DNA of 64,000 bases from Ypsolopha sequella (taxonomy: Eukaryota; Arthropoda; Insecta; Lepidoptera; Ypsolophidae): assembly GCA_934047225.1 (NCBI GenBank), contig OW203983.1, positions 41,226,310 through 41,290,309 on the forward strand, read 5' to 3'. Below the pieces are notes generated by a model. That model was not told the DNA's origin. It saw only the letters and a list, made by a program, of their open reading frames with translations, and did not search any database. Every line of letters begins with the position of its first letter. Position 1 is the first letter of the stretch. A program made the position numbers and the translations under genes. Positions 1 through 64,000 of this stretch are shown here, piece after piece.

Positions 1-33
1 AAATATGGTTACACCTTTCTGTTACACGTTGTA
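1..33. repeat. right-end fragment of a TACAAC-ended hairpin MITE
   Basis: The first 33 bases match the right arm of the complete inverted-repeat element at 57523-57788, including the segment ggttacacctttctgttac. The window therefore starts inside or just after a second copy. Confidence 0.7.
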
Positions 34-140
34 TACATTAACAGTTTTTTATTTTTTAAGTTAAATATAATATATAATGTCTTTAATCTACACTCGGTCA
101 GTAAGTACTCTTAGCTTGTAAATCACTAAACTAATCTGAG

Positions 141-380
141 ATAAGGGCCGTCCATATATTACCACCCCCCTCATTATTCAATAACCCAATTCTCTTACAA
201 AACAATTGCCATTTGCGTCAATTTGTGTTGAAAAATCAATATAGTGTTTAAAAAACATTTTTTTTCTTTTGGCAAGACCCCCATTATTGCCATCTATGCA
301 TATATTACCGTCATTCGCAGAACAAAACGACCCCCTCCCCCCCTAATTTCAAGTGACGCAGTATATGGACGGCCCCTATT
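141..380. repeat. 240-bp inverted-repeat element (GGGGCCGTCCATA ends)
   Basis: The left end (ataagggccgtccatata) and right end (tatatggacggcccctat) are inverted copies of each other, with C-rich subterminal runs on both sides. This is a MITE-like structure. The 62-codon open frame inside it shows no recognisable protein. Confidence 0.7.
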
Positions 381-954
381 CCGTATGTTTTCTATGTCAC
401 TAACCTGGTCTTTATCCCTAGGGAATTATTGACTATGCTATCTTACAGGATATAACTGTGCCACTAGGTACATAATTTGTATATCCCGGATATTTTTTAG
501 TTATAGAATATATAAATAACTTACTTGTTGAAGTATTTCACGTAACAAAAAACTGTTGGAACTTAAACGGTTTGGATAGCATTTTTCTGTATATTTCTTA
601 TATTTCTTGTTTTTAAATATATATTGAAAGTGTCCGGAAGTTTGCACAAATGGTATTAAAGTAAAACCTTCTTGTACAGCCTTTTTGAGAAAATTTGAGA
701 GCTAAAACAAAAAATTAAAATTTCGATGATTAACCGACATGCCGTCCTGGGGAGTTATTCCGGAGAAACAGTCGAATCGAGACTTCTAAAACTCGAGCTA
801 AAAATGGATGGGGTTCGATGATAAAACAGGTTTTTACGGTCGAGAAGGCTGATTCGACAGACTGGGAATTGCCCCCCTGTTTAGACACGAACCGTGTCTA
901 AACGTCAATCCTTTCTTTACCTATGTGAAGTTGGCAACTAGGTTACAGACTAGG
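381..954. other. no gene seen
   Basis: AT-rich sequence with only short open frames and no recognised repeat. Confidence 0.5.
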
Positions 955-1071
955 TATAACCCGTACCAATGAAAACAGTTTGGTTTATAAATTCAGTCAG
1001 TCGGATTTCTGACAGAATACTATACTTCAGCTGCCATTTTAAAACTGTTCTTTATTGGTACGGGTTGTATA
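955..1071. repeat. short inverted repeat, about 116 bp
   Basis: The segment tataacccgtaccaatgaaa near 956 is inverted near 1050-1070 (ttattggtacgggttgtata), giving a short foldback element. Confidence 0.55.
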
Positions 1072-1189
1072 CGATTACAGGTACATAATAAATTAAGACT
1101 GCCATTTAAGGGGCTTCAGTAAGCTAGATTAGCACCTCGAAATGTGTCGGTAAAAATATCAACAGAAACAAAATAGAAATAACGTTCAT

Positions 1190-1360
1190 ATCAAATTCAA
1201 ATTCAAATAGTTTATTTTGCAACAAAGTAGGTATATGTAATACACTTTTTACACGTCAAATTTAATCTAATAAAAAGATATGTAAGAAAATAAAAAATGT
1301 ACATGGACTAGATTAAGGTTTATTTAATTTATGTAGCAATATATATATACGATTAAAATG
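1190..1360 (-). repeat. 3' tail of a non-LTR element, minus strand
   Basis: Starts with a TTCAAA-type short tandem tail followed by about 160 bp that recurs at 56613-56777 in the same orientation and at 57219-57392 inverted. A short tandem tail at one end is typical of non-LTR retrotransposon 3' ends. The family assignment is inference. Confidence 0.55.
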
Positions 1361-1545
1361 ATAGGTAAAATATATATTATACAAGGTGAAGTCCAATCAA
1401 TCGCCCGAACCCATACCGGAGACCCGGCCAGGGACCAGGAACAAGGTTCGATGATCACCAACCGAGCCCCCAACACGAATCTAGGCAGCCGACCAAATCA
1501 CATCCTATGTACTACATACTAAAAGGTTACATATATAAATATATC
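1361..1545. repeat. TACAAGGTGA-ended MITE, right end missing
   Basis: Matches 56945 to about 57130 through ataggtaa, tatacaaggtgaa, the cgcccgaacc segment and the cggagacccggccagggacc segment. The right terminal repeat seen in the other copy is absent here, so this copy is truncated. Confidence 0.75.
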
Positions 1546-1555
1546 AAAGTGCATT

Positions 1556-1612
1556 GCAAAGTGGCTGTTACGACGATCGCTGCGTCACCGGATAGCGCAA
1601 AATAGAGAAAAT
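1556..1612. repeat. short terminal-repeat fragment (CGGATAGCGCAAAATAG)
   Basis: The 'cgctgcgtcaccggatagcg' segment reappears inverted near 16815-16855 (gcgctatccgg...agcgacg), and more weakly near 47820. It looks like the end of a dispersed inverted-repeat element whose body is not present here. Confidence 0.45.
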
Positions 1613-2024
1613 AATACTTTTTACACGTGTTACATTTGATATTTAAAAGTTTTAAACGTCACTTTGTTACATTTTTGTATTGCTCGTGTCTGTGTTCAAG
1701 TTATACCTTTGACTTTTTTGAACTTTTAAAGTTTAAGCATTTTATCAGTTTTTTAAACCATTTTAAAGCATTTGAAAGGTACTTATTTACTCGTTGTAGT
1801 TTAGAGCTTCAAAGGTTTTAAAACATCACAATTACGGGACATGGGTACATAAATCTCATATATTTTTTTCAAAGTTTTGAAATATTCATATAGAAAGTTT
1901 AAAGCAATTCAAAAACGTCTCTAAAGGCAGTTTTGCTTCTGAAGCCTCTTAATTGCAGTAGGTTTGTACCGGATCGTGACGATATTTAAAACTAGGCGCA
2001 CTTCCTTCGGCGCACAACGGCTTC

Positions 2025-2170
2025 GCTATTATAACCCGTAGACTAACTTTAATAAAGTTGAAAATCGCGTGCGTCTGAAATGAGTCTGATTTCAAGATTA
2101 AAATTTATTAAAATTACAATAAATTATTAAGATAAATTTTTTCTTTGCAGATTTTAATAAACCATGTTTT
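2025..2170. repeat. dispersed repeat shared with 4855-5000
   Basis: 'attataacccgtagacta', 'gttgaaaatcgcgt' and the following AT-rich stretch recur at 4855-5000 in the same orientation. No coding potential is seen. Confidence 0.55.
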
Positions 2171-2258
2171 CTCGGCCAGACCAATCGGCTGGGCCTAAGA
2201 ACATGAAATTTGGACTTTAAGTTCCTTGTATAACGTACACATCCGCTAAAAAGGGATT

Positions 2259-2671
2259 TTAAGGCGCAACGGAAAAAAAATCGACACTTTTAGAACTTCT
2301 ATGTCTACTTCGGTAAATAATGTATAATTTTGATAAAATAGTATATTATTTTTGAAATCTTTCTAAAACAAAAACGCGATTGGAGAATTTCGGCTCGATA
2401 GAAATATTTATTGAAATGAGGTCTTTATCGACACCAATTCTCCTGGTTTGACAATTTAGAATGACATATGGACTGCAATTATATTTTATTAGATGTGTTT
2501 TAACGGTATCTAGGACCTGGTTTAACGAAATTTTGATAACATTTTTAGTACATTTTATATTAATAAAAAACCGACTTTTTGGTACTTTTCCACGAATCCG
2601 TCCCTCTAGCACTGAGGGTTTTTTCGCATATGGAGTAACAGGGACGCTAAAACTTTTACATATCGCCTTAA
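2259..2671. mobile_element. TTAA-flanked MITE, family A, copy 1
   Basis: About 413 bp, bounded by TTAA at 2259-2262 and 2668-2671. The left end aaggcgcaacggaaaaaa and the right end catatcgccttaa give an imperfect terminal inverted repeat starting TTAAGGCG. Related copies lie at 4396, 5918, 11588, 17800, 30926, 49377 and 55066. TTAA duplications are known for piggyBac and Kolobok elements, but the internal sequence shows no transposase. A 117-codon minus-strand open frame here resembles the one in the 5918 copy. I treat it as inherited from a common ancestor copy rather than as a gene. Confidence 0.85.
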
Positions 2672-2767
2672 GAAGTTTCCACGGGATCGACAGAAACAAT
2701 ATTCACGCCAGTAACTCAGAGTAATTTAGCTTCTGTTCCTAACATTTTTTTGCATTGGAGTAAATTT

Positions 2768-2816
2768 AGTTTTGACAGCACTAGAACTAAAATTAAAGTG
2801 TTCAGAATCTGCTACA
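2768..2816. repeat. single arm of the 35293-35453 inverted-repeat element
   Basis: ttttgacagcactagaacta followed by aaattaaagtgttcagaatc matches the right arm of the element at 35293-35453. Confidence 0.55.
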
Positions 2817-3060
2817 GTGCACCTATAAATTATTAGGTGACTATATTCATGTCATAAGGTTGTATATATATTTTTTATTCATACTCAAATGTCATTCATT
2901 TAAAATCATTAGTTATAAGGTTGTATATATTTTATGTCATTTACTGTTCTTAATTCGACTGACGCCGACCCCAAAGTGGGCCGAAATATATTTCGAAAAT
3001 AATTTTTATACAATGTTTTAATTAAACAAAAAATAAAATAAAATAAGTGCTCTATGTAGC

Positions 3061-3061
3061 A

Positions 3062-3090
<29 letters not shown>
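3061..3090. repeat. (TA)n microsatellite
   Basis: An uninterrupted TA run just downstream (minus-strand sense) of the splice donor of the GH20-like exon, so it lies in that gene's first intron. Confidence 0.9.
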
Positions 3091-3093
<3 letters not shown>

Positions 3094-3132
3094 TTCAAGT
3101 ATATTGTAAAAACAAACTCGAAAAATAATTAC

Positions 3133-3411
3133 CTCGCGTCTGTTGTAACCATTTTTAGCACTGATTTCCTGAAGGACTCCTTGAAAAGGAAATGCATCTT
3201 CGTACTCCAGAAGAAGGCCGTTTGCACCAAAATCTTTTAAATCTTTTAGAAGACTCGTAAGATAAGTCAATTTTGGAGGTGCTCCTTTGAAGTCCAAGTG
3301 TACTATTACATAAGATAAAATGTCTCTTCTTTCGATTTTTGTAGAAAGTATGGCGACGACGCTTCCAACGAGGACAAATAATACATGGTATTTTTTTGGT
3401 TTGTAAAACAT
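3133..3411 (-). CDS. first coding exon of a hexosaminidase D-like protein (GH20), partial
   Basis: The first ATG of the frame is at 3411-3409 and the exon ends at 3133 before a GT donor (GTAATT on the minus strand), giving 93 residues. After a short basic stretch (FYKPKKYH) comes a hydrophobic segment (VLFVLVGSVVAIL), probably a signal anchor. Next is the block IVHLDFKGAPPKLTYL, and then GANGLLLEYEDAFPF and ISAKNGYNR. The HLD.KGAPPK...GA.GLL.EYED.FP...ISAKN.Y order is what I know from the N-terminus of hexosaminidase D, a GH20 enzyme releasing N-acetylhexosamine. The catalytic Asp-Glu pair lies further on and is not here. No later exon was found at 1-3132, so the gene continues beyond the left edge. 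The frame stays open upstream to a TAG at 3484-3486, and a TTG-initiated reading from 3444 is possible but less likely. Confidence 0.8.
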
Positions 3412-3444
3412 ATTTTTTAAAAAGTTCAAAATCCAGCTAAACAA

Positions 3445-4395
3445 TTCACTCTCGTTTTCGGTTAAGTAAATAAAACTTTTACACTAAGCCTTTAATAGTA
3501 CTTACTTCATAAATAAAGAAAGAGAAGAATCAGAAAAGAATTTAAAGCACACGACTGTTCCAACGAATTTATAGATAATTAATAGGTATATTAGGGGAGC
3601 AAAATAATTGTATTCACACGGCCAAACCCCAAGGTATACCTTTTTATTAGATAATTATATTTAGGTAGTGGTAGTAAGAACTACCGTGCTTTACCGTTAC
3701 GTCAGGGAAAATGTCCAATAATATTTCCTTAGCGTATTTAACACCATCAATTGTTAAATGTGATATGCATCATAACTTCATTGAAGATTAAATTAAATAA
3801 ATAAAATAGGACAAATTACTGGACAAGACACGTCCATAGACGTAATTCTCTTGTTCTTTCTATTGTGTATTGTCTCATTGATTATGATCTTGCGCAAACC
3901 TCCATTGCGAGGATTGTTTTTATAACGTTTTCGGCTGAGTCCATTGACATTATTTAGATATATGCCGAACGGGGACAAAAAAATCATGAAATTAGCAAAA
4001 ATTTCAAAAGTTTAGATGAGCCCTGGCACCTAAAATCTATTGCATTGTTCGGCATATATCTAAAAGTTCTCAACACCCATTACGCATCGCATCCCAAATA
4101 TTATCTAGATTAATTTTAACAAATAGTATGTTTGAAATCCTTCACAGTATAAATATGTATTAATATATGTATTTACTTACTCTAGTATATAATACCTAGT
4201 ATTGCTAAAATTGTATTTCTCCCGACACACGTTATCAATTTTATTGCCTTCGCAAGTTTGCGTGTATGTATGTAATAGGAAAATGAAATAGCATTACATA
4301 TGGTCACGCCAACAGCTGAGTTGCTACGCATAAGATTTCTGTTACGAAACCGCCTAGGGACCCTAGGCTAGGCCGCTAGGGTACGGAAACCACTT
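3445..4395. other. upstream of the GH20-like exon; decayed repeat from about 3900
   Basis: No gene is seen. The stretch 3900-4395 resembles 11150-11590 (gctgagtccattgacattat; attgccttcgcaagttt), so the MITE copy at 4396 lies in a longer repeat shared with the 10984-12015 element. The promoter of the GH20-like gene should be near here, but I could not point to a convincing element. Confidence 0.45.
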
Positions 4396-4822
4396 TTAAG
4401 GCGATATGCGAAAAAAATACGGGTGTTTCTTTTCTGTGTATTTTATGAAATACACGGAAAATTTAAATAAATTTCTGGTATATGCATTTTGACTATATAA
4501 TCTAGGTATTTGAAATTGGAAAACATGTTTGGATAAATTTTCCTCGATAGAAATAACTGTTGAAATGAGGTCTTCAAACACACTTTTTCTCCTCGTTTGA
4601 CGAATAGGAACCATATACAGAACTTAAACATATTTTATTAGGTGTATTTTAACAATATCTAGGGATTTGATAATTGAAATTTTGTTTAGCAATTCTAGTT
4701 TTTTTTTATAAAAATTATAAAACTAACATTTTTCGCTTTCGCCCTGAATCCGTTCCTTTCACACTGAGCGTGTTTTCGCTTGGAGTAACAATGACAAAAA
4801 TAAAATTCGCATAGCCTCTTAA
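4396..4822. mobile_element. TTAA MITE family A, diverged copy 2
   Basis: TTAA at 4396-4399 and 4819-4822 bounds a diverged relative of family A. It shares the end structure (aaggcgatatgcgaaaaaa) and the subterminal cgccctgaatccgttcc...ttggagtaaca block. It is closest to the 11588-11964 copy, and the two form a subfamily with 'tatgcattttgactatataa' in the middle. Confidence 0.7.
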
Positions 4823-5434
4823 GACGAGGCTTTTCTTAGGCACACAGCGACTTTGCAATTATAACCCGTAAACTAGCTATCATAGAGTTGAAAATCGCGT
4901 CCGCAAAAAGGCGCGTGAAACGATTCAGAACGAGTCTAATTTTAAGATTAAAATCGATTTAAATTACATTATCGCATCTAGGTCATTGTTGAACTTATAA
5001 CGGTTAATAAACAAGATTTTCGTATTGATAGTTAAATATGACACATAAAAATCGAGTGGATTAAACACAAAACCAAAAAAACACTCAAAAAGAGACTATT
5101 ATCAAAAATAAAATCTATCGAGCGAAAGTTTTCCAATTAGGTAATACTACTTACAACGTAAAGATAAAGGTTTGACAAATTTCATATTGATTGCTTCTGT
5201 GGTAGATTCAGTATAATCGTTCAAAAACTGTTGGAAAAGGAAGGCCTCCTCTTAACTTAACCTAAGTGCCTAAACGCCTGAGTAATTGTAAAATTTAAAC
5301 TGCCAAAGTGAATTTTACATTTCTGACAATCTAAATTCTAAGTACTGTACGTTTATGGTACGTTTTCCCTCGGGTGGTTTTGGGACAGTTGACAGTTAAT
5401 TTTTACATTTAACCTGGCGTTTAGCAACGCAACC

Positions 5435-5917
5435 TTAAGAGAATGGCCTAACCTAGCTACTTTTTTTATTACCCGTCCAGCACAATAAGTTCAATGGCAA
5501 AGACCTTATTTGCTTTTGACAGAGGCGATCATATGTTGGCTCATTGGCCTCTTTTTCTAGGACGCAGCGAAACAACAAATTGGTGTGGTTTTAGCTAATA
5601 CTGAAATATTTTTTAGGGAAAAAATATTGCATTTAGGTAACATCCCTTCATATTTCTATTACCTATTTTATAAAAAAAAAACAAGTTGATCTCTTAACCG
5701 CGTTTTTGAAACGAACGTTTAAAACCAAAAAAAGGAGGGTGGAAAACATTATTTTTCTGAAAAAAGTATCAATCTTAAAACATTGTTTATAGGTGGAATC
5801 CTTAGATAAAAGATCGATAGATCAAATATATTTTTTTCAATATGAGGAGAGACCTAGTTTCTTAAAATGAACCCTTGAAAACCTGGTGTTGTTGATGTTC
5901 TAGCGTCAGGTGTCCCG
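5435..5917 (-). repeat. family B repeat, copy 1 (minus orientation)
   Basis: A ~480-bp repeat with four copies (8240-8703, 37500-38005 and 47050-47510 in the opposite orientation). Shared landmarks read in the plus copies are ttttccaccctctttt, caaacgttcgtttcaa, acgcggttaagagatcaac, tttgccattagacttattgt and gctggacgggtaataaaaaa. This copy starts at TTAA (5435-5438) and runs directly into the TTAA of the family A MITE. It is non-coding and the class is unknown. Confidence 0.75.
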
Positions 5918-6343
5918 TTAAGGCGCTACGGAAAAAAATCGACACTTTAAGAACTTGCATATCTACGTCGGTTAATAATATAATTATTTTGATAAAATAG
6001 TATACTCTTTTTGGAAACTTTTTCTAGGGATCTGTTAAAACAGAAACGCGATTGGAAAGATTCGGCTCGATAGAAATAGTTGTTGAAATTAGGTGTTTTT
6101 CGACACCAATTCTCCTGGTTTGACAATTAAGAATGACATATGGACTGCAATTATATTTTATTAGATGGGTTTTGACGGTATCTAGGATCTGGTTAAACGA
6201 AATTTTGATAACAACTTTAGTACAGTTTATATTAATAAAAAACCGACCTTTTGCTACTTCTCCAAGAATCCGTCCCTCTCGCACTGAGGGTTTTTTCGCA
6301 TATGGAGTAACAGGGACGCTAAAACTTTTACATATCGCCTTAA
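5918..6343. mobile_element. TTAA MITE family A, copy 3
   Basis: 426 bp bounded by TTAA at 5918-5921 and 6340-6343. It is full length with well-preserved ends (ggcgctacggaaaaaaatcg; acatatcgcc). It sits at the end of family B copy 1, with a ~55-bp family B end-like segment on its other side. Confidence 0.85.
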
Positions 6344-6400
6344 AACGAATCCTCGAAAGTCTGGCGTTGTTCATGCCCAAGACTCATGCACAGTTTTAAG
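6344..6400 (-). repeat. family B end fragment
   Basis: cgaatcctcgaaagtctggc and the following ttgttcatgcccaag...ctcatgcacagt match, inverted, the outer end of the 47-kb family B copy. It also resembles the segment just left of the MITE (tgaacccttgaaaacctggt). Two versions of the same family B end therefore flank the MITE. Confidence 0.6.
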
Positions 6401-6997
6401 AGCCGATTTCGTTTTGTACAAGCTAGGGCGCTTGTGATACAGACATTTATGAAATGACATTATTTTGGAGGTTATTTATACTTTTATGGAAAACTAAGGA
6501 TTACATAAAAAAGTACTTGTTTATCCATTTACTACATCGGTACAGCTATATGGTTTCCCGAAAAAAAAGGTAGTTGACGCTCAAAATTGTGAAATCTCGG
6601 CAAATAATCATTTAGTTAGTGTTATTAGTAATGCTGAGAATTTTTTGAGATTTTCATTGTGTAAAGGAATTTTACACTTGACGTCAAAAAATTCAGTTTT
6701 AGGCTTATCAGGGAAATAGCTGGAACTATAGAGAGACAAAAGTCTTCGTACTCGGCATAGAGCTAGCTGACACACGTATAGACACCGAATTGTGGCTCAG
6801 CCAATTTTTTAGTGAGTAGAACATACAAGAAATAACAATTGAATATACGTACGTATAAAAAATTAACAAAAGGTAATTGTTCGTGAAAATAAAAATAAAA
6901 AACATAATTATATGTAACTACATTTTAGGAGAAACACCTAAAGCCAGAGACTGCTTCGAGAAAAGCCATCTGTTACATTAGAGAGTTATTATAGCTG
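6401..6997. other. no gene seen
   Basis: AT-rich, non-coding sequence with no repeat that I could match elsewhere in the window. Confidence 0.45.
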
Positions 6998-7683
6998 TTA
7001 AGGGTCGGTTGCGCCAAAAATGTTCTCGCGTTTGGACAATTTAGCATATTAAAACAAAATATTTTTAACAAACAAAATTTGTGTAGGTAGATAAGGAGTT
7101 GAACTACATTATCATTTTTCAGATTTGACACAAGTATCAAAATCATCGAGAAAAAAAAAATAAGGAACTAGTATGATCAGTCTACTGATCTAACTAAAAA
7201 ATAAAATATTTTTTTATAGAGCAATGAAATGAAAGTAGCCTTTACAGATTTTTATTTGTTTTTATTTCCTTTCGTTATTTTAAAAGAAATACTCAAACAT
7301 TCTACATTTTTCCTGAGCAGAAAAATTACGAAAAAAGAATTTGGAAGTTGTGTATTTCATTTTAAATAACGAAAGGAAAAAGATATTAATATATTAAATG
7401 TATAAGGTACTTTGAACTCTTTACGCAAAAAAAATATATTTCAAAGAGGAACAAAAAAATTCTTTTTTTCTGTTTGCAGCGCCAAATTACGTTTTTCGTG
7501 ATTTTAGTGATTTTTCCGATTTTTTTTCCCGATGATTGTGATACTTGTGCCAAATCTGAAAAATTTTAATGTAGTTCAACTCCTTAACTACTACCTACAC
7601 AAATTTTATTTCTTAAAAATATTTTGTTTTAATATGCTAAATTGTCCAAACGCGAAAGCATGTTTGGCGCAACCGACCCTTAA
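6998..7683. mobile_element. TTAA-flanked element with long terminal inverted repeats
   Basis: TTAA at 6998-7001 and 7680-7683 flanks a 678-bp element starting GGGTCGGTTGCGCC and ending with its complement. The terminal inverted repeats extend about 150 bp. In the middle a second inverted repeat (about 7261-7383, arms containing cctttcgttattttaaaa) forms a nested foldback, and part of it recurs at 56795-56935. TTAA duplication with purine-starting termini fits Kolobok better than piggyBac, but that is inference. No transposase frame is present. Confidence 0.8.
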
Positions 7684-8239
7684 TGCTTTATTTTCAGGCA
7701 AGTAATATGAGGATGGGAAATTAAAACTAGCATGTAAAGCGTGTGGTCGCGTACTAACAACTTTACGTATTGAAGAAAGCGTTTTATCAAATAAAATGGC
7801 GATGAATTCTGATTTACTAAATCGATACTGACGCATCGACGCGAACCAGAAAACGGCGCTGCCCAAACGCCACGTCCAATTCATCCCGTACACTAATCAC
7901 GGCCGACAAGATTGATGACGTAATTCTACAATGCAGAGATAGGAAGTGTTAAGAACTGAATTATAGATTTAGGAACTGAGAAGACAGGAACAATTGAAAG
8001 CCAGGATGGCAGCATGAATGATAGATAAAACAAAACATTATCGTCTCGATATATGAATATCACAGAGAGGTTTGTCAGAGGTAACTTTAGTAAAACCCTC
8101 TTTTCGACGACAATTTTAACGTCCCATCGTCCCATGAGTCTTATCGCAGTACTTCGGGCACAAAGTCACGCTTTTAAGGGCATGCAGTTTTACCGCTCAG
8201 TGTTTTCCTTCACCGTCATGCGTCAGGGCCACAGAACTA
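7684..8239. other. no gene seen
   Basis: Short open frames exist in several frames (for example 8053-8301), but none has a recognisable protein motif. Confidence 0.4.
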
Positions 8240-8703
8240 TTAACGGGACACCTAGAACATCAACAACACCAGGTTTTCAAGGATTCATTGGAAGAAACTA
8301 GGTCTCTCTTCATATTGAAGAAAATATATTTGATTTATCGATCTTTTATCTAGAGATTCCACTTATTATTAATATGTATTGAGATTTACACTTATGTCAA
8401 AAAAAAAGTTTTCCACCCTCTTTTCTTTGGTTTTCAAACGTTCGTTTCAAAAACACGGTTAAGAGATCAACTTTATTTTTTTTTATAAAATAGACAATAT
8501 TAATACGAAGGGATGTTACCTAAATCCAATATTTTTCCCTACAAAATATTTCAGTATTAGCTAAAAACACACCAATTTGTTGTTTCACTGCGTGATCACT
8601 AGTATTACGCGTCCAAGAGGCGAAAAATAGGCCAAAGAGCAAACATATTATCGCCTCTAAGAAAAGCAAATAAGGTCTTTGCCATTAGACTTATTGTGCT
8701 GGA
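8240..8703 (+). repeat. family B repeat, copy 2, interrupted by LTR element
   Basis: Starts at TTAA (8240-8243) and follows the family through to gacttattgtgctgga at 8688-8703. The other copies continue into cgggtaataaaaaa, but here unrelated sequence and then the LTR element follow. Confidence 0.75.
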
Positions 8704-8728
8704 GTGCAGAAGTCATACAAGTAGTATA

Positions 8729-8966
8729 TGTAGCGACACGTGTACGCACACATTTATAAACTGCAGTTTCAGCAAGCAGTTTCGAGTCACATCGACATAC
8801 ATCGATGTCACGCCAGTCGTCTCCCATCCCGTTTAGCACAAGGTTGCGCCCTATTGTACGATATTGTATTTACGTGTTTACACAGAATATAAAGTTTTCA
8901 GTGAATTAGTATATGCGTTTTCAATCTACATTGACCCCTGCAAATAGAGAGAACCCTATCTGAACA
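8729..8966 (+). repeat. left LTR, about 238 bp
   Basis: Begins tgtagcgacacgtg and ends aaccctatctgaaca. Its last 97 bases (8870-8966) are repeated exactly at 10271-10367. Confidence 0.85.
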
Positions 8967-8967
8967 T

Positions 8968-8981
8968 TGGTGACCCCGGAC
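8968..8981 (+). other. primer-binding-site-like sequence
   Basis: TGGTGACCCCGGAC starts one base after the LTR. TGG at this position is the usual start of a site complementary to a tRNA 3' CCA end. The tRNA was not identified. Confidence 0.6.
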
Positions 8982-9186
8982 ATTTGGAACATTCAGCCTT
9001 CAAGTTATAGTGAAAGACTATTTAGTGATTTTATAGACATTTTTGCGTGAGGTCGTATTAAGGGGACGGCTCACTTGTGCGCCTTGTGCTAAACCCATGA
9101 AAATTTATCGGTCGGTTTTCGTGCGATTTTAAGGACCGTTTTTACGAAGTTATTTTCAAGACATTTTTATTTGTGTGTTGTTCATC

Positions 9187-9261
9187 ATGGATCCAGTTAC
9201 CGGATTACCGGTTGGCAAGCTACCTGCATTGACTGCGACTCAAGGTCAAGTTAAGAATTAG
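9187..9261 (+). pseudogene. gag remnant, 24 codons
   Basis: ATG at 9187 opens a frame (MDPVTGLPVGKLPALTATQG...) that ends at TAG 9259-9261. At that point sequence belonging to pol begins in another frame. It is the N-terminal stub of gag left by the internal deletion and is not functional. Confidence 0.6.
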
Positions 9262-10270
9262 CTAACGAACAGGAAAGCGATATCGAGTTGACACGATTGT
9301 TAGGTACAAATGATAGTACTTTTGAATTAAAGAAAATCATTTTGCCAAATAGTAAAACGTCGATAATCTGTGAAACTTCTACAAGTTCGGTAAGACCTTA
9401 TTTACCAGAGAAATTCAGGCGATTGGCATTTGATTCAGTACACAGTTTAAGTCACCCAGGGATTCGTACAACGCGAAAAATGGTAACCCAGAGGTATTTC
9501 TGGCCAAATATGAATAAAGATGTTAGTCATATGGCAAGGTCATGTCTTCAATGCCAACGTTCTAAGGTACAACGACATACAGTTTCAAAACTTGAGCAGT
9601 TTTCGTCATCAGGTCGGTTCGAACATATTCACATTGACATAGTTGGGCCCCTTAGAATCTCACCTGATGGCTATAGATATCTTGTAACAATAATAGATCG
9701 AAATACAGGCTGGCCTGAAGCTTTTCCGGTTAAGGATATAGAAGCAAAAACGATAGCTAAAGTTATATATGAGGGATGGATAGTTCGTTTCGGGACCCCT
9801 ATTAAATTAACATCAGATCAAGGTCGCCAGATGGAGAGTAATCTGTTCAAAGAACTTATGAAATACTTAGGAATAGAGAAAATACGTACAACTTCATATC
9901 ATCCCCAAAGTAATGGAGTCGTAGAAAGATGGCACAGATCATTAAAAGCCGCCTTAATGGCCAGATTGGAAAATAGTTCTTGGGTAGACGAATTACCAAC
10001 TGTTTTATTGGGACTTCGTAGCGTACCGAGAACAGATAATAATGTTAGTGCTGCAGAAATGACGTACGGGAAAACATTGCGTTTGCCAGGCGATTTTTAT
10101 GATTATGCAGATACTAAATTATGTGATTCTTACGAATATGTAGATCAGTTGCGAAACATCATAGGTAGTTACAAACCTAAGTCTGTAAGAATTAGGGATC
10201 CGCGTTCAATTTTTGTACACTCGGATTTGAAGACTTGTACTCAAGTTTTCGTACGTAACGATACAGTTAG
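9261..10270 (+). pseudogene. integrase region of gypsy-like pol, intact core, C-terminus lost
   Basis: The frame is open from 9261, with no ATG of its own for the pol part; the first candidate start is a TTG at 9288. It shows the HHCC zinc-binding region (HSLSHPG...CLQCQRSK). The DDE catalytic core follows: Asp in HIDIVGPL, Asp in TSDQGRQ and Glu in GVVERWH. The remainder reaches the conserved HVFVRND-like block (TQVFVRNDTVS) and then runs into LTR sequence, so the GPY/F or chromodomain end is absent. In an intact element this protein joins the retrotransposon cDNA to the chromosome. All catalytic residues are visible, but without RT or RNase H the element cannot replicate by itself. Vertebrate GIN1-like host genes derive from similar integrases, but the flanking LTRs make this a recent element. 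Confidence 0.9.
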
Positions 10271-10367
10271 TTACGTGTTTACACAGAATATAAAGTTTTC
10301 AGTGAATTAGTATATGCGTTTTCAATCTACATTGACCCCTGCAAATAGAGAGAACCCTATCTGAACA
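10271..10367 (+). repeat. right LTR, 3' 97 bp only
   Basis: Identical over its whole length to 8870-8966. The junction with pol at about 10262-10271 is where the deletion removed the integrase end and the first ~140 bp of this LTR. Confidence 0.88.
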
Positions 10368-10494
10368 TATACACAAAACCTCTTCGGTGCATGCTCAAGC
10401 GGAAGAAATCGAACCAGGGCCTCAAGATTGAGAATCAGACGTAAGAAATACGTTGTAGACGATGAACTAATAATATATGGTAACTTGTGTTTAT

Positions 10495-10556
10495 ATATCC
10501 AAATTCATACTGTATACTCGGTAAGTGGTCAGGACCAAGGTTCAATGGCAAACATT
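10495..10556. repeat. decayed fragment of the TACAAGGTGAATT hairpin MITE
   Basis: atccaaattcatactgtata and 'ggtaagtggtcaggaccaag' resemble the left arm of the elements at 40734 and 59743. Confidence 0.4.
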
Positions 10557-10983
10557 TAAAAAAATAAAAAAAAATTGTGCCCCTTTACTAATCAATTTTT
10601 AATCAAGTTTTACAGTACAACTATATGAACAAAACTCTTGAATGAAATGTCACGAAATCGATATATCAAACACACATTTTCGGGTTATTATATAACAGAA
10701 CTTTTTTCTTTCAGCAACATTCACCATTCGCCTGGATAAACCACCTGCGCCTAAGCCCCTATCCAATATTTTCCAGAACAAACTTGTAACTTCGAGGTCT
10801 ACTTTAGGACCTCTATTTGCGGAACTACTTTGCTTCACACATACGTAATATACGTATGTTCATGTTCACACACATTTTCGAAGTAAGTCACGTCTGAAAT
10901 TACTTTTACAGTTCATCTCTGTTGACATTCACTCTTGTCCAGTCTTGGAAGAACTCTTAGCTGTCTTATTGCAGACTTTACCG
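10557..10983. other. no gene seen
   Basis: AT-rich. A minus-strand open frame at 10650-10838 has no recognisable motif. Confidence 0.4.
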
Positions 10984-12015
10984 TAAGGGCCTGACCAGAC
11001 AGAGCGTGTTCTGCGTTCTGCAGTCCAAGCAATTAGAACGTGCGTCTGTGTGTGTATGACACCGACAACACAGAGCCGCGTTCTGCGTGTCATGGTCACG
11101 TAATCTTAAGAGGCGCCATCATACCTAAACCACCAAACCACTGTAACCACTTTGTGGGGTGTCTATGGAATGTTATTATAATATTTTAGGCTGAGTCTAT
11201 TAACATTATCTAGATCTATGTTTTAGTTAACTAAAAACCGTGAAATTTGAGTAATATCTACAAACCCATAAAATACGTAAATTAAACGGTTTTTTACCCA
11301 AAGTTGTGTTTTTATTGTTTTAGATAAAATCCAAAAATGAATACGAGTCAAACATCAAAAATGTTATCTTGATTAATAATAACCAAAAATAATGTTTGAA
11401 GACATCCACAGTCTTGCTAAAATGTGGTTTCTCCTGAAACAAGTTTTAAAATTTTGCGCCGGTGACAAAATCGGCACGATTGTATTGTCTTCGCAAGTTT
11501 CATAGAGCGCGCCGGGCACCTGAAACAGCATGACTTTGGCCACGGCCGCAACTGAGTCGGTCGCGTCATGACGACCATCCGTAAAAAAATATTTCATGAA
11601 ACACACAGAAAATTGTAATCAATTCCTGGTATATGCATTTTGACTATATAATCTAGGGTTTTGTAATTGGAAAACAAGTTTGGATAAATTTCCCTCGACA
11701 GAAATAATTGTTGAAATGAAGTCTTTAAGTACACTTTTGCTCCTCTTTTGACGAATAGGAACCATGTACCGAACTCAAACATAATTTATTAGATGTGTTT
11801 CGACAATATCTAAAGTTTTGATATTGGAAATTTTGCTAGCTGTTTTAGTTTTTGTTATAAAACATAAACTAACTTTTTTCCCTCTTGCCCTGAATCCACC
11901 CGTCTCACACTGCGCGTTTTTTCGCTTGGAGTGACAGTGACAAAAATAAAATTCGCACGGCTTTTACACACAGAGACCGCAGAACGCAGAACGCCCTCTG
12001 TGTGGTCAGCGCCTA
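10984..12015. mobile_element. about 1-kb element with inverted ends (TAAGGGCCTGACC)
   Basis: The left end taagggcctgaccagacaga with the following gcgtgttctgcgttctgc is mirrored at the right end by gcagaacgcagaacgcc and tgtggtcagcgcc. The interior carries the diverged family A MITE-like sequence (11588-11964) and a stretch related to 3900-4395. No transposase is seen. A target duplication could not be fixed. Confidence 0.65.
11588..11964. repeat. TTAA MITE family A, diverged copy 4
   Basis: Closest to the 4396-4822 copy: cctggtatatgcattttgac, 'tctagggttttgtaattgga' and the terminal 'cttggagtgacagtgacaaa' block are shared. The TTAA ends are not preserved. Confidence 0.65.
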
Positions 12016-12227
12016 CAATGTCGCAATTCCTTTTATTACACGATAGATTTTAGTGTTAGTGTTTGAATTGTTCTGCAATTCATTTATTAAAGTAATTAAT
12101 TGGTAGCAAAGCGAACTTTATAAAGGGATTTCATTATTGTCTGGATATTGTGTTCTTAACCAGTTCACTTTTTTTTTATAAAATAAAAATGCGATGAATT
12201 TGTTAGCATGGCAAAATGGCAAGCACG

Positions 12228-12593
12228 CGACGTGTGCTGATAAACTCGCTCCGTCCCACCTAGAGGCGACCTCAGCCAGGTTTAGTGTGGCTGCGGAGTC
12301 AGAAAAAACCTGAAACGGCGCAAGTATGCGTTCCTCAGTTCGATATCGAAACCCTGGGGCCGTGGGGTCCGAGCGCGCGGCTTCTTTTCAAAGAACTGTC
12401 TGCGCGTTTGTTCGACAACTCTGGGGACCCAAGGGCTGGGGTTTACCTCGGCCAGAGGATCAGTCTGGCGATCCAGCGGGGTAATGCTGCCAGTCTTTTG
12501 GGTACCCCACCCGAAGGCAGCGGCTTAGATAATATTTTGATTTGTTTTAATGTTTTAGGGCTTTTTTATTTTAGATGTACAAATATTTATTGA
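12228..12593 (+). pseudogene. C-terminal fragment of a non-LTR retrotransposon protein
   Basis: The frame reads FDIETLGPWGPSARLLFKEL, then SARLFDNSGDPRAGVYLGQR and ISLAIQRGNAASLLGT. I recognise the LG.WGP...LF...GD.RAG.YL.QRIS.AIQRGNAAS..GT block from the C-terminal end of reverse-transcriptase ORFs in animal non-LTR retrotransposons. No RT motif precedes it, so it is a 5'-truncated copy. The same block lies inverted at 12880-13206. The 3' flanks of the two meet near 12660, so the copies lie tail to tail. Confidence 0.6.
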
Positions 12594-12640
12594 TAGGTAA
12601 TTTTAATTTATAATTAGTTTAGTTATATATTCTTTGCTTT

Positions 12641-13206
12641 CTAAGTTGTTTTTGTTTTTAATAAAGAAACCAAATAAACATAACAATTTAAATATCTGTC
12701 AATGTTAAAATTAAATAACAAAACTAGTAATAATATATTAAAAAGAATACTTAAAATAAAAATAAATTTATTAACAGAAACATAAAAACTTAAATAACAT
12801 GAAATAAAACTAAAATTAAACCTTACAAATTTACCTATAAAACTAAAATAAAAATAAAAAACAAATGAAATAAAATTATCTACATCGCTGCCGCAGGGGA
12901 GGGTCCCAAGCAGGCTGGTGACGTTACCCCGTAGGATTGCAAGGCTAATCCGCTGACCGAGGTAGGACCCGCAGCCAACACCTACTGTCAGTGCACATAT
13001 AGAGAAGGTGTTGCCCCATCCCATCGATCACCAGAAGCGGTCCTGGTCAGGTACGAGAATATTTCTTTGAATAGTTGTCGCGTATCTAGTCCCCATGCCC
13101 AAGGGTTTCCACTCCAAAAAGTATCTGGCACCGTTTCTAATACGTATAACTCAAATTTTGAAGAATTTAGTTCCAGAATATTATTAAAACTCGCGTGAGC
13201 TGACAT
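12641..13206 (-). pseudogene. second C-terminal non-LTR fragment, frameshifted
   Basis: On the minus strand the protein runs GNPWAWGLDTRQLFKEIFSY then LTRTASGD in one frame. After a break it continues in another as GCGSYLGQRISLAILRGNVT then SLLGT. It matches the plus copy at 12285-12540 part by part, so it is a homologous, frameshifted fragment. The coding part ends near 12880, and the remaining AT-rich part to 12641 is the presumed 3' untranslated region. Confidence 0.6.
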
Positions 13207-13208
13207 AC

Positions 13209-13350
13209 TAAATTATTATTACATACGGCTTGAACACTCACTAAGAACGACACTCGCCTTGATAATGCCGAAATTGTATCGGTGAAACGGTTGGCATATA
13301 GTCAACAACAATCACACGTGAGTGTTCAAGCCGTATGTTATAATAATTTA
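13209..13350. repeat. 142-bp hairpin MITE
   Basis: A ~32-bp arm, aaattattattacatacggc followed by ttgaacactca, is inverted at 13317-13350 (tgagtgttcaagccgtatgt). A 75-bp loop separates the arms. Confidence 0.8.
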
Positions 13351-14325
13351 ATTTAGTTCTAGGCCTAAAATCCTACTGAAAAGATAAACATCGAAAAAAA
13401 AAATATAAAAAAAAAAATTAAGGTGAATTTATTTAATCAAAATTTTATCAATACATTCATACCCTAAAGGGATTCTTGGGTTTGCATTTACAGCCTGCAT
13501 AATATAGGTATTATATAATAATATACTTATATACTCTTAATATACTACTCGTAAATAGGCATATAATGATAATGAAAAAAAAAAAAAAAACTTTAATGAA
13601 AATAAATTTTACAGTTATTGGCTCCTGGCTCCCAAGCTAGAATTCTCTGTCCAATAGGTAACCAGGCTTCTTATGCTTATGACTAGTTTAAAATAAGACT
13701 AATTAGCAATAAATTAATCACACCAATCGAACAATATTAGTGCGGGTAGGTACCTACTCATACATAATATTTGCGAATTTTGCCAATGCAGTTTGAGATT
13801 AAATTTTGTTACTTGCTAAGCACCACCACTATAATCATTGCCAGAAAAGTAGGCTTCGAAGGCTTAGGCGGATTAACGAACGGTTTGGGGTAATGGATAA
13901 GTTGCAAAGTCCGTCCAATTTTGTATGTTTTCGGGATAAAAAGTTATTTACCATTTTTGCAATTTAACTTTGCGGCTTTTTGTTTTCGGTCCGCCTCAGT
14001 TTCGCATCCAAATAATTATATGTAAGTATACTACATCTAACTTTCATAACATAACATTTTTTTGATGATTTTTTAATTATCAATCAATTATTAGCGCTTT
14101 TTCATTATTATTGATATGGAGCAGGCTATGCTTGGGGTATATGGGGAAACGAGGAGATCCAATGGAGATCGAAAGTGAAATGAAATGAAAATGAAAAAAA
14201 AACACTCGTCATGATACTGTCTTGATACTCTTCATTATGAAACTAGTACGTAGATGTCTGAGACCAATCAGAAGCGAGAAGAGTAAAGGGACGTGGCTTA
14301 GGGAAATAAAACAGACCGTTATTGC
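13351..14325. other. no gene seen
   Basis: AT-rich with A runs (13575-13590). No coding motif and no clear repeat. Confidence 0.45.
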
Positions 14326-14402
14326 TTGTGATTGGTTCTCTAGCGGTGTTTGGCCAATCATAGCGCAGAATTCCTGTGCTATAATGTAATATTGTAACAT
14401 CG
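14326..14402 (-). repeat. CCAAT-containing repeat
   Basis: Inverted relative to 38699-38765 and 40355-40402. All three share taatattacattata (or close), gattctg(t/c)gct and, in two copies, gattggccaaac. Confidence 0.5.
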
Positions 14403-15026
14403 GTCAAACAATATAGATACTTTTACAACCGCTTTTGGTGTTTAAATTGCAGTATGGAAGTAGATAAAATCTCTAGTGGAAAAGTGCAGGTAAAATACAG
14501 GGAAATTTTCTAATTTTCGACCCGCTTAAGATATGTTTTTTAATTAAGTACATCCACTGAGATCCCTGCTTATTTCATTTTACACTAAATATTTTATATG
14601 TAAAACTTATAATATAAATATCTATCTTAACTTTAATAAAATTTTAATGAAATTTTGATTCTAGACTAAAACAAATGCATCACTAAAACAATGTTTTGCT
14701 GTTATTTATTTTGTCGTTTTCATTAAATGTAATGGGTTTAAAAAAATATTCCCTGTGCGTTGTTATAACAAACTATAATTTTTAATGTTATTTTGCGATT
14801 AAATTGAAACAATTGAATATATTCAAACGAAAGGCATGCATATTATCATTACCCATGCCCGCTATAAAAACGATTAATCATAAAAACATACCATGATGAC
14901 ATTCTTTCACAATTTTAATCAATAAAATAAGTTTATATCGAACGCTTATTTTAAAACAAATTTACTCCATTACAAAATTAAAATGAGAAAAATCACCCCG
15001 GGTCGTCACTGAAGGTACGTTACAAA
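14403..15026. other. no gene seen
   Basis: AT-rich, non-coding. Confidence 0.4.
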
Positions 15027-15310
15027 AACTGGCCAAGTGCGAGTCGGACTGGTGCACAAAGGGTTTTGTACCATTATCTATAAAAACGGCAAAAAAAACA
15101 TGTCTTGTATGGGAGCCCTCTTTAATATTTATTTTATTCTGTTTTTTAGTATTTGTTATTATAGCGGCTAAATAAATATATCATCTGTGAAAATTTCAAC
15201 TGTGTAACTATCACGGTTCATGAGATACAGTCTGGTTACAGACGAACAGACAGACGGACAGCGGAGTCTTAGTAATACGGTCCCGTTGGTTACCCTTTGG
15301 TTACCTTTTT
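15027..15310 (+). repeat. lepidopteran 'caagtgcgagtcggact' repeat
   Basis: ggccaagtgcgagtcggact at the left, then 'tatcacggttcatgagatac', 'agacagacggacagcggagt' and 'taatacggtcccgttggtta'. I recognise this order as a very common lepidopteran dispersed repeat. Related pieces lie at 35943-36309, 52035-52278, 54058-54630 and 61814-62445. Confidence 0.7.
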
Positions 15311-15899
15311 TCCTAAAAACGAACTTCACGCGGCTGAAACCTTTGTCAAGAAGCCAACCGATAAAAGACGGATTACCAATGACCAAAACTCGGAACTTTG
15401 TAGAGGTCTCCTTTAGGATTGAAGACAACTTTCCAAGAACAACAGTTATTAATTTATTATACAATTTGTAACTGACCTTTAGGTACTCTGTTTCTACAAT
15501 GATACCAAGTTTGAGACTTGTTTATCTTTGATCCAAAGTCCAAGCAGTTTGAAGTGGCAAACATTTCGGCTGGAGATCTAGAAACAATTAACGGTGGGAT
15601 GTAGGTTATTCTAGCAGTAAATGCTGTAAGTTCTTTTATTAAATAATACATTGTTTTATATTTTGCTCTCGGTTTATATTTTATTCAGCATTCGACAGCT
15701 TAATCAAAAATATGAATATTTATTAAATAAGGTTTGTTGTTGCCACAAATAAATAAATAATTTAAGAATTTGTGAAAAACTATTCAACATAAAGCGAATT
15801 GCCGAACGTATTTTTTTTACTCACTTTGATCTCACGCTTTGCCTATTGGCAAATTAGGCAATCCACGCCTGATAAAAAGCGCCGACAAGACCTAGGATG

Positions 15900-16550
15900 G
15901 AAGCGCTCGTTACGAAAACTGGAGAGTAAAAGCAGGCGACGCATTAAGGCACCTCTTCCCAGCGTCATCCGAAAATGACTCTAATTCTAAATCGAAATCC
16001 GTAGCGGGGGCGATGAGTCCTGCACTGATTCTCCGCAATCGTGAATGTTGTGCACTTACCCCGGTCAGTCAGCCCAACCAGGACAGCTCCTTAAAGTAGA
16101 GCCGAACAGTTTTAGCATTCTAATACAAAACTGGTCCAGTGAAGGGAAGGTGGAGCTCGTCGCGATCCCTGCTTTTCGTCTCAATGTCTTCGGTTGCAGA
16201 ACAGTAGAGTAGTACATGTTCCACCTATCCCCTCTAGAAGGCACCCTCTGAGGGCTATCTCTAGTGAAAAAGTGCTTGTTTACGTTGCAGTGTCCAGTTA
16301 TGATACCTGATACCTACCGACTGCGGTAACATTAGTATTGACAGTCGGCAGTCGTTTCGTTCTACCCACGTCATCTACAGTCAGAATGTATTTTCGCAAT
16401 TCACCCCTTGATTGCTTCCGCAAATGGTCGACACATGTTGGTGCCTTGTGTCGTCATTTCCATGTGGAATGTTAGTTTAGCCAGAGAGTCTGCTTGTTCG
16501 TTACCTTAACTTCCGTTGTGTGCTCTAGTCCAGTATAACTTGAGAAAATA
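15900..16550 (-). pseudogene. decayed RNase H and C-terminal part of a non-LTR pol
   Basis: Read on the minus strand from 16545, the translation gives KLYWTRAHNGS, an in-frame stop, then GNEQADSLAKLTFHM. This is the RNase H signature (W..aH.G..GNE.AD.LA). Further on come IITGHCNVNKHFFTRDSP and, after a frameshift, RGCLLEGIGGTCTTLLFC. They correspond to the LTGH..lNkHL...C..C.......H.L..C region that follows RNase H in R1/jockey-type elements. A terminal FCIRMLKLFGS block ends the homology near 16080. Stops and frameshifts show it is dead. Upstream RT sequence is not present. Confidence 0.75.
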
Positions 16551-16799
16551 ACTCTATTTATAAAGTTATTTCTCTTATGCGAAATAAATAATATAGATTG
16601 TTAGTTAAATAATAAATAACAACTTCATTTTAGGAAATTATTCTCTCGTATAAGAAACAACATGAAATTGTTCAGTGTCAGGCTGTTTTTAGACTAAAAT
16701 TAAGTAAAATTAGTTATTTCTTTGAAACCGCTAAAGGTATTTGTATAGTTCTTGAACTAAATACAAGGAAAATATTGCTTAGAAAAATGATATATGAAA

Positions 16800-16860
16800 T
16801 TTTGTTTCTCCTATTTTGCGCTATCCGGAGACCCAGCGACGTCGTAATGCAGCGCCCGCT
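16800..16860. repeat. inverted match to 1556-1612
   Basis: 'ctattttgcgctatccggag' plus acgtcgtaatgcagcg is the inverted counterpart of the fragment at 1556-1612. Confidence 0.45.
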
Positions 16861-17010
16861 GATGCGCGCAACGTTACGTATATTTCGATAAAGTATCTGT
16901 CGACATTTACATCGACACAGGTCGACTTAAGGTCGTTGACGACTACCTGCTCCTTATTCAGTTTATCCAGAGACTTTCGCAAAATCTACGGTAATCTGTT
17001 AAAGGAAGAA

Positions 17011-17226
17011 TGATTGACGTATGACTGACGATTGACAAATTACTGACGATTGACGAATAACAGAGGATTGACGAATGACTGACGATTGACAAATTACTGA
17101 CACTTGACGAATGACTGCTGACGACGATTGACGAATGACTGACGATTGACGAATGGCTGACGATTGACGAATGACTGACGATTGATGAATGGCTGACGAT
17201 TGACAAATGACTGAAAATTGACGAAT
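17011..17226. repeat. 18-bp minisatellite
   Basis: About 12 imperfect tandem copies of an 18-bp unit close to tgactgacgattgacgaa. Because 18 is divisible by three, the minus strand stays open as a repeated SVIRQS or SIVSHS peptide, which I do not regard as a gene. There are no spacers of unique sequence, so it is not a CRISPR array. Confidence 0.95.
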
Positions 17227-17648
17227 AAGAATAATATAGAATAATAAACTATTTATTTCAAATACAATGTATATCCATATCAATATTAAATAATTTTAAC
17301 TATAACTAATACTTATAAATAAAGAAAGACACAATCACATTTTTTTCATAATCACAATTAAAAACCTATAAAAAATTGTGCACGGCAGCTTATGCTAAAG
17401 CAGGTTTATGATAGTTTCCACACGTGGCAACCTTGTCCATAAACGATGCAATGCGATTTCTCACGACGAGGCGACGGCAATAAACGTGTTAACGCGAGCA
17501 TCAGCAAACGTACCTGATGCCATGAAGCAACAAACCATCATGCCTGATGCGCTACATGCATCTGAGGTCCATGAGGTACCTAAATATGTTAGGTAATCCT
17601 GAGATTTCAACGTATATCGGGTCGTAGAAACTCTGACAATGGTGTCTA

Positions 17649-17793
17649 TTCGGCGCAACACAACTTAACTTATTTGACAGGACTAGCCTTATTTTGAGCG
17701 TCCTGTCTTTGTCTTTTCCATATAGAAAGAAAAAGACAGAACGGTTAAATTAAGTTTAGTCCTGTCAATTAAGTTAAAACGTGTTACACCGAA
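17649..17793. repeat. TTCGGCGCAACACAACTT hairpin MITE, copy 1
   Basis: About 145 bp. The left arm ttcggcgcaacacaacttaa is mirrored by a right arm ending 'acgtgttacaccgaa'. The interior includes gacaggacta and its inverse. A second copy lies at 35467-35601. It ends seven bases before the TTAA of the next MITE. Confidence 0.8.
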
Positions 17794-17799
17794 TCGTCG

Positions 17800-18226
17800 T
17801 TAAGGCGCTACGGGAAAAAAAATCGACACTTTAAGGTGTTGCATATCTACTTCAGTAAATAATGTATTATTTTGATAAAATAGTAGATTATTTTTGGATT
17901 CTTTTTCTAAGGATCTGTTAAAACAGAAACGCGATTAGAGAAATTCGGCTCGATAGAAATATTTATTGAAATTAGGTCCTTTTCGACACCAATTCTCCTG
18001 GTTTGACAATTTAGAATGACATATAGACTGCAACTATATTTTATTAGATGGGTTTTAACGCTATCTAGGACCTGGTTAAACTAAATTTTGATAGCAACTT
18101 TAGTACATTTTTTATTAATATAAAACCGACTTTTTGCTACTTTTCCACGAATCCGTCCCTGTCGCACTGAGGATTTTTTCGCATATGGAGTAACAGGGAC
18201 GCTAAAACTTTTACATATCGCCTTAA
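17800..18226. mobile_element. TTAA MITE family A, copy 5
   Basis: 427 bp, TTAA at 17800-17803 and 18223-18226, full length with well-preserved ends. Confidence 0.85.
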
Positions 18227-19086
18227 GGGGATATACCGACATCGGAGTGGGTTTTTCATTTCATTTTATGACACAACTACAATATATAAAGATCTGGTTT
18301 CAGACTATATTAATCTTGGGCATATTCTTCAAATTATGTGTTATGGAAAACGCAATTGTATAAAATTTTCTCGATAGAAAATAATTCCAAAGTAACGTCT
18401 TATATTTCCCTTTTTTTAATTTTACTCCTCAATGGTTCAACGTATCCTAAACACGATTTTTCTCTGAATGTGAAACGTTTTATTTTAAATTATCTGTTAT
18501 CATTTTTCAGTTGGGTACTCTAGTTATTTTTTTACGATTTTTTACATGAATTGCGCGTCAAGTGACGGTAAGGTCGAGATTTGCGCGCACTATTGTTATC
18601 GCGTGTGCTACTGCTGCTCTGTACGTTCGGGCTATAGCGCTGTCACACTCGTTCACTTTCTTCAGTGCTCGCTGAGCTCTACCGTGAGAAGGACCTGTGC
18701 TGCGTTTGATCCTCTTTGTTTTTCCCCGTTTCCACAAATTTTAAGTTTGTTATCAATCATAATCTATTGCTAAGTTAATATTCATTATTGCATTATAGTT
18801 TTTATCTCGTTAAGATTCGTTTTAGGGTTAAAACTGATTGTTGTTTACTGATATAAATCGTAATCGTAAAACAATACCCCAAAATGGGGAATAAATAAAA
18901 ACAGAACAATCATACGTAAAAAAAATATAAGAAGTACATAGAGGTCACGACATGGTCGCAAAAATCATGTAAGTACCTACATATGATTTTTATTTGTTAC
19001 ATGTCAACTTGCAAGGACGGACTTTTCTGGAATCTAGTGTAGTATCTGTAAAACGCTTTACTTATATATTATGTGATATTTTTCAG
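18227..19086. other. no gene seen; GC-richer island at 18546-18740
   Basis: The island (gcgcgtcaagtgacggtaag...cgctgtcacactcgttcact) is GC-richer than its surroundings and lies upstream of the plus-strand exons at 19087. It could be a promoter or 5' leader, but no splice pair or core promoter could be fixed. Confidence 0.3.
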
Positions 19087-19272
19087 GGCTAAAAGATGTT
19101 TACATAACCATGAAAATAAGATAGATTATATAAACCCATCAGCACAGACGTTCAATGACAGTGCAAGTGGTTCGGGAGCAACAGAACAAAGCAAAGTTAT
19201 GGAGTCGTCATTGATGATATTTAATTTAAACGAGCAGAGAATTTTAAACACCCAGTCGATTCCAAAAAGAGG
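19087..19272 (+). CDS. candidate internal exon A of an unrecognised gene
   Basis: Preceded by a pyrimidine-rich acceptor (gatatttttcag) and followed by a GTAAGG donor. The frame reads AKRCLHNHENKIDYINPSAQ, then TFNDSASGSGATEQSKVMES and SLMIFNLNEQRILNTQSIPK, with no stop before the donor. It ends after two bases of a codon, which exon B completes exactly. The polar, serine-rich composition suggests a disordered region. No domain is recognised. Its reality rests on the paired splice sites and continuous frame. Confidence 0.5.
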
Positions 19273-19538
19273 GTAAGGGTTTCAAAATGTTATGAATATT
19301 ATAATTTTAAGTAAAATATGATGTTAGAAATATTTAAGTGTAGTAATTTGTTATTTTTTCTTTCTTCTCAAAACAAATTTGGATAAAATAGCTACAAATA
19401 TATATTACGTACCTAGTATAAAAAATTGAAATATGTCCAATATTTAAATTTTTTTAAATGATGCATCATATATATTTCATTATACCAAATCTATTTTTTC
19501 ACCATTATCATTGTCACATTTTCTTTATATTTTTATAG

Positions 19539-19698
19539 GTCTAATCGATCTTTATCAGTTGATGATGTATTAATATCAGACTCAGGGACAGATTATTCTT
19601 GTAAAATTATAGGACAGGAGTTACTACTACTATCTCCAGACAAAAATGGCTTGTCTGGCATATTATGCATCTACCGACTTCGAGCAAAATCAAGAAAG
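19539..19698 (+). CDS. candidate internal exon B of the same unrecognised gene
   Basis: Acceptor ttatag at 19533-19538 and a GTGAGC donor at 19699. One base completes the codon left open by exon A, then 53 codons read SNRSLSVDDVLISDSGTDYS, CKIIGQELLLLSPDKNGLSG and ILCIYRLRAKSRK. It ends in phase 0. The next terminal exon at 21616 begins one base before a codon boundary, so the two do not splice directly unless another exon lies between or the acceptor at 21639-21640 is used. Whether this and the YqaJ-like exon form one gene is open. Confidence 0.5.
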
Positions 19699-19884
19699 GT
19701 GAGCATTTTGGTACCAAAAATTTGTTTCAAACAAAAAGTTTATTTGTTTACTTGAATTCGTCATTTATCCGACCGCCCGCCCGAGGGAGGGTTATGTTTT
19801 TCAGGGACCCGGTGATGGTATAAGACACGAGACATAAGATATGTTTAGGAAGGACTCTTATATAAGTATATTTATCTATGTATA

Positions 19885-20056
19885 TGTTTAGAGGGGGAGG
19901 GGGGGGGGGTATTATTCCTCCCCCGAAGGAGGGGTACCGGAAATCAATACATTTTTTTTAATTTTTTTTTCAAAATTAAAAATTTCTAGTTTATTTTAGG
20001 TAGAATAAAATAACTCGAATATTAAGTGTACGTATAGTGGGAGGGGGGGGGGGGGA
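19885..20056. repeat. two long G tracts
   Basis: G-rich runs at 19891-19909 and 20041-20055, the first followed by cctcccccgaaggagggg. They lie in the putative intron after exon B and could form G-quadruplexes. Confidence 0.7.
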
Positions 20057-20149
20057 AATGAAAATAGTTTAAAAAAAATAAATCAAAACAAAACCTCACT
20101 TTTTTGTCTCTTTAACTTTAAAGACCCAAAATTACTTTTGCAATTGCTT

Positions 20150-20395
20150 GGGCGTTGCGGAAAGTGCAGCCCCTTCGCCCTTGCGTAACAAAGCACAGTC
20201 ACCCATGCTCACCTTCGGAGCTTCGGCTTGTTGGTCGCCTTCGGCGACCAGCCTCAGCCTCTGCGGCTCGCACGGGTGCCTATGCTTTGTCACGGCAGGC
20301 GAGGGCTGCCCTTCCTCCACGCCTATGGCTTTTTATATACACTCTAGGGGTAGTACCCACAAGACTGTATAGATTCAGGGTGCTCTGATACTGTT
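20150..20395. repeat. repeat shared with 39800-39905
   Basis: gtgcagccccttcg, ggctttttatatacactcta, ggggtagta and agactgtatag occur in the same order at 39815-39890. This copy carries an extra GC-rich insert including the hairpin ggtcgccttcggcgacc. Confidence 0.65.
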
Positions 20396-21615
20396 TTGGA
20401 ACAGATTCAACCTATTTTTTGCATAGAGTCAGGTGCTCTGATTCGGTTTTGCAACAGATTCAACCTATTTTTTCTATTAAATCACTAATCAGCATAAATA
20501 CAACAAAAAGGCAACCTATTAGGTAAGCTAAATAAAAGACATGCATAAACTTTATAAACTTTGAATGAAATGACAAAGAAAAAAAATGCCTGCATTGGTT
20601 TTATACTATAACAACAAAAAAATTAAATTACGTCAATTTTAATGCATAACTCACAGCAGTTTCGGAACACAACCAAAAAAAAAATATCAAGTCATAAAAT
20701 CAATTAAAATTGCACCTTAAGACAATTTTTGAGGTTATTTTACGAAACTTGAACATTTTTTTTGAGGAAACTATCGATTTCCGGTAACTGAAATTTCGTG
20801 AGATTAATAACAATAACAAGAGCTATTCTGGAAAAAAAAATCAAGGTACCTTTGTTCGTATACTCTTGTAAGAGACGAGCCTATATTTATTTATAACCGC
20901 CAGTTATACTTCTCAATGTAGTTAACACAAACAATTGCAATCTTAAACAATAAAAAGTAAAAGAGGATAAATAATTTAAAAAGTGAATAAATTCAATACA
21001 GATGTCAAAAAATTTAATCTAAACAATAATAATCTAGCATCACATGTATCAAAATGTCAAAGGAATATAATATCAAAGTAAAAAAGTAAAATATTCTGTT
21101 TATAAATAATTTTAATACTAAGTACTAATATATTTCTATTAAGGGGGTACTATCCCAAATTTGCCTCTTTTCAATATAATTTTAAACCTTGGAATTGGGG
21201 TAATGAAATAATATATATATATATATATATATGTTTATGTAATTTTTTAGTCTTTTATCAACAATGTTGAAAATGTAACTGTGAATTGTGTGAAATGTGA
21301 TAATCTTTTGTTTGAATAAACTCTGCAGCCCAGCTACCCAGCAAACTCTGCCCATACGGCAAATACCGGTTGTGTCTGCTTACGTGTATTCCACTGTCAC
21401 ATTCGTATAATATTGTCTTTTTATTCTAGACCTAAGGATGTGACTAAGAAGCGCAGACATTAAGAAGATCATACTCATGATGATGAACAAGAACATCCAT
21501 ACGAAATAGGCATCGAAGATTGTGAGTTTCGTGAGTTTATGAATAAATAAAGACAAAATATTTAAAAGTAAATATATTTTTAGCTTTTTGTTTACAATAT
21601 TCACTTTTGTTACAG
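20396..21615. other. no gene seen; (TA)n at 21210-21232
   Basis: AT-rich. A TA microsatellite is the only clear element. An undetected exon linking 19698 to 21616 could be here. Confidence 0.4.
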
Positions 21616-22078
21616 AATGTATTCAAATGAATTCATAAAGATGCATTCTTGGCGTAAAAATAAGAAAACTGGACAGATAGAAGTAAACCAAAAATCTGAT
21701 TGGTTTATTCAAGCTCAAGGCCAATTATATATTTGTCAAAAAGGAAAATGTGCATTGGCCGTATGGTACGGAAATAATCAGATAAAAACCGAAATTATAC
21801 TAAAGCATGACCAATTATTATTTTGGCATGAAAGAATGGAGCCACATTTGCTTTCGTTTTTCAATGATTGTCTTTTACCAGAACTGGTTGATCCCAGACA
21901 CAGACTAAATTTACAAATTCGTGATCCAGAATATGTGAAAGAACAGGATAAAGAAAACATGTGTCCGAAAGCCCCTCCAAAAAATAATTATCCAGAGACA
22001 AACTCGCGACCAAAGGCCGTAGTAGTAGAAAATACTGAGGAGATTGTAAACCACGTGGTTGATTTTGAATTCTTCTGA
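21616..22078 (+). CDS. terminal exon with YqaJ-type nuclease C-terminus
   Basis: A clear acceptor (cacttttgttacag) ends at 21615, and the frame runs 153 codons to TGA at 22076-22078. Motifs in order are DWFIQAQGQLYIC (residues about 29-41), CALAVWYG (45-52), LFWHERMEPHLLSFFNDCLL (74-93) and PELVDPRH (94-101). This follows the end of insect YqaJ exonuclease-fold proteins as I know them: (Y/F).QvQGQL, Cxf.vW, FW...m...L..F..dCLLPElvdpR. YqaJ is a phage-recombinase-like DNA exonuclease fold found in insect transposable elements and derived genes. Its catalytic Asp/Glu/Lys (SPDG...EVKCP) would lie in an upstream exon not found here. The tail is lysine- and glutamate-rich. An AATAAA-like signal follows at about 22220. 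Confidence 0.7.
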
Positions 22079-22680
22079 TTAAAATATTTTAAAAGAAACA
22101 TTGTCCTTTTCTTTTTACAATTTATCCTGAAAATGACGTGTAAAAAATTCTCTGGGCTCCTATACCAACGATTAGCTTATCATTACGAAAACTTATTTTT
22201 TTGTGGTCAATATTTTTGAAAATAAAACCATAATAGCGACTCCACTGCTTCTGTTCTAAAATTTTAAAATACAGTGAAAACTCGATAACTGTATCTGTAT
22301 GATAATTAAATTTATTTGTATTTAATAATATAATATTTATTTTTGAATTGATTAGTTATTTAGTATGTTATGTGGAAATTGTGGAATATTGCAACGGCAA
22401 TACTCCTGCAGCTGCGGTTTGTCGCGCTGACGCGCTGTAATACTTTATATTCTCTGCTCGCGGCGAGCGTGAAACCACGCCCATCAAACACTGATTTCGC
22501 CACGGTATATCCTCATTTTGGCATTTTGTTCACAATGTTTCATTGACTATATATAAAGCTACAAAACGGTAACTGACTCACTCACTGACTGACATGGTTG
22601 TTTAGTTGGAAAGAGTGTTCTGACATTATAGTGTTGTATGTATGGAATGTTGGGTGTCTAATACTGAGTGGGGAAAAAAT
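22079..22680. other. 3' flank of the YqaJ-like exon; no further gene
   Basis: Contains an AATAAA at about 22220, AT-rich sequence, then a short GC-richer stretch near 22400-22500 before the hairpin region starts. Confidence 0.4.
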
Positions 22681-23110
22681 CCGACATTTGACATTTTTTG
22701 ACATTTGACATGGTTTATTGACATTTTAGTGAGGCGGGTCGTTGTATGGGATTTTGTATGGGAGTTTGGAAAAATTTCGCGAGTGAGTAGGCGAGCCCGA
22801 AGGGCGAGCCTACGAACGAGCACGAACGAGCCGGCGAGCGCGAAGCGCGAGCGGGCGAAGTTCGTAGTGATGTACCTGGGTACTAGGGATGGGAAAATTG
22901 ACATTTTTGACATTACTGACAGAACGAGCACGCGAGCGCGAAGCGCGAGCGGGCGCAGTTCCTAGGGATGTCCCCGGTCACTAGGGATGGGAAAAATTGT
23001 CATTTTTGACATTATTGACAGAAAGTTCGCCGGAACAAGCCCGCGAGCGCGAAGCGCGAGCGGGCGCAGTTCCTAGGGATGTCCCTGGTCACTAGGGATG
23101 GGAATTTTTT
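22681..23110. repeat. GC-rich tandem repeat with GA-step hairpins
   Basis: Three units of roughly 100-115 bp (starting near 22830, 22930 and 23033) share cgcgagcgcgaagcgcgagc, 'gttcctagggatgtccc' and 'actagggatggga', with a TTGACATTTTTGACATT block between. Each unit carries a hairpin built on GCGC-GAA-GCGC with flanking GA dinucleotides and outer complementary words. A related hairpin stands alone at 22779-22821. Confidence 0.85.
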
Positions 23111-23760
23111 TTTTTCTAAAATTTGTTACAAAAAAATTTTGTTTTGGCCATATCTTCGGAACGGAAGGTGGTACATCCCTAGGGGTCGGACCATAGGGTG
23201 ACAAAAAAGTTTTTTTTTTTTTTCAAATGTCAAAACTTTAACGGCCCGTATCTCCGAGACGGCTTGAGTTAGACCCATGTTGATGGGTGTCTAAGAAAAG
23301 GTCTCGCCGAGATCTAGCCCCCCCCCCGGTGTCAAAACTTTAACGGCCCGTATCTCCCAAACGGCTGGAGCTAGACCCATGTTCATGGTACTCTAAGAAA
23401 AGGGCTCGACGAGATCTTTCTGAAAATAAAATAAAAAAAAAAAAAGTCGAAAAAAAAAATTTTTTTTTTGACAAAACTTTGATCGGCCATATCTCCCGAA
23501 CCGTAAGTCCTAGCGAGTTGCGGTTTCGACTTTAGTGATCTGTCCGCCGAGCGCTACGCGACCTCTTTAAAAAAATTGACATTTGACAGAATTTGACATT
23601 TTTTTGACAGGTCCAAAAAAGTGCTCCGATTCGCTTGAAACTCGGTATCAAGGGGCAGGTGGGGTCGGTGATTACGAATCCACTGTCAAATTTGACACTT
23701 TTTGACAACCGACAGGGATTTTGACACTTTTTCGAAAAAAAAATGGATTGGACATTTTAT
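23111..23760. repeat. diverged tandem repeat with 'ggcccgtatctcc'
   Basis: At least three diverged units share aaaactttaacggcccgtat and ctcc. Two of them (from about 23225 and 23332) also share tagacccatgtt and 'tctaagaaaag'. A further unit near 23470 reads ggccatatctcccgaacc. Poly-T or poly-A tracts separate units. Non-coding. Confidence 0.75.
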
Positions 23761-23770
23761 CGGATCTAAT

Positions 23771-24545
23771 GGCGAGGCCGAAGGCCGAGCCTTCAAGTGT
23801 CTTTCTAGCGAGGCCGAAAAACGAGCATGTGAGGACGGAGAACGCGCCAGCGAGGCCGAAGGCCGAGCTGGCAGCGTTCGGAGTCCGAATATGCGCGTTT
23901 TTCGGCCGAGCACGATACCGCGGCTACCAGAGTCATATCTGATGTCATTCTAGGGAGGCCAAACAGTACCAAGCGGCGAGGCCGAAGGCCGAACCGAGTA
24001 TAAGCGAGGCCGATGAACGAACATACGAGGCCGAAGGCCGAGTATGTGAGTTCATGAGGCCGAGTTCACATTACCCCGGGGGCATTACAATACTGTTTCA
24101 CTTGGACATATCTCCCAAACCTTTGAGATTGGGCTTAGCGGGATTCGACAACGTTGAATTGGTTCAAGCACATTTCGACCGTTGACAGTTTGGACACTTG
24201 ACAGATGTCAGAGGAAACATTTCGCGTAAAGGATCCCAGCGAGGCCGAAGGCCGAGCCTACAAGTGTCTTCATAGCGAGGCCGAAAAACGAGCATGTGAA
24301 GACGGAGAACGCGCCAGTGAGGCCGAAGGCCGAACCGAGTATAAGCGAGGCCGATGAACGAACATACGAGGCCGAAGGCCGAGTATGTGAGTTCATGAGG
24401 CCGAGTTCACTTAACCCCGGGGGCAGTACAAGACTGTTTCATTTGGACCTATCTCAAAAACGTTTGAGTTTGGGCTTAGCGGGATTCAACTCCGTTGAAA
24501 GTTTGTTCAAGCACATTTCGACCGTTAAGATTTTGGACTTTTAAC
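23771..24545. repeat. tandem duplication rich in GAGGCCGAAGGCCGA hairpins
   Basis: Two units start at about 23771 and 24238 (both gcgaggccgaaggccgagcc followed by aagtgtct). Seven copies of the GAGGCCGAAGGCCGA core occur at about 23774, 23852, 23977, 24027, 24240, 24318 and 24368. The second unit lacks about 132 bp between two cores of the first. Outer words flanking the cores are complementary (GCCAGC/GCTGGC, ACATAC/GTATGT). Short open frames here are artefacts of the GC-rich repeat. Confidence 0.88.
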
Positions 24546-25954
24546 AACTGTCAGAGTACACAATAGCAAAATATTTGTCCACTTCAATTGAATCAAAGTT
24601 ACCACACGTATTTCAACGCGCTATTACGCTTACGACGATGACAATTTTGAAAACTGATCATGACCGATGACTTTTTTCCCACCCGATCATGGCCGATGAC
24701 ATTTCGTGATACAATTGACTTCTGCCCATTACTTGAATGTCGTCAGATAATTTGTTGCAACTCAATTTCAAACGTGTTTTTTACTCGATACCTTGTCCTG
24801 TCACGTTAACGAAAAAGTTACAACAACAACTAAATGCAACAACAAACAACAATGAATAGAGTATAACAAAGAACAATTACAACTCACGCGGGCTGCCTGC
24901 AGCCCGCGCACCACGCAAAACACTAGTCTATTAAATATAAACACATTAAAGGTATCTTTGAACGAGTGAGCGAAGCGAACGAAGTTTTCCGAGTCTACTT
25001 GAAGAATCCGGCGTATGTACGAATGTTTATCGATAACTCGAGTATTATTGATTGGAACCATGGACGACTTGTATTTATTCGTCCATGTTGGAATGTCATA
25101 AAATTTGGTTGGCGAGTAAATGAGACAAAACTATTATTTAAGGGGATCGAAAATACAAACAGAAATAAAATGTCAGCTTTCGGATGATTTTGTTGCAATA
25201 ATTAGGTTACGTATAGCCATAAAAAAAATACATGTTTTTGGTTGAACTTTAAGGTATTCATTTTCCACAAACCACGTTAATCGATTCATATTTGTACTGT
25301 CAATGAATTTTTTTGTAACCCTCTATTGCACACTTTTTATCGATTTTGTTTCAGGTATCGCTTTCGCGATTTTGTTGGTTTTTTTTAAATAAAATTAGTG
25401 TGAATGATATCTATTCATTTTCCAAATACCACGTTATTCGGGTCAAAAAAAGCACCCCCTTTTTCCAAAAATACGTAAATCCACTGATGCAGTCAGCGGC
25501 AGCAAGATATTGTCAGTCTACGCCTAGCGTTGGCGCCCGTAAGACGTGGAACCTGTGCCCTTTTTTGCAAGCTATAAATATCTCCCAAAACTACTTCAAA
25601 ACACATTGAAATTAATTTTATAAAGTAATATTTCGAGGAGCATCATATTCCTGCCGTTAAAAACTCAACAAAATATGCGTATGAGTGATTTAGCTACATC
25701 GTGCCATAGTCATAACAACAAAACTGAATGAATTTGGAATGAATTCATACTTTTATGCGGGAAAATAATATATGTTACTCTAAAAGAATAATTTTGTAAT
25801 CGTTATTGAAACCCAAATTAATTTACTTATACTTACTGAGATCTGTAACAAAGGTCAATGACCTTTTCGTGAAATTACCCTGTAGTATTGGCTCACCATT
25901 TCAGGTCCAAATAAGTGAAGTTTTTTGCAAATTTATATAGGTACACTTACTTGG
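24546..25954. other. no recognised gene; GA-step hairpin at 24961-24986
   Basis: A 73-codon frame at 24966-25187 (FRVYLKNPAYVRMFIDNSSI...) looks slightly protein-like but matches nothing I know and starts inside a hairpin. A frame at 25346-25609 has no recognisable motif. Confidence 0.35.
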
Positions 25955-27701
25955 GATAAATCGCCAAGCATTTAAAATATAGAAATTTATTTTGAAATAT
26001 TTACAGTGCATGGCAAAATTACTAGATCGTAGATAATCCTGTCGGTACATGTTCAGGTTCTGTTACGCAAAATGAAAACAATGAAACTCTTTTAGGATTA
26101 ATTTGTTATCCCTATGTTTGTCTGTCTGTCCGTTTGTCTAGACAATTTTTTCTGGGTAAAATTAATAAATACCAATATAAACGGCCCTCTATAGAGCTGT
26201 AAAAACATACTTTTGACGTTTTTATTTATATTACGTTTTAGGTTTTTACGTTTTTTTTTTACGTTTTTCATACAAATTTTCTCACTATGAAAATGTAGGG
26301 ATGAACACTTGAGATAATATTTTGCATTTAAAAGTCAACACAGAAAGGAATTGTTGAAAAATAATGTAAAAAATATGAAAACCATGTTGTTCTATTCTAA
26401 AGGGATTAATTATCTACTGTTCAATGTGGCGATAGCTTTGTTTATTTTTTTCCTTGAATTATTTTTTACTAAGATAACAAATAGTTTAATACAAGGTTTT
26501 CCTTAAGAGGTCCCTTTACCCCTGTATTTTTCTTAAAATTCATACAATAGTTATAAACCGAATGTGAAGTCTACAGCTTATTTTCTTCATATCTTTTTTC
26601 ATGAGTATATTCTAGTGACATCTAACTACGTCTCTATACAGCCCAAAAAGCAAAATTTGGTAAAACACCATCATAATAGCTGTCAGGATATCGTCAATAT
26701 TGCCTCGTTTTTACGCAAAGTTTAACAAGTTTGTATATTTTTATCTATACCGGAAATAAAAAAGACAGAAATACAGGCGTCGTTCATGTTAAGATGACTA
26801 AGTTTACACACTTTGCTAAGTATAAACAATTACCGTTTCATGGAAAACTATTTTGACCTGAAACCATTTCACAAATTCAATTAACTTATTTTGAATATCT
26901 TGTCATTTTGCACTTCTTGATGAGAAATACAATTTCAATAAGTAAAAATACAACTTTTAGTTAAGAAAACTTATAGTTAAAAGTCTGCTGTATGCATTAA
27001 CATATTTTTAATTATATTACAATAGTAATAAAATAATTGGCTTATCCGTCGTCGTGATACCAGCCGTAAATTTCTTAAATAATCTGATATCACGCTTATG
27101 GAAAACCCAATTATTTTGAAGATACCATAATATCATTAAAATATGTTTATGCATATAGCAAACTTTTAACAATAAATTGTCTTAGCTAAAAGTTGTACTT
27201 TACCGTTATAATTATTTCTTAATATTTTGTTACAAATTCGGAGAAATAGCCCTTAAGGAAAACGTTGTATGAAAATATTTGTTATCTTTGTAACAAAGAA
27301 AGAAAAAAATAATAAACAAAGCTATCGCCACATTGAACAAACAGTAAATTATTAATCCCTTTAGAATAGAAAGATATGGTTTAATATTTTTTACATTATT
27401 TGTTCTAGAGTTCCTTTCTGTGCTTTCTTTCAAATGCAAAATATTATGTAAAGTGTTGATCTCTATATTTTCATAAGGAGAAAATTTGTATGAAAAAGTT
27501 AAACAAAAGGCCATAAAAACGTTATAATATGTATATTTTACAGGGCTGTAAATATTAGCATTTATTGATTTTACCCAGAAAAATTGCCTAGACAAACGGA
27601 CAAACAGACAAACATAGGGACAACAAATTAATCCTAAAAGAGTTTTGTTTTTTCATTTTGCGTAAAGAGACCTGAACATTTCAAACACTTGGCGATTTAT
27701 C
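25955..27701. mobile_element. 1.75-kb inverted-repeat element with a second palindrome inside
   Basis: The ends gataaatcgccaag (25955) and cttggcgatttatc (27701) are inverted. Arms of about 450 bp are inverted between roughly 26045-26515 and 27240-27690: gtttgtctagacaatttttt versus its inverse, and gcgatagctttgttta versus 'taaacaaagctatcgc'. Inside, 26942-27203 is a separate foldback (tacaacttttagttaaga versus 'cttagctaaaagttgta'). No transposase is seen. The minus-strand frame 27230-27595 lies in an arm. Confidence 0.8.
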
Positions 27702-29026
27702 GCAAGGGTAAACAGGTGTCCCAAAAGTCAACGCTTTCCCTTGGAAGGCTGGTAGGCCAGCTCATGACTGACCAGAATATCAAATTATGACCTCAGCAAA
27801 AAGTAGATAGTCTTCGAGTTGATGGTACTTTTATAAATTCGAATAGATTTTTGAGAGTCAAAGCTAACCAGTTCTAAATTCTAAGAATAAAATTTTTGTT
27901 GCGCAACTCTGAATAGTCATGCTATTGATAAAGTCAAAAATAAACCTTGAAATGCTGTTACATCAGGAAGAAAAATAAAAACCCAATTTATGAGCAATTT
28001 TTTGTAATTAGGTTAGTTCGATACCACACCCTGAAAAAAAATGTCCTATGTTAGTTTTGCAAATTGTCTTAAATAACGGCTCATCAAATATTGTTTTTCA
28101 AATGATCTGGCAATTTCTGTGTATTACTTTTGAAAAAAAAGTTATTGCTATTTTACTACCAAAGGAGCTGCGTATTTTTTAAAATAATTAGAATTTAGAA
28201 TGAAAGAGTGGCGCGCAGTAAAAATATTTGACGTTCATTAGAAATGCCATTTAACACGCGTTAGAGTGAGATAAATAGTGACGCTATTTAAAATGAGTTG
28301 GAATGAGATAGGAACGCAGTTAAACGTGGTTGAATGAGAGAGGCATAATTGATATAGGCTACAGTGAGATAGGTAGTGACGTGGTGCATTCCTTCCGAGA
28401 ATATTTGTTAGTTTCCACTTTTTGTAATAACAACTTTAGTAAAAATTTTTTGTAAAGAAATTTTTGGTCCAATTTATTTTCCCGCAAGTGTAAAACCAGC
28501 TCAACGGGCGAAAAATATTTAAAGAATGGGTAATGGTGACAATTAACCGCCACAATATTATTATGTATCTCTAAAGGAGTGTCTGAAATGTTCCGAGGGT
28601 CAACTGATAAATCAAACACTCAAAAAACCACTTTTAGCCGACCATAATAAATTTACGTCCCGACGTGATAGCAAGTAGGATCAATGCCGTGTGACGATGA
28701 TCGAAATACAGTAATAAATTAGATAAAATAAAATACGTATTACTTTTGACCCTGCCTCGTCCACTCTATTCGTATTTTTGCTATGGTGACGCGAACTTAG
28801 AGACCGGGACGAATTTCCCCCCACGCGCTATCGTAAAATAGAATAAGCCACGCCCGGAACTGGTTTTTGTTTTGGCTATGTCATATTCTTAAGTTAGAAC
28901 ATGAGCCAAATCGGTCAAGATCGAATCGCGAGTGACAGTCCGGGGGGAACTACTAGTTATTGATTACTTAGAGATAAACATCAAGAAAGTTACCGTAACT
29001 GTTGTAATACGGTTTTGATAACAATT
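27702..29026. other. no recognised gene
   Basis: A minus-strand frame at 28359-28619 (FDLSVDPRNISDTPLEIHNN...) is the most protein-like but has no match I know. Around 28280-28375 short segments such as tgagataggtagtgacg and gtgagataaatagtgacg repeat. Confidence 0.35.
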
Positions 29027-29376
29027 GGCTTAGATTAAATTATGTTAAGGTGTGTTAATTCGAAAACCATTTCGGGATTTAGGTTTAATAAGCCGTATTT
29101 TCGAAGTTATGATCTAAAAAACCTCATGATGATGAATATTTTTACGAAAAGGCTGCAAACCCCATTGGCCCTTGTGTGACGTCACTTGAGTAATGGCTGT
29201 TTAGAAATGTGTCCTTTGCTATCAAGAAAAATTTATAATAATTTGCTTCAGACTAATTTGACAGCTAGATGACAGATGAGTAGACAGACAGAGATAGACC
29301 ACTTTTTAACCGACTTCAAAAAGGAGGCGGTTCTCAATTCGACTGTATGTTTTTTTTTTTTTTGAAGGTCTTCAGA

Positions 29377-29880
29377 GATAGGCAGTGGAACTCCTCAGAA
29401 AATGACAGCATATCTCTCGAAATTGAGGCAATCGCTATGTACTTGGGTGCTGATTACAAGGTATTACTTGAAAATCGACAATCTTCCAGCTGACCTTCGA
29501 TCCTGGCTTCATCTACATATTCACCATAGAACTCTTCAACGGATCAGAGCACATAACTCGAGATTGCGGCAATCACTGCGTTAGGGTGCTGATTCAAGGG
29601 TATTACTTGGAGATTATCAGAATACCCACCTGACCTTCGATCCTGGCTTCATCACCATAAAACTCCTCAACGGATGACAGCACATAACTTTAGATTGCGG
29701 CAAACAGTTTGTGTTAGGGTGCTCATTGCAGGGCATTGCTGAAAATTGCCAGTGTACCCACCTGAATTTCGATCTTGGCTTCATCACCGTAGAACTCTTC
29801 AACGGATGACAGCACATAACTCGAGATTGCGGTAATCATGTAGTGTTAGGGTGCTGATAGCAGGAAGCTACTCAAACATG
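29377..29880. repeat. tandem repeat, about 131-140-bp unit, four units
   Basis: Each unit carries gaactcttcaacggatgaca, gcacataactcgagattgcg, 'gttagggtgctgat', 'gacctt' and 'cgatcctggcttcatc'. The fourth unit is partial. Open frames here come from the repeat. Confidence 0.9.
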
Positions 29881-29990
29881 GCTACTTATACTCACTTGAA
29901 CTTCGTTTCATATTAACATCACGTTTGCAAGAACTACCTATACTTCACAATTTAACCCAGCAACACTAAAAAATGTGAAATAAAATAAAA

Positions 29991-30328
29991 TTTTAACAAA
30001 AAAATAGCAACCGACTTCAATAGTAACAGCAGTCATTCACTAAAAAGTTAATAATAATTCTATAAAGACCGATGGTACCGAAGCAACACTTTTGCCGACT
30101 TCTTTCTTCCTGAAACATTATGTTATCTAGAAGTCGGCGTATTTTCTACGATATAGCAACATAGAAACCAATATAAGAACGCCGACTTCTAGATAACATA
30201 ACGTTTCAGGAAGAAAGAAGTCGGCAAAAGTGTTGCTTCGGTACCATCGGTCTTTATAGAATTATTATTAACTTTTTAGTGAATGACTGCTGTTACTATT
30301 GAAGTCGATTGCTATTTTTTTGTTAAAA
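29991..30328. repeat. near-perfect palindrome, 150-bp arms
   Basis: 29991-30140 and 30179-30328 are inverted copies that differ at only two positions by my alignment (c/t near 30012 and a/g near 30117). A 38-bp spacer separates them. Confidence 0.93.
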
Positions 30329-30623
30329 GTTTATTTTATAAGTAATCACACATCACAATCAGCATAATGTCTAAAATTCTCAAGTGACAAGGTCATCGGA
30401 CAATTCTTTAAGAAAACATAAAAAGATAATGGTTAATTGATATACCAAAGTAATGAAAACTTTAAACGACGTAAATTCTATGAAAAAAAAAATTAAAAAC
30501 AATCTTTTAAAAATTAAGCCATGGGAATTGCATCCTTATATGTACGTAACTGGCTGGCTTATTATCCCAATCGCTCGAATCATCAACTCATCATTACATC
30601 CTAAAACTTAAATACAGTACTTC

Positions 30624-30844
30624 CTGGGGATCTAAATAGGCCAACTTGGGTGAATTATAAAATGATTTGAAAGTAGGATGGAATCAGAGTTTTTTCACGC
30701 GTGCAAAAGAGACGGCATTAGAACAGAATCATATTATGATTCTGTTGTAATGCCGTCTCTTTTGCACGCATGAAGAAACTCTGACTCTATCCTACTTTCA
30801 AATCATTTCATGATTCACCCAAGTTGGCCTTTTTAGGTCCCCTG
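30624..30844. repeat. 221-bp hairpin MITE (AAAAAGGCC), copy 1
   Basis: The left arm aggccaacttgggtgaatta plus 'gatttgaaagtaggatgga' is inverted to the right arm almost to the centre (atcatattatgat). The right end aggtcccctg suggests a hAT-like CAGGGGACC terminus, but no 8-bp duplication was found. A shorter copy lies at 44721-44863. Confidence 0.85.
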
Positions 30845-30925
30845 TTCTTATCGATAAATACTGTCAGCATTCGCAGGAGTTTGATGCATAAAAATGGCTG
30901 TTTTGTATATTTTATTACAATCCGC

Positions 30926-31873
30926 TTAAGGTGCTACGGAAAAAAAATCGGCACTTTTAGAACTTGCATATCTACTCAATAAAGAAGGTATTATTTGGAT
31001 AAAATAGAATATTATTTTTGGAATCTTTTTCTAGGGATCTGTTAAACAGAAACGCGATTCGAGAAATTCGGCTCGATTATTGAAATGAGGTCCTTTTCAA
31101 CACCATTTCACCTAGTTTGACAATTTTGTATGACATATGTATATATATAAAGTAGAGCCACTATGACAGCTGCATTTAGTGATGAGGTACATTTCAAATT
31201 TCGGTTAAAAATAAAAATCAAGTGTGAGTTCACTCAACATTAGACACGTCATTCAACATTCAACATAATGATACAAAAGGAAAATGTGCCAAAACCAGTG
31301 GCGTAGCTATCGGAGGGCTATGCGGTGTAGTGCCCCGGGGCCCCCAAGAGATGTTTAAATATCTAAATCGAAAAAAGTATTTTACTATCATTTATTTTCG
31401 TTTAGTTTAACTTCGTCATTGTTTTGTTTTTAATTAAATATTATTGCGTAACTTGGCGAACTCAAACACGACCTATAAAACATGAGAAACTTAAAAAAAA
31501 AATCTTTGTTTCTATACGAATTCTATTGCACAATAAAGCAACATTCAAATCGAAATAAAATAACCGAAACAAGTAGTACATCACTATCAACAATGAAGTA
31601 TTACATTTTTTAATTCACACTTGCTTATAAATAATTACGATACTTTGTAGGCATTTAAACGTCATAGGCGCCATCACTCGATGGCTCTACTGTAGATGGG
31701 TTTTAACAGTATCTAGGACCTGGTTAAACAAAATTTGATAGCAAGTTGAGTACATTTTATAATAATAAAAAACCGACTTTTTGCTACTTTTCCTCGAGCC
31801 CGTCCCTCTCGCACTGAGGGTTTTTCCGCATATAGAGTAACAGGAACGCTAAAACATTTACATATCGCCTTAA
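30926..31873. mobile_element. TTAA MITE family A, copy 6, interrupted
   Basis: TTAA at 30926-30929 and 31870-31873. The family sequence is continuous except for an insertion at 31151-31691. Confidence 0.85.
31151..31691. mobile_element. insertion with AGTAGAGCCA ends inside the MITE
   Basis: 541 bp starting agtagagccactatgac and ending atggctctact, with inverted ends. Inside, near 31298, cagtggcgtagctatcgg followed by gccccggggcccccaa resembles a hAT-type terminus, so a further nested fragment is likely. No clear target duplication. Confidence 0.65.
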
Positions 31874-32970
31874 AACTCCATGTCTATTTGTTCTAAAAAT
31901 ACATTATTCACAAACTTACATATACAGGCTGTAGTGACTACAGAAAATAAATGGTTACTTACCACTATCTTAATGTAAAAGATTGAGGATAATTCATGAC
32001 TTTTAAAACAAATTGGATTCAGTTCCGTCCATGTAGAAAGTAAAAATTCGAAAAAAATATAACGTGTTTTATTAACTCAATACAATTATTTATTACACTT
32101 CATAAATAAGCATACTTTTAATCTTCTTTTAAATTATATAACTTTAAAAAAAGGATGAATTTCCCGAAAAAAGCGATTCAATTTCCATATTTCAAAACCG
32201 ATTGAAACGAAACCAACCCACGCAGATACTAACTAGAAAATAACATATTTATTACATAAATAAATTAAAATCATGTCCTAAAGTAGCCGTGATTTCAAAA
32301 TAACTGAAGTTTTGCGTGCGCGGCATCTGATAAGAGCAGCAGGATAGACTATTGAAAACAAAAGCGTTAGAGCAGGACTGAATTTTAGCATTGTGCAGCC
32401 CCTTAAAACCAGTGACTCATTTACCACATTAGCACATATACTGTGACATTAGTGTGAGCACTCGGTTCAAAAACAAGCATGGAGATACTTATCCGGCAAA
32501 AATAACTTCAACGATGCTAACACCTTTGATTAAACACTTTTGAAGCCAGATAGGTTTAAACAAATATTTATAAGGCATAATCTTGCCGAATTCTACTGTC
32601 GTCGTTTGAAAGGATAATTCATTTCGTTTCATTTCTTGAATAACAAGCTAACTAACACCGATTCTACAGAATGATGCGAAAAACCGTTCTCCCGCGAAAA
32701 AACTAAGAGCAAAAAAGGTATTCTGTATAGTCGTAAAAAGTGTTGTTGTGAAATAAGAGTATTAAGTACTTTACTTTTTGTTATTAATAATGTTGTAAAT
32801 CTAACAACTAAAATTTAAACTTAGTACAGGTCCCAGCAGCAAATAATGCACATCGTATCGTAGCGACATCTCTGTCGCACTATGCACTAACAGTCTGGTG
32901 ACAGAGACGGCGCTCTACGAAGCCGAAGATAGCCAATGTGCATTATTTATTGCCGGGTACTATCTTTGGT
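31874..32970. other. no gene seen
   Basis: Non-coding. It includes a short region near 32845-32955 in which 'aataatgcaca' and its inverse occur. Confidence 0.4.
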
Positions 32971-32974
32971 GGTA

Positions 32975-33335
32975 GAGCTGATGCCGGGCTCGACTGTGGA
33001 GGTACCACCATCTTACTTGGAGACCCCCTCGAAGTATTTCGGGGGAGAGTAAGAGGACAGCTCACAAGCAAAAAACCAGGAGGCTAACCATGCCTGGAGC
33101 CGACGGATGGCGGTATATCCATCCCTAATAGCCGGGCCTTATATGGAACAGACTGGTGACGGGCAGCGGCGTCACTGGTGCGAGGGTTCTGGCACCGCTC
33201 TCATCAACCCGCCTGCCCAGCGTGTGTGAGTATGGGCAATTCTTCCAGGATGACCGCCGGGAGTGGCAAAGTCCTGGAAAGGCTTATGTCCATCAGTGGA
33301 AGAACTAGGATGATGGATGATGGATGGGTGACTGT
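32975..33335 (+). repeat. 3' end of an RTE-like non-LTR element
   Basis: gcttatgtccatcagtggaa followed by a (GGAT)n tail is the usual 3' end of lepidopteran RTE-like elements. The upstream part (agctgatgccgggctcgac; ggaggtaccaccatcttac; accaggaggctaaccatgcc) is inverted at 52571-53155 and, shortened, at 44098-44355. Confidence 0.7.
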
Positions 33336-33903
33336 ATTTGCTTTGATGAAAAAAAAATTTAAGATATCTGTAGATTCAGATATTCTCACCTTAATTTTAT
33401 TTGCTAAATGAGATATTTCGTGTTTCGGTTTAACGCAAACTCTTTCTAAAAAAGCTTTTTTATAATAAAAGCTACTTTTGGTTACCACCGTTTTACAGAT
33501 AACTTTTTTACTACACTCAGATTTCGTTATAAAATCCCACCTCTAGGGTATGATTCTAAAATAATTCGAATATCTCATCTTGGAACGAGACAACCAAATG
33601 ATAAGGACAGATTTCGTAGTCGTATACGATAAGACGTTTAATACTTGGGAATCAGACGCCCTCGGAGGCTTGATTAATGAAGGCTCTGATTATAATCTTG
33701 AGACGAGCCCGTTAAAAATGAACGTGATGTTTTTTATTCTGCAACAAATAAAATTCAAGCATAATATAAACATGAACTAGGCTTAGCAAGAATTTAGACC
33801 TGAGAAATGCTACTGTTTTGGATAGCTGAATGAAAAATATAATTAATAATTTACCTATAGGCCAAGATTCGTCAAATATCAAAGGTCAAAAAAGTTCCGA
33901 AAG
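33336..33903. other. no recognised gene
   Basis: A short plus-strand frame at 33580-33780 has no match I know. Confidence 0.35.
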
Positions 33904-34095
33904 CAGCGGTAGCTCAGTCAGTAGGACGCCGGGCTCTCAATTTTGAGACCGGGTTCAAATCCCGTCGGTTGAGCATGGACTGAATTTATTGTAATACCTA
34001 TTATTTATATACTTATTTATCAGTTGCTGACGTAGAAGGAAAGTACTGTGAAGTAAACCTGTCCTAAAAAGTTTGTATTTGTGCCCGAAATACAG
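33904..34095 (+). repeat. tRNA-derived SINE
   Basis: An A-box-like TAGCTCAGTCAG at 33910 and a B-box-like GGTTCAAATCC at 33952 lie at pol III promoter spacing. The 3' side would not close a normal acceptor stem with the 5' side, so it is not a functional tRNA gene. Downstream, gaaggaaagtactgtgaagt plus aaacctg corresponds to the conserved core of lepidopteran tRNA-derived SINEs. Confidence 0.75.
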
Positions 34096-35292
34096 CGATA
34101 ACTCTCTATCTCGTTGGGCCGCTAAAACTTAAGGTAAAAAGAGGTTGTTATGTCGGCAACGTATGTCGTGACGATATTTGTAAGTAGATTTTCTTATCTA
34201 CCTTGATCAACGAACTAAAAGTTTATGGAAATCTATATATCACTACACGGCGGTTGTGTGTAATTTTGAGTATACTACACGTACTTAGCTCACTACGATA
34301 ATCGCAATGTTTGGCTAGTGATTATCACGCCATTCTGATTCCAGCCAATCATAGACTTGAGTCGGACCAAAAAGAGTGAACCTAGTCGTAGTCTTTTTGT
34401 TATTGTATTAAAGAAGAAAATGTAAAAAGCACTATACGCGGTAATGTGTCAATAGTTTATAAACTTATTTCGTTTTTAGAGTTTTTGGTTATAAATTTAT
34501 GAAAATTTGGAATACTTACGCATAAAAACTAATGCCATGACTCTTGCAATGTTTACTCGGGTTTCTTATGCATATATAAGTTATGCACCATTTCACAGTG
34601 CAACCTGGCATTTCGTTATAATTCTGTTGTGCTCACTAGTGTGGACGGCGCACCGCGCAGCGCAAGACTGATAAACAAAATACACATAAATATAAGCCTT
34701 GCCCACCTGGGCACATAGTGGCGTCAATTTTCAAACGAGTTTCTGCTTCCATAAAATTTTAGTTCGTTGATCTCGATATAAAAACCTGTATACAAATATT
34801 TATATCATCTGTCACTTTTGACATCTGTCAAAAAATCTATTTTAAAACAAAATTTCTGTCTCTTTGCCATTTGTAAAAAAATTAACACATTATGGGAGTG
34901 GTTATGAAATCATTGTAGACCACTATTTTTCATCAAAAACACCCACGATTCGGTCACGGACTGCAAGAAACGTCAAAAATTGCTGAAAAAATATACTGTC
35001 AAATGTGGTTGTGCACTTGTGCAGCTAGCTTCAGGCCACTACGAACCACCATGGTATGGTATGGAATATGGTGGTCTCAGAATAAGGAATTCTGAGATGG
35101 AGGTTGATGATGGTTTGACACTTCAATGGTCGGTCACGAAGTCCGTATGTGTTTGTTTACGTAACCGACTTACCAACGATAGCTGAGCGTGGTGAATCTA
35201 ATTGTTTTGATAACCACAACCAATATCTATTGTATCCACAGACAGTCAATTTGTCTGTGGTTGTATCACGGGTTTAGATAAGGGGTCATTAA
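34096..35292. other. no recognised gene
   Basis: Non-coding. A small inverted motif near 34965-35180 and a frame at 34980-35186 have no recognised content. Confidence 0.35.
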
Positions 35293-35453
35293 AGCTGATT
35301 CTGAAGGCTTTAATTTTAGTTTTCGTGCTGTCGAAACTAAATTTTTTTTATTGCAAAATAGTCCTTAAATGCTACGAACAAAAGCTAAATTACTTTGGAA
35401 TAATTTTAGTTTCGACAGCACTAAAACTAAAATTAAAGCCTTCAGAATCGGCT
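35293..35453. repeat. 161-bp hairpin element
   Basis: The ~49-bp left arm (agctgattctgaaggcttta...) is inverted to the right arm ending 'gccttcagaatcggct'. A single arm is also found at 2768-2816. Confidence 0.85.
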
Positions 35454-35466
35454 ACAATAACACCTT

Positions 35467-35601
35467 TTCGGCGCAACACAACTTGACTTAATTGACAGGA
35501 CTAAACTTAATTTAAGTGTTCTGTCCTATTCTTTCTGTATCGAAAAGACAAAGAAGGGACGCTCAAAATATGGTTAGTCTTGTCAGTTGTGTTGCGCCGA
35601 A
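35467..35601. repeat. TTCGGCGCAACACAACTT hairpin MITE, copy 2
   Basis: The left arm ttcggcgcaacacaacttga is mirrored at 'gttgtgttgcgccgaa'. Same family as 17649-17793. Confidence 0.85.
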
Positions 35602-35942
35602 TCGACACCATTGTCCAACTAAACGGCCCGTTATCCAAATGGTTGGACAAAGTAGTTTGACTACGACCCCTGTATGAGTCTAGCATCATCGATTTTATGT
35701 AATAATATTACATATCTCGAGCGAAACTTCGCGAGCAGCTGCAGGGGCAGAACATATTTCAGATAGTGCACGTGACGATGAATGTTTCTGTTTTAGAATT
35801 CTTTCCGTGCCCGTACTTGTAGAAGACGAAAGAATAGAAAATGGGTTTGCTATTTTTTTATTCCTACAAAAATCAAACATTAACACGACATGGGGCTGCA
35901 ACATTCCTATTGAGTTTTATTGTAAAGAACGATTTAAAGGAA

Positions 35943-36309
35943 AGGGTACCTCCCCTACACGTAAAGTGGGGATGATTTTGTGTTTCTCGTCTATCCTTAA
36001 ATGGGTGTCGTTGGATAAGTAATTAAAAATATTGGGGGTGTTAGAAAATCATGCTTTGATCCAGGGTTCCGTTTGCAAAATATTAAGCTTAAAAGTGTTA
36101 ATTTTTGTTAGAGTTATGGTCCCCCCCCCCCTTTTAGTCCCCTCTAAACACGGGGCGATTCGCATCAGCAGGAACAAAATGTATGGTCGTTCTTGGGAAG
36201 AGCAACTTCCGAGTGTACTAGAAGTTTGGCGCAATCTGTATTATTATAGATAATGGTACGGAACCCTTCGTGCGCGAGTCCAACTCACACTTGGCCGGTT
36301 GTTTTAAGG
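35943..36309 (+). repeat. 'ggttccgt' lepidopteran repeat, 3' part
   Basis: gtacctcccctacacgtaaa, ccagggttccgtttgc, aacacggggcgattcgcatc and tggtacggaaccc are all found in the same order at 61955-62420. The right end turns into tcacacttggccggt. Confidence 0.8.
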
Positions 36310-36483
36310 TCCAAGACCAGAGACGCAGCAAAATTATCTAACAACGCCAATGCGATTATATATATTATTTATTTATCTGTTACCTATAGAAGAGCGGATC
36401 CTCCCATTACAGGTATATCTCCCTTAAAAGGAGACTCCAACCACTGTCTACGAAATTGTATGTCTAAGTTTGGTAATAAATAA

Positions 36484-36855
36484 CTTTTTATGCATCAAAA
36501 CCGAACAAAAAGTCGATTATTTTGCCCTAGGGCTTTATTATTATTTTTTTTTTTATTTATTTACAATGGTTGGCTAACTTGTAGACTTTCCTGTGTACCA
36601 TAGATGTTATACTTTTTTTTCCACTGTTTAACGGCTCTGGATACAGTCCTTTTGAGCCAATTATAATTTAAAGTTCACAAGATTATATTTGTTTTCATTT
36701 CCTCACACTATGCATTGAAAAACGTAGTATGATACACGGGCGTATAAGCAATAAATTACTCGGTTACGTTTAAAACACTCGCTATGCTCGTGTTTTAAAT
36801 CGTCCTCGTAATTTATTCCTTTGCGCCCTTGTAGCATAAACTACTATTGTATTTA
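36484..36855 (+). repeat. family C repeat, copy 1
   Basis: A 370-bp repeat with copies at 41998-42366 (same orientation) and 38258-38602 (inverted). Landmarks are tttttatgcatcaaaaccga, agtcgattattttgccctag, 'acggctctggatacagtcct' and 'gtagtatgatacacgggcgt'. It contains a GA-step hairpin at 36769-36799. Confidence 0.85.
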
Positions 36856-37499
36856 TGTATTTTGTATTTGTATGCAGCGTTACAAGAACCACTTAGCAGA
36901 GGCCACTCACATTACATCATACTTGGGCTAGGTACTTCAAAACGTTTGTGCTATAAGTACCGTCATTCAAGTCTGCTATATGCCTGAGGACGCACTAATA
37001 GGTCTTTGCCTATGAAATTGCCGAAATTTTCTTACAGATTCATGAGTTCATAATTCCTGTAGTTCAACAGCTATTTCCACTATTTGTTTTTTGTTTGAAA
37101 GTTGATTTCAAGGTTTTACATCTAGGTATTAAATTTCGTTTTTAATAACACTTTGTAAACAAAAATTTAATTTTCAAAAACAGTTCGTCCTAAATGCCAT
37201 CCATTTCCATGAAAAGATTCGTAATAATTTTTACAGCTGCCACTTTTCAAAAATGTATTAATTGCTGTTAGCTTTATGTTGTCTCATTCATACACAAAAG
37301 AAATTTCATAATTTGGATTTGTCATTCCTAAAAAAAATGCAAAAATGTTGGTACTGAAAATTGAGTTTCCTTCAAATTCTCTATAGAAAACGGCAATTTC
37401 ATACGTAAAGGCCTATTATAAGACCATGCTACGACGACGTAGAACGTAGTCCTTCTACGCCGCGCCGTAGCGATAGACACTAATGTATATAAAGGGTAA
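36856..37499. other. no gene seen
   Basis: Non-coding. At 37430-37475 the word cgtag and its complement recur several times. Confidence 0.4.
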
Positions 37500-38030
37500 G
37501 ACTGTACCTGAGCCTAGAGCATGACCAACTCCAGGCTATCTAGGATTCGTTATTATTGTTATTCGATATCTAGGATAGAAATTTGGACTCTCCTTGTATT
37601 GAAAAAAATATATTTGGTTTATTAATCTTTTCTCTAGGCATCTTACGTATAAACAGTGTACTAAGATTTGTAATGTTGTCAAAAAAAATGTTTTGCACCC
37701 TCTTTTTTTTGGTTTTCAAACGTTCGCTTCAAAAACGCGGTTAAGAGATCAACACGATATTTTTTTTAATAAAATAGTTAATAAAAATATGAAGGTATAT
37801 CACCTAAATTCAATATTTTTTTCCCTACAAAATATTTCAGTATTAGCTAAAAACACACCAATTTGTTGTTTCACTGCGTGATCACTAGTATTACGCGTCC
37901 AAGAAAAAGAGGCCAAAGAGCCAACATATAATCGCCTCTATGAAAAGCAAATAAAGTCTTTGCCATTAGACTTATTGTGCTGGACGGGTAATAAAAAAAG
38001 TTGCCATCCTCTTAAACGATGAACTTCACA
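37500..38030 (+). repeat. family B repeat, copy 3
   Basis: Starts near gactgtacctgagcct and ends 'gctggacgggtaataaaaaa' then 'gccatcctcttaaacg', with a TTAA at the right end. Confidence 0.75.
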
Positions 38031-38084
38031 TTTTTACATTTATTTCATCTCACCTTAACTTTTTTATATTTTTTACCTGTCAAC

Positions 38085-38150
38085 CACTCGACTGATGACG
38101 GCCTCACTGATGAGGCCGAAATATATCGAAAAAATATAAAGTTTATCATT
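38085..38150 (+). repeat. short structured repeat CTGATGA...GAAA
   Basis: cgactgatgacggcctcact followed by gatgaggccgaaatatat forms a GGCCTC/GAGGCC hairpin between CTGATGA and GAAA. Similar units lie at 2959-2986, 39097-39129 and 48643-48665. It resembles part of a hammerhead ribozyme core but has an extra C before the stem. Confidence 0.5.
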
Positions 38151-38257
38151 TTTTAATTATTATAATTGCTTTATCAATATCATAATGCACACATGCAAAC
38201 ACCAATATACTGATGTTACTAAACGTCACATGCAGCACACGAGCTTAGTGAACACGT

Positions 38258-38602
38258 TATAGTAGTTTATGCTACTAGGGCGAAAAGGAATACATTACGA
38301 GGACGATTTACCGAGTAATTTATTGCTCTTACGCCTGTGTATCATACTACGTTTTTCAATGCATAAAGTGAGGAAATAAAACAAATATAATCTTGTGAAC
38401 TTTAAATTATTATTGGCTCAAAAGGACTGTATCCAGAGCCGTTAAACAGTGGAAAAAAAAAGTATAACATTTATGGTACACAGGAAAGGTTGCAGGTTAA
38501 CCAACTTCTCATAAATAAATATAAAAAAAAATAAAGCCCTAGGGCAAAATAATCGACTTTTTGTTCGGCTTTTATGCATAAAAAGTGGGCGATTACGAGC
38601 AC
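38258..38602 (-). repeat. family C repeat, copy 2 (inverted), hairpin missing
   Basis: Matches copies 1 and 3 throughout, but the ~33 bp containing the GA-step hairpin is absent between gaggacgattt and accgag. Confidence 0.82.
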
Positions 38603-38698
38603 TTGCATTGAAAATTATTTTATCTACTCCCCTACTGCAATAAGGCAATAGCAACATCAAAAACAGTTTCATAAGTACCTAAATTGTTTACCCAATGT

Positions 38699-38768
38699 AT
38701 AATATTACATTATAACACCGCGATTCTGTGCTGCGATTGGCCAAACTTATTATGAAACCACCGACACA
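38699..38768 (+). repeat. CCAAT-containing repeat, copy 2
   Basis: taatattacattataacacc and gcgattggccaaac, as at 14326-14402 (inverted) and 40355-40402. Confidence 0.5.
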
Positions 38769-39508
38769 GTCAGCTACAGAGACGATAAATAAGTCCTGAC
38801 CTTATTTCTTAAGCCCCTTACGCCCCTTTTATCCCGATTGGCTTTTAAGCCGCATTGCCGAGACAACGCACCCGAGGTACATGAACGAAAGTTCTTCTTA
38901 TATTTCGTGAAATTGTTAGTTGACAATATAATAAATAAAGACGATATTTTTGATGGTCATTGATAAAGTATTGTGTGCAACTGAACATGGTTTGACATTA
39001 GGACATCCGTGCAAATTTATTAGCACTCATGTCCCAATGGCTCAAATTATGTTACAGTGGCACAAAATACTATTTTACCCTTAAGTCATTAATCGACTGA
39101 TGACAGGCGCCGCATTAAAGAGGCCGAAATAGTTATTTGAATTCTTATATTTTATTTTGATAATTTCCCTTCAGTAAAAAAAGGCATAATATTCTTAACC
39201 AATCCTACTTCTACCCTCTTTGGTTTTCCCAAACAAACCAATCACAATAGAGAACTGAGAGATTATTAGATTACAATAGACTTAATTATGCGATTCTGCT
39301 GTTATAAAACTACGAGAAAGAAAATTCATGAGTAGTCTACGCTATAAGTCTTCATTCTATGTTTTTTTTATGAAAACTAAAATGAACTGCACTAGCGGTT
39401 GCATCCAGCACTACGGATTATACGACATTCTATTCACGGCTGTATACGTGCACGCAAATAATATGATGAATGTATTTTTATCCTCCCAACGACGCGACGC
39501 CTAGATTT

Positions 39509-40093
39509 TTTTTTGGAAGTGTCAAGCCTGCCACCAGCGGCTGTTTAGCAAAATAATATAATCTGCCACTAGCGGCAGAATAACAAAATAATTATTCTAC
39601 CACAGGTTTATGATTATAGAAATGTACTTCCTAACGTCAACTAGATAAGGTACAATATTTATTACACGTTGGTTGAACGTAGTGAGTATAGCTACTGGTG
39701 GCTGAATAGCAGAAACGGCTATCCTGTCGCAAGTTAATTTATGGGCCATTTGAACCTATCAATACTAAAGTATTTTAATGACACAAATTCATTTCTGTAT
39801 CGGCTACGGCGCTGCGGGAAGTGCAGCCCCTTCGCGCCTTCGGCTTTTTATATACACTCTAGGGGTAGTAGCCAAAAGACTGTATAGAGTCGGGGTGTGC
39901 TGAGTCGCTCTTGCCCTTCTTCTTAGCAAGACTAATCGAATGGGCGTAGTTAGGCATATATTTACATACATTTCAATAATCATAAACTTGTGGTAAAATA
40001 ATTATATTTGTTATTCTGCCGCTAGTGGCAGAATATATTATTTTGCTATACGGTCGCTGGTGGCAGGCTAGACACTTTCGTTTTTTTTTAATG
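39509..40093. mobile_element. 585-bp element with about 100-bp inverted ends
   Basis: The left end agtgtcaagcctgccaccag, then 'ctgccactagcggcagaata', is inverted at 39975-40080 ('attctgccgctagtggcaga' ... 'gctggtggcaggctagacac'). The interior carries the 39800-39905 repeat shared with 20150-20395. No protein. Confidence 0.8.
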
Positions 40094-40525
40094 GGCTCAC
40101 AACCAACGTTCTTTTGAAAGGGCTTCAGGTTAGTAGCATATTTGGTACTTGGTACCTGGGTCGTAGGAAACTATAAAAATCACTGTGTCAAAAAAATTTC
40201 ATTTCGCGTTAACCCCAAGTCAGACCAATACCTGTTTGTAGGACCGTAAGCGTTATGAGGATAATTCAGTAGGTACTGTTGACTTCAATGAGTTTGAAGA
40301 AATTTTATCTACTTCCATTTTCAAAAGCTGTTTTACCCACATTGTTTGACTGATTTTATAATATTAAATTAAAACACCGCGATTCTGCGCTATGATCGTC
40401 TCAATTTATCGTAACACTGCCAACGATCGTCACAGGAACGATGAGAAATATAAGGGTGAGGTCAAGTGGCAATACCGAGAGACGCACCTGAACTTATATT
40501 ACGCGACAGGCTCGGAAGTGCGAGT

Positions 40526-41370
40526 GATTTCTTTATTCTTTATTCTTTATTGCACAAAAAACTTGAATAATATAACATACACATGAATAAAAATTTGTAC
40601 AAGGGCGAGCTTTTTCTAAAGAAATTTCAATGTCGGCAAATAATTGTGCACAACTTTAAAAACAGAAAACTAAAAAGAATAAAAGGAAATTTAATGAATA
40701 AGATACATGCAAATATACATATACTTTTACATATACAAGGTGAATTTGTGTACATCGTCCAAATTCATACTTGAGCCTTGGTAAGTGATCAGCATCATGA
40801 AACAATAACGATTTTTGTAAAATTCATGAAATGAAATTTCGACTCTCCATAGTAATTCACTCAGGACTGGGAGTGAATTACTATGGGAAGCCGAAATTTT
40901 ATTATACGAATTTCACAAAAATTTCATGATGCTGATCACTTACCAAGCCTCCAGGATGAATTTGGACGATTATCAAAATGTCACCTTGTATGACTATATC
41001 CAATAAATAAACAATACTTAATTACTCAAAATAAACGTACGTAAAATAACATTATTTAATAATATATATTAATAAAACATATTAGATACATAAATATTCC
41101 AACTAATAAAATGCAGATAGTTAGAAACAAAAATTTACTCTTACAGAGAAAATGCTGTTTAAGCTTTCTTTTAAATGTCGATATAGATGGGCTGTCTCTA
41201 ATATTACCCTTCTGGTTCATGGCTGCACACATGACAGAATGTCCAAATTGTTCGATTACTTATATGCTAGATAATATGAGAGTCAAAATTCACAACAGAC
41301 ATATAATACGATTGTTATATGGATTATTAGCTAGGCAGACTATTCTATAATCGAGCGGCTCAAACTGAGA
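40526..41370 (-). repeat. 3' end of a jockey-like non-LTR element (minus), with a MITE inside
   Basis: attctttattctttattgca at 40532 is the complement of an AATAAAGAAT tail, and ttgtacaagggcgagc is close to the 'cgcccttgtaca' signature of lepidopteran jockey-like 3' ends. The MITE at 40734-40990 interrupts it. The part beyond 40991 may be more of the same 3' region, but no protein is readable. Confidence 0.55.
40734..40990. repeat. TACAAGGTGAATT hairpin MITE, copy 1
   Basis: 257 bp folding almost completely on itself. tacaaggtgaatttgtgtac is mirrored by 'caccttgta', and gtaagtgatcagcatcatga is mirrored by tcatgatgctgatcacttac. The centre is near 'tcaggactgggagtgaat'. A second copy lies at 59743-60008. 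The TACAAGGTGA end is shared with 56945-57218. Confidence 0.9.
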
Positions 41371-41376
41371 AGGATT

Positions 41377-41695
41377 TATAGTCTTCGACCAAAATAAAAT
41401 AAATGGACGGGCCACAGCGTACAGATTTTTTAAAGCTTGTAAAGTGAGCGCCGGCTCTCACTTCATCTCAGTCGGTCTCTGTTAGAAGAGTGACAAGTAC
41501 GCTTATTATTAAATGTCATCCAAATAACTGACAAAAAAATGCCTTCTTGTGCATTTCCAAAGTGCAAAAAGAAAAATAAAGACTAACAATTAGGTATTGA
41601 AGTATAGTATATATCCAATTGCTCAGACTCGTTATGAGTAAGCAAATTGTAAAGACAAGGCCCGTCCATTCATTTTATTTTGGTTGAAGTTTATA
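41377..41695. mobile_element. 319-bp inverted-repeat element containing a THAP-like start
   Basis: Arms of about 37 bp: the left is accaaaataaaataaatgga followed by cgggcc, and the right is ggcccgtccattcattttat. Between the arms lies a 15-codon frame that looks like the first residues of a THAP domain (41539-41586). This suggests a deletion derivative of a transposon whose transposase starts with THAP. Confidence 0.65.
41539..41586 (+). pseudogene. THAP-domain N-terminus remnant, 15 codons
   Basis: ATG after an A run reads MPSCAFPKCKKKNKD and then stops. The Met-Pro-x-x-Cys start and Cys-x4-Cys spacing are how THAP zinc-finger domains begin, and THAP occurs in P-element- and Kolobok-type transposases. 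The second zinc pair and the rest are missing. Confidence 0.45.
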
Positions 41696-41997
41696 GTAGA
41701 AGTCTGTATTACACGAAGGTACTTGGAGGGTCCTAGTGTCGCAAGCTCTCTGAGGTCTAGTGCGGGGAGGTAAAAGCTGAAAACGATCTCGTAGGTACTG
41801 AGGGGCGCAGGAATTTGTTTAGGATGTTGAACAGTAATGCTAGCATGTGTGAGTTTCGTAGCAAACGGATAGGACGCCGTCCTAATTTACGTCTAAAATC
41901 AGACACATGGTCATACTTGCGCAAATTTCATTCTGACATGTATGTACTCGCCCCATGATATCATAATTATTATTTCAATGCATGTGCTCGTAAAGGC

Positions 41998-42366
41998 CCA
42001 CTTTTTATGCATCAAAACCGAACAGAAAGTCGATTATTTTGCCCTAGGGCTTTATTATTATTTTTTTTTTATTTATTTACAATGGTTGGCTAACCTGCAG
42101 CCTTTCCTGTGTACCATAGACGTTATACTTTTTTTACACCGTTTAACGGCTATGGATACAGTCCTTTTGAGCCAATTATAATTTAAAGTTCACAAGATTA
42201 TATTTGTTTTCATTTCCTCACACTATGCATTGAAAAATGTAGTATGATACACGGGCGTAAAAGCAATAAATTCCTCGGTTGCTTTTAAAACACTCGCTAC
42301 GCTCGTGTTTTAAATCGTCCTCGTAGTTTATTCCTTTGCGCCCTAGTAGCATAAACTACTATTATT
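41998..42366 (+). repeat. family C repeat, copy 3
   Basis: Same landmarks as 36484-36855, with the GA-step hairpin intact at 42284-42314. Confidence 0.85.
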
Positions 42367-42768
42367 GTTGCACTCTTGCCATGCCAGATAACCAATCAGC
42401 TATAGGGTCGTCAGCAGCAGTCGGGGTCTTCTTCACCTTTGGCGGCTTCTTAGGTTGTTACGAGTCCGTTTGCTTCAAAACTATATACCTTAGTTAGTTT
42501 AAGTACCTTCATATGTACGTTAATTTGCTTGTAGTAAACACACATACACTATTTTGGGAACCACGTGGAAATAAATCAGTGAATTGTTTAATGTAAATTA
42601 AATATTTCAGATACATAACAGGTATGCGAGTGTACAGTACAGCCGTCTGCAGATCAAGCACCCTTACTCTGTAAATGTTTTTGACGGCAAACACACAACA
42701 TGACGGTCGATGTTTTTTCGACAAAAAAGTTGTCAACGTGTCACAAACCTTACTTCGATGGTGTAACT

Positions 42769-43517
42769 CAGGGGTCGGCAACCTTATGACATAGGAGGGC
42801 CACAAACGTTACCAGAGGATCAGCGGGGGCCGCATATAATAAATAACGCATTAGTCAATTTCGTATCATATTTATTGTAGTTTAAAACACAATTTATTAT
42901 TAAAATCTAATGCGATTTTTGCGGCTGCATTTGACTTGCATTTTAATGACGATTAGACACCTCGCTTGTTCTCTCGTGGTAGTTTTTTATCGTGGTCGTT
43001 TTTATTGAATGGAACAGAAAAAATCATATTTAATTTACCAGACAAAATTTTTAAAATGTGAAACGGCCCAATTGTATTTTATAACGTTTGTGATTGTCTT
43101 GAATTGTGGTTGAGACAAAATTCGACAGTTAAGTTATTGAAATGACTAAAACCCTAATACCATTTTTAGATTTTGGGCCTACTTTAGATAGATTTGTTTC
43201 TTACACCATACGTTATTTTTAATATTCGCTGCGGCGGAAGTGTAGATACATTATCTGTGATAATAAATATATATTTTATTTATTTATCATTGAAATATTA
43301 TTCAATAAATCAATTTAACAGAGACTGTCGTTTTAGATTATTTTGCTCGGCGCCCTCTTATGCTTGCTTTTTCGTTAGTTCAGAATAGAAAATGTCTGCT
43401 CGCGCAAATATGTACAACCAAACACAATTATCATGCAGCGATTGGGAACCTTGAGGGCCGTACCGAAGTGGGTCACGGGCCGCATGCGGCCCGCGGGCCG
43501 CCGGTTGCCGACCCCTG
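42769..43517. mobile_element. non-autonomous hAT-like element
   Basis: Starts CAGGGGTCGGCAACC and ends with its exact complement. An 8-bp target duplication, GTGTAACT, is present at 42761-42768 and 43518-43525. The terminal motif and 8-bp duplication fit hAT. The interior is AT-rich with a GC-rich right end (cgcatgcggcccgcgggccg) and no transposase frame. Confidence 0.95.
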
Positions 43518-43525
43518 GTGTAACT

Positions 43526-44097
43526 CGTTGGGACTAAAAGTAAAAGGTTTTCGAGTTGGAATATTTTCTTATTTTTTGTCCTAACGGGTCACACTGTTAC
43601 CGAAACCAATAGGTAATAACGATCTTAGGTTATTTTCCGATCAAATTTGCTGAAAGCACAAAGTACCTATTATGTTGAGTGAGTCACAATAACAACTTAG
43701 CATAGTTTGATTTGGTACTCAGAGTAAAGTGACTCGTTGGGGCCTAACGATTACGATCGTTGCACTCGTGTCCCATCTGTCTCTCATAATGTCACAGTTG
43801 CACAAAATACTACCGTTTATCGTATGGTTTTTTTATTCTGCTCTAATTAAGGAGTCGTAAGATGCAACAAGCAGAGTCCTGTATTTTTATTACAATTAGA
43901 GGATGACGACGCGTGCAAGAACTAAAACAAAACAAAAAACAAAACTGTAATAATCCTAAATAATCCTCTAAACAAAAGCTTTAGCATGTTTATGTCTTAC
44001 ATGTTAGTGACCTTTAATTGGCAATAATAGCTGTTACTTGACGTGTCTCCGGACACATGCTGATCGATACTTGCAATCGATACTCACTAATAGCTCA
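43526..44097. other. no gene seen
   Basis: Non-coding, no matched repeat. Confidence 0.4.
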
Positions 44098-44360
44098 CGA
44101 ATTTTATCCATTCATCCATCCATCAGCCTAGTTCATCCACTGCTGGACATAGGCCTGTTCAAGATTTCGCCACTCTTGGCGGTCCTTCTGGAAGAAATGC
44201 CCATACTCTCACACGCTGAGCAGGCGAGTTGGTGAGCACATTGCCGATACCTTCGCACCAGTGACGCCGCTGCCCGTCACCTGTCCTCTTACTCTCGTTT
44301 TGCGAGTAAAATGGTGGTACCTCCACCGAGCCCGCCATCAGCTCTATCACCTGCTCACGA
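44098..44360 (-). repeat. RTE-like 3' end, internally deleted
   Basis: tcatccatccatcagcctag, then ccactgctggacataggcct, 'caccagtgacgccgctgccc' and 'atggtggtacctccac'. It lacks the middle part present in the 52.6-kb copy. Confidence 0.7.
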
Positions 44361-44720
44361 ATTTAGTAAGCTAAAATTGTATAAGTAGAATACAGAGGCT
44401 GGGCGAAAATAAACGTTTTTTCAAATCTCTCCAGGAAAATTATGTAGTATAGACCAAGTAGAAGATTCCCCTTTGTGTGCATAACGGTGATTATTTACTC
44501 GTGTGACGGAAGACGGATCGCAATGTCAACCCTTTCCTAATGATGGAATGGCTGCAGGGAATCCGATGCTTCCTTGTTGGGTAAACAACTATGTGTAGGT
44601 AGGGAGAACTTGTAACTGAAGTAAGATAATAGTTCTTCTCTGCACAGTAGATATAAACACTACTGCAAGTTCCAATTTCATCTCGGAAAGATAGTTTTAT
44701 TTCTCATATTCTTTCTAGTA

Positions 44721-44863
44721 CAGGTGATTTAAAAAGGCCGACTTGGGTGAATAATAAAATGATTTGAAAGTAGGATGGAGTCAGAATTTTTTCACACAAA
44801 AGAGACGGCATTAGAACGGAATCATTATTTGATTCGTCCAAAGCGGCCTTTTTAGCGGACCTG
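44721..44863. repeat. hairpin MITE (AAAAAGGCC), copy 2, one arm shortened
   Basis: The left arm follows 30624-30844 (ggccgacttgggtgaataat; gatttgaaagtaggatgga). The right arm keeps only 'ggcctttttagcggacctg'. Confidence 0.8.
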
Positions 44864-45450
44864 ATAAAGACAAATATATCCATATACTCTAACAATATTT
44901 TCAGACAGCTTATAAAAAAAAAAGATGCAATTTTTCATGTTGATAAATTAAATCAGATAAACTTACAAATTTAATTCTCATTCAGACCAATACTTGAAAT
45001 GTAAACTCAGATACAAGTTTAATTCTTATTCAGCCTAAATCTGAAATGTACGCTGATTTCAATTTGGCCGATGCAAAAACGGAAATAGGAGAATCACAAA
45101 ACGTTTGCAGTTGATTCACATCAAACAGGAAGTCAAAAAATTTCATTTTCCGACTTTCCAATTTCAAGTGCATTTCAATTTTGTGTAGTTTCACCTTCTT
45201 TTTCCAGATACAGATAATTGGATTTTCTCACTAGATCCAGCGGTAACTTTTAGCATTGATAATTTTATTGCTGAATCCTATGAATAATATAAACAAGCAA
45301 ATTAATGTAAAGTATAACTAGAACAGAAAAATTTCTGCGTCCGATGTACATATGTACAAAAGAAAACTTTCCAAAAAATAATGCATTATAGTCACGCGCC
45401 AGTAGGACTGAGATATACCTAAATATTTGTCTGTTTTTTGGGCTGAGATG
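44864..45450. other. no gene seen
   Basis: AT-rich, non-coding. Confidence 0.4.
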
Positions 45451-45730
45451 TATATGTCGTGGCCATATCGTAGAATTGACCATTTCATGATCTGGTTGGG
45501 CAGATCGTAAAGTATGAAATCAAAAATCTTTCACCAAAAGTAAAAAATAGGTGCGACGACGAGCGAAGCGAAGCGGAGCGAGTAGGAGCGTGTTAGGTTT
45601 ACATGTAAATAAATTTGGAGAGCCGAGCGAAGCGGAGCGGAGTGAGGCGACCCTCCCAATTTTAACAGAAATACGATATGGCCAACCAGATCATGAAATG
45701 GTCAATTCTACGATATGGTCACGACATATA
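45451..45730. repeat. 280-bp inverted-repeat element with a GCGAAGC-rich centre
   Basis: Arms of about 62 bp (tatatgtcgtggccatatcg ... catttcatgatctggttg versus their complements at 45671-45730). The loop carries gagcgaagcgaagcggagcg and 'gtgttaggtttacatgtaaa'. A diverged relative lies at 56108-56464. Confidence 0.82.
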
Positions 45731-46175
45731 TACACGGCATTCCAAATTCGTAACTTTAGTATTTATTCCTTCACTGAATTTTCTACAACAGTATAGATTT
45801 TGGTATTTGATATTATTACAACGTGATACATCAAGCTCTTTTACTAGCAAAAAGGCCTTGTCATCCGGACAGCCAGACGGATAATAAAGTTGTCCCAGAA
45901 AAGTTTATCTTTTTCCATTCTGAGGTCTACAAAATCAAAAAAACAGCATTTCAAGTGCAAAACCAGTGTTAGGAACACTGGGCCCAATAGAAAGAGGAAG
46001 TGGAATAAGCGTAGGTCTTGCTAATGATCACGTCTACCTTTTCAGTCGGACCCTTAAAATCGTGTTGCGTAATACGAGATTTTAAGCCGCTTATAATAAG
46101 TATTTAAAAGGTTCCTTAACCCTCTGTATCATAAAATAGCCGATCGACCTTGTCGTGGCAAATGCTCAGCAGGAG
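45731..46175. other. no gene seen
   Basis: Non-coding. Confidence 0.4.
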
Positions 46176-46660
46176 TATTTAGATTTAGATTTAGATTTTC
46201 TTTATTAGGATTTCTAGTACTTAGTAAGCCTTAAATACAATCACAATTCAAACTTAATTAAATGCTTAACTTCTAACTTATTAAAGAAATCACAGCATGC
46301 AAATGATTAATTTATCTCGCCTTATATACTAAATGTTAACAAAATACATATTAATTTACATTACAAATAATAATAGTTTTCCTAAATTATTTAAATTAGT
46401 TAAAGTCTTTAAAAAAGTTATTTTAGTTTTAGTAAAGTTTCTTTACAAGCAAGTTTAAATCTACTTGAATTCTTTACACTGATATCGCAGTTGTTGCATA
46501 TCAAATTAAAGGTATTTGTGAGACTAAAAATCGGAGCGGACTTACCAAGGACGGTTCTAGAAAAGGGTGAGTAAAACAACTTGATAGGAGCACGGGGATT
46601 TTGTACGGAATTCTGAATTCAAAACTGATTCACCAGACTTTGAAAGTATAGGAATAAAAT
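46176..46660 (-). repeat. probable 3' end of a non-LTR element (minus)
   Basis: tagatttagatttagatttt then ctttatt is the complement of an AATAAAG followed by a (AATCTA)n tail. The sequence to the right would be 3' untranslated region. No protein is readable. Confidence 0.5.
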
Positions 46661-47049
46661 AAAAGCGAGTAATTTTACAACTATTTCACCGAAAAATTGA
46701 ATCCTGATGTGTAAATAGTTAGGTACAATGGTAGCGGCACGGTTTATGAGGTCTGACCTTGAATGCGCTAGTCAGTTTTTCTCTATCGCACTTAGTAATT
46801 TTGTGCGCAAATGAACACATGCACTCATGCACTAGTCCCCCACCACTTTCGCCGAGCTGTCAAAAATCGTGCTGCGACTCATCGTTTTATTTTTCTATAA
46901 ATAATACTTACGGACAACAGAACTAAAAAATTAAACTCTAAGAATATCAACACGTTCAAGTACACTTCAGGTGCAACGCGGCTTGAAGCTGCTGTGCAAT
47001 ACCTTTAATAAATCTTCGTTCCAAAGCCATTTAGCTATTGAATTTTCTG

Positions 47050-47515
47050 TTTAAGACTGTACATGAGCCTTGATCATGAACAAAGCCAGATTTTTGAGGA
47101 TTCGTTTGAAGAAATTCGGACTATCCTTGTATTGAAAAAAATATGTTTGATGTTTATACATTTGTAAAAAAAAAAAAGGTTTTCCACCCTCTTTTTATTT
47201 TCTTTTCAAACGTTCGTTTCAAGAACGCGGTTAAGAGATGAACTTGTTTTTTTTTTTTCTTAATATAGATAATAGGATTCTACTTAAATCCAATATTATT
47301 TTCCCTACATAATATTTCAATATTAGCTAAAACACAAATTTGTTATTTCGCTGCGTGATCATTAATTAGTATTACGCGTCCAAGAAAAAAAAAGCCAATG
47401 AGCCAACATAGAATTGCCTATATCAAAAGCAAATAAGGTCTTTGCCAGGACTTATTGTGCTGGACGGGTAATAAAAAAAGTTACTAGGGTAGGCCATCCT
47501 CTTCATAAGTTGAAC
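47050..47515 (+). repeat. family B repeat, copy 4
   Basis: From ttaagactgtacatgagcct to 'gctggacgggtaataaaaaa' and 'taggccatcctctt'. Confidence 0.75.
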
Positions 47516-48141
47516 TCAGGCTGACGTAAGATTAGACTTGAAAGCTTTTGCAGATAAAATATGTAAATAGTAATTTGCAGGGTTCAGTATGTACGTCCTC
47601 GGATTACTCCGAATACGTCATAAGAAGTAGTACGGGTGAGGGGATGGAGGCAGTTGCGTAGTATCAGTCATTCATCCGTAACCCACTTTCGCACATTATG
47701 CAGGTGGCTCAGAATAGACGGTGGTTCCATCGGAAAAATTAGCAATTCCTTTATGGTGGTTGAAATTTCGAACAAAACTATATATGTAAGAATAAAGTTT
47801 TTAACAGCTCGCACTGCAACATGGCTGTTACGTCAGTCGCTGCGGCTGACAAGTGCGAAATTAGTGTGTTTTTAATTTATCTTATCTAAAATAAAATTAA
47901 TTCCCAAGAACTGATAAAACCATATCATTTAATATTATTTTGTCTAGAAGTTTATAAATTTTTACACAGTTTCGATAGAAACTGTAGCAGTTGTATTGTT
48001 ACAAATGGACAAAGAATCGAGAAATAAGGGTAAACTTAGAATTTTCTTGCTTCACTTCTGTATATTAAAATAAAATTCAGGAAAAACCACATCACTATTT
48101 GTATCGTGTAGATAGATTACTATGTATTTTGTGAGGGTACG
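47516..48141. other. no gene seen; weak match to the 1556 fragment near 47820
   Basis: atggctgttacgtcagtcgc recalls 1564-1580. The rest is unmatched. Confidence 0.4.
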
Positions 48142-48378
48142 ATACTCTATTCCAATATGGGAAATAATGTTTGTAAACAACTTTTTAACCTAAAAGTGAT
48201 GAAATATTATGTAAGAAAGCATTTTTATACCTATACATTTTGGTTTAAACTAATAAAAGTGAACTCACGTACATTAATATGTTTAATTGTGCAGCAAAAA
48301 TTGCAGTTGAACATATATTTCATCACTTTTAGGATATATAGTTGTTTACAAACATTATTTGCCATTTTAAAATAGAGT
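48142..48378. repeat. 237-bp hairpin element
   Basis: 'gtttgtaaacaact' and 'aacctaaaagtgatgaaata' near 48165-48210 are inverted at 48313-48360 ('catcacttttagg', agttgtttacaaacattatt). Confidence 0.82.
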
Positions 48379-48571
48379 ATAAATAAAGTAAATGAGGAAA
48401 TAGATTTGCTCAGTTGTATTTTGGATGAGTTCACAGAAGTAACTTTAAATTTTTCATGTAAATACTTAGAATAGTTTGGACTTCCGGTTGTTTTCTTTTA
48501 AATAGTTGTTTTTTTTAAATGCCTCTATAGGTTTTTATTTGCAATTACACATATATAACTTTAAATATAAT

Positions 48572-48706
48572 TATATAAAAACACTTATTAAAATAATAAT
48601 TTCCAGATATATTTCCTAAAATTCTATAATACTATAATTCCACTGACGACGACTGTATGTCGAAATATATCTGGAAATTATTATTTTAATAAGTGTTTTT
48701 ATATAA
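48572..48706. repeat. inverted repeat enclosing a CTGACGA...GAAA unit
   Basis: Arms of about 44 bp (tatataaaaacacttattaa ... aatttccagatatatt and its complement), perfect or nearly so. The loop and right base contain ctgacgacgactgtatgtcg and then aaa. Confidence 0.85.
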
Positions 48707-49376
48707 ATATATGATATAAACTGAATAAAAAAAACAAATAAGTTATCTTTAATATTTAATTTAAATATAATTAATAAATAAAAGAAAATTTTAAACTTGA
48801 AATATATTTAGGCCCTTAGTACGCCGTCAAAATGGTATTTATGTTTTAGTATTTTGTTAATTATTATTGTAGAACAAATTAGTTAGCTGTAATGTTACAC
48901 AATTGATTAAATAAATAATTGAATAAATAAATAAATAAACTTTTCTTTTATTAAAAAATTATATAGTTACCGTATAAAATGGTTATAAAGTTACTCAGTT
49001 CGAGGTCGTTGGCGTTGGGAGAAGCCTTAACGCTTCAGCTGCTTTCACTTACCTGATTTCTGGGCGAGCGCCTTCATCCTAGGTCTTACCCACGCTTTCC
49101 ATTAGATGCGAAATAGCCAAGCATATAAGCACAAAGTGTTAACCTTTTAAAGGGTAAGGTTTTTGCATGAAATATTGAATTCATAAATGATTAAATTATT
49201 AATTTAAAGAAATAAATATATTTAAGAAAAAATTAATTCGCAATATATTTTGGTACCATGTCAATAATTAGAGCGAGTATGTAAAAAATAAGAAGAAAAA
49301 CAAAATAAATATAAAATATATCACCAGTTAAGGTAGAAAAAAATCGGTGGGAAAAATATTCCCTCTACCTTAGAAA
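48707..49376. other. no gene seen
   Basis: AT-rich. A short A/T palindrome including aaggtagaaaaaaatcgg lies just before the MITE at about 49327-49372. Confidence 0.4.
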
Positions 49377-49780
49377 GAAGGCGCTACGGAAAAAAAATTT
49401 ACACTTTTAGAACTTGCATATCTACTTCAGAAAATAATGTATTATTTTGATAAAATTGTATATTATTTTTGGAATCTTTTTCTAGGGACCTGTTAAACAG
49501 AAACGCGATTGGAGCAATTCGGCTTGATACAAATATTTATTAAAATAAGGTCTTTTTCGACACCAATTCTCCTGGTTTGACAATTTGGAATGACATATGG
49601 ACTGCAACAACATGGGTTTTAATAGTATCTAGGACCTGATTAAACGAAATTTGGAAAGCAATTTTTGTAAATAAAAAACCGACTTTTCGCAACTTTTCCT
49701 TGAATCTGTCCCTCTCGCACTGATGGTTTTTTCGCATTATGGAGTAACAGGGACGCTAAAACTTTTACATATCACCTTAA
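49377..49780. mobile_element. TTAA MITE family A, copy 7
   Basis: The left TTAA is mutated (gaag before gcgctacgg). The right TTAA is at 49777-49780. The interior has small deletions relative to copy 3. Confidence 0.8.
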
Positions 49781-50547
49781 GAAAATATATTCGTTTATTA
49801 TTATAATAATTTTAGATCCGTCCCATGAAGTAAAAGTTTTGCAATTATTCCGTTTTTTCTCAAAGTCCTATTAGTTTTCAATTCTGAAACGGGTGTCAAT
49901 CCGAATAAAACAAACCTTCTTGTGAAGACCAAAGCAAAAGCTAAAAGCTAAAGTGTAAAAGAAAACTAAATTTTATTATTTTAGTTTTTTGCTCGTTGGT
50001 CGAAATATACAGGCTGTTGATTTGGTCAGCAACTTCCGTCACAGGGTAGGTTATAGTCACGATACTGATGATGAAAAAAATGTAAAAAGATTTATTTTTT
50101 TAAGATATTTAGGTGCAACAAAAAACGTCTTATGTACGACAGACATAAAAATAAATACGTTTATTTATTTGAACAAACTACGTTAAGCCTTATAAACTAC
50201 AAATAATAAAATTATGGAGGCAGTTACACCAGTTTTGTTAAGGTTAGTAATAGGGAACGGCTATTATTCATGTGCCCTGGTTTACTCATCAACTAATTTA
50301 GCAAAAAACTGCACAGAGTCCAACATGACAAAATTGACTCAGTACTGGGTTAGCGACGGCGGGGTGGGGAGGGGCACCCGAATAGGTGTGTACTAGCGCT
50401 CCACGCCACGCCGCCGCCGCGCCTTTACCGATATATTACCGATATCATGATAAATTATAGGACATATAAAAAAGGGGCATAACTCCTTCTTCAAGTGGAA
50501 TTAATTTTTTTTAATTCTATTTTTGGAATCCAAAAATCGACACAATT
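49781..50547. other. no recognised gene
   Basis: Short frames at 49989-50186 and 50214-50396 have no recognised motif. Confidence 0.35.
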
Positions 50548-51000
50548 CGCTTAGATCAAATTATGTTAAGGTGTATTAATTCGAATACCATTTCGAGATT
50601 TTAGAAGGTGTATTTTAGAACTTGTGATCTAAAAACCTCAAGATGATTGATAAAATTACGAAAAAGCTGCAACTTCCATGTGACGTGTGACGTCACTCAA
50701 GAAATGGCTGTTTAGAAATGTGTCCTTTGCTATCATGATAAATTTGTAATAATTTGCTTCCGACTAATTTGACAGCTGGATGATAGATGAGTAGACAGAC
50801 AGAGACAGACCGCTTTTTTTTTATAAGCAAGCAATCACAATCAGTGTAATGTCTAAAATTTTCAAGTGACGTCATATCGGACAATTCTTTAAAAAATCCT
50901 AAAAAATAATGGTTAATTTATATACGAAAATAACGAAAACTATGTTCTAAAATGACGTAAATAATACGAAAAAAAAAATGAAAAAAAATCTTTTCAAAAT
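50548..51000. repeat. uninterrupted copy of the 29027-30520 repeat
   Basis: Provides the empty site for the 29308-30338 insertion: the sequence runs from gagtagacagacagagacag through a T run straight into ataagcaagcaatcac. Confidence 0.8.
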
Positions 51001-51389
51001 TAATATAAATATTGTTTAATATAATAGTGTAAAATGATTAATCGTATATAGAATTGAAAAAAATGTGATAAATGTAATCAGAAATCACAGACAGGCCCCG
51101 GCGTCAAGTTGAAATTGATACCTCAATTACTTATGCATCTCGGCAATTTATATTCATAAGGCTTCGAGTCCATCGCAGTGGATACTAGTGCTTTAACCGA
51201 AGTGCACCTGGAGGACGAAGTATTTTAGATATTTCGGTTTCAACAATATGTAAAACCTATAGTAAAGAAAGAAATGTGTCGGCCCAGATCGTAGCAAATG
51301 GACAATTTCTGCCAACTCATCTGGAAGACAGGCTTCAGTACATTATTTGTATGTATGCAAATTACCAACCAGGCTAAAATTGTAAACTA

Positions 51390-51725
51390 TAGGTTGTCAA
51401 CTTCTTGCTTACCGCGCCCACGGGGTACAGGGGTTGGTGGGTACGAGGTAGCACGCGACTTAGTGTGCAGGGCCGTGCGCAAGGCATTCCAATTCCAAGT
51501 ACACAAGTATGACATTGACAACTTTAAAATATAGAGATCCATTATACATCGGTTTATACTACCCTTATCTATGGAGTGACCTCCCCGGCGACTCGCCATC
51601 TGCCTTGGTCAGCCCCACACGTCGTGCTCGCTCACCCTCCCGCCTCACCATCCGCATCCCCTTCGAGACCCCGCCCGCCAACCCCTTTACCCCGTGGGCG
51701 CGGTAAGAATGAAGTTGACAACCTA
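51390..51725. mobile_element. 336-bp TA-flanked element with about 45-bp inverted ends
   Basis: TA at 51388-51389 and 51726-51727. The ends TAGGTTGTCAACTTC and its complement are followed by 'ttaccgcgcccacggggtac' and 'taccccgtgggcgcggtaag'. The interior is GC-rich for this region. A TA duplication fits Tc1/mariner-type MITEs. No coding. Confidence 0.85.
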
Positions 51726-52034
51726 TAGCAAAGCCTCTTTATTTGTCTTTCGGTGTGTGTCATGATTAGTCATGAAACTGTTTAGCTAATACGTTGAGAT
51801 AATATGCAGATAAAAAACATGATGTTTCGTATAAAAATATCTTCAATCTTTGTACAGTGCTACAAGGATCTTTTGGCGTGTGGATGACAGTGACAGGGGG
51901 CGCATTTGTGATATGATAGCAGTGTTAGTTCCTGTTTTGACCACGACCAATCCACGCGCCAAAAGCGCCTTGTCTCACTGTACTACTCTCGTAAACCAAC
52001 TGAAAAGAGGTTTGACGTTTTCAAAATAATTTCG
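51726..52034. other. no gene seen
   Basis: Contains two short inverted segments, 'gatcttttggcgtgtggat' and 'atccacgcgccaaaagcgc', about 100 bp apart. Confidence 0.4.
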
Positions 52035-52278
52035 TCAAGTGCGAGTTTGATTCGCGCACGTAGAGTTTCCTACCACCACACAATAAGGGGACCGAAACTC
52101 TAAAAATATTACGATAAATAACAACAATATAGATGCAATAGCAACATAGAGACGACATAAACAAGCCGCTGAAATGGCAGCTGTAGACCCCTGTGACAGT
52201 CGGACAGACGGACAGACGGACAGACAGCGGAAGCTTAATAGGTTCAATTTGGCACCCTTCGGGTACGGAAACATAACA
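52035..52278 (+). repeat. 'caagtgcgagt' repeat, short copy
   Basis: gtcaagtgcgagtttgattc at the left edge, 'gacagtcggacagacggaca' and 'cccttcgggtacggaaaca' at the right. Confidence 0.6.
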
Positions 52279-52363
52279 AGTACAATTTTTGGAGGACCTA
52301 CAAATTTTTGTTCGAGTATAATTAATTGTACCTATAAATACCGTAAGTCTTTTAAGAAAAATA

Positions 52364-52462
52364 ATAATAAATAATAATAAAAATAATAAATACCGTAAAT
52401 ATAATAATAAATAATAATAAAAATAATAAAAATAATAATAAAAATAATAAATACCGTAAGTC
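52364..52462. repeat. (AAT)n-rich microsatellite
   Basis: AAT and AAAAT units interspersed with 'aataccgtaa', a segment also present just before (52340). Confidence 0.85.
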
Positions 52463-52570
52463 GTTTAAGAAAAATAACGATCCCATACATAAGTTGTTAT
52501 CCTCGTAACGCCTAAAGGACTTTCAAAAGCATATCAGGTTCTGTAGTGACACGTTGGTACGCTAAGGTAT

Positions 52571-53155
52571 TCATCCATCCATCCATCAGCCTAGTTCGTC
52601 CACTGCTGGACATAAGCCTTTCCAGGACTTTGCCACTCCCGACTCCCGGCGGTAATCCTGGAAGAATTGCCGATACTCACACACGCTAGACAGGTGGGTT
52701 GGTTAGCGCGGTGCCGGAATCCTCGCACCAGTGACGACGCTGGCCGTCACCAGCCTGTTCTATATAAGGCCCGGCTATTAGGGATGGATATACCGCCATC
52801 CATCAGTCCCAGGCATGGTAGCCTCCTGGTTTTTTGCCTGTAAGCTGTCCTCTTACCACAAAATAAATACTACTAGAAGGCCGACTCAACAACGGAGCGA
52901 AAACCGACTCACACATGCATAGACGCGTACGTATGATGATCTCGGCAGAATTTCGTATTGGCATTCACCCGGGTATCTTCGAGATCGTCGTACGTACGCG
53001 TCTATGTGTGCGTGCGCCTGTTTGCGCTAGTTATTCGGAGTAAACATTCTGCGAGTGGTTATTTTGTGCTCTTACCCTCCCCCGAATTACTTCGAGGGGG
53101 TCTCCAAGTAAGATGGTGGTACCTCCACAGTCGAGCCCGGCACCAGCTCTACCAC
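52571..53155 (-). repeat. RTE-like 3' end, split by a MITE
   Basis: catccatccatccatcagcc, then 'ccactgctggacataagcc', 'accagcctgttctatataag' and, after the insertion, 'ccctcccccgaattacttcg' and 'atggtggtacctccacagt'. Together these match 32975-33335 inverted. Confidence 0.75.
52857..53068. mobile_element. 212-bp MITE with 7-8-bp target duplication and internal cruciform
   Basis: Starts CACAAAATAA and ends with its complement. CTCTTAC is present immediately before (52850-52856) and after (53069-53075). Inside, 52910-52944 and 52980-53010 are inverted (catagacgcgtacgtatgat versus its near complement). The duplication length suggests hAT or a similar superfamily. Confidence 0.88.
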
Positions 53156-54057
53156 TTCGCTAAGGTATTACTATGACTAAACAAGTACGAGTCACAAACT
53201 TCGTACAGACAAACCAATAATTTGAAACTCTGAAGAGATTGTTCTTGCAACAAAGCCTTTGACTCCATTATAGCGGAGATAGGGGGTAGACTTACAGGGT
53301 TATTGTTTAGTCTGGCCCTCGCAGTCCACTGCAATTTATTTAAATAATGCGTCTACTTGTTTGCTTTTTTACCAAGTCCGTCACCATGCGCTGTAAGTAA
53401 ATTCTTCGTTGGAGTTATAATAAATGTTTTCATCCCAACTATTCGAAAAGAGGCGAAGGGTTCCTCGATAAGTGCGAGCAACAGTGACGAAATGACATTT
53501 GAATTTGGAACACTATTTAATTAAAAAGTTTGAGCGCAATTCGCTTCGATAAAGTTCTGGCCGGTAATAAAAAAGCGCGCCCACCGACGCGACGTAGCAT
53601 TGGTTAACCAAATAAAAAAAATACGCGGGAATTTCTTATTCATTTTTTATTACTTTTTATCAAAATATTACAGACAATTTTAATTTGGTTCACACAGAGT
53701 TTATAAATAACAAAATACCAAAGTATTTAAACAATGATATTGGCAATATTTTGAAATTAGTTATTCAATAAATTTATCAAGAGTTTTTATCGCGGTTAGA
53801 TTTTTACACTTGTCTGAACTGTTAATCAAATAATTTGATTATTCATAGGACGACTCAGAACTTCGACTTTACTCTGAAAATAAACTTCATAACATGTTAT
53901 CATTGAAATGAATGGTGGCATTTAAATAATTTATTTCCTGCTAATTTATTTTGCTTCAAAGAAATCTTTCACTTAGAGACTCATTGCTTTATATCTACTT
54001 TATTTACTACTACTTTATTTATGTACTAACTATTTGAAGTATGTGCAAAGTTTAAAA
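53156..54057. other. no gene seen
   Basis: AT-rich, non-coding, no matched repeat. Confidence 0.4.
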
Positions 54058-54640
54058 AAACGGTCAAGTGCGAGTAGGACTCGCACCCTGAGACTTCTGT
54101 AACATCTAAATAAGTTAAAATACTTAAATAATTAAAACAGAAATTACAAACTTCAAAATTGATGAAACAAAACTGCAAAAATAAGTTTGTTGAATAATCG
54201 GGTACGTAACCCTAACTCTACATTTTGAATTGGCGTTTTGTTGTACACCATAATTATGGTACATAATTATGGTACATAATTATGGTACATAATTTACAGA
54301 AATTACAATTTCCTGATTACTTTGGTTAGAGCCCGTTTACAAAAATGGTCTAAAAGTGACCACTTTGACAAACCCCTATTTCTTAATTTTTGAAGATTAA
54401 AAGAATATGTATGTATATTTATACTTAACTCAATGAGCTCTAGACAATAACACCCCACAGGCTAAGAACGAAAAAAAAACTTTTCGACAAAATTTTCATA
54501 TATGAGCCCCCGTGAAAAATTATTTTATTACATTTTTAATGTCTGTCTCATTCCTACTAAGAGCTAGAGACCCGTGGCATACGGACGGATAGACATACAG
54601 ACAGACCTAAAAACGGTATTGCCACTGCCACGTTGCACAT
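54058..54640 (+). repeat. 'caagtgcgagt' repeat, diverged, with a 14-bp tandem repeat
   Basis: acggtcaagtgcgagtagga at the left and 'ggacggatagacatacagac' at the right. Inside, 54245-54295 has three tandem copies of aattatggtacata. Confidence 0.55.
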
Positions 54641-55065
54641 CCTAGTCAGTGTTTCTCAAACTTGCTAAAGTTGGGACTGTCGGAGTCAGAGCTCTAAAAC
54701 TTTTAGTCTTCGAGAAACAACCGACACAGTCCATGCTAAGTACAAAGTTGAACTTTGGAATTCCATTCATTATTGGATTCCGTTCCTTGGGATTATTGCT
54801 ACTTGGTACATACGAGTACATACTTTTGCATTATAGATACTGTAACGTTAGGTTACAAAACCTTAACTTGTTTAGAATTAATATTAATTTGTCAGAATTT
54901 TTACTTAAAAGTAAACAAATAAAACCTTATATTTTTTCATCTAAAACATATTACAATAACTAAATAAACCTTTAAATAACCTTGAATTAACTACGTCCTT
55001 TAACTACCTAAATTCTAACAAATAAATAATTAACTTAATATCAATAAAATTCTAAATATGTATGT
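54641..55065. other. no recognised gene
   Basis: A 104-codon frame at 54649-54963 is AT-rich with no recognised motif. Confidence 0.35.
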
Positions 55066-55105
55066 TAAGGCGCTACGGAAAAAAAATCGACACTTTTAGA
55101 ACTTG
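55066..55105 (+). repeat. TTAA MITE family A, isolated 40-bp left end
   Basis: ttaaggcgctacggaaaaaa followed by atcgacacttttagaacttg, after which the family sequence stops. Confidence 0.8.
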
Positions 55106-55884
55106 ATAAGACTTTGCTGTATGGGCTAGGTTCCCTTTGCCTTCCTACTTCGTGTAATTGTACTTTTATAGCTGAAAATAATATTTTTCAATGCAAGTGC
55201 TCGTAATGAATTATTTTATATGCATCAAAACTGCCAAGTCATATTTTTGTTATATGTATAACTTCTATATTTAACTTGTATTAATTTTGAGACACAACTA
55301 TGTATATTATTATGAATAAAGAAGATGCAACAGGAAATGAAAGAGATAGTAGGGTCAAAAGGATAGAAACAGAAGGGCAAAATTTTAATTTTCTTACAAA
55401 ATTAACTTTCGTTTAATTGAAAAGATGATAATTTCGAACCCTAATGTCTCTCCCAATCACTGTAGCTAACTGCCACGATCCTCTTTGTACTCTTCATCAG
55501 TCAGTCGTCAAACCAGTTGTACTCCTTTACCTCTTTAAATACTCCGCTAGGAGTATAATAATACAAAAATTTTACCAATATATTAATTTTATTTAATTGT
55601 TATTCAATTCACCAAAAGTTTTTCACGAAATCCTTAACAATCCCTACAACTTACATATTCGAGAGTTAGTTGTTCTAAAGTAATATATGAGTATCGTTCA
55701 CAATGCCAGGTAAGGGACCCATAAATCTATGAATTTTAGACAAGCACTTATAACTTAGACTTGAGCGTCACACGCTCAAACAATTTGCTAGCATTTTGCT
55801 ATTTCTACGATCAACTTGGTCAAACTTGGTTAGTTTGTCTGTTTCGATCAGATTTGCATGTGGCAGGCAAATAATAAAATCAAA
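55106..55884. other. no gene seen; small family C fragment near 55185-55255
   Basis: tttttcaatgcaagtgctcg and atgcatcaaaac recall the outer edge of family C. The rest is unmatched. Confidence 0.4.
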
Positions 55885-56040
55885 TATTTTACAAATTAAT
55901 GAATGAATACACACTTTATTGTACACGGTCAAATAAAAAATTGAGTACAGAGTTTTGAACACACAATGTTGTACAAGGGCGGACTTATCACTTAAAACGA
56001 TTTCTTCCAGCTAACCTTTGGGTGGTGAAGAAAGTATTAT
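55885..56040 (-). repeat. 3' end of a jockey-like non-LTR element (minus)
   Basis: aatgaatgaatacacacttt then attgtaca is the complement of a poly(A)-signal-like end with an (ATTC)n tail. 'ttgtacaagggcggacttat' is the complement of the conserved lepidopteran 'taagtccgcccttgtacaa' signature. Confidence 0.7.
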
Positions 56041-56107
56041 TTTACGTAATGTGGAGGGGGATACCAAATTTACAAAATACATAAATAAAAGAAGAATCAA
56101 AACCAAT

Positions 56108-56464
56108 AAAGACGTCGTCAGTTTCTAAACGCTCGCTGTTTTGCAATTTGCAAATGGTTCGGCAAATTGTAAAATGCTCAAAAAGTTAAATGACTTCTTT
56201 GTTTTCTTAAAAAACCGAAATCGAAAGTCTTTCGCCAAAAAGTGAAAAATGTGCGAAGACGAGCGGAGCGAGGAGGGGCGTGTTAGGTTTACATGTAAAT
56301 ACATATTGGGAGCCGAGTGAAGCGGAACGGAGCCAGGCGACCCTCAATAGTTCTACCAGAATTACTTTATGCCGAGGAAAATTATAAAATGCCGAATTCT
56401 ACTATATGACGAAAAATCGTCAAATTGCAAAATAGCGAGAGTTTAGAAACTGACTACGCCTTTT
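56108..56464. repeat. inverted-repeat element related to 45451-45730
   Basis: The left arm gtcagtttctaaacgctcgc is inverted at 56430-56455. The centre shares 'gtgttaggtttacatgtaaa' and a GAGCGGAGCGAGG-type block with the 45-kb element. Confidence 0.75.
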
Positions 56465-56612
56465 GTAAAATGCCAAATTTTACTATTTGCCTGCGACACA
56501 TATAACATTTATGTGTTAACCACCGTGATTTATTATTCAGGTGGTTATTAGTTAAAATGATATCGTTGGAAAACGTTGGGAATAAACCGGCACAATTTAC
56601 GGTCTCGAATTC

Positions 56613-57392
56613 AAATTCAAATTCAAATTCAAATAGTTTATTTTGTAAAGTAGGTGTACATAATACACTTTTTACGAGTCAAATTTAGTCTTAAAAAAAT
56701 ATATGTAATAAAATAATAAACGTACATGAACTAAGTTAAAGGTTTATTTAAGTTATGTAGCAATATATACGATTAATTTGTCATTTTATTTATTATTAAT
56801 TTTATATAAATATTTTACATACCCTTTTAAAAGAAATACTCAAACATTCAACATTTTTCCTGTACAGAAAATCACGCGAAAAAATATTAAATGTTTGTTT
56901 GTTTATATCTTTTAAAATATCGAAAGGAAAAAAATATTAAAATGATAGGTAATATTTATATTATACAAGGTGAAATCCAATCAACCGCCCGAACCTATAC
57001 CGGAGACCCGGCCAGGGACCAGGAACAAGGTTCAATGATCACCAACCGAGCCCCCAGCACGAATCCAGGCGGCCGACCAAATCCCATCCTATATGTATAC
57101 TACATACTAATAGGTTACATATATAAATACATGCCTACCTCCAACCATTCGATTAGTCTTGCTCAGAAGGTTCGGGCGGTTGATTGGATTTCACCTTGTA
57201 TAATAATATTTTACCTATAATTTTAATCGTATATATATTGCTACATAAATTAAAAAAACATTTAATCTAAGTAGTTCATGTACATTTATTATTTTATTAC
57301 ATATATTTTTATAAGATTAAAATTTGACTTGTGAAACGTGTATTATATATATCTACTTTGCAAAATAAACTTTTTGAATTTTGAATTTTGAA
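56613..57392. repeat. composite palindrome: non-LTR tails around a MITE
   Basis: 56613-56777 (starting with TTCAAA repeats) and 57219-57392 (ending with TTGAATT repeats) are inverted copies of the same tail. Between them lie a fragment of the 7261-7383 foldback (about 56795-56935) and the complete MITE at 56945-57218. Confidence 0.75.
56945..57218. repeat. TACAAGGTGA-ended MITE, complete copy
   Basis: About 50-bp inverted ends (ataggtaa, then tatacaaggtgaaatccaat and caaccgcccgaacc, and the complement). The truncated copy is at 1361-1545. Confidence 0.88.
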
Positions 57393-57522
57393 GAAGGGCA
57401 AGAAATTTAGCAAGATCATGTCTTTTATTTTTCAACATTAAACTTATACTATACAATTCTATTCGACGTAGGTATTTAAGTTCACATTCTGACTTAAGTC
57501 ACATATGTAGAACAAGCATATA

Positions 57523-57788
57523 TACAACGTGTAACAGAAAGGTGTAACCATATTTGAAGAGCTTATTCAGTCAATGGTATAGAACAACTTTTACTATGGA
57601 ACAAACACTGTATCTCGAAAAAAAGAAATTACTTTTTCATAGAAAAATGCAATGCCGCTCGGCTGAAATGTATGGAAGGGCAGATTTGTTTTCGAGATTT
57701 CAGGGTTGGCTCCATAGTAAAAGTTGTTTTATACCATAAGCTGAATAAGCTTTTCAAATATGGTTACACCTTTCTGTTACAACTTGTA
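57523..57788. repeat. TACAAC-ended hairpin MITE, 266 bp
   Basis: About 78-bp inverted arms, tacaacgtgtaacagaaagg ... 'gaacaacttttactatgga' and the complement. It is flanked by TA. The window's first 33 bases are another copy's right end. Confidence 0.9.
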
Positions 57789-58154
57789 TATATATATATA
57801 TGTAAGCCACAACTTATTATTTTAAATATATAACTAACTAGTAAAAATTGTACGTCCACGTGGACGAAGTTGCGAGCAAACGCTAATCGAGATTATATGT
57901 ATTTTGGTAATATTACGTCTATAACTTTAAGGAAGCCAGGATCAAAACCATAAAAAACACCTGCATCATAATTCTGGGATCAGATATTAACCGGGTCGTA
58001 ATTTATACCTGGTAATGAAATAGTAGGTACATGTACTTTATAACCTTGCAAAGTTTGGATTGTTTTATACTGAAACAATTTCATACCCAGCGGAATAAAA
58101 TTTGGTAATCTTGGTTTTAAATAAGAAGTTAATTACACGTTCTTCTATCTCCTA

Positions 58155-58374
58155 TAATAATAATAATAAATCTTTATTTCAGGCACCAATAACCCATACA
58201 TAATACAAAATACAAAACCAATAATACAATAATAACTAGACTAAATGTAAGAAGTAAGATTACTGACACAAAATATCCTAAAAGTATAAAAACCAGTAAA
58301 AAAAAGTAAATTTGTAAAAAATATGATTAAAACTGTAAAATTGAATTTAAATTAAATTGTAATAAAATGTAATC
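58155..58374 (-). repeat. 3' untranslated region and tail of a CR1/jockey-type element
   Basis: ataataataataaatcttta (complement of an AATAAA-like end with (ATT)n tail) is followed on the minus strand by AT-rich sequence leading to the coding fragment at 58375. Confidence 0.65.
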
Positions 58375-58695
58375 TTACTTCTCATTAAGGCTCTGATGCA
58401 CGTGAGACCAGTGCATTAAAAACTTGTTAAGGTACATATTCTGACCGACGACCCCGACAAGCTCATTATTTGAGTTACGGACCGTATCCCAAAACGAAGC
58501 TATTCGGCTTCTCAGGATGCCATAGAAGTCTGGAACCCTAACGTCGGCGAACATGCCCTTCGCGCTAGAGTAGCGTGGTATTCTGAGAAGAATACGCAAT
58601 CCTCCTGTTACAGCTGCATTTGGAAAATAAATAATAACATCGTGGACGGATGTAGTACGTTCCCCGCAGTAAAAAATTACCTACATGGGTAACGT
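58375..58695 (-). pseudogene. C-terminus of a CR1/jockey-type reverse transcriptase
   Basis: On the minus strand the frame ends at 58375 and reads GGLRILLRIPRYSSAKGMFA, then DVRVPDFYGILRSRIASFWD and TVRNSNNELVGVV, followed by QNMYLNKFLMHWSHVHQ. The R.PRYSSA..MFA...V..F...LR.R..S.......N.L block is the familiar C-terminal end of insect CR1/jockey-type ORF2 proteins, beyond the RT domain. The frame remains open upstream to about 58690, and no RT catalytic motif was found. It is a 5'-truncated insertion. Confidence 0.75.
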
Positions 58696-59742
58696 TTTAA
58701 CCCTTTTAGGACTCCCATCGGGTAGGTTTCCCTGTGGACGATACGAACCGCAAGAAGGTGGGCATGAAGTTAGTCACAGATGGCGCCGTAGTTGCGCATA
58801 TTCGGAGTGACAATCTGTACAGATATTTATGAGTACAATTACAATGCTGCTCCTTGCAGCTAAGTCGGATAGTGTTTGGTCTTAGGAAAGAATCGTTGAA
58901 ATTACAAAAAAAACTTTTTTGAGTGCGTCAAGTGTGTGATGTCTAGAATTTATGAGTAGTACTTATACCTACATAACCCGGTAAAAACTGATAGTAGGGT
59001 CAACCAGAAAAGTATTAAATTCGGGCAGACTTATCTCTTCATCTATATGCAAGTAAGTAAGTAATTTATTAATTTGCGTAAGAATTTGGTTAAAAAATTG
59101 CTTTAAAAAACAATTCCAGCAAATTCAACCATAACATAACACAAAAAAGTGTTAATCTAAAAGACAAGTACGAAATTTTTTACAACGCTAAGTCATAGAA
59201 ATAAAAATAAAGAACCTTATCATTAGCAAGCGTGAAATTTTTTTCAATATAGAACTCCCGTAAAAATTGTCTGAATTATTAAACGCCATTAGTGCAAAAA
59301 ACGCAATCCTATTGGGTGCGCGTCCATTGGATGATGCGCTAGAGGAAGCTTATTTTATACGATTTTAAAGCGGTTCCCACCTCAGCCACTAGCTGTGAAA
59401 GTGTCATTAATTATGCACTTTACCTAACTCACTTTACGAGTGAAGCACGCAGGGGTGTACTAACATCCAAAGATACTTGTGGCACATTGTGAGCAGTTAC
59501 TACCAGTCACCCGATACTTTTGATCTTGAGATCTATAATGTTGATAGTCTGTGGCAACTGATTGAAGAATTAGTAATTTGGTAATTGGGAAATTGTATTA
59601 GTTTTGGGGAAGAACATTTTGATAACTACCTGAAAAAATTGAGGCTGTTTAGATTCGAGCCAACAGCAAAAATGCTCAGTAAATTTATTTCTGTTGAATT
59701 TTTTTAGGGCCAATACCAATAATAAAAGTGATGAAAATGATA
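58696..59742. other. no recognised gene
   Basis: gcaagtaagtaagtaattta near 59049 may be the tail of another minus-strand non-LTR element. Otherwise non-coding. Confidence 0.4.
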
Positions 59743-60008
59743 TACAAGGTGAATTTGTCAACATCGTCCAAATTCATACTTGAGCCTTGGTAACTCATCA
59801 GCATCATGAACTAATAACAATTTTTATAAAATTCATGAAACTAAATTTCGACTCCCCATAGTGATTCACTCAGGACTGGGAGTGAATTACTATGGGAAGT
59901 CGAAATTTCATTATACGAATTTCACAAAAATTGTAATCGATTCATGATGCTGATCACTTGACAAGCCTCCAGTATGAATTTGGACGATGATCAAAAAGTC
60001 ACCTTGTA
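59743..60008. repeat. TACAAGGTGAATT hairpin MITE, copy 2
   Basis: Same structure as 40734-40990 (centre 'tcaggactgggagtgaatta'), flanked by TA or AT. Confidence 0.9.
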
Positions 60009-60408
60009 TAGCGCTTTTATATTAGTGTAATGAATAAATGTGGCTTAATGATATGGTGTTTCATTTCAAACAATGTAAAAGTTAATAAATACGTAATTAA
60101 AATGAATCGATTGTTCCCAGATATTTGGGTAATATGCTGAAATAGTATATTCATGTTTTTTTTTTGTTGGGAAACTCCAACAGCTCTGTCTGGAGACCCC
60201 TGTCTGGGTGTCTTCGTCGGAATATATTCAGCCTTCGTGCTGTGGGGAATTAATGGCTTGCCCAGATGAAGATCTCTCAAAAAACTCTTCAGTACAAAAG
60301 TAAAAGGATGAGTAAATTTGACAAATCATACCAAGTGATCTCATTAATTTTACAAATTAACAGACAGACTGGGCTTGTCTCCTTGCCTTGGTAAACTGTA
60401 GCAGTACC

Positions 60409-60474
60409 TTGATGATGCTGATGCTGATGATGATGATGATGATGATTATGATTACGATGACGATGATGATGATT

Positions 60475-60521
<47 letters not shown>

Positions 60522-60522
60522 C
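60409..60522. repeat. (GAT)n microsatellite
   Basis: About 114 bp of mostly GAT units. The histidine- or methionine-rich open frames in this stretch are translations of the repeat. Confidence 0.95.
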
Positions 60523-61813
60523 CACTCTGACCGTTTTCAGTCATGGCGACCACTTCGACTCCTAGTCGGTACGACAACGCTGATGAGCTCGAAGATGGCT
60601 AAAGTAGCCAATCTTCCAAGTGAACCCTCGTGCGTACTTAGTACACGTGAGTATACCGTCGTCCACATAGCTAAAGTGAATGGCCACGGATGTCGCGTTT
60701 GGCGTCAAGGCCGTTTTTCACTGTTCCTTATGCAGTTTCTAGCCACTTGATACCTGAACTTTGTGTAATAAAATATTACAGTCGTACTAATATTAAAAGC
60801 AAATGTAAAGGTGAATGTGAACATGTCTTAAAAATTTGTAGAATACAATATGTCTATTTCTTTACCATTTTTTTTTTATTTTGGTTCCTAAACTCGTATA
60901 CTACCGGTACAATCGCCAATTTTCGGCTTTCGCAACTTCGTCTTAACATCCTGTATAAGTATATTTTCAACTAATATACGTGACATTAAAACTAGGTATC
61001 TGCTCGTTTATGTATTCTTTTTTCTTTTCATATAATAACACTGTGTCGCTTTGAAATTGTTTCACAAATATTCATATTATTTCTCATCTCTGCAAATACA
61101 TTTCATTAATTTCCGACCAATATCGTTCCGATATAATTAAAATCCTCTCGTATTAATAAAATCTCGTACATATATTATTAATATTAATATAAACTTCGCT
61201 TATTAATGTGATTAAACGATTGGATTCAGAGCTCCATTTTCATTTCGCATCTGACTGGATGTTGAAATCTTTAAAATTAATACAGAGCAAATGCGGATGT
61301 CGCATTGCTTTGCTAAATATTATTATTTGCTGTAAAAAGTAACGATAGATGTAATATCCCTGGTAAATCCAAAAATATTCAAGGTATAGCTTTATTGTGT
61401 AAACGTATGTATATCTACTTATTTATTTTACGTTCCAGGACTTCCTCCCTCCTTAAAACCCCTATACATAACAACTGTGCTTATGGAAACTCAATTAATC
61501 TCTTTCACATAGTATTCGCGACTGTCTTACTATCGGTTCCATTGAGACTAACTCTTACTATCTGAATGGGTAAATATTATATATTTTTATGTAGTTTATT
61601 ACACACTTTGCATATTTATAATATTTTATAGACTATATTTGTAGTAAGTATTGATACATATTTTTATTTTGTAATTAGGTACTTGTATAATTATTTGTAT
61701 GCTTTTCTTCTCTGTGTGCACGTGTATGATTATTTCGTTTATGTTACTTTTTATGATGGTTTTGCTGTCAAAAATCTGTTTAGAGATAAGCTCGCCATTG
61801 TGCATCTTTTTAG
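60523..61813. other. no recognised gene
   Basis: A GC-richer part at 60523-60730 gives short frames only. The rest is AT-rich. Confidence 0.4.
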
Positions 61814-62445
61814 GGTTCCGTAGTCAACAACAAGGAATCCTTATAGTTTCACCATGTCCATCTGTCTGTCTGTCTGTCCGTAGCTTAGCTTAGAGACTAT
61901 TAGTATTTGAAAGCTACAGGTACAGTAAAATTTTGAAAAAGATTTTTTTTAGCGTACCTCCCCTACACGTAAAGTGGGGATGGTTGTTTTTTTCTCGTCT
62001 ATCCCCTAGTGTGGGGTGTCGTTGGATAAGTAATTTAAAAATATTGGGGGTGTGAGAAGAACATTTTTTGATCCTGGGTTCCGTTTGCGAAATATTAAAC
62101 TTAAAAGTGTTCATTTTTGTTAGAGTCAAGTGTCCCCCCCCTGCTGGCGAAACAGTTGTATTTGGAGACGTGAAAAAAATCACGACAGTAGTATACATAA
62201 CGAAATTAAAAGAAAAACTATCACAGCTAAGTAGGCTTTACAAGTTAACGAGTACAGATCGCGCTAAACTTTTAGCCTCCTCTAAACACGGGGCGATTCG
62301 CATCAGCAAGAACAAAATGTATGGGCCGTTCTTGGGAAGTGCAACTTCCGAGCGGACTATAAGTATGGCGCGATATGTATTATTATTATAGATAATGGTA
62401 CGGAACCTATAGTGCGCGAGTCCGACTCGCACTTGACCGGTTTTT
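61814..62445 (+). repeat. 'ggttccgtagtcaac' lepidopteran repeat, nearly complete
   Basis: Starts gggttccgtagtcaacaaca, followed by a tctg repeat (ctgtctgtctgtctgtccg), then gtacctcccctacacgtaaa and tgtggggtgtcgttggataa. It ends tggtacggaacc and cgcgagtccgactcgcactt. ggttccgta and tacggaacc are inverted near the ends. The 3' half matches 35943-36309. Confidence 0.8.
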
Positions 62446-62449
62446 CACT

Positions 62450-62516
62450 GTTATGTTGTGTAAGTTTATATTTCCGTGCGTGTACAATAAAGAATATAGA
62501 ATAAAGAATTTTTCCA
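62450..62516 (+). repeat. non-LTR 3' tail fragment (plus)
   Basis: gtgtacaataaagaatatag then aataaagaa is a jockey-like 3' end without its body. Confidence 0.5.
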
Positions 62517-63215
62517 GTGAGTATACTGGAAGAAACATATTTTTTATAGCTTGCATTAAATGCTACTTCTAAGTCAATACAGTACAAATAGTAAAAGAGT
62601 AGAACCGAGTGTGTCTGTACATTGGAGAAAAGTAATAAAAATAGAAAAGGGGTGACTAAAGAAGAGTATTAAAACACATATCCACTGAACGGATTTGGAT
62701 GTGGTTTTTTTAATACCATCGTAGTGACCCTGTTCAACATATAAGCTATAAGGGGTGTTAATAAAAAAACTCCCAAGCCGAAAACGGAGCAGAGTTGAAT
62801 AAATGCGGGTGGGGTCGCAGGCAAGGCACGTGCCTACGCATGGACCAACTAGTTGTGCATAATGGAACTCGATGAAGGGACTGTGTCCGAAAAAACCAAC
62901 TGAGGCAATACGCCGACTTCTTTTTTTTGTCTCCTACGCAAACTTTTATGGGTACACCCTAAGGTACCCTCATACCAAATTTGGTGCTATTGTATGCCTG
63001 ACTCCATTGTTTAGCGCTTTGTAGACCCGCTATGTTGTGGTTTGAATGCATATTATTCAACTCTTAAGAAAACTTTAAAAAGCGTGTAGTAGCGCTTGGT
63101 AACAAAAGCGCCTATATGTAGGCTTTCGTAGTTAAGGGGAAACGATTCGTATCATCTACGAAACGCACAACTTAAGATGGTACTTCTTATTTTTGAATTA
63201 CAGATATTAAAGAAT
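62517..63215. other. no recognised gene
   Basis: cacatatccactgaacggat recalls a common lepidopteran dispersed repeat, but no boundary could be fixed. Confidence 0.4.
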
Positions 63216-63356
63216 AGTATATTTCGTGACGAGAATAAAATGGCGGATTTTCTTACACGAGGAATGAAGCTAGTTTCGACGTGAGCCGAAGGCGAACGTC
63301 GAAAGCTTACATTCCGAGGGTAAGAAAACCCATTTTTACTCGTTGCGAACTATACT
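63216..63356. repeat. 141-bp palindrome with GA-step hairpin core
   Basis: AGTATA at 63216 pairs with TATACT at 63351. Further in, TTTTCTTAC pairs with GTAAGAAAA, GGAATG with CATTCC, AAGC with GCTT, TTTCGACGT (63274) with ACGTCGAAA (63296) and GCC with GGC. The triloop GAA is at 63288-63290. GA dinucleotides sit on both arms between several of these steps. Confidence 0.88.
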
Positions 63357-63711
63357 TTTTCTACTACCTGATTTATGTATTTAAATATTTAATTTTTCCT
63401 TTCAAAAGGTAAAAAACCTTTTTTTTTTCAGGCTTCGGCCGACACCTTTTATTTGTGGCCAGTATCATTTTGCGAAAGAGTGTCAGACGCGATATAATCG
63501 ATTATGTCGTGAATCGGAACGCGAATTTCGATTGTAAAGACAAAGACAAACTAAGGACGTCAAAAACAACCTAATTTAGGAAAAGCGCGGGAACACTCAA
63601 TTAAGTTGGGCGGCTTTTTTAATTGTTTGCAAATAATTTTCAAATTTAAGTAGATTTCTTCTGTAAATAAGTGTAAATATCATTGTATATAGTAGCATAC
63701 AAAGTGTAAAT

Positions 63712-64000
63712 ATGACGAAGAGTAGGGGGAGGGCCAGAAAAAGGAAAAAAAAAGATGAATTAGAAATTGTTCCTCCTACCTCAAGTACAGAGTCTGAAAC
63801 AGATTCTATACAATCTGGAATTACAAATGAAATAGACCCATCGTCGAATACTCCAAATACTACAACGAAAGATGAGTTCAAGCCTTACAGGGTAAGCGAT
63901 TATATGAGAAGATACCCAGAAGATGCCACAGGAACTGAATATATTGTTTTTGTCGAAAGCACAAAAGAAAACAGTCCCATAGGTGCACGCGACATGATGA
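63712..64000 (+). CDS. start of a non-LTR retrotransposon ORF1 (gag-like), runs off the window
   Basis: ATG at 63712 opens 96 codons with no stop to the window end. The frame starts with a basic segment (TKSRGRARKRKKKDELE), followed by a Ser/Thr-rich acidic linker. It then reads YRVSDYMRRYPEDATGTEYI and VFVESTKENSPIGARDMM. The Y...DY...YPE.....Y.VFVES......G.RDMM block is like the start of jockey/CR1-type ORF1 proteins in Lepidoptera, RNA-binding proteins that package the element's RNA. No zinc knuckle is reached. A host gene cannot be excluded from this fragment alone. Confidence 0.65.
   Translation, partial: MTKSRGRARKRKKKDELEIVPPTSSTESETDSIQSGITNEIDPSSNTPNTTTKDEFKPYRVSDYMRRYPEDATGTEYIVFVESTKENSPIGARDMM

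Follow-up and report, generated by a model that had tools for sequence, protein, structure and literature searches.

The window, by which we mean the whole 64-kb stretch of Ypsolopha sequella DNA that was analysed, contains four open reading frames that were compared with Pfam; the one at 9255-10310 matches Integrase_H2C2 and rve and thus encodes a retroelement integrase, and the other three gave no Pfam match. Between 22779 and 24407, ten hairpins (the last one ends at 24396) fit the rule word-GA-word-[GNA]-word'-GA-word', in which the primed words are complementary to the unprimed ones. They lie in a GC-richer part of the window, where GC content is 0.40-0.47 across the three kilobases from 22001. 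The sequence-only reading had counted at least ten hairpins under one rule, and a strict scan (words of at least 2 bp, GA facing GA, a GNA loop, at least 6 bp in total) indeed found ten in 22779-24396, out of 11 on the plus strand of the 64 kb and one on the minus strand (Table 1).

Table 1. Hairpins and related features, by position in the window or by locus label for sites in other genomes.
Position or locus	Strand	Feature
22779-22821	+	Hairpin with three GA/GA steps, GC-GA-GT-GA-GTAGGC-GA-GCCC-[GAA]-GGGC-GA-GCCTAC-GA-AC-GA-GC
22830-22856	+	Array A copy, core GC-GA-GCGC-[GAA], one uncompensated outer-word mismatch
22928-22954	+	Array A copy, core CGC-GA-GCGC-[GAA], one uncompensated outer-word mismatch
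23039-23065	+	Array A copy whose outer word is intact, GCCCGC-GA-GCGC-[GAA]-GCGC-GA-GCGGGC
23771-23791	+	Hairpin GGC-GA-GGCC-[GAA]-GGCC-GA-GCC
23808-23911	+	Long imperfect hairpin; tip (23846-23872) GCCAGC-GA-GGCC-[GAA]-GGCC-GA-GCTGGC
24013-24055	+	Hairpin ATGAAC-GA-ACATAC-GA-GGCC-[GAA]-GGCC-GA-GTATGT-GA-GTTCAT
24239-24257	+	Short copy GC-GA-GGCC-[GAA]-GGCC-GA-GC, within the 467-bp duplication
24317-24335	+	Short copy GT-GA-GGCC-[GAA]-GGCC-GA-AC, at the junction of the 126-bp deletion
24354-24396	+	Duplicate of the 24013-24055 hairpin, identical
24964-24982	+	19-mer GA-GT-GA-GC-[GAA]-GC-GA-AC-GA, the seed common to viral and prokaryotic DNA
36769-36799	-	Hairpin TTTAAAACAC-GA-GC-[ATA]-GC-GA-GTGTTTTAAA in the ~366-bp repeat; loop ATA, not GNA
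42284-42314	-	Same hairpin with loop GTA, TTTAAAACAC-GA-GC-[GTA]-GC-GA-GTGTTTTAAA, second repeat copy
63274-63304	+	Hairpin TTTCGACGT-GA-GCC-[GAA]-GGC-GA-ACGTCGAAA, nested in the imperfect hairpin 63248-63328
L119		Longer viral example with other words, AAAGAT-GA-AT-GA-GT-GA-GC-[GAA]-GC-GA-AC-GA-AT-GA-ATCTTT
L233		Longer viral example with other words, ATCCT-GA-CCCT-GA-GCC-[GAA]-GGC-GA-AGGG-GA-AGGAT
L407, L415, L420, L423, L433, L443, L456, L486, L510, L517		Actinobacterial loci with the 19-mer after AT

The array region is built from tandem duplications. Array A (22824-23104) is made of a tandem unit with spacings of 98 and 111 bp, whose copies are the hairpins at 22830, 22928 and 23039, and array B is a 467-bp duplication (23772 and 24239), the second copy of which lacks 126 bp between two identical GGCCGAAGGCCGA cores; the copy pairs 23771/24239 and 23846/24317 lie inside it. 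Once copies are merged, the ten hairpins collapse to about five independent designs, and the arrays are probably the product of hairpins of this kind being duplicated within repetitive DNA. The largest structure (23808-23911), absent from the list of the sequence-only reading, combines three GA/GA steps, one GGA/GGA step and an A/G mismatch under a GAA loop. Two other repeats lie close by: 23228-23417 holds two tandem copies, 88% identical, of a 102-bp unit which contain ACGGCCCGTATCTCC, and just past the array, at 24889-24908, there is a GC-rich inverted repeat, GCGGGCTGC-CT-GCAGCCCGC, without GA step.

Farther along the window, a repeat family of about 366 bp has three copies (36483-36848, 42000-42363 and 38259-38586), two of which carry the hairpin; the copy at 38259-38586 lies in the opposite orientation and is without a 32-nt stretch which corresponds to the inner hairpin. 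One copy of this family has two uncompensated mismatches in the outer stem, in an alignment read by eye, and the array copies at 22830 and 22928 each have a single mutated outer base with no compensating change. Old copies in the window therefore decay, and any maintenance of the shape would act on active copies. A 20-base probe from the 36-42 kb repeat matched one viral contig, in an apparently ordinary gene region. As for the independence of the word changes, it holds for the five or so designs of the array, for two more in other parts of the window and for the other words of the viral and prokaryotic sites described below, and fails for the ten array hairpins taken one by one, which are not independent.

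A lenient scan of the window found 10 hairpins at score 8 against none in each of 15 dinucleotide shuffles; with scores from 5 to 7, it found 12, and no shuffle had more than one. A second count took every stem with a single 2x2 mismatch step, whatever the step, once only, allowing an inner word of 2-8 bp and a loop of 3-6 bases of any sequence, outer words made of a single repeated letter having been dropped beforehand. For outer words of at least 6 bp, GA/GA was the step in 8 of the 15 window stems and other steps occurred once at most, against 5 GA/GA stems in 100 dinucleotide shuffles combined and never more than one per shuffle, which places GA/GA above its shuffled expectation and bears out the non-randomness claimed for the grammar. 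For outer words of at least 5 bp, the figures were 9 of 34 stems in the window and 4 in 20 shuffles. Three of the 8 GA/GA stems lie outside the array, where they make up 3 of 10 stems.

The array 27-mers (n = 11, 10 of them distinct, all related copies) change on both sides in 8 of 10 pairs. For these 11 related sequences the covariation score was 0.467 against 0.168 after shuffling, with 0 of 500 shuffles reaching the observed value, and it dropped to 0.047 or less once the partner was slid; among these related copies the paired words covary while GA and the loop stay fixed, as had been proposed. Folded as DNA, 23808-23911 reaches -41.5 kcal/mol (z about -8.8) and the imperfect hairpin at 63248-63328 has a z of -7.4. 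The smaller hairpins fold less remarkably: z was -1.8 for 22775-22825 (8 of 200 shuffles as good), -2.2 for 23035-23070 (matched by 4 of 200) and -2.3 for the minus strand of 42250-42340 (matched by 2 of 200).

The observation is real and extends beyond the genome of the window. Public viral contigs were scanned by freeing one part of the grammar at a time, every seed containing some grammar, and the viral counts pool all loci fetched by several scans. The 19-mer alone occurs in 48 exact stretches of viral contigs. In a complete scan with the step left free (GAGT-NN-GCGAAGC-NN-ACGA), GA/GA occupied 35 of the 84 flank-distinct sites and the next best step 3, with AG/AG and TC/TC at 0 of 84 each. 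These zeros bear on the proposal that one arm is copied from the other. The sequence-only reading had kept hairpin-templated copying as an option, and it could proceed by snap-back or template switching, polymerase theta being one candidate enzyme. GNA mini-hairpins would be ideal self-priming ends, and two base pairs at the end of a stem-loop suffice for extension by polymerase theta (PMC11292364, in the part of that source drawn on here). Simple self-templated copying is nevertheless refuted, because it writes TC opposite GA and cannot make GA opposite GA, and we regard any form of it as highly improbable.

With the triloop left free, GNA made up 60 of the 86 triloops among the viral matches listed (GAA 33, GTA 12, GGA 10, GCA 5), the next being AAA with 4; the 19-mer scan, pooled with this one, biases the count towards GAA, and the fairer figure that omits it is 26 of 51 among the same matches. 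Four-base loops were GNNA in 24 of 34 cases and GNRA in only 9 of 34 among the viral matches listed. In viral GAGTGAGC-N5-GCGAACGA sites, the loops CTCAA (5) and CTTAA (3) account for half of the 16 distinct cases listed. Hirao in 1994 reportedly described extraordinarily stable DNA mini-hairpins of the d(GCGAAGC) type, and Nakano in 2002 is said to have given d(cGNNAg) as a DNA loop rule. GNA itself is a known DNA loop, with GAA stabler than GTA according to the part of PMC6479982 used here. A dimeric protein could also read CGAG...CGAGC half-sites in double-stranded DNA, and the letters around the core are indeed conserved; such a duplex site is very unlikely, since words and word lengths vary freely, GA is direct and not mirrored on the two arms and the length of the GNA loop is fixed, all of which fits folding better.

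When the words were left free, 117 of 141 pairs among the viral matches listed were complementary against 27.2 expected, the commonest in that set being GC/GC (40), GT/AC (35), GG/CC (12), AG/CT (10), AC/GT (8), AT/AT (5) and CC/GG (4). The prominence of GC/GC (40 of 141) is what would be expected from a neutral, low-complexity origin, in which tandem repeats of GCGA or GGCCGA type pair automatically, because GC, GCGC and GGCC are self-complementary, and are then multiplied by duplications; the window array, made of duplications and with decaying old copies, agrees with it. This origin does not account for words that are not self-complementary and pair too, such as GTAGGC/GCCTAC, ACATAC/GTATGT and TTTCGACGT/ACGTCGAAA, nor for the viral pairs listed that remain after removal of GC/GC and GT/AC, 42 of 66 of which are complementary against a mean of 7.3 and a maximum of 18 in 1000 shuffles. 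The covariation of haloarchaeal words and the retention of the steps, both described below, also speak against it, and we consider it quite improbable and already disfavoured. When the fetched loci are counted without any seed, GA/GA shows only a modest excess, as the step in 13 of 596 stems from viruses and 8 of 189 from prokaryotes.

Other viral sites repeat the layout of the window: one locus (L211) packs four hairpins with different words inside about 130 bases and resembles the array. GA-step matches lie between uvsY and gene 24 in Escherichia phage RB16 (L654) and in a divergent intergenic region of the N4-like Pseudomonas phage phCDa (Schitoviridae, L655). By short-query BLAST, 13 of 13 Microviridae-type records (nine confirmed by record, the other four by name only) match on the plus strand, at up to E = 10 and with the full grammar not confirmed for each match; a fourteenth match, the small unannotated phage record MT837473, is also on the plus strand. 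That the hairpin has its natural home in microviruses was discarded as a general rule, since no excess was seen in 80 loci selected by their capsid gene: they contain 3 GA-step hairpins on the plus and 0 on the minus strand against 1-3 and 0-2 in five shuffles, and at 5 bp the numbers are 8 and 0 against 3-7 and 0-5. The same 80 loci (L656-L735) contain 45 perfect GNA triloop hairpins with a stem of at least 6 on the plus strand and 9 on the minus strand, an asymmetry which base composition may explain.

In the GTDB genomes, the 19-mer was found in at least 119 stretches, and the record titles among the matches listed include Halobacteria, Pseudomonas, Actinobacteria, Bacteroidales, Acidobacteria, Chloroflexi and others. 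After merging of similar flanks, 82 sites were obtained among the matches listed; the next outward word pairs over at least 2 bases in 26 of them and not at all in 43. Eleven of these 82 listed sites, most of them actinobacterial by title, have AT directly before the 19-mer and may be candidate protein starts (M-S-E-R-S-E-R) and not hairpins. At three loci (L516, L520 and L525) the 19-mer lies within a longer bacterial palindrome, CATTTTGAGCGGAGTGAGCGAAGCGAACGAAGTCGAAAAATC and its kin, similar in appearance to a widespread bacterial repeat. A haloarchaeal family (Halorubrum, Halobellus and a Halobacteriales genome) was obtained from 12 rows by removing L411, a loose match without the 19-mer, and L517, which is a Streptomyces. 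Its two-base outer words pair in 8 of 10 cases (GG/CC 3, AG/CT 2, GC/GC 2, GT/AC 1), and the two exceptions, GG/CT and GT/GC, are one G-T wobble away; the flanks CCGCA and GAGTGAGCGAAGCGAACGA are either conserved or fixed by the search. This recurrence of the grammar in unrelated genomes with other words is as a constraint on structure predicts.

The retention of the hairpins between homologues was measured on the 263 GA/GA-GNA hairpins of the fetched loci, 55 of which had usable homologues, giving 205 pairs with a flank divergence of 0.177. The GA steps of viral and haloarchaeal loci are retained: 271 of 314 (86%) were kept against a neutral expectation of 0.46, with 111 of 121 in the viral and 160 of 193 in the prokaryotic group. 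Control hairpins with other 2x2 steps (1500 of 4710 were queried) behaved neutrally, since 958 of 2654 steps (36%) were kept for an expectation of 0.38, and those with GNA loops kept 298 of 752 (expectation 0.40). Double changes in the stems of GA-step hairpins left the pair intact in 68 of 89 cases (0.76); the controls gave 0.42 and 0.47, and chance would give 0.33. A change on one side broke 107 pairs, and 25 turned into G-T. The 61 compensations in prokaryotes were all in haloarchaeal loci, which share ancestry, and double changes in viral homologues (7 compensated, 8 broken) did no better than controls. The viral hairpin is therefore conserved and not covarying, and covariation proper rests on the haloarchaea, where the words do change together. 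The structure-based constraint proposed from the sequence-only reading thus stands as far as words change together and the grammar recurs with other words in unrelated genomes, and is not seen in the leftover copies of the window, which decay uncompensated; that reading was largely right about the structure, and the data suggest that genomes can keep a shape rather than one sequence.

We next consider which molecule folds. By crude ORF calls, 88 of 152 hairpins in viruses and 11 of 44 in prokaryotes lie between genes, where 16% and 8% of random positions fall, respectively; 13 of the viral hairpins lie between convergent and 12 between divergent genes. Selection could act on RNA, the hairpin with tandem sheared G-A pairs in the transcribed GA strand being then the form that matters. 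RNA parameters place GA/GA level with three other steps at the top of 144 and 2.1 kcal/mol ahead of TC/TC, the plus strand on which all 13 Microviridae-type records carry GA is the mRNA sense (it is also the virion strand), and among viral hairpins that have at least two steps, 9 are sense and 4 antisense. The overall counts, however, have no mRNA-sense bias: between co-directional genes the viral GA strand is sense in 27 and antisense in 30 cases (16 and 24 for viral loci of at least 7 kb), and inside ORFs it is sense in 28 and antisense in 36, by the same crude calls. Further against RNA, 15 of the 24 GNNA tetraloops among the matches listed violate GNRA, AG/AG is as stable as GA/GA in the RNA model and yet has none of the 84 step-free sites, and the window has 0 Rfam matches at gathering thresholds. 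Intrinsic terminators were ruled out as well, with TTTT within 10 nt downstream in just 7 of 152 viral hairpins and AAAA upstream in 7. Local GC skew indicates no preference for a replication strand (80 positive, 72 negative). The GNNA tetraloops, the known GNA DNA loop and the balance of sense and antisense were counted for DNA, which we infer, rather than RNA, to be the folded molecule; selection at the RNA level is an unlikely alternative.

Energy models separate the two DNA strands only slightly. The computed DNA energies of the GA and TC strands are -16.6 and -14.9 for 24000-24070 and -41.5 and -37.6 for 23805-23918, both small differences, and for 63236-63332 the TC strand has a z of -8.4 against -7.4 for the GA strand. 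GA/GA is only 14th of 144 steps in the DNA energy model, and GNA triloops are rewarded neither by the DNA nor by the RNA parameters. Tandem GA favours the context Y-GA-R, which fits 528 of 640 GA arms, a count biased by the seeds.

Our preferred reading, to which we give a probability of roughly 45%, is that these are one-sided DNA hairpins in which a sheared G-A stack and a GNA turn make a shape that is kept for strand-specific reading. The small energy differences between the strands, the low rank of GA/GA in the DNA model, its good rank in the RNA model, the sense majority of multi-step viral hairpins, the even GC skew, the microvirus result, the viral double changes, the decay of window copies and the modest excess without seeds all count against it. 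On the GA strand, sheared G-A pairs would form in tandem where 5'-GA-3' steps oppose each other, and with a compact GNA turn as its loop the strand would make a continuous stack; the complementary strand, with TC against TC and a TNC loop, should fold less well and would be truly the weaker of the two. In single-stranded or supercoiled DNA, a firm hairpin would form on one strand only and the locus would thereby avoid a perfect palindrome. If it is the shape that is kept, words may change provided that both arms change, GA and the ends of the loop being fixed. The hairpin could then serve as a strand-specific mark for a protein or for the replication machinery, by analogy with the N4 virion RNA polymerase and the telomere proteins of Streptomyces, which read single sheared-GA loops. 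Should tandem sheared G-A pairs be used by selection as a third pairing rule in the stems of DNA hairpins, one strand could fold firmly and the other less so, and this would provide a strand-specific signal without the instability of perfect palindromes. A broader claim, which we hold to be doubtful, is that of a cross-domain DNA shape code: unrelated phage, bacterial, archaeal and eukaryote-like genomes would maintain hairpins that form on one strand only, as strand-specific marks of single-stranded DNA, with GA/GA steps, GNA or GNNA loops and freely covarying words, and these would be invisible to sequence searches and to surveys of perfect inverted repeats. A hairpin survey of 118,019 genomes, in the part of its report drawn on here, counted only mismatch-free arms (PMC13155455) and would therefore miss GA-step hairpins. 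The grammar gives a cheap descriptor with built-in controls, in which the step, the loop or the words are swapped.

No name for the class of GA-step/GNA hairpins was found in the open-access literature searched, in line with the sequence-only reading; the closest known systems share some of its parts. In the human (TGGAA)n satellite, sheared G-A pairs form a GGA/GGA zipper in repetitive DNA; a GGA/GGA step is also present in 23808-23911, but the satellite is a simple repeat without covarying words. The d(GCGAAGC)/GNA mini-hairpins have the same loop and closing C-G pair as the window hairpins (PMC6479982, in part), but they are a structural motif and no genomic element class, and are without GA/GA steps. 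Helitron 3' ends, as outlined in the part of PMC4344730 drawn on here, have a hairpin shortly before a CTRR end, with a TC start and A/T flanks. Prokaryotic REP palindromes of the GTAG and CGTC families are likewise short and imperfect, their stems vary by complementary changes and one family has unpaired GA residues in the stem; it is a GTAG or CGTC tag at the terminus that defines them, many of their loops are TY or CMA and the portion of PMC3733652 used here gives no GNA rule. The telomeres of Streptomyces carry packed palindromes on a single strand, with GCA loops, closure by sheared G-A and resistance to single-strand nuclease; they differ in being linear chromosome ends with a terminal protein, and GA/GA steps in the stem go unmentioned in the consulted part of PMC4513846. 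The end-of-replicon position of the Streptomyces type was not seen here, the array being internal to the 64-kb window (22.8-24.4 kb). The promoter hairpins of the N4 virion RNA polymerase are unlike ours in that the polymerase contacts specific bases and that the pages of PMC4496689 drawn on here describe no internal GA/GA steps. They are short DNA hairpins with a three-base loop closed by a sheared G:A pair, where the window hairpins have GNA loops by sequence and a predicted sheared pairing, and their stem bases are likewise free to vary while pairing is kept. In the N4 promoters, according to the same pages, supercoiling extrudes the hairpin and SSB melts the non-template one, while the template one stays folded (PMC4496689).
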